Assembly (NCBI GenBank): GCA_027593125.1
Contig: JAQCJL010000004.1
Coordinates: forward strand, 1-51,749
Length of the DNA stretch: 51,749 nucleotides
Direction: 5' to 3'
From: Pseudomonadota bacterium
Lineage (GTDB): Bacteria; Pseudomonadota; Alphaproteobacteria; Puniceispirillales; UBA1172
Numbering within the stretch: position 1 is the stretch's first letter; each line of letters opens with the position of its first letter. Both the position numbers and the translations under genes were made by a program. The notes beneath the pieces were generated by a model. It did not search any database. It was not told where the DNA came from and saw only the letters and a list, made by a program, of their open reading frames with translations. Below, piece by piece: positions 1 through 51,749 of the stretch.

Positions 1-393
1 AGGTCTGTTGCCCAAGACCTTTGCTACATACTCACTATTCCGTCTAGCCGTTCGAACAAAGATACGGTCAGTGTTACCCTTGATGGAAAGGTACATATCC
101 ACTGCATCCAGCATAACAGGGGAGGTGTATTCCACATCATCTGTCTTCACGAGATGGATAGCAGGGATGTCCATTTGCTGTAGACGAAGACCAAGCCAAT
201 AGTCCTCAAGCCTCTGTGTCACTGACTGTGCCGCACGGACTGCACTAGCATATGATTTGGTCTTCAAGCTGAAGGACAATCTATCAGAAGCATAATGCTT
301 CTTCACATCATAGGGGACACGTCTAGTGTAATAGTAAACCCCATCTCTGTTGGACACATAACGAACATCAGAATTGTACATCAATCTGTACAT
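1..393 (-). CDS. Tyrosine recombinase/integrase, N-terminal part (cut by window edge)
   Basis: The minus strand is open from about 417 to the window edge; the C-terminal catalytic part lies outside. I chose ATG 393 because GAGGTG lies just upstream; ATG 417 and 381 are alternatives. The 131 visible residues contain SNRDGVYYYTRRVP followed by SFSLKTKSYASAVRAA, the pattern of the DUF6538-type N-terminal domain of phage-like integrases, and then a helical core-binding region ending in LGNRP. The active-site residues are not visible. AGA and AGG arginine codons are frequent, unlike the neighbouring genes, which fits foreign origin. It lies just downstream of the 3' end of tRNA-Gly, the usual place for an island integrase. 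The family call is fairly secure; whether the full gene is intact cannot be judged. Confidence 0.8.
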   Translation of the reverse strand, partial: MYRLMYNSDVRYVSNRDGVYYYTRRVPYDVKKHYASDRLSFSLKTKSYASAVRAAQSVTQRLEDYWLGLRLQQMDIPAIHLVKTDDVEYTSPVMLDAVDMYLSIKGNTDRIFVRTARRNSEYVAKVLGNRP

Positions 394-462
394 CACCACA
401 CCTCGCAGACATTGCATAATGCCTACAATTCAATGTGTTAGCACATAATATGATGAGATATA

Positions 463-537
463 TGGAGCGGGTGATGAGATTCGAACTCACGACCCTTACC
501 TTGGCAAGGTAATGCTCTACCCCTGAGCTACACCCGC
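463..537 (-). tRNA. tRNA-Gly (GCC anticodon)
   Basis: Read on the minus strand the sequence folds as a standard cloverleaf. The acceptor stem pairs GCGGGTG with CACCCGC, the D arm contains AGCTCAGGGGTAGAGC, the anticodon loop is CTTGCCAAG with anticodon GCC, and the T arm contains GTTCGAATC. The discriminator base is T and CCA is encoded (463-465). The gene is 75 nt with CCA, normal for tRNA-Gly. An integrase reads away from its 3' end, so the 3' half is the probable attachment core of an integrated element, with the tRNA rebuilt intact. Confidence 0.95.
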
Positions 538-550
538 ATCCGAGCCCTGC

Positions 551-578
551 AATATAATGCAAGTCGGGATGGACGCAA
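551..578 (-). promoter_or_regulatory. Possible promoter of tRNA-Gly
   Basis: On the minus strand a TATATT -10-like box (551-556) lies 16 bases downstream of TTGCGT (573-578), placing a start about 8 bases before the tRNA. The -35 match is weak, so this is only a candidate. Confidence 0.35.
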
Positions 579-666
579 GCGAAAAATGATCTGTCAGTAA
601 TGAGATGTCTTTGTCATGACTGATGGCTGTGATGTGACTCCACCAGAACAAGGTGATGACGGCGAT

Positions 667-1833
667 CTACGCATTCAATGCGGTGTGCAATCCAGTGATG
701 ATATAATCCTGTGTGGCGTCATCCAACCAAGCATGAAATGGCAATGCCAAAATACGATCACAAAGCTCGGCTGTTACCTCAAGGCCGCCTGTTTCAATAG
801 GATAAGCAGCATAGGGGGGATGTTGATGAATACCTTGGGTGTAATAAATCGCCGTCGGAATGCCTTTTTGTTTCAGTGCTGCTTGGATTGTGTTGCGATC
901 AGTCCCATTGGGCAGAAGCACACAATATTGCGCCCAGCTAGAGGTGGCGTCATTCGCTAATTTTTGTGGCGTAACAAGCCCAGCAAGCGCATCGTGATAA
1001 CGATCTGCAAGAACCTGCCTGCGCCGAAGCTCATCTGGAAATATTGCTAATTTTTCCAGCAATACTGCCGCTTGCATCGTGTCCATCCGTGCGGTCATAC
1101 CAATCCGATCATATTGATAACGGTTCTTGCCCATACCATGCACTCGGGCTGATTTGGTAATATCGGCTAAATCATCATCATCAGTGAAAACTGCACCACC
1201 ATCACCATAACAGCCAAGGGGTTTTGCAGGGAAAAAACTGGTGGCGGTCATTTTGGCCATCTGCCCAACCACCTTACCATCACGCTGTGCCCCTATTGAT
1301 TGGGCAGCATCATCAAGAACCCAAAGCCCATGGCTGTCCGCAAAATGATTAATCGTAACCATATCCGCGGCTTGACCAAAGAGCCCCACAGGGATAATGC
1401 CAACCACACGAATGCCTGCGGCTTGTGCCGCCGCCATCGCATCATCAAGCTTATGCGGATCGAGGGTAAAGGTTTCATGATCCACTTCTGCGAAAATGGG
1501 AACCGCGCCTAGGCACGGCATGACCTCAGCGCTGGCAGCGAAACTGAAACTTGGAACAATGACCCCATCGCCCGGCCGCAAGCCAAGTGCCATCAGGCAA
1601 AGCAACAGGGCATCGGTGCCGCTTGAGGTGCTGATGGCATGACGCGTTTTGGTAAATTGGGCTAATTTGGTTTCTAGCGCGGCGATCTCTGGTCCCATGA
1701 TATATTGGCCATGGTTCAACACCTTTTGCAGGGCCTCATCAACCTGTGGGCGAATGTGTGCTTGCTGTGCCGCGAGATCAATAAAGGGGATCATATTTTC
1801 AGCGGAATAATGTGGCGACGATGTTGTGGTCAT
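667..1833 (-). CDS. DegT/DnrJ/EryC1 family PLP aminotransferase, WbpE-like
   Basis: A 388-residue sugar aminotransferase of fold type I. It transfers an amino group to a nucleotide-linked keto-sugar during surface polysaccharide synthesis. The PLP lysine is about K204 in SFFPAKPLGCYGDGGA, the PLP-contacting DDAAQS lies near 174-179, and GTDALLL near 72 is the cofactor phosphate region. The start IPFIDLAAQQ and the motif RMDTMQAAVLLEKL resemble the WbpE/WlbC branch, which makes 3-amino sugars of the 2,3-diamino uronic acid type. GGAAAG precedes the ATG. It is the second gene after the oxidoreductase at 1879-2877 (45-bp gap), which would supply its 3-keto substrate. The exact sugar is inferred from family resemblance. 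Confidence 0.85.
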   Translation of the reverse strand: MTTTSSPHYSAENMIPFIDLAAQQAHIRPQVDEALQKVLNHGQYIMGPEIAALETKLAQFTKTRHAISTSSGTDALLLCLMALGLRPGDGVIVPSFSFAASAEVMPCLGAVPIFAEVDHETFTLDPHKLDDAMAAAQAAGIRVVGIIPVGLFGQAADMVTINHFADSHGLWVLDDAAQSIGAQRDGKVVGQMAKMTATSFFPAKPLGCYGDGGAVFTDDDDLADITKSARVHGMGKNRYQYDRIGMTARMDTMQAAVLLEKLAIFPDELRRRQVLADRYHDALAGLVTPQKLANDATSSWAQYCVLLPNGTDRNTIQAALKQKGIPTAIYYTQGIHQHPPYAAYPIETGGLEVTAELCDRILALPFHAWLDDATQDYIITGLHTALNA

Positions 1834-1878
1834 AATGCTTTCCTTAAACGGTCATTCCCTGGTGCGGTTCTATGGATA

Positions 1879-2877
1879 CTAATGATGGTTGGATAGTTTT
1901 TGGCTGGCATGCTTTTTCATCTGATCCAGTAACCTTTGGACATATAGGGCTTCGGTCAGATCTGTTGGTGCTGGCTGGTTTGTTTTCACCATATTTATAA
2001 AGGCCTGCATTTCGTCTTTTAGCGGCTCCGACGGCGGCAATGGTATCGGTTCTGGCTCGCCGCATTCAAGATTGGGGGTATGCTTATCTCTTAGGATACG
2101 CATGGGATAGCGCGTCAATTTGCTTTCCCAAGGTTTGGTGTCATCAAACACCAATGAGGCTTCATCACCAACAATGGTCAAATTATGCACTTTGACGGGG
2201 TTCATCCAATTGGCCTGAATGGTAGCTGATACCCCATTAGCAAAACCAATTTGTGCTGTGACGATATCATCAATCCCAGGCGTAATATGGCTAATCATAT
2301 GGCAGGACACATGCTGTGCCTCCGCCCCTTTGACCAGATGATAGATCATCGCCAAATCATGTGGACAAAGATCAAAAAGCGCAGATTCCGTGGCGCGCAC
2401 CCGACCTGCAGCAAGCCGACTAGCACGGATATGCCGCATCTTTCCAATCTGGCCTTGTTCAACCGCCTTTGCACAGGCAATAAACGCCGAATGATAACGT
2501 AGCAAATGCCCAAGCATAACCTGCCGGTTAGCGGCACCAGCAGCTTTGGCAATGGCTTCCGCATCTGCCAAAGTCAGGGCCAAAGGCTTTTCGATATAAA
2601 TGTGTTTTCCCGCCTCTAGCGTAGCGACCGCCAAATCATGATGGCTAGGGGCTGGTGTCGCCAGCGCAACCCCATCGATATCAGAGTTTGCCAGAATATC
2701 GTCAAAGGACATCACTGCCACCCCATGCTGATCGGCAATATGCTTGGCGCGGTCTGGCTCGCTATCGCAGATGCCAGCAAGAACCCCCAAATGCGCAAGA
2801 TTGCGAGCAATATTTTGCCCCCACATTCCTGTGCCGATGAGGGCAATAACAGGCTTATCATTGGGTTGTTTAGACAT
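1879..2877 (-). CDS. Gfo/Idh/MocA family NAD(P)-dependent oxidoreductase
   Basis: A 332-residue dehydrogenase. The N-terminal Rossmann fold carries ALIGTGMWGQN (about 12-22), and the family signature EKP lies at about 96-98 in YIEKPLALT. The C-terminal half is the mixed alpha/beta domain typical of the family. I start at ATG 2877 (MSKQPNDK), because residues further upstream would precede the Rossmann strand without any family counterpart. Pairing with a WbpE-like aminotransferase suggests a WbpB/WlbA-like role, oxidising the 3-position of a UDP-sugar acid before transamination. The acetyltransferase and glycosyltransferases expected for the whole pathway are not nearby, so the final product is unknown. 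Confidence 0.82.
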   Translation of the reverse strand: MSKQPNDKPVIALIGTGMWGQNIARNLAHLGVLAGICDSEPDRAKHIADQHGVAVMSFDDILANSDIDGVALATPAPSHHDLAVATLEAGKHIYIEKPLALTLADAEAIAKAAGAANRQVMLGHLLRYHSAFIACAKAVEQGQIGKMRHIRASRLAAGRVRATESALFDLCPHDLAMIYHLVKGAEAQHVSCHMISHITPGIDDIVTAQIGFANGVSATIQANWMNPVKVHNLTIVGDEASLVFDDTKPWESKLTRYPMRILRDKHTPNLECGEPEPIPLPPSEPLKDEMQAFINMVKTNQPAPTDLTEALYVQRLLDQMKKHASQKLSNHH

Positions 2878-3108
2878 GGTGTATTCAGCTTTCACAATCT
2901 TTACCATTGCTATCACGCAACTTTGGCGCGTGGTCAATCGTTGCATTTTGTTATATTCCGTGAATCCGATGGGAATAATGGTAATCTGTGCGACAAACCG
3001 CCACAAAGGCGGTGGCGCAATCCGTTGTTAATATTTCACAATTCGCAATATTTAAATCCAATACGCTAATATTGATCCCTTGAACGCTCTGCAAGTTAGG
3101 ACCCTAAT

Positions 3109-3624
3109 ATGACAGCCCCTTTGCCTTATCATCCCAATGATCTGATGGCTGTGCTAGAAGAATTGGGTATCGTCGTCGCGAAGTTTTCTCATCCGCCGTT
3201 GAGGACAGTTGAAGATTCCCAAGCATACCGCCAAGGGATGCAGGGTGGCCATGCCAAAAACCTTTATCTGCGTGATCGGAAAAAGCGCAATTACCTTGTT
3301 GTTGCTGAAGAAACCCAACCGATTGATCTTAAAGTGTTGGCAACAGCAATGGAAGCCGATCGGCTGACCTTCGGTAGTCCAGACCGCTTGATGCAGTATT
3401 TGGGCGTGATACCAGGGGCGGTGACGCCATTTTCAGTGATTAATGATCAGGCAGGTGAGGTGACGGTTTTTCTCGATGAAACCCTAGCTAATATGGAAAA
3501 GGCTAATTTTCATCCGCTTGTAAATGATCAAACGGTGACCATTGCAATATCAGATTTGATGCGATTTTTCTCCTACACCGGGCATTCGGTGACCATTCTG
3601 CCTCTTCAGAAATTAATGAAATAA
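3109..3624 (+). CDS. proX: Prolyl-tRNA editing protein ProX (YbaK/EbsC domain)
   Basis: A 171-residue free-standing editing domain. Proteins of this type hydrolyse alanine wrongly attached to tRNA(Pro) (ProXp-ala, also called PrdX). The motifs HPPLRTVEDS (about 29-38), KNLYLRDRKKRNYLVV, the nearby lysine in DLKVLA and the glycine-rich LGVIPGAVTPF are all in family order. Many alphaproteobacterial prolyl-tRNA synthetases lack the INS editing domain and depend on this protein in trans. It is transcribed away from the sugar cassette across a 231-bp divergent spacer and probably has its own promoter there; I see no convincing box in that spacer. Confidence 0.88.
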   Translation: MTAPLPYHPNDLMAVLEELGIVVAKFSHPPLRTVEDSQAYRQGMQGGHAKNLYLRDRKKRNYLVVAEETQPIDLKVLATAMEADRLTFGSPDRLMQYLGVIPGAVTPFSVINDQAGEVTVFLDETLANMEKANFHPLVNDQTVTIAISDLMRFFSYTGHSVTILPLQKLMK

Positions 3625-3683
3625 TTCTTGTGTTTAATGACTTGTCATTCTGAAAAGAAATACTATTTTAAAATTAAGGCCGG

Positions 3684-3689
3684 TATAAT
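3684..3689 (+). promoter_or_regulatory. Possible -10 box upstream of cnoX
   Basis: A perfect TATAAT lies 48 bases before the cnoX start in an AT-rich spacer. No good -35 match lies 16-18 bases upstream, so the promoter call is tentative. Confidence 0.35.
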
Positions 3690-3736
3690 AATAAGTTCTT
3701 TTCCGGAAAATTAAGTCAATTTACATTTGGTAGAAC

Positions 3737-4648
3737 ATGGTTTCTTTAGATAAAGCCAATAATAGAGATATTTCTGGAATGGGTGTTGATGTCACAACCT
3801 CAACATTCATGAGTGAGGTTGTCGAAGCCTCACAACACCAGCCTGTTATCGTGGATTTCTGGGCGCCATGGTGTGGTCCTTGCAAACAGATGATGCCAGC
3901 TTTAGAAAAAGTAGTGGCCTCAACGCATGGCAAAGTGAAGCTAGCCAAAGTTAACATTGATGAAAATCAGGACATTGCCCAACAGCTTCGGGTGCAATCG
4001 GTGCCGACAGTATATGTGTTTGTCAATGGGCAACCAGTAGATGGGTTTGTTGGCGCAAAACCAGAATCCGAATTGCAGGCCTTAGTTAATCAATTAGTGG
4101 ATCAGTCAGCAGATGGCGGCTCACCTCAAAGCTACCTTGAAGAGGCAGAACAGGCCATTGCGGCAAAAGATTTCAGCGCTGCCATCGGGGCTTTTCAGAT
4201 GGTACTTCAGATGGAAGAAACCAATGAGGTTGCGATTGCAGGATTGCTCAGGTGTTTAATTGGGCTCAATGATCTTGAAGGCGCGCGTCAAATGTTGGAC
4301 AGCCTCTCTGAGGAATTAACATCCACTGCTGCCATTGAAGAAGTAGCAAAGCGCCTTACCTTTGCTGAGAAAGCTGCTGAACATGCTGGCGCATTATCAG
4401 AATTACAGGCCGCCGTTGATGCAGAGCCTGAAAATATGCAGAAACGCTATGACCTTGCCATGGCCCAATTTGGGGCAGGAATGTCAGAAGAAGCCATCAA
4501 TCATTTGTTGGATATGATAAGAAAAAATAGAAACTGGAATGGAGATGCGGCACGTCTCCAGTTGCTTGAAATATTTGCTGCATTGGGGCCAACCGCCCCT
4601 GAAGTCAAGGAAGGTCGAAAACAACTTTCATCACTTCTGTTTTCGTGA
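3737..4648 (+). CDS. cnoX: CnoX/YbbN-type chaperedoxin (thioredoxin plus TPR-like domain)
   Basis: A 303-residue protein. The thioredoxin domain spans about 20-125 with the complete active site WAPWCGPCK (C46, C49) and the cis-proline region VQSVPTVYVF. A helical tetratricopeptide-like domain follows to the C terminus, ending in the family-typical LSSLLFS. In E. coli CnoX the thioredoxin site has lost its first cysteine; here both are present, so redox activity as well as holdase function is plausible. Known members protect proteins from oxidation and hand them to GroEL. No strong Shine-Dalgarno precedes ATG 3737; ATG 3779 is a possible alternative start. The next gene starts 47 bp downstream. 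Confidence 0.88.
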   Translation: MVSLDKANNRDISGMGVDVTTSTFMSEVVEASQHQPVIVDFWAPWCGPCKQMMPALEKVVASTHGKVKLAKVNIDENQDIAQQLRVQSVPTVYVFVNGQPVDGFVGAKPESELQALVNQLVDQSADGGSPQSYLEEAEQAIAAKDFSAAIGAFQMVLQMEETNEVAIAGLLRCLIGLNDLEGARQMLDSLSEELTSTAAIEEVAKRLTFAEKAAEHAGALSELQAAVDAEPENMQKRYDLAMAQFGAGMSEEAINHLLDMIRKNRNWNGDAARLQLLEIFAALGPTAPEVKEGRKQLSSLLFS

Positions 4649-4695
4649 AGACGTTTTAAAAGTTTAACAAGTCCATCCCATGGAAGGATAATAAC

Positions 4696-5373
4696 ATGAA
4701 ACGGAATTCGCTTGATCCTAATCTTGAGGATTTACCGGGCCTAATCCCAATATTTCCTCTTGATGGCGCTTTGCTCCTTCCCGGGGGCAGGTTGCCACTT
4801 AATATCTTTGAGCCGCGGTATCTTTCAATGATATCTGATGCGCTATCAACCCCGCACCGTTTGATTGGTATGATTCAAACAAACTCCAGCACGACCCAAG
4901 ATGAAATGTCACCGATGTTGTATTCTGTTGGCTGTGCTGGACGTATTTCGAGTTTTGAAGAAACCTTAGATGGCCGCTATCTTATCTCGCTTGATGGTAT
5001 GATCCGATTTAAAGTGACTGCCGAAGCAGAGGGGCGGTCTGATTATCGGCAATGCCATGTTGATTATCGTACATATTCTGATGATCTCCATGTTAGCGAG
5101 AAGTCATTTGATCGAAGCCGGTTGATGGTGGTGTTAAAGCGGTATTTCAGCATGAAAGGGTTTTCAGCAGATTGGGAATCGATTGAGGCCTGTGCGGATG
5201 AAAAACTCATCACAACTCTTTCTATGATTTGCCCTTTGCCTGTGGCAGAAAAACAAATGCTTCTGGAATCACTGGATGTTCCTTCCCGAGGCGAAATGTT
5301 GACGACTATGCTGGAAATGGAAATCCAGATGCAGTCGTCCAATAATAAACAACAAGGCCATGTCAGACACTGA
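4696..5373 (+). CDS. LON substrate-binding domain protein (Lon N-terminal-like)
   Basis: A 225-residue protein consisting only of the LON-SB domain: [29 protein letters not shown] is abbreviated here to its landmarks IFPL (about 18-21) and NIFEPRY (about 36-42), followed by [11 protein letters not shown] and [10 protein letters not shown]. There is no AAA+ or protease domain, so it cannot itself degrade proteins. Such stand-alone proteins are common in alphaproteobacteria next to cnoX, and their function is not established. GGAAGG lies before the start, and its end overlaps the next gene by 14 bp. Confidence 0.85.
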
Positions 5374-5560
5374 AAACACATCACGTAAACTTGATCCCGC
5401 TCTCTTGGAAGTGCTGGTCTGTCCAGTTTGCCATGGGCCGTTGACTTATGATCAGGTTAATCATGAATTGATTAGCGAGCAAAGTGGTCTTGCTTATCCG
5501 GTTCGTGATGGCATCCCGATTATGCTGGTAGATCAGGCGCGTCGGCTGGATGGGGCATGA
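5360..5560 (+). CDS. Trm112 family small zinc-ribbon-like protein (YcaR type)
   Basis: A 66-residue protein with [18 protein letters not shown] (about 12-29) and [12 protein letters not shown], both hallmarks of the Trm112/UPF0434 family. Only one CPxC pair is present. The second cysteine position of many members is replaced (ELISEQSG), so stable zinc binding is uncertain. Eukaryotic Trm112 activates methyltransferases; the role of the bacterial forms is less clear. It is translationally coupled on both sides: its start lies inside the LonSB gene and its stop overlaps the next start by 4 bp. Confidence 0.85.
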
Positions 5561-5919
5561 TGATAAGCCAAGCTTGGCCATCGGAAATCCAACTATCACA
5601 AGACAAAAGGTTGCTGAGTGTCCGTTTTGATGACGGGCTTAGCGCTGAGCTTCCGGCCGAACTTTTGCGCGTGGAATCCCCATCAGCTGAGGTTCAGGGG
5701 CATGGTAGTGGTCAAAAGAAAACCCCAGCTGGAAAACAAAAAGTCACTATCACCGCAATCGAAACCGTTGGACAATATGCTGTTCGCCTCGTCTTTGATG
5801 ATGGTCATAACACAGGGATTTATTCATGGGAGGTTCTCTATCGGTTTGCCACCGATCACGAACACATGATGGGCAATTATCTTGACCGCCTCAAAGAACA
5901 AGGGCTTAGCCGTGATTAA
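5557..5919 (+). CDS. DUF971 domain protein
   Basis: A 120-residue protein with [21 protein letters not shown] and a later [20 protein letters not shown], of which FDDG, H and GIYSW are the recognisable DUF971 landmarks. The domain also occurs in gamma-butyrobetaine dioxygenase-like proteins and in some Fe-S carrier-associated proteins; the function of the isolated form is not known. It starts by a 4-bp overlap with the Trm112-like gene. Its last 14 bp overlap, tail to tail, with the UbiH-type gene on the other strand. Confidence 0.8.
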
Positions 5920-7141
5920 ACCACCTGCCACTGGCAAGTTTTTCTGCTAAGGCCTTAACAGGGCGAAGATTAGCCACTGCCATCCCCATTCCTGCCAATC
6001 GCCGCCGCCGCTTTCCAAAAGAAAACAGCATATTCAATCCATCTGTTGCCATGGTCATCATCGTGACTTCAGGCCATCGGCGCATAGCATAGGTTTTAAG
6101 CACATTGGCGCCGCCCATATCTGCCCCTGTATTTCCAGCGGCATTGATCACATCCATAAGGGTCATGATATCCCCAAGCGCCAGATTATAGCCTTGACCC
6201 GCCAGAGGGTTGATCGCATGACTAGCATCACCAAGCAACGCTAAACGCGTTGCCACAGGCCAAACGGCGTGTTGCGGAATAATGGGGAAAGCTTGTTTTG
6301 GGCTGGCTAGGCGTAATCCGCCAAACACCTTTCCACTAGCATCATCAAGAGCCATGGCAAAGCGGTCATCATCTGCTTCCATCAGTTGCGCGGCGTCTTC
6401 GGTTTTCATGCTCCAGACGAGTGAGGCGAGATGCGGTTCAGGCATTGGCATCAGAGCCATAGGCCCGCCAGGTAAGAATTTTTGCCATGCTATATTCTGA
6501 TGCGGCGCATCTAAGGAAAGGATTGCCACAATAGCGGTCTGATGCAGATTACGGGTAATAACCCGAATGGATGCCGCTTGGCGCAAAACGCTGTTTCTGC
6601 CATCAGCGGCAAGGATCAACCCTGCAGGAATAGATTCCCCCTGATCGGTGATCAGATTGGCAGCGCTATGACCAAAGATAGGGTGCTGAGGTTTGTAGTC
6701 AGTGATACGGGCAGTGGTGTGTGTAATCAATGGTGATGCTTCCACCAAAGCGTGTAAAGCCATGTTCAGATCACGGTTTCTGACCACCCAAGCCAATGGG
6801 CCGGTTTCAGGTTTATCCCAGTTAATCACCGCGTCTAACGGTTTTTCACGAGGGGTATCATCAGTAACCAAAATGCGGTCAATATGAGCCAATTTTTCTG
6901 CCAAAGGGGCATCGCCTGTAATGGTGTCCATCACCCCTAGGGATTTAAGAAACCCATACGCCACTGGGTTAATCGTGGTTGTGCGAAGCGCATCAACGCT
7001 TTCCTCATCATGGTGATAGAGCTGGACAGCATAACCATGATCTGCCAGAGCTAACGCCGCGGCATAACCGGTTAACCCGCCACCAACCACATGAATGCCA
7101 TGCTTGCCTGATGCGAGAGAATGTTTAGACGCGGCCGTCAT
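5906..7141 (-). CDS. UbiH/Coq6 family FAD-dependent monooxygenase
   Basis: A 411-residue flavoprotein hydroxylase. The dinucleotide fold HVVGGGLTGYAAALAL is at about 17-32, the DG motif LAADGRNSVLRQ at about 178-189, and the second FAD motif GDASHAINPLAGQGYNLALG at about 304-323. The fold and the GDASH region match ubiquinone ring hydroxylases (UbiH, UbiF, UbiL). Which ring position it hydroxylates cannot be told from the sequence, so no gene symbol is given. It starts by a 4-bp ATGA overlap with the end of gmhB upstream and converges on the DUF971 gene with a 14-bp overlap. Confidence 0.82.
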   Translation of the reverse strand: MTAASKHSLASGKHGIHVVGGGLTGYAAALALADHGYAVQLYHHDEESVDALRTTTINPVAYGFLKSLGVMDTITGDAPLAEKLAHIDRILVTDDTPREKPLDAVINWDKPETGPLAWVVRNRDLNMALHALVEASPLITHTTARITDYKPQHPIFGHSAANLITDQGESIPAGLILAADGRNSVLRQAASIRVITRNLHQTAIVAILSLDAPHQNIAWQKFLPGGPMALMPMPEPHLASLVWSMKTEDAAQLMEADDDRFAMALDDASGKVFGGLRLASPKQAFPIIPQHAVWPVATRLALLGDASHAINPLAGQGYNLALGDIMTLMDVINAAGNTGADMGGANVLKTYAMRRWPEVTMMTMATDGLNMLFSFGKRRRRLAGMGMAVANLRPVKALAEKLASGRWFNHG

Positions 7142-7671
7142 GAGTAGGACTCATCAGTGCGGCTAAGTTGCTTGACGGCCTCCATCATTATGGGCAAAAG
7201 GCTGCCACCAGAATAGAGAATGCCATGGCACCCTGCGGCGCTTGCCGCCGCCATATCGGTGTCACGGTCACCAATCATCACGCTTCGGCTAAGATCAATC
7301 TGATGGCGATTTGCTAAATCAAGGATCATCCCCGGTTTTGGCTTGCGGCAGGAACAATCCCTCATTTCGGGATCAATAGCCTTGGGATGATGCGAGCAGA
7401 TAGCAATATCCATAATCTGGCCACCTTTTGCGGTAATACATTCACACATATGGGTATGAAAACGATGAACGGCCGCTATATCAAAATAACCAAGTCCGAT
7501 ACCGCCCTGATTGGTCACGACAAAAATGGGGAAACCGGACTGATGGGCGAACTTGATCGCATCGGCAGCATCTGGCATAAAGTCAAAATCCTCTACCCGA
7601 TGTGGGTAGCCATGATCAATGTTGATAACACCATCACGATCCAAAAAGAGAGCAGGGCGAGGCTGAGGCAT
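7138..7671 (-). CDS. gmhB: D-glycero-beta-D-manno-heptose 1,7-bisphosphate 7-phosphatase
   Basis: A 177-residue HAD-family phosphatase. The nucleophile motif is FLDRDGVIN (D10, D12), motif II is VVTNQGGIG, and motif III is MIGDRDTD. A Cys/His zinc loop, CSHHPKAIDPEMRDCSC, is typical of GmhB. The enzyme removes the 7-phosphate in ADP-heptose synthesis for the LPS inner core. Histidinol-phosphate phosphatase is the nearest alternative in this subfamily, but no histidine genes are nearby. It is the first gene of a minus-strand pair and reads divergently from ftsK over only 72 bp. Confidence 0.83.
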   Translation of the reverse strand: MPQPRPALFLDRDGVINIDHGYPHRVEDFDFMPDAADAIKFAHQSGFPIFVVTNQGGIGLGYFDIAAVHRFHTHMCECITAKGGQIMDIAICSHHPKAIDPEMRDCSCRKPKPGMILDLANRHQIDLSRSVMIGDRDTDMAAASAAGCHGILYSGGSLLPIMMEAVKQLSRTDESYS

Positions 7672-7743
7672 AACGCTAAACTAACCGGGATCAGCCCTAA
7701 ATTTCAATAGCAATATCAAAGCAAGATAAGGTAACATGGCTTC

Positions 7744-10098
7744 ATGGCGGAACAAGACGATAAGACCCCGATAATTTCACCGGTTATGACCGCATGGCTA
7801 AAGCGTATGGTTTTTAAAATAGCGGCTATTGGGCTTGCTGTTATTGGCGTCTGTTTATTTGCTATTTTGTTAAGTTATCATCCCTCTGATCCATCTTTTA
7901 ATAGTGCTGCAGATGCTGATCCGGCTGTGTTGAAAAACATGCTTGGGGGATTTGGTGCTAATTTGGCGTCAATTCTGATCAATGCCTTTGGTTTTTTGGT
8001 ATCTATAGCATTGGCGATCATCCCTTTGATTTGGGCGTTTCGGATGTGGCAGAACCGCTGGAAGGGTCGGCTTCTTATGCGGCTATATTTTCTCCCTTTT
8101 GTTCTGATCTTTTTGGCCACTTCGCTTAAAGCGTCGCATCTTTTTTTCGAAACAGGACTTAGTTTTGGGGCCAGTGGTGAGGTGGTTTATCATCTGCTTT
8201 TTGATTACAGTGTTCTAACGACGCCTTTGCTCGCCTCACCCGTTGTTATCACAGGTCAGCATATATTAGCATCGGTGCTTACTATCGTGGCAATAGCCGG
8301 TTATATAGTTGTGGCAACTGTTGGACGCAAAGAGCTTCAGATAGTGCCGCGTGGCGCAGGACTGATAAAATCCCTTATTCTGATGGTTTTTTCAGGGGCC
8401 TCTAAAGCTGGAAAAGCAGCGTCTGAACACCGCAAAACTAGCCGCAAAACTAAGCGCAAGACACCTTCTCCACGGCGTGAGCCTATTATCGTTGCGGCTG
8501 AGGATGAAACGGAGGCCTCAACGATTTCTAGTGCGCCGAAAAAGCGCAAACCGGTTAGCTCCCGCAAACAGGCTTCACTGGATTTACAAACCCCTGGCGG
8601 ATATCGCCTGCCGCCAGTGGATTTATTGGCTGAACCTAATGAAGAAATGGTTGCCCCGGATGCTGAGGCCTTGGACAACACTTCGCGCATGTTAGAAGGG
8701 GTGTTGTCCGAATTTGGGATTGGCGGCAGTATTGAACGCGCCCGTTTTGGACCAGTGGTGACACGGTATGAATTAAACCCAGCCCCAGGAACCAAAACCC
8801 AACGGGTGATCAGCTTATCAGATGATATTGCAAGATCAATGTCGGCGCTATCCGTTCGGGTCGCCGTGGTGCCTGGCCAGAACACTATTGGCATAGAATT
8901 GCCAAACCAAAACCGCCAGACGGTTTTGATCCGGGATATTCTGGATCATGACAACTGGGGCACTAGCACCGCAACCTTGCCGCTAGCCCTAGGGATGGAT
9001 ATCGCTGGTAATCCGGTGGTAGCGGATATGACGCGGATGCCGCATCTGTTAGTGGCTGGAACAACGGGATCAGGGAAATCAGTAGGGATCAATGGCATGA
9101 TCCTATCATTGCTTTATACCCATACCCCCGAAACCTGCCGTCTAATTATGATTGATCCAAAAATGCTAGAATTGTCAGTTTATGATGGGATACCCCATTT
9201 GCTGACCCCGGTGGTCACTGATCCTAGTAAAGCGGTGGTAGCGCTTAAATGGGCAGTGAGGGAAATGGAAAACCGCTATCGGAATATGGCAAAGCTTGGG
9301 GTGCGAAATATCGATGGTTTTAATAAGCATATCCAAGAAGCAAAACGCAAAGGGGAAACCCTGTCACGTCGCGTGCAAACTGGATTTGATGAGGAAAGCG
9401 GTCAACCAGTCTTTGAAGAAGAACAGCTTGATCTGAATGTGTTGCCTTATATCGTTGTTGTGATTGATGAGGTGGCGGACTTGATGCTGGTGGCAGGCAA
9501 AGATATTGAGGCGGCGGTTCAACGTTTGGCGCAAATGGCGCGTGCTGCGGGCATCCACGTTATTATGGCAACCCAAAGGCCTTCGGTAGATGTGATTACT
9601 GGTACAATTAAGGCGAACTTCCCAACCCGAATTTCCTTTCAGGTAACCTCGCGTATCGACAGCCGCACCATCCTTGGTGAACAAGGAGCAGAACATTTGC
9701 TTGGCCGAGGGGATATGCTGTTTATGGAAGGCGGTGGGCGCATTGTTCGTGTTCATGGCCCATTTGTCAGTGACAAAGAAGTTGAGAGCGTAACCACTTT
9801 TCTGCGTCAGCAGGGAGAGCCAGAATATGATGATAGTGTGACGACAGAAGCAGACGCCTCACAAGGGGATAACGGCATGGGTGATGGCGGCATGGGTGAT
9901 GGTGAGGCCAGTCTTTATGATCAGGCGGTTGAGTTAATTCGTCGAGAGGGCAAAGCCTCAACCTCATTTATTCAGCGGCATCTGAGGATCGGCTATAACC
10001 GTGCCGCCACCATTATTGAGGATATGGAACGCAATGGTGTTGTTAGCCCTGCTAATCATGCGGGAAAGCGCGAGGTCTTGATTGATAATGATCATTAG
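7744..10098 (+). CDS. ftsK: DNA translocase FtsK
   Basis: 784 residues in the usual order. Four hydrophobic membrane segments occupy the first about 190 residues, followed by a basic linker (about 220-290, rich in K, R and P) that is short compared with E. coli. The motor domain has Walker A AGTTGSGKSVG (about 438-448) and Walker B VVVIDEVADLM (about 570-580). A Gly/Met/Asp-rich linker (DGGMGDGE) leads to a C-terminal winged-helix gamma domain that reads KOPS sites. FtsK sits at the division septum and pumps chromosome ends toward dif for XerCD; an XerC is at 36682. It leads the ftsK-lolA-xthA-dapF-mtaB-ftsY run. Confidence 0.95.
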   Translation: MAEQDDKTPIISPVMTAWLKRMVFKIAAIGLAVIGVCLFAILLSYHPSDPSFNSAADADPAVLKNMLGGFGANLASILINAFGFLVSIALAIIPLIWAFRMWQNRWKGRLLMRLYFLPFVLIFLATSLKASHLFFETGLSFGASGEVVYHLLFDYSVLTTPLLASPVVITGQHILASVLTIVAIAGYIVVATVGRKELQIVPRGAGLIKSLILMVFSGASKAGKAASEHRKTSRKTKRKTPSPRREPIIVAAEDETEASTISSAPKKRKPVSSRKQASLDLQTPGGYRLPPVDLLAEPNEEMVAPDAEALDNTSRMLEGVLSEFGIGGSIERARFGPVVTRYELNPAPGTKTQRVISLSDDIARSMSALSVRVAVVPGQNTIGIELPNQNRQTVLIRDILDHDNWGTSTATLPLALGMDIAGNPVVADMTRMPHLLVAGTTGSGKSVGINGMILSLLYTHTPETCRLIMIDPKMLELSVYDGIPHLLTPVVTDPSKAVVALKWAVREMENRYRNMAKLGVRNIDGFNKHIQEAKRKGETLSRRVQTGFDEESGQPVFEEEQLDLNVLPYIVVVIDEVADLMLVAGKDIEAAVQRLAQMARAAGIHVIMATQRPSVDVITGTIKANFPTRISFQVTSRIDSRTILGEQGAEHLLGRGDMLFMEGGGRIVRVHGPFVSDKEVESVTTFLRQQGEPEYDDSVTTEADASQGDNGMGDGGMGDGEASLYDQAVELIRREGKASTSFIQRHLRIGYNRAATIIEDMERNGVVSPANHAGKREVLIDNDH

Positions 10099-10699
10099 AA
10101 CAATGACCAGATGGCACCAGCTCATGATCGCTATGTTCTCTGTGGTAATGTTTTTATCAGGGGGAATAGGGGCTTCTCATGCTGACCCCATCACAGAGGC
10201 AGAAAACTGGTTTAATCAGATCACGACAATGAAGGCGCGCTTTATCCAAGTCTCGGATGATGGCACTTACGCGGAGGGGGATTTTTTATTGCGGCGGCCT
10301 TTTCGGTCTCGCTTTGATTATGATGAGCCTATCAAAACGGTCTTGATCACTACTAAAATCTGGCTTCATGTTGATGATCCTGAACGCCAGACTGTGACTA
10401 GTTATCCGATTAGCGAAACCCCATTTAAAATCCTTTTTGATGAAAAGGTGCGGCTAAGTTATGACGGTATCTTCACCACAGCGGCTAGCCAGGATGGCAT
10501 TGTGGTGGTGAGGATGGAAAAACGTACGGGAAGCGATGCTGGGATCTTAGAGCTAGAGTTCACGGAGAAACCCTTTGTCTTGCGCCGATGGACCATCACC
10601 GATAGCGCAGGAATTACCACCAAAGTTACCTTTCAAAATATTGAAATGGGCGTGACTTTGCCAGCCAATCTTTTTGTCCCAAGCAATTATCAGAACTAA
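10088..10699 (+). CDS. lolA: Outer membrane lipoprotein carrier protein LolA
   Basis: About 203 residues. The N terminus is a signal peptide: basic MIIRTMTRWHQ, a hydrophobic stretch and a probable cleavage after ASHA. The mature part has NWFNQITTMKARFIQ, GDFLLRRPFRSRFDY and a KVTFQNIEMG end, all typical of LolA, which carries lipoproteins across the periplasm from LolCDE to the outer membrane. ATG 10088 overlaps the ftsK end by 11 bp with a GAGG further upstream; ATG 10103 is an equally possible start. The genes ftsK and lolA are adjacent in many proteobacteria. Confidence 0.9.
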   Translation: MIIRTMTRWHQLMIAMFSVVMFLSGGIGASHADPITEAENWFNQITTMKARFIQVSDDGTYAEGDFLLRRPFRSRFDYDEPIKTVLITTKIWLHVDDPERQTVTSYPISETPFKILFDEKVRLSYDGIFTTAASQDGIVVVRMEKRTGSDAGILELEFTEKPFVLRRWTITDSAGITTKVTFQNIEMGVTLPANLFVPSNYQN

Positions 10700-10713
10700 T
10701 CTGAAAGAGACCT

Positions 10714-11499
10714 ATGAAAATTATCACTTGGAATATTAATTCGGTCAGACTTCGTCTTCCTTTGGTGTTGCGTCTACTTTCAGAACAACAACCAGATGTC
10801 TTATGCCTGCAAGAAACCAAATGCCCTGATGAGGCTTTTCCCCTTGAAGCTTTTCATGCGGCGGGTTATCAGCACCTCGCCTATCGAGGGGAAAAGGGCT
10901 ATAACGGCGTTGCTATGATTGCCCGTGTGCCAATACACACCCCTGATCATATTTTTTGGGCTGAAAAACAAGATTGTCGGCATCTTTCCGTGGTGCTGGA
11001 AAACCAAACCACCTTGCATAACTTTTATATTCCGGCTGGTGGTGATGTGCCGGACCCAGACAGCAACGATAAGTTTGCTCATAAATTGAGGTTTCTGGAT
11101 GAGTTGGCGGAGTGGTCGGATCGCCTTGATGCTAATCAGCCAGCCATTCTGGTAGGAGACCTGAACATCGCCCCACGTGAGGATGATGTCTGGTCGCATA
11201 AACAGTTGCTCAAAGTGGTAAGCCATACCCCGATTGAAGTTGAGGCACTTAACCGCATTATGGCAAAAGGCCAATGGCATGACGCGGTACGCGAAATGAT
11301 CCCTGAGGGTCAGCTTTATTCCTGGTGGTCTTATCGGGCAAAGGACTGGTTGACTGCTGATCGTGGGCGCAGGCTTGATCATATTTGGGTAACCCCAGCT
11401 TTACGCCAGAACCTTGCCAGCGCAGAGGTGATAAAATCTGCGCGAGGCTGGGATAAGCCATCGGATCATGCGCCGGTGGTTATGGATTTTACCTTTTGA
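10714..11499 (+). CDS. xthA: Exodeoxyribonuclease III
   Basis: A 261-residue endonuclease/exonuclease/phosphatase-fold enzyme with MKIITWNINSVRLRL, the metal ligand in CLQETKCPD, VGDLNIAPREDDVW and the C-terminal catalytic SDHAPVVMDF. It cleaves abasic sites and trims 3' blocked ends in base-excision repair. GAAAGAGACC precedes ATG 10714, and 14 bp separate it from lolA, so co-transcription is likely. Confidence 0.93.
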   Translation: MKIITWNINSVRLRLPLVLRLLSEQQPDVLCLQETKCPDEAFPLEAFHAAGYQHLAYRGEKGYNGVAMIARVPIHTPDHIFWAEKQDCRHLSVVLENQTTLHNFYIPAGGDVPDPDSNDKFAHKLRFLDELAEWSDRLDANQPAILVGDLNIAPREDDVWSHKQLLKVVSHTPIEVEALNRIMAKGQWHDAVREMIPEGQLYSWWSYRAKDWLTADRGRRLDHIWVTPALRQNLASAEVIKSARGWDKPSDHAPVVMDFTF

Positions 11500-11548
11500 G
11501 GGGTAACGCTGGCTTTGCAATCATGCAAAAACGGCGTATATCGGCATC

Positions 11549-12406
11549 ATGGAACTGATTTTTGAGAAAATGCACGGCCTTGGCAATGATTTTGTCATTT
11601 TTGATCAAGCCGATCAACACGCAGTAGAAGCCATTACGGCACAGGCGGCGGAGATTGCGGATCGAAGGTGCGGTATTGGCTGTGATCAAATTCTTATAAC
11701 CACAAAAGTGGCGGAAACAGACGCCAGGCTGATTATTCTGAACAGTGATGGCTCAAGGGCAGAGGCTTGCGGTAATGGCACACGCTGTGTCGCAGAAGTA
11801 ATGATGCGGCGACTGGGCAAAGATCATGTGGCTATGATCAGTGATGGCGGTACGCTGGAGGCCTGGCGGTCCAGCCAATCGGAGGTGTCCGTTAATATGG
11901 GGCAACCTCGCTTTAGCTGGCAAGAGATCCCATTGCGTCTAGAAACGGATCCGTCTGCATTGCATCTTCATGATGATCTGCCAGCTGGGATGGCAGTTAA
12001 TATTGGCAATCCCCATTGTGTCTTTGTGGTGCCTGATGCAGAAATGGCACCCGTGGCAGAGCTGGGTCCAGTGATAGAAACACACCCCATGTTTCCTGAG
12101 AAAACGAATGTTGAGTTTATCAGCTTGCTGGATACGGATCATATCCGAATGCGGGTATGGGAACGCGGTGCAGGCATTACCTTGGCTTGTGGCAGTGGGG
12201 CAACCGCGGCGGCTATTGCGGCGCATCAGCTTGGTTTGACCTCACATCATGTCAAAGTTGACCTAGATGGCGGCAGGCTGATGATTGATTGGGGTATGGA
12301 TGGAGCTGTTATGACTGGCCCAACTTGTCATGTGTTTCAAGGGCGATTGACGCTACCTCTTGTGCCGCGCAAGTCTTTTGATACTGCTAAGGGTCAATCC
12401 TCATGA
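11549..12406 (+). CDS. dapF: Diaminopimelate epimerase
   Basis: A 285-residue two-domain epimerase that converts LL-diaminopimelate to the meso form for lysine and peptidoglycan. MHGLGNDFVIFD is at about 9-20. The two catalytic cysteines lie in EACGNGTRC (first domain, about 72-80) and LACGSGATAAA (second domain, about 213). Both are intact. Its end overlaps the mtaB start by 4 bp. Confidence 0.94.
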   Translation: MELIFEKMHGLGNDFVIFDQADQHAVEAITAQAAEIADRRCGIGCDQILITTKVAETDARLIILNSDGSRAEACGNGTRCVAEVMMRRLGKDHVAMISDGGTLEAWRSSQSEVSVNMGQPRFSWQEIPLRLETDPSALHLHDDLPAGMAVNIGNPHCVFVVPDAEMAPVAELGPVIETHPMFPEKTNVEFISLLDTDHIRMRVWERGAGITLACGSGATAAAIAAHQLGLTSHHVKVDLDGGRLMIDWGMDGAVMTGPTCHVFQGRLTLPLVPRKSFDTAKGQSS

Positions 12407-13683
12407 CGAAAGGCGCAAAAATAGAAACTTTTGGCTGCCGATTGAACAGTTGGGAAAGTGAGGTCATTCGGGAACACACCTCACATTCGGGGTTTGAGCA
12501 AATGGTAGTGATCAATACCTGTGCCGTAACGGCAGAAGCGGAGCGTCAGGCGCGGCAGTTGATCCGCAAAACCAGACGCCAAAGCCCTGATGCTAAGATT
12601 GTTGTCACGGGATGTGCCGCCCAGATCAATCCTTCAAGTTGGCAAGAGATGCCCGAAGTAGATGCGGTCATTGGAAATCATGAAAAACTGAATGCGGATC
12701 ATTGGCGCAGATTAGCAACCACCAATGCTGAGACTTTGCCGTCTCTGATCGGTGATATTATGACAGTGCGTGAGGTCGCACCCCATATGTTGGGCGGCTT
12801 TGATCATCATAGCCGTGCTTTTGTTCAGATTCAGCAAGGCTGTGATCATCGTTGTACCTTTTGCATTATTCCTTATGGGCGCGGGGTTAGCCGATCTGTT
12901 CCTACCCCTCAAGTGGTTGCCCAGATTCGCAAATTGGTCGAATCTGGTGTCCAAGAAGTGGTTTTAACAGGGGTAGATATGTCCTCGTGGGGACGCGATC
13001 TGGCAACTGACCAAGGGGACTCCCCCGTGTTAGGGCAATTGATAGGGGCTATTTTAAGGGCCATACCAGAATTGCCGCGTCTGCGCCTGTCTTCACTTGA
13101 TCCAGCTGAGGTTGATGAAGATTTGCGGCGACTAATTGGTGAAGAGGCGCGGCTTATGCCGCATCTACACCTATCCGTCCAGCATGGTGATGCTTTGATC
13201 TTAAAACGTATGAAGCGCCGCCATAGCCCGGAGGATTTGATCCGGCTTGTTGACGATTTGCGTCAGCGCCGTCCAGATGTTGTGTTTGGCGGGGATATTA
13301 TAGCTGGTTTTCCCACCGAAGATAACGCCGCCCATCGCCGAAGCATGGAATTGATAGAAGCATTAGATATTAGCTGGCTTCATATTTTTCCTTATTCTCC
13401 TCGGGAAGGAACGCCTGCCGCAAAAATGCCAGCAGTGGCGGCACAAACTATTCGAGAGCGTGCAGCCGCTTTCCGGGAACTTGCTGACCGTCAAGCTCAA
13501 CGCCAGATGGATCGGATGGTTGGTCAGGATGATGAGGTTGTGATGGAAACTGGCGGTGTTGCCCATACACGGCAATTCGGTAAAGTGAAAATGCTTAACC
13601 CCACCCTGAAGGCTGGACAGTTATATCCTGTTCGTATCCTCAAAAGGAGCCAGCACTTTTTAGAAGCGGAGCTAAGAACATGA
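12403..13683 (+). CDS. mtaB: tRNA t6A37 methylthiotransferase MtaB
   Basis: 426 residues. The N-terminal UPF0004 domain carries the auxiliary Fe-S cysteines (GCRLNSWE, NTCAVTAEAE, VTGCAAQ). The radical SAM core has CDHRCTFC at about 147-154, and a TRAM-like tail follows. The enzyme adds a methylthio group to t6A at position 37 of tRNAs reading ANN codons. NTCAVT together with CTFCIIPYGRG marks the MtaB/YqeV branch rather than MiaB or RimO. Starts and stops overlap dapF and ftsY by 4 bp each. Confidence 0.9.
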   Translation: MTKGAKIETFGCRLNSWESEVIREHTSHSGFEQMVVINTCAVTAEAERQARQLIRKTRRQSPDAKIVVTGCAAQINPSSWQEMPEVDAVIGNHEKLNADHWRRLATTNAETLPSLIGDIMTVREVAPHMLGGFDHHSRAFVQIQQGCDHRCTFCIIPYGRGVSRSVPTPQVVAQIRKLVESGVQEVVLTGVDMSSWGRDLATDQGDSPVLGQLIGAILRAIPELPRLRLSSLDPAEVDEDLRRLIGEEARLMPHLHLSVQHGDALILKRMKRRHSPEDLIRLVDDLRQRRPDVVFGGDIIAGFPTEDNAAHRRSMELIEALDISWLHIFPYSPREGTPAAKMPAVAAQTIRERAAAFRELADRQAQRQMDRMVGQDDEVVMETGGVAHTRQFGKVKMLNPTLKAGQLYPVRILKRSQHFLEAELRT

Positions 13684-14606
13684 GCTTTTTTGGACGCCTC
13701 AAAGCAGGGTTAGGGAAAACCGCCTCTCGGTTAACAGAAACCATCACCTCAGTGGTGAAAAAGAAAAAACTGGATCAAGAAACCCTTGATGATTTGTTTG
13801 ATGCCTTGGTGATGGCTGATCTGGGGATGGAGGCCACAGAAAAGCTCATTAAAGATTTGAAATCAAAACGCTTTGATACCGAAGTGTCCAGCGAGGAAAT
13901 TAGGGAAACTCTTGCTGAAGGGGTGGCAGAAATCCTTGAACCTATCGCCATACCGTTACAGCCAGATGCGGCTCATCGCCCTTTTGTGGTGCTTATGGTT
14001 GGGGTTAATGGGTCAGGAAAAACCACCACCGCAGGTAAGCTCGCAGAGTTATGGCAGACTGAGGGAAAAACCGTCATTATGGCTGCTGCCGATACATTTC
14101 GTGCCGCGGCGATTGACCAGCTTAAGATTTGGGGTGAACGCACAGGATGTGAGGTGATCCATGGTGAGCCAGGTGGTGATGCCGCCGCAATTGCTTATCA
14201 GGGGCTGGAAAAGGCCATCAATCAAAATGCGGATATCCTGATTATTGATACCGCAGGGCGGCTTCAAGCTCGGCAAGAATTGATGGATGAACTAGCAAAA
14301 ATTAGACGGGTTTTGGAAAAGAAAGGCGTTGGTGCTCCGCATGCCTCAATCCTTGTTTTGGATGGAACGGTGGGCCAGAATGCGATCTCACAGGTCAAAG
14401 CCTTTAATGAAGCAACGCCTCTATCGGGGCTAATTGTTACCAAATTGGACGGCAGTGCGCGTGGGGGAATTGTGGTTGCCCTTGCGGAACAGTTTGGAAT
14501 GCCGGTTCATGCTGTTGGTGTTGGTGAGACAAAGGAAGACTTAAAACCTTTTGAAGCTCTTGATTTTGGTAAAGCCTTGGTGGGGTTGACCGAACATATT
14601 CAATAA
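13680..14606 (+). CDS. ftsY: Signal recognition particle receptor FtsY
   Basis: A 308-residue SRP GTPase. The N-terminal helical domain is followed by P-loop [14 protein letters not shown] (about 105-118), [18 protein letters not shown] and [10 protein letters not shown]. The acidic A domain of E. coli FtsY is missing, as usual in alphaproteobacteria. The protein docks ribosome-SRP complexes at the inner membrane with Ffh, whose gene follows. It is the last gene of the 4-bp-overlap chain from dapF. Confidence 0.94.
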
Positions 14607-14619
14607 ATGGGCTTTGTTC

Positions 14620-14646
14620 TTGACATTCGCGCCATTTTGTTACATT
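14620..14646 (+). promoter_or_regulatory. Possible ffh promoter
   Basis: A perfect TTGACA (14620-14625) lies just after the ftsY stop. The best -10-like sequences, TACATT at 14641 with a 15-base spacer or CATTTC at 14643 with a 17-base spacer, are weak. It would give a leader of about 180 nt for ffh. Confidence 0.35.
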
Positions 14647-14691
14647 TCTCTGCCTCAGCCAGATCGCAATTATAGAGATCACGGCGAAAAA

Positions 14692-14796
14692 GGCATCATT
14701 AAGATCTATGCCACCATAAACCCTAGCGGGTTCCGTTTGTCCCTGAAAGCAGGCACAGACGCCGTTGGTGTTTGTTTGCCCAATCCGATATTGGGC
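14692..14796 (+). promoter_or_regulatory. Hairpin-rich leader upstream of ffh
   Basis: Within the 230-bp ftsY-ffh spacer I see four consecutive possible hairpins. They are GGCAT/ATGCC (14692-14712), AACCC-TAGC-GGGTT (14719-14732), CAGACGCC-GTT-GGTGTTTG with two wobble pairs (14757-14775), and GCCCAAT-CCGAT-ATTGGGC (14778-14796, a perfect 7-bp stem). None is followed by a T run, so they are not simple terminators. No convincing ORF with family resemblance occupies the spacer. A structured 5' leader or small RNA is possible; conservation is untested. Confidence 0.4.
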
Positions 14797-14836
14797 TGGC
14801 AGAGATAGATTAAGAAAGGCAATTCAGGCAGGACAG

Positions 14837-16339
14837 ATGTTTGAAAGCTTGAGCGAAAAATTAGGGTCAGTCTTTGACCGGTTGCGGGGGCGCGGTGCGC
14901 TCTCAGAAGCCGATGTCGATACCGCCTTGCGTGAGGTGCGTGTTGCCCTGATTGAGGCAGATGTTGCCTTGCCCGTGATCAAGTCTTTTATGACCACCGT
15001 GAGAGAAAAAGCGGTAGGCAGTGATGTTCTGAAATCGGTAACTCCGGGGCAAATGGTCATTAAGATTGTTAATGATGCTCTCGTTGATATGCTGGGGCCT
15101 GATGATGTTCCGCTGAATTTAAATACCGCGCCGCCAGCGATTATTCTGATGGTAGGTCTGCAAGGTAGTGGTAAGACCACCACTTCAGGTAAGTTGGCTA
15201 GACAGCTTCACCAAAAAGAGAAAAAATCTGTCATGCTGGCCTCGCTTGATGTGTCGCGACCAGCGGCGCGTCAGCAATTGCGCCTCTTGGGTGAGCAGGC
15301 TGGCGTTGGGGTTGTTCCTGAACAAGATAATGATACCCCAGTGATGATTGCCAAGCGCGCGATTGAAGCGGCACGGCTCAAATCATCTGATGTTCTGATT
15401 CTTGATACCGCTGGCCGAACAACAATTGATACCGCCCTCATGGCTGAGGTCAAAGAGATTGCTAAATTGGCAAAGCCAGTTGAGATTTTGCTCGTAGCTG
15501 ATGCCATGACAGGCCAAGACGCGGTGACAACGGCAACCGCCTTTAATGAAGCTATCGATATCACGGGTATTATTCTCACAAGGGCAGATGGCGATTCACG
15601 CGGCGGTGCTGCATTGTCCATGCGCCATGTGACAGGCTGCCCGATCAAATATCTTGGTGTTGGTGAAAAACAAGATGCGCTTGAGACCTTTAGCGCAGAA
15701 CGTATGGCTGGACGTATCCTTGGGATGGGGGATGTTGTCGGGCTGGTTGAAAAAGCTGCTGAGACTATTGAAGCTGAAGAAGCGGAACGCATGGCCAAGC
15801 GGATGGCCAAAGGTCAGTTTGATATGACAGATTTTCTTACCCAATTACGCCAACTCAAGAAAATGGGTGGCATGGGAGGCCTGCTAGGGCTTTTGCCAGG
15901 AATTGGTAAGATGCAAAAGGCGATTAAAGCAGCAGGCATTGACGATAGTTTTTTTAACCGCCAAGAAGCCATTATCCTCTCCATGAATAAAAAAGAGCGC
16001 CGTCAGGTTGCGCTTCTCAATGCCTCAAGACGCCGCCGGATTGCTGAAGGATCAGGGACATCAGTTCAAGATGTCAATAAACTGGTAAAGCAATATCAGG
16101 ATATGGCGAAAATGATGAAACGGTTAGGCAAAGCTGGGGGCAATGATCCAGCGGCACTAGCCTCTATGTTTGGTGGTGGCCCCGGGGGAGAAGCTGGAGC
16201 TGCACCTGGTGAGATGCCAGATTTATCAAAGCTTGGCGGAGGCTTCCCTGGGATGGGTGGTGGCTTGCCAGGATTAGGTGGGGGATTCCCCGGGTTAGGC
16301 AGCTTGCCTAGGCCTGGAAATAAGAAAAAGAAACGCTGA
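14837..16339 (+). CDS. ffh: Signal recognition particle protein Ffh
   Basis: 500 residues from ATG 14837 ([20 protein letters not shown]); longer in-frame starts would add unrelated residues. The N domain is followed by P-loop [14 protein letters not shown] (about 106-119), [20 protein letters not shown] and the GTPase closing region [12 protein letters not shown]. The methionine-rich M domain (about 330-460) carries [16 protein letters not shown]. The tail is rich in Gly, Pro, Met and Leu ([15 protein letters not shown]) and ends in KKKKR, longer than in E. coli but common in alphaproteobacteria. With 4.5S RNA (not in this window) it binds signal sequences on ribosomes. Confidence 0.95.
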
Positions 16340-16397
16340 TCCGATTGGGATTGGCATAAGCAACAAATATTCATGTGTTTCAAGGAAAGGAAAAAAC

Positions 16398-17021
16398 ATG
16401 GCATTGAAAATTAGACTTGCTCGTGGTGGCGCCAAAAAACGGCCTTTTTACCGTATTGTCATCGCCGAGGCTTCATCACCACGTGATGGCCGGTTTGTTG
16501 AACGCATTGGGTCTTATAACCCTATGCTTCCATCAGGCCATGATGACCGTCTTGTTCTGGATGGCGAACGGGCAAAATATTGGATGTCCAAAGGGGCAAA
16601 GCCAACGCTTCGCGTTCATAAAATGATGTCAGGACTTGGTCTTATTGATAGCCCTGATATCAGAGAACAGCCAAAGAAATCAGCGCCTGGCCAGAAGCGT
16701 CTAGACCGTGAAGAAGCGGCTGCTGAAGCTGCTGCTGCCGCTGCCGAAGCTGCTGCCAGCGCCGCCGAAGCCGCGGTTGAAGCAGAAGCTGCCCCTGCAG
16801 AAGAGGCCCCAGCTGCTGAGGCTCCTGCTGAAGAGGCACCAGCCGCAGAAGAAGCCCCAGCTGCTGAAGAAGCCCCTGCAGAAGAAGCACCAGCCGAAGA
16901 AGCAACAGCTGCTGAAGCACCAGCCGAAGAAGCGCCTGCTGCTGAAGCACCTGCAGAAGAGGCACCAGCTGCTGAAGAGGCTCCTGCAGAAGAAGCGCCT
17001 GCTGAAGAAGAGAAAGCCTAA
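16398..17021 (+). CDS. rpsP: Ribosomal protein S16 with long acidic Ala/Glu/Pro tail
   Basis: 207 residues, about twice the usual length. Residues 1-84 are a normal S16 ([39 protein letters not shown]). After a basic linker (about 85-103) a tail of about 100 residues consists almost only of A, E and P with repeating EEAPAAE units. It is strongly negative, unlike a typical ribosomal protein, and probably disordered and surface-exposed. Reading frame and codon pattern continue without a break, and the stop is 6 bp before rimM. AAGGAAAGG precedes the start. Tails of this kind occur on S16 in some alphaproteobacteria; their role is unknown to me. Confidence 0.93.
16707..17018 (+). repeat. Low-complexity repeat coding for the S16 tail
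   Basis: Imperfect GCTGAAGAAGCACCTGCA-type units encode (E)EAPA(A)E over roughly 300 bp. Synonymous differences between units show it is not a recent perfect expansion. Slippage could change its length between strains. Confidence 0.8.
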
Positions 17022-17027
17022 CCATTT

Positions 17028-17591
17028 ATGGCAGGCTCAAGCGATGACAAAGGCTTTGACCGCCATCGGTCTATTGCCCTTGGTGTCATCACCGCTGCCC
17101 ATGGCATTAAAGGGGCGGTAAAGGTTAAGCCTTTTACCGAAACCCCTGAAAACCTATCCGCTTACGGCCCACTTCATGATGAGGTGGGCCAGCGTTATCA
17201 GGTTCGCATTGAAAGACGCATGAAAGATCAATTGATTTGCCGTCTTGAGGGCGTTGCAGACCGCAACGCGGCGGAGGCTATGCGTAAGACTTGGCTTTAC
17301 ATTGATCGTAATCAACTGCCTGAGGATCATGAGCATTTCTATCAGGTGGATTTGATTGGCGCCGAGGTTCAAGATGAACATGGCCAAACCGTTGGAATAG
17401 CAGCAGGGTTTTTTGATTTTGGCGGTGGCGAAATGATTGAAGTCACGCAACATGATGGTAACCGCGTGATGCTGCCATTTGCGCCCTCATTGCGGCAAGT
17501 TATTGATGCAGAAACAGCAACCATTCGCTTAAAGATTGATCCAGTTTGGCTTGAAACATCAGCAAAGAAACCTGTTGATGAACCCTCTTGA
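17028..17591 (+). CDS. rimM: Ribosome maturation factor RimM
   Basis: A 187-residue 16S rRNA processing factor. The N-terminal beta-barrel has LGVITAAHGIKGAVKVKPFT (about 20-39), and the PRC-barrel part has FYQVDLIGAEV, GFFDFGGGEMIEV and VMLPF. RimM binds S19 and assists 30S head assembly. The order rpsP-rimM-trmD-rplS is conserved across bacteria. Confidence 0.93.
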   Translation: MAGSSDDKGFDRHRSIALGVITAAHGIKGAVKVKPFTETPENLSAYGPLHDEVGQRYQVRIERRMKDQLICRLEGVADRNAAEAMRKTWLYIDRNQLPEDHEHFYQVDLIGAEVQDEHGQTVGIAAGFFDFGGGEMIEVTQHDGNRVMLPFAPSLRQVIDAETATIRLKIDPVWLETSAKKPVDEPS

Positions 17592-17636
17592 TGCTCAGTT
17601 AGAATTGGGCATAAATCAGCATAAATGGAGCATGGC

Positions 17637-18416
17637 ATGACGGAAAAGATGCAAAACCAGCCTATGCAGCCATCGCAACCATGGATGGCTTCGGTGCTGA
17701 CCCTTTTCCCTGATATGTTTCCCGGGCCCCTTGCCCAATCCCTTGCTGGGAAAGCTCTTGCTGCTGGATTATGGTCACTTCACGTCACTGATATCCGTCC
17801 TTTTGGTGTTGGGGTTCATAACAAAGTGGATGATCCTCCCTTTGGTGGAGGGCCAGGTATGGTCATGCGTCCGGATGTGATGGCGGCGGCGCTGGCCTCA
17901 GCCTCTGACGGATTGCCCAAAGACATGGCAAAAATATATCTCAGCCCTCGTGGCAAGAGGTTGGATCAGCCTTTGGTTAAGGAATTGGCCGCAGGGCCAG
18001 GGGTGCTGCTGGTATGTGGCCGATACGAAGGGTTAGATCAAAGGGTGATTGATGCCGCAGGTTTAACCGAAATCAGCATTGGTGATTATGTGTTGTCAGG
18101 GGGTGAAATGGCCGCACAAGTGCTCATTGATGCTGTGGTGCGATTGCTAGATGGCGTCATGGGCAATCCGATGGCCCACCAACAAGACAGTTTTGAAAAT
18201 GGATTGCTTGAACATCCCCTTTATACTCATCCGCGGGATTGGGGCGGAAATGTTGTGCCAGAAATCTTATTAAGTGGGGATCATGGCCGCATTGCTAAAT
18301 GGCGCCAGGAAGCAGCCATGGCGCTTACTCAAAAAAGACGCCCTGATCTTTGGGAAGAATGGCTGAAATCTGAGGCTAAGGAAGATCAATCAAAGGGAAA
18401 AAAGCTAACAAAATAG
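17637..18416 (+). CDS. trmD: tRNA (guanine-N1)-methyltransferase
   Basis: About 259 residues from ATG 17637, which has GGAG at good spacing; ATG 17625 is an alternative 12 bp upstream. A SPOUT methyltransferase that makes m1G37. Landmarks: SVLTLFPDMFPGPL, HNKVDDPPFGGGPGMVM, LLVCGRYEGLDQRV and SIGDYVLSGGE, which forms the trefoil knot. The C-terminal helical domain contains HPLYTHPRDWGG. Length and motifs are normal. Confidence 0.93.
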   Translation: MTEKMQNQPMQPSQPWMASVLTLFPDMFPGPLAQSLAGKALAAGLWSLHVTDIRPFGVGVHNKVDDPPFGGGPGMVMRPDVMAAALASASDGLPKDMAKIYLSPRGKRLDQPLVKELAAGPGVLLVCGRYEGLDQRVIDAAGLTEISIGDYVLSGGEMAAQVLIDAVVRLLDGVMGNPMAHQQDSFENGLLEHPLYTHPRDWGGNVVPEILLSGDHGRIAKWRQEAAMALTQKRRPDLWEEWLKSEAKEDQSKGKKLTK

Positions 18417-18433
18417 CGTGACATATCGAATGA

Positions 18434-18506
18434 GTGGTGTTATATGACCACAATCCTAACGGAAATGATTAAGATAATGAGAAAAAGGCGCCCTTAACGG
18501 CAGCCT
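18434..18506 (+). promoter_or_regulatory. Two hairpins in the rplS leader
   Basis: The trmD-rplS spacer (110 bp) holds GTGGT-N8-ACCAC (18434-18451) and AGGCGCC-CTTAAC-GGC(A)GCCT (18486-18506; 7 pairs with one bulged A). The second ends 20 bases before the rplS start. Without T runs they do not look like intrinsic terminators; a processing site or ribosomal-protein leader is possible. Confidence 0.35.
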
Positions 18507-18526
18507 ATTAAACCGGAGAATGTGCC

Positions 18527-18928
18527 ATGAATATTCTTGACCAGATTGGCCAGAATGAAATCAATAAGGTTCTTGCTAGCCGCCAGATTCCTGAATTTGG
18601 GGCAGGGGATACTTTGCGGGTTGATGTTAAGGTTGTTGAAGGCACGCGTGAGCGGATTCAGGCGTTTGAAGGCGTTTGTATCGCCCGTAAGTCTGATGGC
18701 ATTAATTCTTCTTTCACCGTCCGTAAGATTTCGTATGGTGAAGGCGTTGAGCGGATTTTCCCGCTCTACTCCCCTCGGATTTCCGGTATTACCGTAATCC
18801 GTCGTGGTAAAGTCCGTCGGGCAAAACTGTATTATCTGCGTGGTCGTCGTGGCAAGTCAGCTCGTATTGTTGAAAGCACACGGGATCGTAACAAGACTAC
18901 CACCACCGATACCTCAGCCACTGCCTGA
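18527..18928 (+). CDS. rplS: Ribosomal protein L19
   Basis: A 133-residue 50S protein with [19 protein letters not shown] (about 27-45), [20 protein letters not shown] and [20 protein letters not shown]. The short Thr-rich C terminus is unremarkable. CGGAG lies before the ATG. It closes the rpsP-rimM-trmD-rplS group. Confidence 0.95.
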
Positions 18929-18977
18929 TCATCGGCGGTCTTTAGCGACCCTCTCCATCACCACGGACAATGTCATG

Positions 18978-19007
18978 TTGACGGGGCGCCAGACCGCCAG
19001 TCATAAT
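18978..19007 (+). promoter_or_regulatory. Possible leuC promoter
   Basis: TTGACG (18978-18983) and CATAAT (19002-19007) are separated by 18 bases, each one mismatch from sigma70 consensus. It would start transcription about 20 bases before leuC. I see no leader peptide or attenuator. Confidence 0.45.
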
Positions 19008-19032
19008 GCCGTGTTTAATGTTGGAGAAGTTC

Positions 19033-20436
19033 ATGTCGGCACCAAAAACCCTATTTGACAAAATCTGGGATGCTCATCTCATTGATCGTGATGATGATGG
19101 ATCAAGCCTTATCTACATTGATCGTCATCTTGTTCACGAAGTGACCAGCCCACAGGCTTTCGAAGGCTTGCGTCAGACTAACCGCAAAGTGGCTAGTCCT
19201 GAACGAACACTGGCGGTTGCGGATCACAATATTCCGACCAGTGACAGGTCTAAGGGGATCACGGATATGGAATCCCGGATTCAGATCGAAGCACTGGAAA
19301 AAAATGCACATGATTTTGGCGTGCCCTACTTTGCCATGGATGATATTCGCCAAGGGATCGTACACGTTATCGGGCCTGAGCAAGGCTTTACCCAACCGGG
19401 CATGACAATTGTTTGTGGTGATTCCCATACCGCCACCCATGGTGCTTTTGGTGCTTTGGCTTTTGGTATTGGCACGTCTGAGGTTGAACACGTTCTGGCA
19501 ACCCAAACCTTAATTCAGCAGCCTGCTAAAAATATGCGGATAACGGTAGATGGCGCCCTTCAACCCGGTGTGACGGCAAAGGATGTTATTTTGGCGATTA
19601 TTGGCCAGATTGGCACTGCTGGCGGTACAGGTCATGTCATTGAATATGCTGGCGAAGCTATTCGCGGTCTCAGCATGGAAGGTCGGATGACCATCTGTAA
19701 TATGTCTATTGAAGCAGGGGCACGTGCAGGCATGATTGCTCCAGATGAAACCACCTTTGCCTATCTCAAAGGTAAGCCGATGGCGCCCCAAGGTGAGATG
19801 TGGGACAAGGCGGTAGCTTGGTGGTCAAGTCTTGTGTCCGATGAAGGTGCGCGTTATGACCGTGAAGTGGTTATTAAGGCAGAAGATATCGTTCCAACCG
19901 TGACATGGGGAACTAGCCCCGAAGACACGGCCCCCATTACAGGTTTCGTGCCTGATCCCGCAAAAGAAAAGGATGAAGCACGGCGTGCAAAAATTCAGCG
20001 CTCTCTTGATTATATGGGGCTGTCTGGCGGTGTAAAAATAGAAGATATCACCATTGATACGGTGTTTATCGGGTCATGCACCAATAGCCGGATTGAAGAT
20101 TTGCGTGCTGCCGCGTCGATTGCGAAAGGGCGTAAGGTTTCACCATCGGTTCGGGCGATGATTGTTCCCGGATCAGGCTTGGTTAAACAACAGGCCGAAG
20201 AAGAAGGCCTGGCCGATATCTTTATTGAAGCAGGGTTTGATTGGCGTGAAGCGGGCTGTTCAATGTGTCTTGCAATGAATGCTGATCGTCTGTCCGAAGG
20301 GGAGCGTTGTGCTTCTACTTCAAATCGGAATTTTGAAGGTCGGCAAGGCCGTGGTGGGCGGACACATTTGGTTAGCCCAGAAATGGCTGTAGCAGCAGCG
20401 GTTAGCGGCCGGCTCAAAGATGTCAGAACGCTCTAA
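19033..20436 (+). CDS. leuC: 3-isopropylmalate dehydratase large subunit
   Basis: 467 residues from ATG 19033 ([15 protein letters not shown]), chosen for GGAGAAG just upstream. An aconitase-family enzyme that isomerises 2- to 3-isopropylmalate in leucine synthesis. [20 protein letters not shown] and EVEHVLATQ are intact. The three [4Fe-4S] ligands lie in [11 protein letters not shown] and [10 protein letters not shown]. It forms a heterodimer with LeuD, encoded 24 bp downstream. Confidence 0.95.
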
Positions 20437-20460
20437 CGGTTTGTAAGAAAGGAAAACCCT

Positions 20461-21066
20461 ATGCAGAGGTTTCATACCCACAAAGGCATTGCTGCCCCAC
20501 TGGATATTATGAATATCGACACGGATATGATTATCCCAAAGCAATTCCTTAAAACCATTAAGCGGACAGGGCTTGGCGTTAATCTGTTTGATGAGATGCG
20601 CTATGATAAAGACGGTCAGGAAATCCCAAGCTTTATCCTTAATAAGCCGCCCTATCGTGAAGCAAGCATTTTGGTTGCAGGGGATAATTTTGGTTGTGGT
20701 TCAAGCCGAGAACACGCCCCTTGGGCCTTGCTTGATTTTGGTGTTCGGGTTGTGATCTCAACCAGTTTTGCTGATATCTTCTATAACAACTGTTTCAAAA
20801 ACGGAATTTTACCAATAACGGTTTCTGTAGCAGATCGTGAGGCATTGATGGCTGATGCCAAAGACACTGAAAATCCCGAGCTTGAAATTGATCTCCCCAA
20901 TCAGGTAATTCGCCGGCCAAACGGCGCAGATATCACCTTTGATATTGATCCTTTCCGCAAACAATGTCTGCTTGATGGGTTGGATGATATTGGTCTTACG
21001 ATGGCAAAATCTGATGCGATTAGCGCATATGCTAGCAAGCGTCTGAACACCCATCCATGGCTCTAA
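20461..21066 (+). CDS. leuD: 3-isopropylmalate dehydratase small subunit
   Basis: A 201-residue swivel domain partner of LeuC. Landmarks: [16 protein letters not shown] (about 19-34), [17 protein letters not shown] and [17 protein letters not shown]. Normal length. GAAAGGAAAA precedes ATG 20461. It is probably transcribed with leuC and leuB. Confidence 0.95.
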
Positions 21067-21095
21067 GCTTTACAAAAAGTTAAGGAAATCTAGAA

Positions 21096-22204
<1,109 letters not shown>

Positions 22205-22224
22205 GTGTTATAAAGGATAATAAC

Positions 22225-23250
22225 ATGGGATATAAAGTAGCCGTTGTTGGGGCCACTGGCGCGGTTGGTCGAGAGATGCTGAAAACATTGGCTGAACGCG
22301 AGTTTCCAGCAGATCAGGTCTTTGCCTTAGCATCAAGCCAATCAGCAGGCAATGTGATAAGCTATGGTGAAGATAAGGATCTAACTGTTCAGGCTCTGGA
22401 TAAATTTGACTTTGCTAATGCAGACATTGCGTTGTTTTCTGCCGGATCAGAGATTGCTAAACAAATAGGGCCAAAGGCCGGCGCTGCAGGCTGTGTTGTG
22501 ATTGATAATTCTTCTGCTTTTCGCATGGATGAAGATGTGCCACTGGTCGTGCCAGAGGTGAATGGTCATGTGCTTGAGGCATTTTTTCAAGACCCTGACC
22601 GCCGTAATATTATTGCCAATCCCAATTGTTCAACTGCGCAAATGGTGGTTGCCTTAAAACCGCTTCATGATGCCTATCATATTCGCCGGGTGGTTGTATC
22701 CACCTATCAGGCCGTCTCAGGTGCGGGGCGACCAGCTATGGATGAACTGTTTGAACAAACTCGCGGTGTTTTTGTTAATGATTTCAAAAGGCCTGAAAAT
22801 TTCACCAAGGAAATTGCCTTTAATATCATTCCGCATATTGATGTTTTCATGGATAACGGTTTCACCAAGGAAGAATGGAAAATGGAGGCCGAGACCAAGA
22901 AAATTCTCGACCCCGCTATCGAAGTTGTCGCACATTGTGTTCGGGTGCCTGTTTTTATTGGTCATAGTGAAGCAATCTTTATCGAATGTGATTATCCAGT
23001 TGATGAAGAACAGGCCAGAACACTATTACGGGAAATGGACGGTGTTGCCGTGATTGATCATCGTGTGGATGAAGGTTATGTGACGCCAAAAGAAGCTGCA
23101 GGTGAGGATGCTGTTTTTGTATCACGCCTGCGCCGTGACCCTACAGTTGCTAATGGTCTAGTGTTTTGGTGTGTATCTGATAACCTGCGCAAAGGGGCGG
23201 CTTTGAACTCTGTTCAAATTGCTGAGGAATGTTTGCGTCGAGGGCTTTAA
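22225..23250 (+). CDS. asd: Aspartate-semialdehyde dehydrogenase
   Basis: A 341-residue enzyme reducing aspartyl phosphate to the semialdehyde for lysine, threonine, methionine and diaminopimelate. NADP-binding VVGATGAVGREML is at 7-19, the catalytic cysteine is C135 in NPNCSTAQMV, and the later VRVPVFIGHSEA is the substrate region. AAAGGATAATAAC precedes the start. It is 20 bp after leuB and ends only 6 bp before the convergent pyridoxal kinase gene. Confidence 0.94.
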   Translation: MGYKVAVVGATGAVGREMLKTLAEREFPADQVFALASSQSAGNVISYGEDKDLTVQALDKFDFANADIALFSAGSEIAKQIGPKAGAAGCVVIDNSSAFRMDEDVPLVVPEVNGHVLEAFFQDPDRRNIIANPNCSTAQMVVALKPLHDAYHIRRVVVSTYQAVSGAGRPAMDELFEQTRGVFVNDFKRPENFTKEIAFNIIPHIDVFMDNGFTKEEWKMEAETKKILDPAIEVVAHCVRVPVFIGHSEAIFIECDYPVDEEQARTLLREMDGVAVIDHRVDEGYVTPKEAAGEDAVFVSRLRRDPTVANGLVFWCVSDNLRKGAALNSVQIAEECLRRGL

Positions 23251-23256
23251 TTCGCC

Positions 23257-24099
23257 TTAGGATGTCAGTTTGCTCAAGATGCTCTTGATGGCCAAGCCTG
23301 TGATATCGCTTTGCTGATGATGATCAAGATGTTGCAAAATGGCCGATGTTAGTGTCGCGGCACGCGAAAATGCGGCGGCCATGTCATGGCCTGTAATTAT
23401 GTGAGCAGCCAAAAGCGCAGCAAACAAATCACCGCCTCCGGAAAACCCATGCGGATGATGCGTTAACAAAGGCGCTTTATGTTCGTCCTGCCCCGTTCGG
23501 CTTTGCATGATATCAAGGCACTCACCCTTGTTAGGTGTGTTGGGGGTAATTCCAGTGATAATAACGGTATTAAGCTGGGGGTATTGATCCAGCATGTGTC
23601 TGGCGGCATGTCTGGCATCATTAGCATCATGGATATCCATGCCGGTTAACCATGATGCTTCAAAACGGTTAGGGGTGGTGATGCTGGCCAGAGGCAAGAG
23701 CAGATCGCGGATAGCATCAGCGATAGCCACATCACCATAAAGACGCCCATGATCCCCAAACGCTGGATCAATCAGCACAGGCAGATGTGGATGATCAGAG
23801 GTGGCAATCTTAATCGTTTCTGATACCGCTTCAACCTGTTGCTGTTTTGCCATATAGCCAGTCGCAATCACGCCAATATCTGCCCAGAAATTTAGCTTGG
23901 TTATCGCCGTTAGAATTGAATTGAAATCGGTGTCATTTAAACTGCCGCCAGCATTAATACCATAACCGGGATGGGCAACAAGGTTGATGGTGTTAATTGC
24001 GGCGAGGGGGATATCCATTTGTGCCGCTACCATGCTGGTTACGGTGTTGCCAACGGCGCCAAAACTCACCTGTGACTGGATAGACAGTAACGTTTTCAT
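23257..24099 (-). CDS. pdxY: Pyridoxal kinase (PdxY/PdxK family)
   Basis: 280 residues from ATG 24099 (MKTLLSIQSQVSFG), preferred over ATG 24120 because AAGGG lies 5 bases upstream. A ribokinase-fold enzyme that phosphorylates pyridoxal to PLP. SIQSQVSFGAVGN is at 6-18, VLIDPAFGDHGRLY supplies the phosphate-binding region, and the catalytic aspartate is in GFSGGGDLFAALL. PdxY versus PdxK cannot be separated securely here. It probably has its own promoter in the 193-bp divergent spacer before sdhC. Confidence 0.82.
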   Translation of the reverse strand: MKTLLSIQSQVSFGAVGNTVTSMVAAQMDIPLAAINTINLVAHPGYGINAGGSLNDTDFNSILTAITKLNFWADIGVIATGYMAKQQQVEAVSETIKIATSDHPHLPVLIDPAFGDHGRLYGDVAIADAIRDLLLPLASITTPNRFEASWLTGMDIHDANDARHAARHMLDQYPQLNTVIITGITPNTPNKGECLDIMQSRTGQDEHKAPLLTHHPHGFSGGGDLFAALLAAHIITGHDMAAAFSRAATLTSAILQHLDHHQQSDITGLAIKSILSKLTS

Positions 24100-24226
24100 G
24101 AATCCCTTCACCTCAATCAACCCTGATCTATCCGTTATGGCATGAAACTTTGGTGCTGGCAGTAGTAATAATAGAAATCATGGATTTAGTGCGACTTTTT
24201 ATTCCGTCTAATTCTTGCGGCTTTTA

Positions 24227-24256
24227 TTGACGAGACAGGGGTGAGAAGACTACAAT
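24227..24256 (+). promoter_or_regulatory. Probable sdhCDAB promoter
   Basis: TTGACG (24227-24232) and TACAAT (24251-24256), each one mismatch from consensus and 18 bases apart, lie 37 bases before sdhC. It is the best sigma70-like promoter I found in the window. Confidence 0.5.
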
Positions 24257-24292
24257 CAGCAAATAATCAATTAATTATCGCAACGAGGGGTC

Positions 24293-24673
24293 ATGACCGC
24301 TAAACGTCCGCTTTCGCCGCATTTGATGATTTATCGTCCTCAATTGACGTCCATGATGTCGATCACGCATCGTCTCACAGGGGTAGCCTTGGGGTTGGGG
24401 TCGCTGTTTTTTGTGTGGTGGCTGGTCGCATTAGCCCATGGCGGGGCTTATTATGATCTCATCCGCAGCATTGCTGAACACGCGCTTGGCCGCTTAGTCT
24501 TGCTAGGGTTTTTTGTCGCCGTCTCTTATCATTTAGCTAATGGTATTCGGCATTTGTTTTGGGATTTTGGCATTGGGTTAAGCCTTCAGGGTGTTTATCG
24601 TGGGGGTTATGTGGTGCTTTTTGTCGCGGCCATTGCCACGATTGGCGGCGCCTATCTGCTGTTTTTTGCGTAA
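24293..24673 (+). CDS. sdhC: Succinate dehydrogenase cytochrome b556 subunit
   Basis: A 126-residue inner membrane anchor with three hydrophobic segments (about 30-52, 64-88, 102-125). RPLSPHLMIYRPQLTSMMSI and SITHRLTGVALGLG carry the quinone-site Ser and Arg, and YHLANGIRHLFWD carries the probable haem-ligand histidine. With SdhD it binds haem b and ubiquinone. GAGGGG precedes the start. Confidence 0.93.
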   Translation: MTAKRPLSPHLMIYRPQLTSMMSITHRLTGVALGLGSLFFVWWLVALAHGGAYYDLIRSIAEHALGRLVLLGFFVAVSYHLANGIRHLFWDFGIGLSLQGVYRGGYVVLFVAAIATIGGAYLLFFA

Positions 24674-24688
24674 GGAAAAGAAACCATT

Positions 24689-25093
24689 ATGACGGATCAT
24701 AGCAACCCATCCATGCGATCCGCCCTTGGCCGTGCCAAAGGGTTAGGATCCTCGCGTTCTGGTGTCTCACATTGGTGGATGCAGCGATTGACAGCTATGG
24801 GAATGGTGCCTTTAGTGTTGTATTGCCTGATTGGTTTTTTGTGTTTTGCCGATGCAAGTGAGGCGGCGGCGCGGTCTTGGATTGCCCAGCCTTTTAATAG
24901 TGTCGCCTTGATTTTGTTGCTAGGGACAGGGTTTTATCATGCTGCACTGGGGTTGCAAGTGGTGATAGAAGACTACATATCAATAGAGTCTCGCAAAATT
25001 CTTATGCTGGCGTTCATGAAGATGATGATGACGGCATTCGCCGTGTTTTCTATTTATAGTGTTTTATTGATTACCCTTACAAACGGAGCCTGA
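24689..25093 (+). CDS. sdhD: Succinate dehydrogenase membrane anchor subunit
   Basis: A 134-residue protein with three membrane segments. [20 protein letters not shown] opens the first segment, and [16 protein letters not shown] carries the second haem-ligand histidine and the quinone-site region. It sits 15 bp after sdhC and 2 bp before sdhA. Confidence 0.92.
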
Positions 25094-25095
25094 TA

Positions 25096-26886
25096 ATGTC
25101 CTCTTATGAAATCACCGATCATTATTTTGATGTCGTGGTTGTCGGTGCTGGCGGTGCAGGATTGCGCGCTACCATGGGGATGGTGACAGCAGGATTGAAA
25201 ACGGCGTGCGTCACCAAAGTTTTTCCAACGCGCAGTCATACAGTAGCGGCGCAGGGCGGTATTGGCGCCGCGTTAGACAATATGGGACAAGGTGATAACT
25301 GGCGTTATCATATGTATGACACGGTAAAGGGATCAGACTGGCTTGGCGATCAGGACGCCATTGAATATATGTGCCGCAATGCGATCCCATCGGTGATTGA
25401 GCTGGAACATTATGGGGTTCCGTTCTCGCGCACGGAATCAGGCAAGATTTTTCAGCGCCCTTTTGGTGGGCATACGGTGGACTATGGGAAATCACAGGCC
25501 AGACGAGCTTGTGCGGCAGCTGACCGAACAGGCCATGCCATTCTGCACACGCTCTACCAACAATGCCTTAAGCATAAAGCAGAGTTTTTTATCGAATATT
25601 ATGCCCTTGATCTGTTGATGGATGAAAATGGGGTTTGCCGAGGAATGCTGGCCTTAAAATTAGATGATGGCACACTGCACCGGTTCCACGGTCATCGCGT
25701 GGTTTTGGCCACTGGGGGTTATGGGCGTGTCTATTTTTCATGCACATCGGCGCATACGTGCACTGGTGATGGTAACGCGATGGTGTTACGGGCAGGGATG
25801 CCGCTTCAAGACATGGAGTTTGTTCAATTTCACCCCACCGGTGTCTATGGCGCAGGCGTGTTGATTACCGAAGGTGCGCGTGGTGAAGGTGGCTATCTGA
25901 CTAATTCTGAAGGGGAGCGTTTCATGGAACGTTATGCCCCTACCAGTAAAGATCTTGCCAGCCGTGATGTTGTCAGCCGGGCGATGACGGTTGAAATTAA
26001 TGAAGGCCGAGGCGTAGGCCCAAATAAGGATCATATCCTGTTGCATCTTGAACATGTGGATGAGGATACTCTGCATGAGCGCTTGCCTGGGATTACTGAA
26101 ACGGCGCGGATTTTCTGCGGTGTGGATATCACGCGTGAACCTATTCCGGTGTTGCCAACGGTGCATTACAATATGGGCGGTATTCCAACCAATTATCATG
26201 GTGAGGTGTTATCCCCCACAAAGGCTGATCAGAATGCGGTTGTTCCCGGTCTGATGGCCATTGGTGAGGCCGCCTGTGTATCGGTGCATGGGGCTAACCG
26301 CTTGGGTACAAACTCTCTCTTAGACATTGTTGTTTTTGGACGGGCCGCTGCTTATCGCGCCGCTGAAACGGTTGTACCGGGCGCGCCTCATGCCCCTATT
26401 CCTGAGGCTGCGACGGAAAAGGCCCTCACCCGATTTGATCGCATCCGTCATGCCAAAGGGAAAACCCCATCTGCTGAAATCCGGCTTCAGATGCAGCACG
26501 TGATGCAACGACACGCGGCGGTGTTCCGTTCAAGTCAGTCGCTGACAGAAGGCGTTGAAAAGATGGATCATATTGCCGCTAACATGACGGATCTTAGCCT
26601 CAAAGACACTTCCTTGATCTGGAACACCGATTTGGTTGAGGCGCTTGAGCTTGACAATCTTATGAGTCAGGCGCTCGTCACTGTGCGGTCTGCTGATCTG
26701 AGAAAAGAATCTAGAGGTGCCCATGCTCATGAAAATTATCCTGATCGGGATGATCAAAACTGGATGAAGCATACGGTCATGTGGCTAGATGAAAATAATA
26801 TTTCCAGAGCTGATTATCGGCAGGTCACTATGACCACGCTAACCAATGAAGTTGAGAGCATCCCTCCGGTTGCCCGCGTGTATTAA
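25096..26886 (+). CDS. sdhA: Succinate dehydrogenase flavoprotein subunit
   Basis: A 596-residue catalytic subunit oxidising succinate to fumarate. The FAD fold [15 protein letters not shown] is at 13-27. The histidine that carries FAD covalently is H48 in [11 protein letters not shown]. Active-site landmarks are [19 protein letters not shown] and the C-terminal Arg-rich [18 protein letters not shown]. Full length and intact. Confidence 0.96.
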
Positions 26887-26905
26887 GCAATAAGGACATA
26901 TCCCC

Positions 26906-27685
26906 ATGGCTGAGTTTACCCTGCCAAAACATTCTAGGGTCAAAAAAGGCAAAATCCATCCTGCCCCTAAAGATGCGCAAAACACGAAAACATTCAATGT
27001 CTATCGGTGGTCACCGGATGACGACGAAAACCCACGCATGGATAGCTATACCATTGACCTAGATAATTGTGGGCCGATGGTTTTGGATGCGCTTATCAAG
27101 ATCAAGGGCGAACAGGATCAGACGGTTACTTTTCGCCGGTCTTGCCGTGAAGGCATTTGTGGGTCGTGTTCAATGAATATTGATGGAACAAACACACTGG
27201 CCTGTCTAAAGCCAATTGACGATGTTAAAGGCGATGTGACCATCACCCCTTTGCCGCATATGCCAGTGATTAAGGATTTGGTTCCTGATCTCAGTCATGC
27301 TTATGCCCAGTTGCAGTCGATTGAGCCATGGTTGAAATCTGACACACCAGCGCCTGAAAATGAAGAAAGACGCCAAAGCCCTAGTGAACGTGATGAGCTT
27401 GACGGGATGTGGGAATGTGTTTTGTGTTTCAGCTGTTCCACCGCTTGCCCAAGCTATTGGTGGAATGGGGATAAATATCTTGGCCCTGCTGTGTTGCTTC
27501 AAGCCTATCGCTGGATTGCAGATAGCCGTGATGAAAGCACAGGTGAGCGTCTCGATGCATTGGAAGACCCTTTCCGTCTTTATCGGTGCCATACCATTAT
27601 GAATTGCACCAAGACTTGCCCTAAGGGATTAAACCCCGGCAAGGCCATTGCTAAGATTAAGAAAATGCAATTAGAGCGTCACTAG
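26906..27685 (+). CDS. sdhB: Succinate dehydrogenase iron-sulfur subunit
   Basis: 259 residues. The [2Fe-2S] ligands lie in CREGICGSC plus LAC (about 76-102), the [4Fe-4S] ligands in [12 protein letters not shown], and the [3Fe-4S] ligands in [17 protein letters not shown]. It relays electrons from SdhA FAD to quinone. It ends 3 bp before the stop of the convergent gene, leaving no room for a separate terminator. Confidence 0.96.
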
Positions 27686-27688
27686 CGG

Positions 27689-28423
27689 TCAAATACGTTT
27701 GCGCGTTAGGTGAACATGATCGCCATTCCGCGTTTGACAGATAAAATGCTGACTTGCGTATTGTTTTAGCAAGCTATCCATCTCGGCCTTGTCCATGCCC
27801 TCCATATTAATAAAGATGTGACGATAGGAAAGCGGCAGCGGTTTATGGGTGACGATATGCGTTGCCAGAGTCGCATCACCAATGATCAAACAGGTATAAG
27901 GCCGCCCAGAAATTAAGGCTAGTTTATTGGGAGGGTTATCCTGTTCTTGCGCGATTGGCTTAAATGGCAATTTGTTGAGACTGCTGATTTTATCAATATA
28001 TACGCTGTCCTCAGGTGAGAGATCGCCAAGATAATGGTAACCCACCGGATGAGTCCGTAAGGCGATGTTTAGGGCATATAAAACCTTACCACCGCCTAAA
28101 TCCAAGACATTGTCATAAGGTCTGATAACACGGGTAGCGATCTGATAAATCGGAACGCCCAACCAACCTGTCAGCAGACTAAAAGCCGTCGCTGCACTCA
28201 GATCATTTGCCGGAATATGAATCGGTTTTAACCCCGATGGCTCAATGATCGTCAAGGGGCTGGAAAAGGATTGCAATTTGGTGTTGATATCTTTTTGCAA
28301 GGTCTCGCGTGAAATAATCCCCATGCGAAAGCCCCAGCGTTCCATTAACCCCATTCGTAGCATATCAGGCACAACGGCAATGGCGGGATCGTGTTTCTTT
28401 AATGACATATGATGACTTTGCAT
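27689..28423 (-). CDS. Unrecognised protein, possibly FkbM-like SAM methyltransferase
   Basis: 244 residues; I do not recognise the family. The central VLDLGGGKVLYALNIAL (about 120-136) looks like motif I of class I methyltransferases, and the preceding IRPYDN fits the helix-loop before FkbM-type domains. The expected glycine after GGG is lysine, and the acidic end of strand 2 is only suggested by YLGDLSPED. The C terminus is basic (HLTRKRI). No signal peptide or membrane segment is seen. AGGAAG lies 9 bases before ATG 28423, inside an inverted repeat. It is isolated between sdhB and zapE on the opposite strand; nothing links it to either. The function is open. Confidence 0.55.
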   Translation of the reverse strand: MQSHHMSLKKHDPAIAVVPDMLRMGLMERWGFRMGIISRETLQKDINTKLQSFSSPLTIIEPSGLKPIHIPANDLSAATAFSLLTGWLGVPIYQIATRVIRPYDNVLDLGGGKVLYALNIALRTHPVGYHYLGDLSPEDSVYIDKISSLNKLPFKPIAQEQDNPPNKLALISGRPYTCLIIGDATLATHIVTHKPLPLSYRHIFINMEGMDKAEMDSLLKQYASQHFICQTRNGDHVHLTRKRI

Positions 28424-28430
28424 GACTAAA

Positions 28431-28488
28431 AACTTCCTGTCTGTAACTTAATTTACTATCAAAAAATTAAAATTATCAGACAGAAGTT
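28431..28488 (-). promoter_or_regulatory. Inverted repeat covering the ribosome binding site of 27689-28423
   Basis: In the minus-strand transcript AACTTCTGTCTG (28477-28488) can pair with CAGACAGGAAGTT (28431-28443): 12 base pairs with one bulged G. The AT-rich loop between them can itself form TTAATTT/AAATTAA. The Shine-Dalgarno AGGAAG lies wholly within the second arm, and TTTTT follows it. This could hide the ribosome site (thermosensor or protein-controlled), act as an attenuator, or be a DNA operator. Confidence 0.5.
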
Positions 28489-28665
28489 AATATTTAATTA
28501 ACGGCAAGTATTTCTAAAAAGAAGATTAAAACAACCAAAAAAAGGCGGATATCTAGGCATTTAATCCCAATATATCAGGGCATTATTGTCAAAAGCATAA
28601 ACGTCCTTTACATATTTCCTAATATGACGGCAGTTCATATGCCAAAGAAGGTGGGATAGCGCGGG

Positions 28666-29823
28666 ATGGAAATTTCTGATCCACAAGCGAAAACATTAAC
28701 CAAGCAGTTATTGGCGCGTATCAGTGCAGGTCAACTCAAAGAAGACCCAGAACAGCTGATGATTGCCCATAAGATGGATGCCTTGATCGCCGCCCTTGTG
28801 GCGCGAAAGTCTGGCTGGTTTTCAGGTCGAAAATGGCTGGCTGATCTTATGCCTTGGCGAAAGCCTAGCGCGGCTCATGGTCAACATGATGGGGAGATGA
28901 AGGGGATCTATCTGTGGGGTGGTGTTGGCCGCGGCAAATCGATGTTGATGGATAGTTTTGTCGAATTAGCAAGACAAGCCTACGGTCTAACAGTGAGCCG
29001 TTTTCATTTTCATGATTTTATGCTGACTGCTCATGCTCAAGTGCATAAGGAACGCCAGAAAGGCACAGCAGATCCAACCGCCGGAGTCGTGACACATTTG
29101 ACCGATGGGGCTGATGTGATCTGTTTTGATGAAATGGAAGTGCGTGATATCGCCGATGCTATGATTATTGCCCGAGTCATGGACGGATATATGAAATCGG
29201 GTGGAGTGTTGATTGCTACTTCCAATAGGCATCCCGATGATCTTTATCAAGATGGACTTCAGCGTGAGCGGTTTTTGCCTTTTATCAAAGCCCTAAAAAC
29301 ACACAACGATGTGGTGGAAATGCAGGGTGAAACAGATTGGCGCCAACGGGTTCTAGCGGGCATTCCGGGTTGGTATCATCCGCTTGATGCAAAGACAGAC
29401 ACCGCTATGCAACAAGCGATGGATCAGCTTTCGGGTGGCATGCCTTTGCATCAGGTGGTGGTGCCAATGGCAGGGCGTGAGTTTACCGTCAATAAAACTG
29501 CCGCTGGGGTTGCTTGGATGGATTTTTCAGAGCTTTGTGCGGTGCCATTGGCCGCTGCAGATTATCTGATGCTGGCAGAACGGTTTGCCGGCCTTTTGAT
29601 CAGTCATATTCCAAGACTAAGTGACAGCACCCAAAATGAAGCTCGCCGTCTTATGTGGTTGGTTGATGCTTTCTATGACCGCAAACGGTTTTTGATTTGT
29701 TCGGCAGAAACAGCCATTAATGATCTTTATGAAGGCCATCAGTGGAAGGCTGAATTCCCCCGTACCATGTCACGGCTACAAGAAATGAGCCGGATGCCGG
29801 AAATCCCAACTCCTAGGCTTTGA
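28666..29823 (+). CDS. zapE: Cell division protein ZapE (AFG1-family ATPase)
   Basis: A 385-residue P-loop ATPase. Walker A YLWGGVGRGKSML is at about 82-94, Walker B is VICFDEMEVRDIADAM, and sensor-like SNRHPDDLYQDGLQRERF and the C-terminal RLMWLVDAFYDRK are AFG1 signatures. E. coli ZapE affects Z-ring stability; mitochondrial AFG1/LACE1 handles respiratory subunits. Its place between sdh and mdh-suc is common in alphaproteobacteria. The 242-bp region upstream is AT-rich and shared with the divergent gene. Confidence 0.9.
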   Translation: MEISDPQAKTLTKQLLARISAGQLKEDPEQLMIAHKMDALIAALVARKSGWFSGRKWLADLMPWRKPSAAHGQHDGEMKGIYLWGGVGRGKSMLMDSFVELARQAYGLTVSRFHFHDFMLTAHAQVHKERQKGTADPTAGVVTHLTDGADVICFDEMEVRDIADAMIIARVMDGYMKSGGVLIATSNRHPDDLYQDGLQRERFLPFIKALKTHNDVVEMQGETDWRQRVLAGIPGWYHPLDAKTDTAMQQAMDQLSGGMPLHQVVVPMAGREFTVNKTAAGVAWMDFSELCAVPLAAADYLMLAERFAGLLISHIPRLSDSTQNEARRLMWLVDAFYDRKRFLICSAETAINDLYEGHQWKAEFPRTMSRLQEMSRMPEIPTPRL

Positions 29824-29941
29824 CCGCGAATGGCATGACATGATCATCAGGGTGATAAATCAGGCCAAAAGATGAAAAGGATCATTGATTATTCAGTGGT
29901 TTTGGTTGCTAAGATCATGGGGATTGATTAAAGTAAGTTTC

Positions 29942-29964
29942 TGTCACGCTTTCTGTAAGTGACA
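29942..29964. repeat. Dyad TGTCAC-N11-GTGACA upstream of mdh
   Basis: A perfect 6-bp inverted repeat with an 11-base centre lies about 70 bp before mdh, in the 212-bp zapE-mdh spacer. It may be an operator for the mdh-suc operon or chance. I found no convincing -35/-10 pair in this spacer. Confidence 0.3.
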
Positions 29965-30026
29965 TAAGATTCATGGATAATTTTGCCGTGCCCTTTTCAA
30001 ACAAAGATATTAAGGCGCCGGCATAA

Positions 30027-30995
<969 letters not shown>

Positions 30996-31031
30996 GTCGT
31001 TGCCACAACCGGAGTCACGATAGAGGAACCT

Positions 31032-33923
31032 ATGGGCGAATCAAGCTCACATCAGCAGTTTTTATCAGGCGCTAATGCGGTTTATATCGCCCAATTGCAA
31101 CAGAAATGGCGGCAAAACCCTCTATCCATTGATGCGGACTTTGCCCGTTGGTTTGAACAACTCGATAGCATGACTAACGGCAGTGGTGATGCTGCCTCGC
31201 ATTCCGATGATGACACTAGACCTTCATGGGGGCTAGATAGTAGCCGTGTGATTGATGTGGATATGGGCACGGGTGAACCTTTATCTCCATCGACGCATTC
31301 CTCTGATATTCGGGCGGCAACGCTGGATTCGATCAAGGCTATTATGTTGATCCGCGCTTATCGGATCAGGGGCCATCTTCAAGCTGCGCTTGACCCTCTT
31401 AACCTTGTTGAACACACCTATCATCCGGAACTTGATCCCGAAACCTACGGATTTACCGATGCGGATATGGATCGGCCGATCTTTATTAATTATGTGCTAG
31501 GGCTTGAGATTGCCACCTTGCGGCAAATCCTTGAAGTTGTCAGGACAACCTATTGTGGCACCATTGGTGTTGAGTTTATGCATATCCAAGATCCCAATCA
31601 GAAATCTTGGATACAAGAACGCATGGAGGCCATTAGAAACCATACGGAGTTCACAGATATTGGCAAAAAGACGATTTATGAGCGTTTGGTTTCTGCCGAA
31701 AACTTTGAACAGTTTTTGCATAAAAAATATGTAGGCACGAAACGTTTTGGTCTAGATGGCGGTGAAGCGATTATCCCAGCCCTTGAACAGATTTTAAAGC
31801 GTGGCTCACAACTTGGCCTGAAAGAGGTTGTGGTAGGCATGTCGCATCGTGGGCGGCTTAATGTGCTTTACAACGTTTTGAGCAAGCCATTCCGCGCCAT
31901 CATATCAGAGTTTTTAGGCAATCCGGCCAACCCTGAAGATGTTGGTGGTTCGGGGGATGTGAAATACCATATGGGCAATTCTGCAGACCGCGAGTTTGAT
32001 GGTAATGAGGTGCATTTAACCCTCAACGCTAACCCGTCGCATCTTGAGGTGGTGAATCCAGTGGTGATTGGCCGAACAAGAGCAAAGCAAAAACAGCGCA
32101 ATGACGATGATAACACCAAGGTCATGGGGCTTTTGATTCATGGTGACGCGGCATTTGCTGGTCAGGGGATTGTATCAGAAACCTTCGCGTTCTCTGCGCT
32201 TCGCGGTTACCGTACCGGCGGCACTATTCATTTGATTGTTAACAATCAAATTGGTTTTACAACAGATCCCTCTTATTCACGGTCATCCCCTTATCCGACG
32301 GATGTGGCAAAGATGGTGATGTCACCTATCTTTCATGTCAATTGCGATGATGTTGAGGCGGTGATTCATGTCGCTCGTATCGCCACCGAATTCCGGCAAA
32401 AGTTTAAGACGGATGTGGTGCTTGATATGATCTGTTATCGCCGTTTTGGTCATAACGAAGGTGATGAGCCAGCCTTTACCCAGCCAAAGATGTATGAAAA
32501 GATTCGCAGCCATCCCTCTGTGCGTAAAATGTATGCTGATCAGCTGATTGCCGAAGGCTTGCTTTCCGCCGAAGAGGCTCAGGCTATGATTGACCAGCAT
32601 CTCAACCATCTGGAAGAAGAGTTTGAGGCTGGAACCAACTATAAGCCTAATAAAGCTGATTGGCTTGAAGGGAACTGGGCAGGGATGCGAAAAGCGCATG
32701 GTGATGATCGCCGAGGGTCTACCTCAGTAAGCCGTGAAAGCATTGCAGTAGTTACGAAAGCTATGACAACTGTTCCCGAAGGCTTCACCATTAACAAAAA
32801 ACTTGAGCGTGTGATTAATGCCCGAAAAGATAGCCTAACAAGTGGTAAAAATATTGACTGGTCCACAGCAGAACAGCTTGCCTTTGGCACTTTGGTAATG
32901 GAACAAAAGATTGTTCGCTTGTCTGGTCAGGACTCTTGTCGTGGTACATTCTCACAGCGTCATGCGGTATTTGTTGATCAGAAAACCAATGAACGCTATA
33001 CGCCCCTTGATCATGTTTCCCCGGATCAGGAACAGTTTGAAGTCATCGATTCCCCTTTGTCCGAAGCCTCTGTTCTGGGGTTTGAATATGGGTATAGTCA
33101 GGCTGAACCCAATGCACTCGTGATGTGGGAAGCGCAGTTTGGTGATTTTGCCAATGGCGCCCAAGTGGTCGTTGATCAGTTTATTTCATCAGGCGAGGCT
33201 AAATGGCTTCGCATGAGTGGATTGGTTATGCTGTTACCGCATGGGCATGAAGGTCAAGGGCCCGAACATTCATCTGCGCGCCTAGAACGTTACCTGCAGC
33301 TTTGCGCCGAAGATAATATGCAAGTGGTGAATTGCACCACCCCAGCAAATTATTTTCATGTTCTGCGACGCCAGATGAAACGCGATTTTCGAAAGCCTCT
33401 GATTGTCATGACGCCGAAATCGCTGTTGCGGCATAAATCCTGTGTATCAGCAATTGATGATTTTCTTGATGGCTCATCTTTTCATCGGGTGATTGGGGAA
33501 ACGGATCAACAGATTGCCAAGAAGCCTAAGCGTATCGTGCTGTGTTCAGGAAAAGTGTATTATGATTTAATTGAAGAACGCGAAAAACGTGGTGTTCAAG
33601 ATGTCGCTGTTGTTCGGCTTGAACAGCTTTATCCTTTTCCGAATTCTCCCTTGGCTAAGATTATTAGCGCCTCACCAGAGGCAGAGGTGGTATGGTGTCA
33701 GGAAGAGCCAATGAATATGGGGGCTTGGGATTTTGTTGATCCACGCATTGAAAAAATGCTGATTGCCGCAGGGGCAAAGCATACACGGCCAAATTATGTT
33801 GGTCGTGCCGCTGCTGCTTCCCCTGCAACAGGCCGAATGTCTAGGCATTTAGCAGAACAAGAAGCCCTCATTAATGCCGCGCTTGATCTTAAGGTCGAAG
33901 GCGTGCGGTTTGTTGCAGAATAA
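31032..33923 (+). CDS. sucA: 2-oxoglutarate dehydrogenase E1 component
   Basis: A 963-residue thiamine-diphosphate enzyme. The N-terminal part FLSGANAVYIAQLQQKW binds the complex core. GMSHRGRLNVL, HLTLNANPSHLEVVNPVV and GDAAFAGQGIV (about 370) form the thiamine site, and the C-terminal transketolase-like part has LLPHGHEGQGPEHSSARLER. It decarboxylates 2-oxoglutarate and transfers succinyl to SucB. Length is normal. sucCD, which often lie between mdh and sucA in this group, are absent. Confidence 0.95.
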   Translation: MGESSSHQQFLSGANAVYIAQLQQKWRQNPLSIDADFARWFEQLDSMTNGSGDAASHSDDDTRPSWGLDSSRVIDVDMGTGEPLSPSTHSSDIRAATLDSIKAIMLIRAYRIRGHLQAALDPLNLVEHTYHPELDPETYGFTDADMDRPIFINYVLGLEIATLRQILEVVRTTYCGTIGVEFMHIQDPNQKSWIQERMEAIRNHTEFTDIGKKTIYERLVSAENFEQFLHKKYVGTKRFGLDGGEAIIPALEQILKRGSQLGLKEVVVGMSHRGRLNVLYNVLSKPFRAIISEFLGNPANPEDVGGSGDVKYHMGNSADREFDGNEVHLTLNANPSHLEVVNPVVIGRTRAKQKQRNDDDNTKVMGLLIHGDAAFAGQGIVSETFAFSALRGYRTGGTIHLIVNNQIGFTTDPSYSRSSPYPTDVAKMVMSPIFHVNCDDVEAVIHVARIATEFRQKFKTDVVLDMICYRRFGHNEGDEPAFTQPKMYEKIRSHPSVRKMYADQLIAEGLLSAEEAQAMIDQHLNHLEEEFEAGTNYKPNKADWLEGNWAGMRKAHGDDRRGSTSVSRESIAVVTKAMTTVPEGFTINKKLERVINARKDSLTSGKNIDWSTAEQLAFGTLVMEQKIVRLSGQDSCRGTFSQRHAVFVDQKTNERYTPLDHVSPDQEQFEVIDSPLSEASVLGFEYGYSQAEPNALVMWEAQFGDFANGAQVVVDQFISSGEAKWLRMSGLVMLLPHGHEGQGPEHSSARLERYLQLCAEDNMQVVNCTTPANYFHVLRRQMKRDFRKPLIVMTPKSLLRHKSCVSAIDDFLDGSSFHRVIGETDQQIAKKPKRIVLCSGKVYYDLIEEREKRGVQDVAVVRLEQLYPFPNSPLAKIISASPEAEVVWCQEEPMNMGAWDFVDPRIEKMLIAAGAKHTRPNYVGRAAAASPATGRMSRHLAEQEALINAALDLKVEGVRFVAE

Positions 33924-33958
33924 TTAAGAGCATCTAAAGGAAACGGAAAGGCAGACCA

Positions 33959-35230
33959 ATGGGCATCGAAATCAAGGTTCCAACACTTGGCGAATCGGTG
34001 ACAGAAGCGACCGTATCGCGCTGGCTGAAAGCGGTCGGAGATCACATTGGCAAAGATGAAAATCTAGCTGAGTTAGAAACCGATAAGGTGACGCTTGATG
34101 TGTCATCCCCAGTCAGCGGCAAAGTGATCAGCCTTGCGGTGGCTGAGGGTGAAACCGTCTTAGCTAATGCTATTCTGGCTGAAATTGAAGAAGGCGCAGG
34201 ACAAGCTCCCTCAGCGCCGACACCTGCCGCGACACCCTCTGCCTCGGACGCACCTGCCCCTGTGGCTTCACCTGCTCCTGTGGCTACACCTTCGGTGGTG
34301 GCCTCACCTCCTCCTGCGCCGCGTTCAAGTGACGCTGGATCAGCAGCGCCTTTATCTCCGGCTGTGCGGCGAATTGTGGATGAAAACAATCTTGATCCAG
34401 CAAGTATCACTGGGACGGGCAAAGATGGCCGTTTGACGAAGGGCGATGTCTTGGCCGCTGGTACAGTGCCAAAGGTTGCGCCAACTCCAACAGCTCCTCT
34501 TGCGCCACGCAGTGAAGATCCCCGTGAAGAAAGGGTGCCGATGTCGCGTTTGCGGCAAGTCATTGCTCGGCGTCTTAAAGAGGCTCAGAATACTGCCGCT
34601 ATGCTTACCACTTTTAATGAGGTGGATATGAGTGCGGTGATGGCACTGCGCGGCGAATATAAGGATAGTTTTGAAAAACGCCATGGTGTCAAACTCGGTT
34701 TCATGAGCTTTTTTGTTCATGCGGTGATTGAAGCGTTGAAAGATTATCCTGCGGTTAATGCCGAAATACATGGCAATGATATCATCTATAAAAACTATTA
34801 TAATATCGGTGTTGCTGTTGGTACGCCTCAAGGGCTAGTTGTACCAGTGCTTAGAGATGCTGACAGTATGAGCTTTGCTGAAACTGAGGCCAGCATCAAT
34901 AGTTTTGGTGAAAAGGCACGGCAAGGCAAACTTAGCATGGCAGATATGTCGGATGGTACATTTACCATTTCGAATGGTGGTATTTATGGCTCAATGTTAT
35001 CAACGCCTATCTTAAACCCTCCGCAAAGTGGGATTTTGGGTATGCATAATATTCAAAAACGGGCTGTGGTGGTATCTGGCAAGGATGGTGATCAAATCGT
35101 CATCAAGCCAATGATGTATTTGGCGTTGTCTTATGACCACCGGATCATTGATGGCCGTGAGGCAGTGTCTTTCCTTGTTCGCGTAAAACAGTCGCTTGAA
35201 GACCCGAGGCGGTTACTAATCGGGCTTTAA
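33959..35230 (+). CDS. sucB: Dihydrolipoamide succinyltransferase (E2)
   Basis: 423 residues with one lipoyl domain (K43 in ETDKVTLD), an Ala/Pro/Ser linker (about 80-135), an E1/E3-binding domain ([20 protein letters not shown]) and a second linker. The catalytic domain ends with [17 protein letters not shown], which holds the active-site histidine and aspartate. It forms the core of the 2-oxoglutarate dehydrogenase complex. It is 35 bp after sucA and 20 bp before lpdA. Confidence 0.95.
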
Positions 35231-35250
35231 CGAACAGAAAGGCTTGCGAC

Positions 35251-36663
35251 ATGGCAGAACAGCATAATAGTGATCTGGTGATCATTGGTGGCGGCCCCGG
35301 CGGCTATGTGGCGGCGATCCGTGCTGCTCAGCTTGGGATGACTGTGACGCTGGTGGAAAAGCGCCCAACCCTTGGCGGTACCTGCCTTAATGTCGGGTGT
35401 ATCCCGTCTAAGGTGCTTCTGAACTCGTCTGAAAAATTTGCCGAACTGGCATCAGGTGAATTAGCTGAGCTGGGCATTTCCGCCGGTAAGCCAAAACTGG
35501 ATTTGGCGGCGATGATGGCGAGCAAAGATAAAGTGGTGGGCGGTCTGACCGATGGTATCAGTTTGCTGATGCGGAAAAATAAAATCACCCATATTCAGGG
35601 GAAAGGAAAAATTACTGCCCCTGGTATGGTTGAGGTTGAGGGTGATAACGGTAGCCAGACAATTTCCACAAAAAAGATTTTGATTGCCACAGGGTCAGAG
35701 GTGCAACCGCTTAACGATGTGCCCATTGATGAAGAAAAAATTGTCTCTTCAACTGGTGCGCTGGCATTGCCAAAAGTGCCAAAACAGCTCTTGGTTATTG
35801 GTGGTGGCTATATTGGGCTTGAGATGGCAACAGTTTGGCGGCGCCTAGGGGCAGAGGTCGAAGTGGTGGAATTCTTGCCGCGCATTTTGCCCGGCATGGA
35901 TGCAGAAGTAGCATCTAAGTTTAAATCTATTTTGGAAAAGCAGGGCATACGCTTTCGGCTTAGCACGGCGGTAAAATCGGCCAAGGCAAACAAATCGGGT
36001 GTAGTCGCTAATATTGCCTCGGCAGATGGCGGCGAGACAGAAAAACTGGCGGCAGATGTGGTTCTGGTGGCGGTAGGGCGGCGGCCTTACACGGATGGCT
36101 TGGGGCTAGAAGCGCTGGGGGTTGATAGGGATGAACGCGGCCGCATTACAGTTAATCATCACTTTGAAACCTCCGTCCCAGGCATCTATGCAGTTGGCGA
36201 TGTGATCCCGGGGCCAATGCTAGCACATAAAGCCGAAGAAGATGGCATTGCCGCGGTTGAATTGATGTCCGGTATTAGTGGCCATGTGGATTATGATTTA
36301 GTGCCCGGGATTGTTTATACTGATCCTGAAGTGGCTACCTTGGGTAAGACCGAAGAACAGCTCAAAGAAATGGGCATTGCTTACCATAAAGGCGTCTTCC
36401 CCTTTATGGCAAATAGTCGTGCGCGGGCGGTTGGTCACCATGAGGGCTTTGTTAAGATACTAGCAGATCAGACCACTGATCGGGTGTTAGGCGTGCATAT
36501 CATTGGTGCTGATGCTGGAACTTTGATTCATGAGTGTGCGGCGGTCATGGCTTTTGGTGGGGCAGCAGAAGACATTGCCCGAACATGCCATGGGCATCCC
36601 ACTTTGAATGAGGCAATCAAAGAGGCTGCCCTAGCAGTTGATAATCGCGCCATTCATATGTAA
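35251..36663 (+). CDS. lpdA: Dihydrolipoamide dehydrogenase (E3)
   Basis: A 470-residue FAD disulfide oxidoreductase. FAD fold VIIGGGPGGYVAAI is at 10-23, redox cysteines C45 and C50 lie in GGTCLNVGCIPSK, NAD fold VIGGGYIGLEMA follows, and the catalytic HECAAVMAFGG and HGHPTLNEA at the C terminus come from the partner-facing active site. It reoxidises lipoamide of SucB and possibly of pyruvate dehydrogenase. It ends 18 bp before the stop of convergent xerC. Confidence 0.95.
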   Translation: MAEQHNSDLVIIGGGPGGYVAAIRAAQLGMTVTLVEKRPTLGGTCLNVGCIPSKVLLNSSEKFAELASGELAELGISAGKPKLDLAAMMASKDKVVGGLTDGISLLMRKNKITHIQGKGKITAPGMVEVEGDNGSQTISTKKILIATGSEVQPLNDVPIDEEKIVSSTGALALPKVPKQLLVIGGGYIGLEMATVWRRLGAEVEVVEFLPRILPGMDAEVASKFKSILEKQGIRFRLSTAVKSAKANKSGVVANIASADGGETEKLAADVVLVAVGRRPYTDGLGLEALGVDRDERGRITVNHHFETSVPGIYAVGDVIPGPMLAHKAEEDGIAAVELMSGISGHVDYDLVPGIVYTDPEVATLGKTEEQLKEMGIAYHKGVFPFMANSRARAVGHHEGFVKILADQTTDRVLGVHIIGADAGTLIHECAAVMAFGGAAEDIARTCHGHPTLNEAIKEAALAVDNRAIHM

Positions 36664-36681
36664 GCCTATTTTGCGGTTGGG

Positions 36682-37578
36682 TTATTTCTGTCGGGCGCGA
36701 GGATGAGTATCCCGATGAATAGCGCTAAGACCACTGGCATCAATATGCGTATAACGCTGAGTAGTCGTAAGGTTAGCGTGTCCTAACAGGCTCTGAATGG
36801 CACGAAGATCGCCACCACCTGCCAGCATATGACTAGCGAATGCGTGCCTGAGGGCATGGGGCGTGGCATGGCTTTCTAGCCCCAATTTATAACGCAGGCT
36901 TTCCACTAGTCTTTGCACTGCACGCGGATGCAAAGGGCCGCCACGATTTGCGATAAATAAAGGCGCATCAGGGGATTGCCCACCAGGGGAATGTTCAAGC
37001 CAATGATCAATCGCAACTCTGACGATATCCAATACTGGAACATCTCGGCTTTTGCCTCCCTTACCATCAACCCTTAGCCATTGTCCAAGTGGCGCATCCT
37101 TGCGTTTAAGTGCCAATGCTTCAGAAATGCGAAGGCCGGTGCCATAAATTAAGGTTAGCACCGCGATATCACGAGCTTCCATCCATGTGGCTTGACCCAA
37201 GGTGCGTACCGCGGCAATCATGGCTTTGACATCTACTGCGGCAATGCTTTTTGGCAAGGGGGGTTTTAATCTGGGGGCCTTTAGGCTGGTGAGATTAATA
37301 TCGCTATAATGGCCTTGGCGCATGGCAAAACGGTAATAACTGCGAATTGAGGATAGGATGCGAGCGATGCTGGACGCCGCCATGTTTTTATCCGCTAGCA
37401 TACTCAGAAAAAGTCGAGCTTCGAGCCGCCCAAACTGATTAGGAGGACAGTTCTGGTCGTTCAGAAAAGTCAGCCATTGCCGAACATCGCGGCTATAGGA
37501 TTCTTGGGTTTTTGGAGAAGATCGGCGTTCATGTTCAAGCCAGACCAACCATGCGTCATGAACGGTTTGCCCTGTCAT
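36682..37578 (-). CDS. xerC: Tyrosine recombinase XerC
   Basis: 298 residues. The N-terminal SAM-like domain is followed by a catalytic domain with R150 (GTGLRISEAL), a lysine in GKGGKSRDVPV, H241 and R244 (HALRHAFASHML), H267 (LLGHANL) and nucleophile Y276 (QRYTHID). With XerD it resolves chromosome dimers at dif under FtsK control. The complete catalytic set and the neighbouring DUF484 gene mark it as the housekeeping Xer protein, not a phage integrase. Its start overlaps the DUF484 stop by 4 bp. Confidence 0.9.
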   Translation of the reverse strand: MTGQTVHDAWLVWLEHERRSSPKTQESYSRDVRQWLTFLNDQNCPPNQFGRLEARLFLSMLADKNMAASSIARILSSIRSYYRFAMRQGHYSDINLTSLKAPRLKPPLPKSIAAVDVKAMIAAVRTLGQATWMEARDIAVLTLIYGTGLRISEALALKRKDAPLGQWLRVDGKGGKSRDVPVLDIVRVAIDHWLEHSPGGQSPDAPLFIANRGGPLHPRAVQRLVESLRYKLGLESHATPHALRHAFASHMLAGGGDLRAIQSLLGHANLTTTQRYTHIDASGLSAIHRDTHPRARQK

Positions 37579-38168
37579 TTGCTTGTTAAGGGCCTGGCCG
37601 CAAGCGCAATAGCAATTTTCATCACCATTTGCGTCAGCAGGTCTGTGCCATGGGATGGCGTGAAGCTGTGATCCGCATGACCCGCCAGTAATAAGGCAAT
37701 ATCATGTGACGGTGTGGGCATATCTTGCGGCAATCGCACAATGGCGGCGCTTGGCGGAACATCAATTCCAGCGGCGGCAAAGGCCTTGCTTTGCGCGTTG
37801 TTAAGAGGGCCTAAAAACACTCCGCTATCATCGGTTAGGGCGTTCATCATTTGTGATGGTAACGCTGTTACGAACGGGTCTTTTGACACTTGATTTTGGC
37901 TATCAGCTACCAATCGAGCCGCGGCAACATCCAGAATAGGCGGAAAATAGGTTGAGATCGCCTCGCCAATTTCTTCACGGCTGGCTGCTGCCAGCAACAA
38001 AAGATCAGCATGATAAACCCTGCGAATAGCATCATGGTTTGCCATGCTGTTATCCAGCAAGATTTTCTGTTTCCTCTGAACCTCACGCATGGCTTGCTGG
38101 GCTTTGAGGGTGAGCAAATGGTTAAGATCAATTACGCCGGATGTGTTATCTTTTGGGGATGTGCTCAT
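37575..38168 (-). CDS. DUF484 family protein
   Basis: About 197 residues from ATG 38168 (MSTSPKDNTSG); longer starts would run into the transaldolase gene end and add a non-conserved segment. GGAAAA lies upstream. A helical N-terminal part (LNHLLTLKAQQAMREVQRKQ) leads into a GAF-like domain with a loop ending in GVFLGPLNN and ALLLAGHADHSFTPSHGTDLL. DUF484 proteins are regularly encoded just before xerC in proteobacteria; their function is not established. Confidence 0.8.
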   Translation of the reverse strand: MSTSPKDNTSGVIDLNHLLTLKAQQAMREVQRKQKILLDNSMANHDAIRRVYHADLLLLAAASREEIGEAISTYFPPILDVAAARLVADSQNQVSKDPFVTALPSQMMNALTDDSGVFLGPLNNAQSKAFAAAGIDVPPSAAIVRLPQDMPTPSHDIALLLAGHADHSFTPSHGTDLLTQMVMKIAIALAARPLTSK

Positions 38169-38205
38169 AGCATGGCTTTTCCGGTCATCATTTCCACTGA
38201 TACTG

Positions 38206-38859
38206 TTATAGAATCGATTGACCTGTTTTCTCCCAATCTGACATAAAGGCGGCAAGTCCTTTATCCGTTAGGGGGTGCTTAAACATAGCGGAAATAACTT
38301 GTGGGGGAACGGTAGCTACATCAGCACCCATCAGGGCGGCATCAACAACATGCTGAACCCCGCGCACAGAGGCCACCAGCACCTCAGTGCGCATATCATA
38401 ATTGGCATAGATCGTGACAATTTCCTCAATCAGGCCCATGCCGTTGCTACCAATATCATCAAGACGCCCAACAAAAGGGGAAATAAACTTGGCCCCAGCT
38501 TTAGCCGCAAGCAAGGCTTGGGCGGTGGAAAAACAAAGCGTGACATTGACCATAGTGCCTTGATCACTCAGCGCTTTGCACACCAATAATCCAGCTTCAG
38601 TTAACGGCACTTTGACAGCGACATTATCAGCAATCTTTGCCAGTTTCTGACCTTCTTTCAGCATCGTTTCCGCATCGGTGGCTGTGACCTCGGCACTGAC
38701 AGGGCCATCGACCAGATCACAGATCTCAGCGATAGTTTCCATCAAATCGCGGCCAGATTTGGCAATCAGCGATGGATTGGTTGTTACCCCATCAACAAAT
38801 CCAGTATTGTTGAGGGCTTTGATCTCATCGATATTGGCGGTATCAAGAAAAAGTTTCAT
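38206..38859 (-). CDS. Transaldolase/fructose-6-phosphate aldolase, small type
   Basis: A 217-residue class I aldolase barrel of the TalC/FSA group. [10 protein letters not shown] is at 5-14, [12 protein letters not shown] holds substrate residues, and the Schiff-base lysine is K83 in [23 protein letters not shown] is also conserved. Sequence alone does not separate small transaldolases from fructose-6-phosphate aldolase, so no symbol is given. The gene is divergent from priA over 110 bp. Confidence 0.87.
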
Positions 38860-38969
38860 ACTTGCTGTCCTGACTAGTGGAAAAAATCTTCAACATCTTA
38901 GCCCAAGACAGCAAAAAGTGCTAGCCTGCGACAATAAGATGATAGCGACGGGAGAAGACAAGATATCCG

Positions 38970-41186
38970 ATGACTGTGCCCTTACCTGAAACGGCAGATA
39001 CGCTTATTCGCGTGATGTTGGCGACGACCTTACCCTATGAGGATGGCGCCCTCACTTATCGCATAGATAAGCAAGAGCTTTCGCTGGCTGAGCCGGGGCA
39101 ATTGGTATCTGTCCCTCTGGGCAAAAGGCAAGTCACCGGTATGGTTATTGGTGAGGCCGCAGGCATAGCGCCTGAAGATAAGGTCATCACATTCAAGACG
39201 GCTATTCCTTATGATGCGGCTTTGCGGTTGACCCCTCCGATGCAGAAATTTCTAAATTGGGTGGCGCAGTGGTATATGGAACCGCCTGGGGCAGTTTTCA
39301 AAATGGCGGTATCAGTCCCCTCGGCCTTTACCCCAGAGGTATTGCCAACAGGGTATCAAATCGTTGCATCACCTGAACAGGCCAGCACGCCGCGTCGCCG
39401 GAATATCCTGACCGCCTTATCGGACATGGCTATGCTTCCGCAGTCAGCCGCCAGTATCCATGCTATGACAGGGGCTAGTGCTAGCACGATTAAAGCGATG
39501 GTTGCAGAAGGCTTGTTAAAAGAAGCTCCCATGGCGTCGTTGCCATCATCCCCTCTTTCAGGCTTGCTGAATCGTCAAAAGCCGCTAACAGATGAGCAGA
39601 TACTAGCAGCTGATCAATTGACGGCGGCTGTTGATGCAAAGGCGTTTAAGGCGTTTGTGCTTGATGGGGTCACTGGATCAGGTAAAACCGAGGTTTATTT
39701 TGAGGCGGTAGCAGCAGCACTTCGCGCTGGGCGACAGGCGCTCATCCTATTGCCAGAAATTGCCCTTTCACAAGCATTTGAGAAACGCTGTCTGGAGCGT
39801 TTTGGTTTTAGCCCTAGGCTTTGGCATTCTGGGTTAACGGATGCTAGGCGCCGCGCGGTATGGCGCGATGCCATTAAGGGCGAGCCTATGGTGGTGGCAG
39901 GTGCCAGATCAGCTCTGTTTTTGCCCTTTTCGCAATTGGGGGTGATTGTCGTAGACGAAGAACACGACCACAGTTTCCGCCAGCAGGATGGCGTCCGATA
40001 TCATGCGCGGGATATGGCCGTAGTTAGGGCAAAGCTGTCTGGTATTCCTGCGGTTTTGTCGTCAGCAACGCCATCATTAGAAACGCTGGTCAATGCTGAA
40101 CAGGGCAAGTATGAGCATATCCGCCTGATGAATCGTTTTGGCGAGGCAGGGATGCCTGAGATCACCTTGGTGGATTTGACCAAAACCCCAACCGAACGCC
40201 GCCGATGGCTATCGCCGCCATTAGTGGATTCCATTGATAATGCCTTGCAGAATCAGGAACAAATCCTTCTCTTTCTTAATCGCCGGGGCTATGCCCCTAT
40301 GTCTTTGTGCCTGTCTTGCCGGGAACGCATTGTTTGCCCGAATTGTTCTGCTTGGCTGGTGACGCATAAATCAGCAGGCCAGTTGCGTTGCCATCATTGC
40401 GGGCATTTCAGCCGTTTTCCTGAACAATGCCCATCGTGCGATGTTGAGGGCATGATTATGCCTTGCGGGCCTGGGGTGGAACGCTTAGCCGAAGAGGTGG
40501 CTTTCCGCTTTCCTGATGCTAGGCAAGGGATATTTTCTAGTGATGTGATCACGACATCAGCAAAGGCGGAAGCCTTTTTTGATGCTGTCTATAAAGGCGA
40601 GATAGATATTATTATTGGCACCCAAATGATCGCCAAAGGCCATCATTTTCCCGGATTGACGCTAGTTGGGGTTGTGGATGCTGACCTTGGCCTATCTGGC
40701 GGTGATTTGCGCGGCGGTGAATTAAGCTGGCAGTTGCTTACCCAAGTCGCAGGCCGTTCCGGACGAGCAGAGAAAAAAGGCCGTGTGATGATGCAAACCG
40801 CTATGCCAGAAGCACGCGTTCTGCAAAGTTTGGTAAAGGATGACCGTGCTGGTTTTATTAGGGCAGAAAAAGAAGATCGCGAAGACGCAAATATGCCGCC
40901 TTATGGTCGTTTAGCGGCGGTGATCTTATCCAGCCGCAATGATGAAAAATTAACAGCATTTGCAAGCCAAATGGCAATGCAATGGCCGAATTATGAAGGC
41001 ATGACCCTATTAGGGCCAGCACCGGCGCCAATCCGTTTATTGCGTGGTCAGCATCGGGTGCGATTCCTTATCAAAGCGGAAAGAGAAGTCAATCTTCAGC
41101 GTGCTATCGCCCAATGGCTAAATGAGGTAAAAATTCCCTCAAGAGTTCAGTGTCAGCTAGATATTGACCCAGTGAGTTTTTTTTAA
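38970..41186 (+). CDS. priA: Primosomal protein N' (replication restart helicase PriA)
   Basis: 738 residues. The N-terminal 3'-DNA-binding domain is followed by the helicase core with Walker A DGVTGSGKTEVYFE (about 230-243) and DEEH box VVDEEHDHSFRQQDGVRYH. The Zn region has cysteines in CLSCRERIVCPNC, CHHCGHF and CPSC, and motif VI is QVAGRSGRAEKKG. The length is normal. It restarts stalled forks by loading DnaB. No clear Shine-Dalgarno is visible before ATG 38970. Confidence 0.95.
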   Translation: MTVPLPETADTLIRVMLATTLPYEDGALTYRIDKQELSLAEPGQLVSVPLGKRQVTGMVIGEAAGIAPEDKVITFKTAIPYDAALRLTPPMQKFLNWVAQWYMEPPGAVFKMAVSVPSAFTPEVLPTGYQIVASPEQASTPRRRNILTALSDMAMLPQSAASIHAMTGASASTIKAMVAEGLLKEAPMASLPSSPLSGLLNRQKPLTDEQILAADQLTAAVDAKAFKAFVLDGVTGSGKTEVYFEAVAAALRAGRQALILLPEIALSQAFEKRCLERFGFSPRLWHSGLTDARRRAVWRDAIKGEPMVVAGARSALFLPFSQLGVIVVDEEHDHSFRQQDGVRYHARDMAVVRAKLSGIPAVLSSATPSLETLVNAEQGKYEHIRLMNRFGEAGMPEITLVDLTKTPTERRRWLSPPLVDSIDNALQNQEQILLFLNRRGYAPMSLCLSCRERIVCPNCSAWLVTHKSAGQLRCHHCGHFSRFPEQCPSCDVEGMIMPCGPGVERLAEEVAFRFPDARQGIFSSDVITTSAKAEAFFDAVYKGEIDIIIGTQMIAKGHHFPGLTLVGVVDADLGLSGGDLRGGELSWQLLTQVAGRSGRAEKKGRVMMQTAMPEARVLQSLVKDDRAGFIRAEKEDREDANMPPYGRLAAVILSSRNDEKLTAFASQMAMQWPNYEGMTLLGPAPAPIRLLRGQHRVRFLIKAEREVNLQRAIAQWLNEVKIPSRVQCQLDIDPVSFF

Positions 41187-41308
41187 CGGAAAAATCGCCT
41201 AAAATCATTGAGTTTAGACTATCTAGAGCAGAAATCATCACGCTTTACCCACGTTTGGGTTATCAAGGAACATGGTCAATTTGACGCGAGAGACGCAAAA
41301 TACGCGCA

Positions 41309-41338
41309 TTGATCTTGCTTTAGCGTTTTTCCTATGAT
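41309..41338 (+). promoter_or_regulatory. Possible atp operon promoter
   Basis: TTGATC (41309-41314) and TATGAT (41333-41338) are 18 bases apart in the 244-bp priA-atpH spacer. The -10 has one mismatch and the -35 two. The leader would be about 85 nt. I see nothing else definite in the spacer. Confidence 0.4.
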
Positions 41339-41430
41339 AGCTAGCATCTCAATTATGTGTTCTGTACAAGATTTGTTTCGGTAATGGATGGCCATTTACG
41401 GAGCATTTCTGACCGGGGGATTGCCGCTCC

Positions 41431-41981
41431 ATGTCATCCAGTTCTGGAATTGCCAAACGTTACGTCAAGGCTTTGTTTGAGCTTGCCGATGCCGCAGGTA
41501 AAATAGATGCCATAGCGCGTGATTTTCAAGATTTGGAAAAGATTCTTGCCAAATCTGCCGAATTGCGCCGCATTGTTGAAGCATCAGCTATTAGCCGTGA
41601 TACGCAAAAATCGGCTTTGGTGGCAGTGTTAGAAAAGGCAGGCGCAGATGAGCTTATGGTTAAGTTTGTTGGCGCACTATGTTTGAATGGCAGACTTTTT
41701 GTCTTGCCACAAATTATCAGAGAATTTCTGGCCGATTTGGCCAAACGGCGTGGGGAGATTTCAGCCGAAGTCATCTCCGCCGTACCGCTTGATGCTACGC
41801 ATGAAGCGAACATCATGGAAGCTATTGCCAGTGTGACTAAAAGTGACAAAATTGCTTTGACCACATCGGTGGATGCTTCGTTAATCGGCGGTCTGGTGGT
41901 TCGCATCGGGTCTCGCATGATTGACACTTCGATCAAAACGAAACTGAACCGGCTGGAAGCCGCTATGAAGGGTGTTGGGTG

Positions 41982-41982
<1 letters not shown>
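41431..41982 (+). CDS. atpH: ATP synthase F1 delta subunit
   Basis: A 183-residue stator subunit linking the F1 crown to the b stalk. [15 protein letters not shown] is at 4-18, and the C-terminal part has [13 protein letters not shown] and [20 protein letters not shown]. Its stop overlaps the atpA start by 1 bp (TGATG), suggesting coupled translation. The F0 genes are not in this window, as usual for alphaproteobacteria. Confidence 0.93.
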
Positions 41983-43517
<1,535 letters not shown>

Positions 43518-43547
43518 TCGGTTCTTCACGCAACAGGATTTTGCCTC

Positions 43548-45888
<2,341 letters not shown>

Positions 45889-45939
45889 TTGGGCTGCGTT
45901 CGCCAGCATTTGGAACGGGATTGAGGATAAGGTTGGATC

Positions 45940-46305
45940 ATGGCTGAAACCACGGCATTTGAATTGGTCACCCCTGCACGCGTCATGATGGCGGTTGATG
46001 CCAGCATGGTGGTGATTCCGGGTAGCTTAGGTCTGTTTGGGGCTATGCCTCGTCATGCCCCAACCATCTCAACCCTTCAGCGCGGGGTTGTTGAGGTTTA
46101 TGTCAATGGTACTGTCAACACCCGCATTATGGTTGATGGCGGCATTGCTGATGTCACCGAAGACAAATGCGTAATCCTGGCTGAGCGCGCGGTGAGCTTG
46201 GATAACACTCAGCGTTCTGACATTGAAAGCCAGCGGCAAACGGCAGACACCAACGGGAACACTCGTGAGCTTGAGTTTCTTGACGCGGTGCTTGATGCTC
46301 TTTGA
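45940..46305 (+). CDS. atpC: ATP synthase F1 epsilon subunit
   Basis: A 121-residue protein with the N-terminal beta-sandwich (FELVTPARVMM, IPGSLGLFGAMPRHAP). The C-terminal helical region is short compared with E. coli, which may mean weak epsilon inhibition. It sits on the rotor between gamma and the c-ring and ends the atp operon. Confidence 0.92.
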   Translation: MAETTAFELVTPARVMMAVDASMVVIPGSLGLFGAMPRHAPTISTLQRGVVEVYVNGTVNTRIMVDGGIADVTEDKCVILAERAVSLDNTQRSDIESQRQTADTNGNTRELEFLDAVLDAL

Positions 46306-46327
46306 TATCTCTTAATTGAGATATTAA
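46302..46327. terminator. Hairpin between convergent atpC and rppH
   Basis: TTGATATCTC-TTAATT-GAGATATTAA forms a 10-bp stem with one G-T pair and includes the atpC stop. Sitting between two convergent stops only 25 bp apart, it is a candidate bidirectional terminator. The stem is AT-rich and no clear T run follows, so efficiency is doubtful. Confidence 0.4.
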
Positions 46328-46330
46328 GGT

Positions 46331-46813
46331 TTAGATAAATAAATCCTTAAAATCTTCAACTAATTTTGCATATACAGGTCTTTTGAACGGTACTGCCAGT
46401 TCAGGCAAGGATATAACCGTTGACCAGCGCCATTGGCAAAACTCAGGGTTTTCAGTTTGAATGTTGATGTCTTTATCATCCCCATGATAGCGGAAGGCCA
46501 GCCATTTCTGTGTTTGGCCACGATAACGCCCGTTCCATAGCTGATTCGCTAAAGGTTCGGGAATGCTATAAGACAGCCATTCGGGATGCTCACGCAGCAA
46601 CTCAGCTTTGTTAGTTCCAATTTCTTCGGCCATTTCGCGGAATCCAGCCTCAATAGGAGTTTCCCCTTGGTCTATCCCACCTTGTGGCATTTGCCACGCT
46701 TCTCCATGATTATCTAACCGTTGGCCAACAAAAATCTGCTTAGAATTGTTTATCAGGATAATACCAACACAAGGGCGATAAGGACGGCTGATGTAATCGA
46801 CCCTCTGGCTCAT
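46331..46813 (-). CDS. rppH: RNA pyrophosphohydrolase (Nudix)
   Basis: 160 residues. The Nudix box GGIDQGETPIEAGFREMAEE continues into IG. RPCVGIILINNSKQIFVGQR and WQMPQGGID match RppH, which removes pyrophosphate from mRNA 5' ends and triggers decay. The start overlaps the ctpA stop by 4 bp (ATGA), so it is the last gene of the proA-to-rppH minus-strand run. Confidence 0.9.
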   Translation of the reverse strand: MSQRVDYISRPYRPCVGIILINNSKQIFVGQRLDNHGEAWQMPQGGIDQGETPIEAGFREMAEEIGTNKAELLREHPEWLSYSIPEPLANQLWNGRYRGQTQKWLAFRYHGDDKDINIQTENPEFCQWRWSTVISLPELAVPFKRPVYAKLVEDFKDLFI

Positions 46814-48156
46814 TGCCCTAACCCGTTAAAGACGCGTAATCCACTAAGCAAGTCAACGGCACGCGCCAGTTGATAGTCTCTGATGGCTTCGGGGGCGTCT
46901 GTTTCATTAGCACTTAGCGAATCATCTGCTGTTCCGTTTTCTGCGTTATTGTTTTCTAATGATCCTTTGAGGTCTTCTTCACGGAAAGCCCCATCTTCAA
47001 TATCTTCAACAAGGGCAAGCTCAACCAAGATATCTGGGGTAATACCTGTGCCTTGAATTGATACCCCTGAAGGCGTGTAATACCGTGCAGTGGTTAGGCG
47101 CATGGCGCCATCGCGGCCCACAGGGATCACGCTTTGCACAGACCCTTTACCAAAGGATCGTGTCCCCATAATCAGCGCACGGCCATGATCTTTAAAGGCG
47201 CCTGCAACAATTTCCGATGCTGAAGCAGAGCCAGAATTAATAAGCACGATAATGGGCAGACCGTTAGAAATATCCCCTTTTTGGGCAAAGAAACGTGAGG
47301 CAGACCCATCATTGCGTCCTCGGGTTGATACAATCTCCCCTTCGCTTAAAAACGCGTCAGTGACGGAAATGGCTTCGTTTAATAATCCGCCTGGATTGTT
47401 TCTGAGATCAATAACCAATCCGGCAAGGGCCTTACCATGCTTATCTTTTAGGGATTGCACCGCGTTGATAAGCCCTGGGGTGGTTTGTTCACTGAATGTG
47501 GTGATGCGGATATAACCAACATTGCCGAAACTTTCAAAACGGACGCTTCGCATTTTGATCACATCACGGTTAAGTGTCACATCAAAAACAGGTTTATCCC
47601 CACGCTTAACAGTAATGGTGATTTCACTGCCAATTTCACCGCGCATCAAGTCCACAGCCTCAGTGAGGGTCATGCCAAGCACCCCTTGACCATCAATACC
47701 AACAATCAGGTCCCCAGACAGGATTCCCGCTTTATCAGCGGGGGTATCGTCAATTGGCGAAACAACCTTAACAAACCCATCTTCCATGGTAATTTCAATA
47801 CCTAATCCACCAAACTCGCCTCTGGTGCGATCTTGCATATCATTAAAATCTTCGGCGCTAAGAAAATTGGAATGAGGGTCAAGCGAGGTTAGCATGCCAT
47901 TAATAGCCGAATAGATCAGCTCTTTGTCATCAACCTCTTCAACATAATTATAGCGAATACTTTCAAACACTTCACCAAAGAGCGCTAAGTTGTCATAGAT
48001 GCTGCTATTAGTGGATTGACTCTGTGAGGGGTTAGATACAAACGTAGATGCCCCAGCCATCAGAACCACGCCGCCTAAAACGAAACAGAAATACCGAAAC
48101 ATACGATGGGTAAGTGATGTGTTATGGCGCATTGCTAATATCCAAATCTTGAACAT
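46810..48156 (-). CDS. ctpA: Carboxyl-terminal processing protease CtpA (S41)
   Basis: About 448 residues from ATG 48156; TTG 48162 and ATG 48132 are alternatives. One N-terminal hydrophobic segment (FRYFCFVLGGVVLMAGAS) acts as signal or anchor. A PDZ domain follows (GGLGIEITMEDGFVKVVSP to PADKAGILSGD). The S41 catalytic Ser-Lys pair lies in NSGSASASEIVAGA and RSFGKGSVQ. The C terminus is acidic. It acts in the periplasm on protein C-termini and may control peptidoglycan hydrolases. Confidence 0.92.
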   Translation of the reverse strand: MFKIWILAMRHNTSLTHRMFRYFCFVLGGVVLMAGASTFVSNPSQSQSTNSSIYDNLALFGEVFESIRYNYVEEVDDKELIYSAINGMLTSLDPHSNFLSAEDFNDMQDRTRGEFGGLGIEITMEDGFVKVVSPIDDTPADKAGILSGDLIVGIDGQGVLGMTLTEAVDLMRGEIGSEITITVKRGDKPVFDVTLNRDVIKMRSVRFESFGNVGYIRITTFSEQTTPGLINAVQSLKDKHGKALAGLVIDLRNNPGGLLNEAISVTDAFLSEGEIVSTRGRNDGSASRFFAQKGDISNGLPIIVLINSGSASASEIVAGAFKDHGRALIMGTRSFGKGSVQSVIPVGRDGAMRLTTARYYTPSGVSIQGTGITPDILVELALVEDIEDGAFREEDLKGSLENNNAENGTADDSLSANETDAPEAIRDYQLARAVDLLSGLRVFNGLGQ

Positions 48157-48210
48157 ATTCAAACTAACCTATGTTGCCCACAGATTAAAGCAAGATCAAG
48201 GCAAAGCAGG

Positions 48211-49749
48211 TTATTCTGTGATGAAAAGAGATGATCCTGTCATTTCTTTTGGAATACTAATGCCCAACAGGGATAAAAGTGAAGGCGCCAAATCACTAAG
48301 GCCACCATTTTTCAACCTGCCGCCTTTGGGTGCCCCAATCCAGTAAATCGGGACAGGATTTGTGGTATGCGCGGTATGAGGAGAGTTTGAGGCATCATCC
48401 CACATCACTTCGCAATTGCCATGGTCAGCTGTTAGCAACATGGTTCCGCCAACAGCATCTAAGGCGCTAATAACCTTACCAATGGCATGATCAACCACTT
48501 CTACTGCGGTAATCGCTGCCTCCAATACGCCTGTATGCCCCACCATATCAGGATTGGCAAAATTGACGATAATCAAATCATGTTGCTTGCCCGTGATGGA
48601 TGCCAATAATGCTGTTAACACAGCATCTGCGCTCATATCAGGTTTTAGGTCATAAGTGGATACTTTGGGCGAGGGGATGAGGCAACGCTCTTCCCCGGGG
48701 TGCACATCTTCTGCACCGCCGTTTAGGAAAAAGGTAACATGAGGATATTTTTCAGTCTCAGCAAGGCGAAACTGGCTCATCCCAGCGGCGGCCACAACAT
48801 CACCAAGGGTGTTATTCAAGGCTATTGGCGGAAACAGCAAGTCTGATGCCTCATCGAGGCGTTCAGAATATGAGGTCATGGAAATAGGGCGACCAAGTTT
48901 TGCCACAGGCGGGACATTAACCAGGGGGGTGTCGTCAAAAACAAGACCAGCAAGAAGTTGCCGCACCCGATCAGCCCGAAAATTGGCAGTAACGATGGTA
49001 TCCCCATCGGTCATGCCATTATAATCGCCAATGATGTTTGGTAAAATAAACTCATCTGTCTCACCGCGCAATTCTGCGGCGGTGATCGCACAGGCGGGAT
49101 TATCGAAATGGTAATTGGCCTTGCCATGGGCAATGGCATTGATCGCAAGTGAGGTGCGCTCCCAGCGATGATCACGATCCATGCCATAATACCGGCCAGA
49201 TATTGTGGCTATCTCTGCCTTTTCCGGCAAACGGGTTTGTAGCCATGCCAGATGACCGGCGGCAGTCCCGGGCAGGGTATCGCGCCCATCGGTAAAAAGA
49301 TGAAGTTTAACGCTGATCCCTTTGCTTGTTATAGCCTCAGCCAAGGCTAGAATATGCTCTCTGTGGCTGTGCACACCCCCATCGGATATCATGCCCAAAA
49401 GATGTGTTTGGGAGTGACGCGGGTTAAGCTGTTTTGCCAATTGATCAAGCATAGGGTTTTGCTGAAGCGTGCCTTCACGGATGGCGTTATTAATCCGCAC
49501 CAAATCCTGTTCAATAATACGGCCTGCGCCAATGGTCATATGCCCGACTTCGGAATTGCCAACTTGCCCATCAGGCAGACCAACAGCCCCAGCCGAAGCC
49601 TCAAGAAAAGCTTTGGGCACAGAATCATCTAACTGATCAATGACGGGGGTATGCGCCAATCGGACCGCGTTGTTGCGCGATGCTTCGCTATGTCCCCACC
49701 CATCCATGATGGCAAGAACAACAGGCTTCTTTTTGATCTGTTTTGTCAT
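48211..49749 (-). CDS. gpmI: 2,3-bisphosphoglycerate-independent phosphoglycerate mutase
   Basis: About 512 residues from ATG 49749 (MTKQIKKKPVVLAIMDGWG). An alkaline-phosphatase-fold enzyme with two Mn ions. The metal ligand is in MDGWGHSE, the phosphoserine is S66 in GNSEVGH, ISDGGVHSHREHI and DGRDTLP bind substrate, and the C-terminal metal site is in TADHGNCE. It interconverts 3- and 2-phosphoglycerate. It is 47 bp after rlmH. Confidence 0.94.
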   Translation of the reverse strand: MTKQIKKKPVVLAIMDGWGHSEASRNNAVRLAHTPVIDQLDDSVPKAFLEASAGAVGLPDGQVGNSEVGHMTIGAGRIIEQDLVRINNAIREGTLQQNPMLDQLAKQLNPRHSQTHLLGMISDGGVHSHREHILALAEAITSKGISVKLHLFTDGRDTLPGTAAGHLAWLQTRLPEKAEIATISGRYYGMDRDHRWERTSLAINAIAHGKANYHFDNPACAITAAELRGETDEFILPNIIGDYNGMTDGDTIVTANFRADRVRQLLAGLVFDDTPLVNVPPVAKLGRPISMTSYSERLDEASDLLFPPIALNNTLGDVVAAAGMSQFRLAETEKYPHVTFFLNGGAEDVHPGEERCLIPSPKVSTYDLKPDMSADAVLTALLASITGKQHDLIIVNFANPDMVGHTGVLEAAITAVEVVDHAIGKVISALDAVGGTMLLTADHGNCEVMWDDASNSPHTAHTTNPVPIYWIGAPKGGRLKNGGLSDLAPSLLSLLGISIPKEMTGSSLFITE

Positions 49750-49796
49750 GATATCTTTATATACGACAATCATAAGAAGCTTGCCAAGTTGCTTCC

Positions 49797-50252
49797 TTAC
49801 CCATGGTGATAGGGATGCCCAATTAAAATCATTTCTGCACGGTAAAGCTGTTCAGCTAGCATGGCTCTTACCAAGAGATGTGGCCAAGTTTGTTCACCAA
49901 AGGCAAGGATGATATCAGCTTTTTTTATCACTTCAGGGCTATGCCCATCAGCACCGCCAATGGCAAAGACAGCATCACGGATACCATCATCGCGCCATTG
50001 TTTGATCAGCTCTGCTAACGCCCGAGAGGATAAGGATTTGCCTCTTTCATCTAGGACGACCAACTTGGCATCTGAAGGAATGGAGGAAAGAATTTTATCG
50101 CCTTCGTCTTCGATCCTTGCCGTTCCAGCTGGTTTTGACGAATCGCGTTCCATCAGCTTGCCTTGATGGGGCAGGCGATCAAAATATTTTTGGGTCAGGG
50201 CGGCTTCTGGCCCCTTGCCAGCCTTGCCAATGGCAGAGATGGTTAAGCGCAT
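49797..50252 (-). CDS. rlmH: 23S rRNA pseudouridine-1915 N3-methyltransferase
   Basis: A 151-residue SPOUT enzyme. MRLTISAIGKAGKGPE opens it, VVLDERGKSLSSRALAELI is the middle, and FAIGGADGHS with the C-terminal knot AFGEQTWPHLLVRAMLAEQL and GHPYHHG bind SAM. It is next to rsfS (14-bp gap), the usual order. Confidence 0.93.
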   Translation of the reverse strand: MRLTISAIGKAGKGPEAALTQKYFDRLPHQGKLMERDSSKPAGTARIEDEGDKILSSIPSDAKLVVLDERGKSLSSRALAELIKQWRDDGIRDAVFAIGGADGHSPEVIKKADIILAFGEQTWPHLLVRAMLAEQLYRAEMILIGHPYHHG

Positions 50253-50266
50253 AAGGTCAGCCCCTG

Positions 50267-50680
50267 CTAGGGCGTGGCGGTTTCTATCGCTGGACGAGCA
50301 GAATCTGTCGGATCAAGCCACATTTTTTCCAGTTGATAAAACTCACGCACTTCAGGACGGAACAGGTGAACAATAATGTCCCCAGCGTCAATGAGAATCC
50401 AATCTCCTTGCTGAGCACCTTCGGTACCTTGTGAGGAGACACCATGTTCTTTCATGGTTTTCCCAAGATGTTCAGCCATGGCAGAGAGCTGTCTTGACGA
50501 TGTCCCTGAGGCGATAACCATGTAATCCGCGATAGAAGATTTTCCAGCGAGGGGTACAACAACCAGATCAGAAGCTTTGTCATCTTCAAGCGAAGATAAC
50601 ACTAACTGAAGCAATTGTTCACTGCTATCGTTAAGCTGTCCGGAAACGTTTCGATGATCGGAAATAGGTAACTCCTTCAC
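50267..50680 (-). CDS. rsfS: Ribosomal silencing factor RsfS
   Basis: 137 residues starting at GTG 50680. SLEDDKASDLVVVPLAGKSS, DYMVIASGTSSRQLSAMAEH, GDWILIDAGDIIVHLF and FYQLEKMW are the Iojap-family landmarks. It binds L14 and blocks subunit joining in starvation. The Shine-Dalgarno is weak. The 71-bp gap after nadD is the longest in this run and could hold a weak internal promoter, though I see none. Confidence 0.91.
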   Translation of the reverse strand: MKELPISDHRNVSGQLNDSSEQLLQLVLSSLEDDKASDLVVVPLAGKSSIADYMVIASGTSSRQLSAMAEHLGKTMKEHGVSSQGTEGAQQGDWILIDAGDIIVHLFRPEVREFYQLEKMWLDPTDSARPAIETATP

Positions 50681-50751
50681 TCTATCTTATCCGTCATATC
50701 TCATAATGATAAAACAGATCATGTCAAATGCCAATGTTAAATCAGCAAAGC

Positions 50752-51384
50752 TTAATCCTTGCGCTGTGCCCGAATAGCGGTAGCAGAAAGGCTAATTTGC
50801 CTGGCTTCAATAAATCCCCAATATCGGTTCTTAACATGACGGCCCTTAGCGGTATATTTCAGCCGCCTTGGTGCAATCCGTTTCATTCGGGCAGCGGTCT
50901 GACTGCCAAGCGCCTGCGCACGATAATGAGGCCGATTAACAACAATGGGAATAGTATGACGAAGAATAATATCTGGCCTGTGCCAGAGATGAAAAGAAGC
51001 AAGGTTATCTGCCCCCATCAGAAAATAAAACCGCAATCGTGGACAGGTCTTTGCCAATATTTTTACCGTATCGGCGGAATAGCGTGTGCCAATGGCCTCT
51101 TCAAGGCGGCTTACCACCATACGGCGACCATGCCGGCAAGTGGTAGTAATGGCCTTAGCGCTAGCATAACGATCCGTGACAGAGGCCATATCTTTTTGAG
51201 ATTTTAGAGGGTTTTGTGGGCTAACTAGCCACCAAACCGCATCAAGCCCTAAAACAGAGATCGCTGTGTCTGCCACATGGGCATGTCCTTGATGCGCTGG
51301 GTTGAATGAGCCACCAAGAATCCCGATATGCCCAAAGCGTCTGGCGCGTAACTTGGCTAACAACTGATAACCCTTGGACGTCAT
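50752..51384 (-). CDS. nadD: Nicotinate-nucleotide adenylyltransferase
   Basis: 210 residues. The nucleotidyltransferase signature [15 protein letters not shown] is at about 18-32, followed by [26 protein letters not shown] and the C-terminal [11 protein letters not shown] (the SxT/S motif). It adenylates nicotinate mononucleotide in NAD synthesis. ATG 51384 overlaps the proA stop by 4 bp. Confidence 0.93.
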
Positions 51385-51749
51385 GGCCGTGTTTGTCCGT
51401 CGCCCCTAACAATATACTTAAAGCAGGTAAGCTGGTTTATGCTGACTGGGCCACGCGCATGAATACGCCCTGTGGCAATACCAAGCTCTGCGCCCATCCC
51501 AAACTCACCACCATCAGCAAATTGGGTTGAAGCGTTGATCATGACGATGGACGAATCAATCTCATGAATAAATTGATCTGATGTTTTTGAGTTTTCGGTA
51601 ATGATGCTCTCAGTGTGATCACTTCCATGGGTGCGGATATGTTGAATGGCAGCATTGACCCCATCCACCACCTTAACCGCGATAATCGCATCCAAAAACT
51701 CATGGCCATAATCATCGTCAGTGGCAGTGCTGATCCATGGACAAGCGGA
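51381..51749 (-). CDS. proA: Gamma-glutamyl phosphate reductase, C-terminal part (cut by window edge)
   Basis: The last 122 residues are visible; the N-terminal NADP-binding part and the catalytic cysteine are outside. [51 protein letters not shown] and [10 protein letters not shown] match ProA, which reduces glutamyl 5-phosphate in proline synthesis. The stop overlaps nadD by 4 bp. The order proA-nadD-rsfS-rlmH is common in alphaproteobacteria, which supports one operon. Confidence 0.92.

Follow-up and report, generated by a model that had tools for sequence, protein, structure and literature searches.

A tRNA-Gly(GCC) locus in a SAR116-order genome as the probable left end of an integrative element, and an inverted internal attP-like site in its relatives

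Introduction

Tycheposons are the best-known oceanic example of tRNA-targeted integrative elements. PMC10872708 presents them as cargo-carrying transposons of 4-200 kb in Prochlorococcus, for which seven tRNA genes are described, and reports them in Methylophilaceae as well. The elements studied here resemble that description: their tyrosine recombinase sits at the border with a tRNA, their cargo is metabolic, their hosts are aquatic and they use several tRNA targets. However, the recombinase here has a DUF6538 N terminus, and an inverted internal attP-like site is not mentioned for tycheposons in the available portion of that account (PMC10872708). A second likeness is with archaeal elements of the pT26-2 type, whose closely related integrases target many different tRNA genes (review PMC8371274), as the related integrases do here. 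Those are archaeal plasmid or suicidal integrases, however, and their diversification has been ascribed to the evolution of specificity and not to an internal copy of attP (PMC8371274).

The elements also share the general layout of tRNA-targeted islands: an integrase behind a tRNA 3' end, an intact tRNA, variable cargo and, in relatives, a duplicated tRNA 3' end at the opposite boundary. They depart from it in two respects, since near-identical integrase ends stand behind different tRNAs within one genome (tRNA-Gly and tRNA-Arg in G006) and complete relatives hold a third, internal and inverted attP-like site. Our literature search found no description of these elements in SAR116. We regard the locus analyzed here as a true mobile-element left end that is ordinary in kind; what sets it apart is that its family uses many targets and includes elements with an inverted attP-like site inside them.

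Results and Discussion

The integrase fragment and its target tRNA

The stretch of DNA analyzed (the window, 51,749 nucleotides) starts at base 1 of contig C23 of its own assembly, G000, which is MAG-like, has a length of 1.99 Mb in 175 contigs and is 96.7% complete. The host is a SAR116/Puniceispirillales MAG, and the named relatives among the matches are SAR116 or Ca. Puniceispirillum genomes. ARAGORN placed the sole tRNA of the window, tRNA-Gly(GCC), at 463..537 on the minus strand, with its 3' end at 463. This tRNA is the integration target, and the same neighbor, a DegT-type aminotransferase gene, lies beside it in G003, G001, G006, G007, G008 and G010. Its 3' end forms the attachment core CTCATCACCCGCTCCA (463..478, minus strand). 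The left end of the element, or L-arm (418..462, minus strand), was delimited by alignment of relatives and separates the tRNA from the 5' part of a DUF6538 tyrosine recombinase gene (1..417, minus strand), which is open over 139 codons up to the contig edge that cuts it. The first-pass annotation had described an integrase reading away from the 3' end of tRNA-Gly(GCC), and this orientation was confirmed: the gene starts about 45-46 bp behind the tRNA, on the same strand. Candidate start codons are the ATG at 417 and the GTG at 396 or ATG at 393, and conservation with relatives begins at 396/393.

The DUF6538-like character proposed for the N terminus was likewise borne out by a match to Pfam family PF20172 at 184..357 on the minus strand (E 6.6e-17; 61.4-62.9 bits, against a curated cut-off of 27). 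The AGA/AGG-rich codon use claimed for the fragment holds for AGA and fails for AGG. These two codons make up 7 of its 15 arginine codons, six of them AGA and a single one AGG, as compared with 25 of 159 in eight neighboring genes (Fisher p 0.008). The GC content of the fragment is 0.458, that of neighboring genes 0.487.

Since the window begins at base 1 of the contig, it is the assembly that truncates the fragment, and the gene itself need not be broken. The catalytic C-terminal half lies beyond the contig end, and the gene could not be completed within its own genome: a search of the 175 contigs of G000 for that half returned only a 26% relative, on C14. A full-length relative from G027 (L105:1331-2479) contains both DUF6538 and the Phage_integrase domain PF00589, the latter matching residues 206-365. 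Read by eye, its motifs ETGMRLSEAAGL, HSFRHALRDRL, GGW and GETYGEGY are consistent with the tyrosine-recombinase residues R, H-R, W and Y. The window integrase shows 73-77% identity to full-length or longer relatives and 84-97% identity to the copies in G006 and G001; the fragment had no match by sequence among solved structures. Among the distinct starts of this integrase family that were collected, the tRNA targets comprise Gly(GCC), Gly(TCC), Arg(ACG), Arg(TCG), Thr(CGT/TGT/GGT), Leu(GAG/CAG), Phe and Asn. Each start with a detectable tRNA follows the 3' end of that tRNA at a distance of 22-53 bp and shares its strand, a consistency that excludes a chance adjacency of tRNA and integrase.

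A common left end behind different tRNAs

The left end, followed by the integrase start, occurs behind tRNA-Gly(GCC) in G006:C27, G001:C10 and G037:C41 (with an integrase identity of 76-77% in G037), behind tRNA-Arg(ACG) in G006:C31, behind tRNA-Thr(CGT) in G067:C251 and behind tRNA-Thr(TGT) in G027:C10. When the Gly and Arg copies of G006 are aligned, 54 of 77 columns match within the tRNA, 12 of 16 match immediately after it and 248 match in the following 251. A nearly unchanged integrase end is thus found behind two different tRNAs of one genome, and the alignment places the onset of the homologous unit at the tRNA 3' end or slightly beyond it. Both left-end contigs of G006 end at the identical base of the integrase gene, and contigs also end inside this gene in the window, in G067 and in G037. 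Such breaks would fit repeated or population-variable islands that disrupt assemblies.

It had been proposed that the locus is the edge of a tRNA-targeted island with its cargo to the left. This reading is partly supported; no far end was found in the genome itself. Because a near-identical left end recurs behind different tRNAs, and because the right end found in G006 carries a second tRNA-Gly 3' end, we consider it very probable that a SAR116-order integrative element is inserted at the 3' end of tRNA-Gly(GCC) and that the fragment represents its left end (attL side); complete relatives carry cargo, which argues for a cargo-bearing element. Recombination between an attP core and a tRNA 3' end is the standard scheme for tyrosine integrases. 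Most likely, the DUF6538-type recombinase would act in this predicted manner, joining a circular element to the tRNA by way of the ~16-nt copy of the tRNA 3' end. An intact, working tRNA would remain in front of the integrase. Behind the right arm, the displaced tRNA 3' end would mark the far end of the element, and the cargo would have lain to the left, outside the contig. We infer that this copy has an intact integrase, an active recombinase and a complete element.

Comparison with genomes that lack the insert supports this reading. In G008 and G010, which belong to the same family, tRNA-Gly(GCC) is followed by a terminator-like hairpin (identified by eye) in place of the integrase. Within the genus there is no clean empty site, as the nearest relative, G003, has no integrase and keeps about 40 bp of the left end as a remnant. 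Short integrase stubs of about 14-75 codons are also frequent behind a tRNA or an R-arm in relatives (G001, G005, G022, G063 and G089). Remnant and stubs alike lend some weight to the alternative that the element has decayed, its deletion sparing the tRNA and leaving behind the left end and a partial integrase. However, the 139 stop-free codons of the window exceed the stubs seen and are conserved (73-77% to full-length or longer relatives), and a contig end inside the gene, as in G067, G037 and G006, fits a repeated or variable island better than a true gene end. We therefore judge decay to be unlikely, if still worth weighing, and favor the left end of an integrative element.

Right end and attachment core

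The core TCATCACCCGCTCCA occurs once in G000, in the tRNA itself, and twice in G006. The second G006 copy, at C40:96632 (L115), has on one side an arm of about 120 bp, which ends in GGCTTCGAAC and leads into the core, and on the other side different DNA. The right end of the G006 element consists of this arm and a 16-nt copy of the tRNA-Gly 3' end. We infer the pairing of the two G006 ends, since they lie on separate contigs. The same arm and tRNA-Gly 3' end are present in G001:C118 and G005:C27, where a further left end comes next, its integrase reduced to a stub of 50 codons; this arrangement reads as a tandem junction or a relic. At the right end, G002 and G006 are 99% identical on the island side and 92% identical in the flank, as expected of recently moved DNA. 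Matches to the right arm were recovered in 20 of the 61 genomes searched, and most of them run into a tRNA 3' end.

A second copy of the tRNA 3' end had been anticipated as the far att site. It is present in G006:C40 and was not found in the incomplete assembly of the window's own genome, where searches with a 22-mer (up to 3 mismatches) and a 15-mer (up to 1 mismatch) matched only the tRNA itself and the right arm gave no match. The missing att site, right arm and integrase half do not refute the reading, because the 175-contig assembly is incomplete. One candidate for the right flank, G000:C77, was rejected: the TauD gene, which in G006 lies next to the right end, there adjoins isocitrate lyase, with no att remnant. 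With both ends and the target range now defined for an order-wide element family, islands can be found by their ends alone in broken MAGs.

As a separate observation, the stretch behind the outer right arm of G007 (L164, 13005-13200) begins with the tRNA-Asn 3' end GTCCCGGGGAGCCATTTTCCTTACTTTC and is repeated about 100 bp further on, possibly as a relic of several integrations.

Complete relatives and their cargo

Complete relatives measure roughly 10-55 kb and carry metabolic operons and sometimes replication genes (cargo was named by Pfam for selected proteins and by reading translations for others). In G016, a 2.75 Mb genome in one contig, tRNA-Arg(ACG) is followed by the integrase, a primase-helicase-like gene (AEP-TOTE, DUF5906), a GH32 hydrolase, a sugar ABC transporter and a ROK-like regulator, and then the right arm. 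The G022 element, at tRNA-Gly(TCC), contains the integrase, a methyltransferase, a TRAP-type transporter and gamma-glutamyltransferase-like genes. Two elements are found at tRNA-Asn, one in G025 with the integrase, sulfatase-like and transporter genes, the other in G007 with the integrase, a Prim-Pol/PriCT primase and an AAA_25 ATPase. The contig of the A-type relative L053 (TMED93) opens within tRNA-Gly(GCC), of which it has the 3' part, and continues with an integrase 73% identical to the window fragment, a convergent ORF of 237 aa and molybdopterin-binding genes of the CO-dehydrogenase type; the part covered runs inward from this near end. The family is thus a carrier of CO-dehydrogenase, sugar-use and transporter operons. 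It had been suggested that the cargo could hold defense or other accessory systems. Metabolic, transport and replication genes were encountered, and no defense genes were noticed in the elements read. No relaxase or type IV secretion genes were noticed on reading through the ORF lists of relatives.

Prophages commonly have a tyrosine integrase at a tRNA 3' end, and the fragment might accordingly mark the end of a temperate phage genome instead of a cargo-bearing island. The cargo argues against this, as relatives carry metabolic operons and primases, and no phage structural genes were noticed in the ORF lists of complete relatives, for which Pfam was run on a subset of proteins. Furthermore, the fragment had no match in PHROGs, and viral contigs gave no match by protein or by left-end and right-arm DNA; phage matches amounted to two weak ones, at 32% over 67%. 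A phage origin is therefore improbable. It is hardly conceivable that the first few hundred bases are a chimera of assembly or binning, as a contig end inside the integrase of a MAG-like, 175-contig assembly might suggest, because the order of tRNA, left end and integrase recurs in G006, G001 (84-97% integrase identity), G037 and L053, and relatives show synteny across the tRNA and the genes on its right-hand side.

An inverted attP-like site inside related elements

Six B-type elements have two right arms on one contig (G007, G016, G022, G025, G041 and G019). In every pair the arms point outward: one is located directly behind the integrase or its following gene, the other at the far end. The inner site is complete, with R-arm, tRNA 3' end and L-arm, and lies inverted behind the integrase. 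An inner inverted attP-like site is also present in L053, which shares its tRNA-Gly(GCC) target with the window. In the loci with an inner site (L164, L195, L196, L197/L198, L199, L200 and L053), inverted right arms that face outward form the boundaries of the cargo. We know of no precedent for an internal inverted attP-like site.

The tRNA 3' end and left arm recur as exact inverted copies that span 88 bp in L053, 66 in G025, 63 in G041, 37 in G016 and 33 in G007, and are shorter in G037 (18 bp) and G022 (11 bp); values in 200 shuffles never rose above 12. Inner and outer arms are 100% identical in G007 and G016, 99.2% in G025, 97.5% in G022, 92.5% in G019 and 85% in G041, against a mean of 71% for arms of different elements, among which the best cross-genome pairs also reach 92.5%. 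The inner core fits the present tRNA of the element in L053 and in four of the five B-type cases with a known tRNA; the mismatch is G022, where the inner core fits tRNA-Arg(ACG) and the element sits in tRNA-Gly(TCC). Judging from arm identity and core fit, the inner site seems to be a duplicate of the attP of the element that holds it, kept similar to the ends of that element. The element of the window may well have such a site too, given that L053 shares its integrase type and target tRNA.

Two other explanations of the inner site were considered and rejected. It is present in three single-contig genomes (G007, G016 and G022), which rejects an assembly artefact, and the R-arm pairs are not independent transposon ends, as the arms run into tRNA 3' ends that fit the element's own target in four of the five elements with a known tRNA.

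Oppositely oriented sites on one molecule recombine to give inversion (PMC8371274). The inner site could for this reason invert the cargo or the integrase module. We advance, as a tentative proposal that is more likely wrong than right, that each element has two attachment sites, its ends and a second, complete, inverted attP, which could invert one of these modules or switch the tRNA core. Recombination of the second site with the right end would invert the cargo, and that of the left end with the second site the integrase module; either attP could also be used with a differing tRNA core, the inner site acting as the second one. Most simply, the inner site may instead be a functionless by-product that recombination keeps similar. 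Integration through the inner site would place the methyltransferase gene behind a tRNA. None of the seven closest methyltransferase copies shows this arrangement; an R-arm junction precedes five of them, and the other two have neither a junction nor a tRNA in front. If the proposal of two attachment sites were true, it would couple gene orientation and the switching of target tRNAs in one element type across an ocean-wide order of bacteria. It could also account for the near-identical integrases seen behind tRNAs for Gly, Arg, Thr and Asn. Were the inner attP functional, the switching of tRNA targets by an unchanged integrase would be directly testable.

A gene for a SAM-dependent methyltransferase is repeatedly found next to the inner att site (L196:1950-2726, minus strand; L205:16013-16789, minus strand; L200; L216). 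In G022, G037 and G019 it lies between the inner att site and the integrase. It is convergent with the integrase gene and has a leader sequence much like that of the latter.

Other tRNA-integrase pairs and tRNA copies

The genome of the window contains three pairs of a tRNA and a DUF6538 integrase, at tRNA-Gly (C23), tRNA-Phe (C36) and tRNA-Ser(GCT) (C14). The C36 locus is a second island edge: behind tRNA-Phe lies the start of a DUF6538 integrase gene (L071, 3-326, minus strand), which is likewise cut by the contig end and has a short deletion in comparison with relatives. On C14, a full DUF6538 integrase frame of 425 aa lies behind tRNA-Ser(GCT) (L135, 9734-11190, plus strand). Finally, complete and identical copies of tRNA-Gly(GCC) occur 13.2 kb apart in G027:C10 (L103, 5993-6067 and 19205-19279) and 10.3 kb apart in G034:C45 (L108, 2707-2781 and 12966-13040), as if other elements carried the whole tRNA gene.
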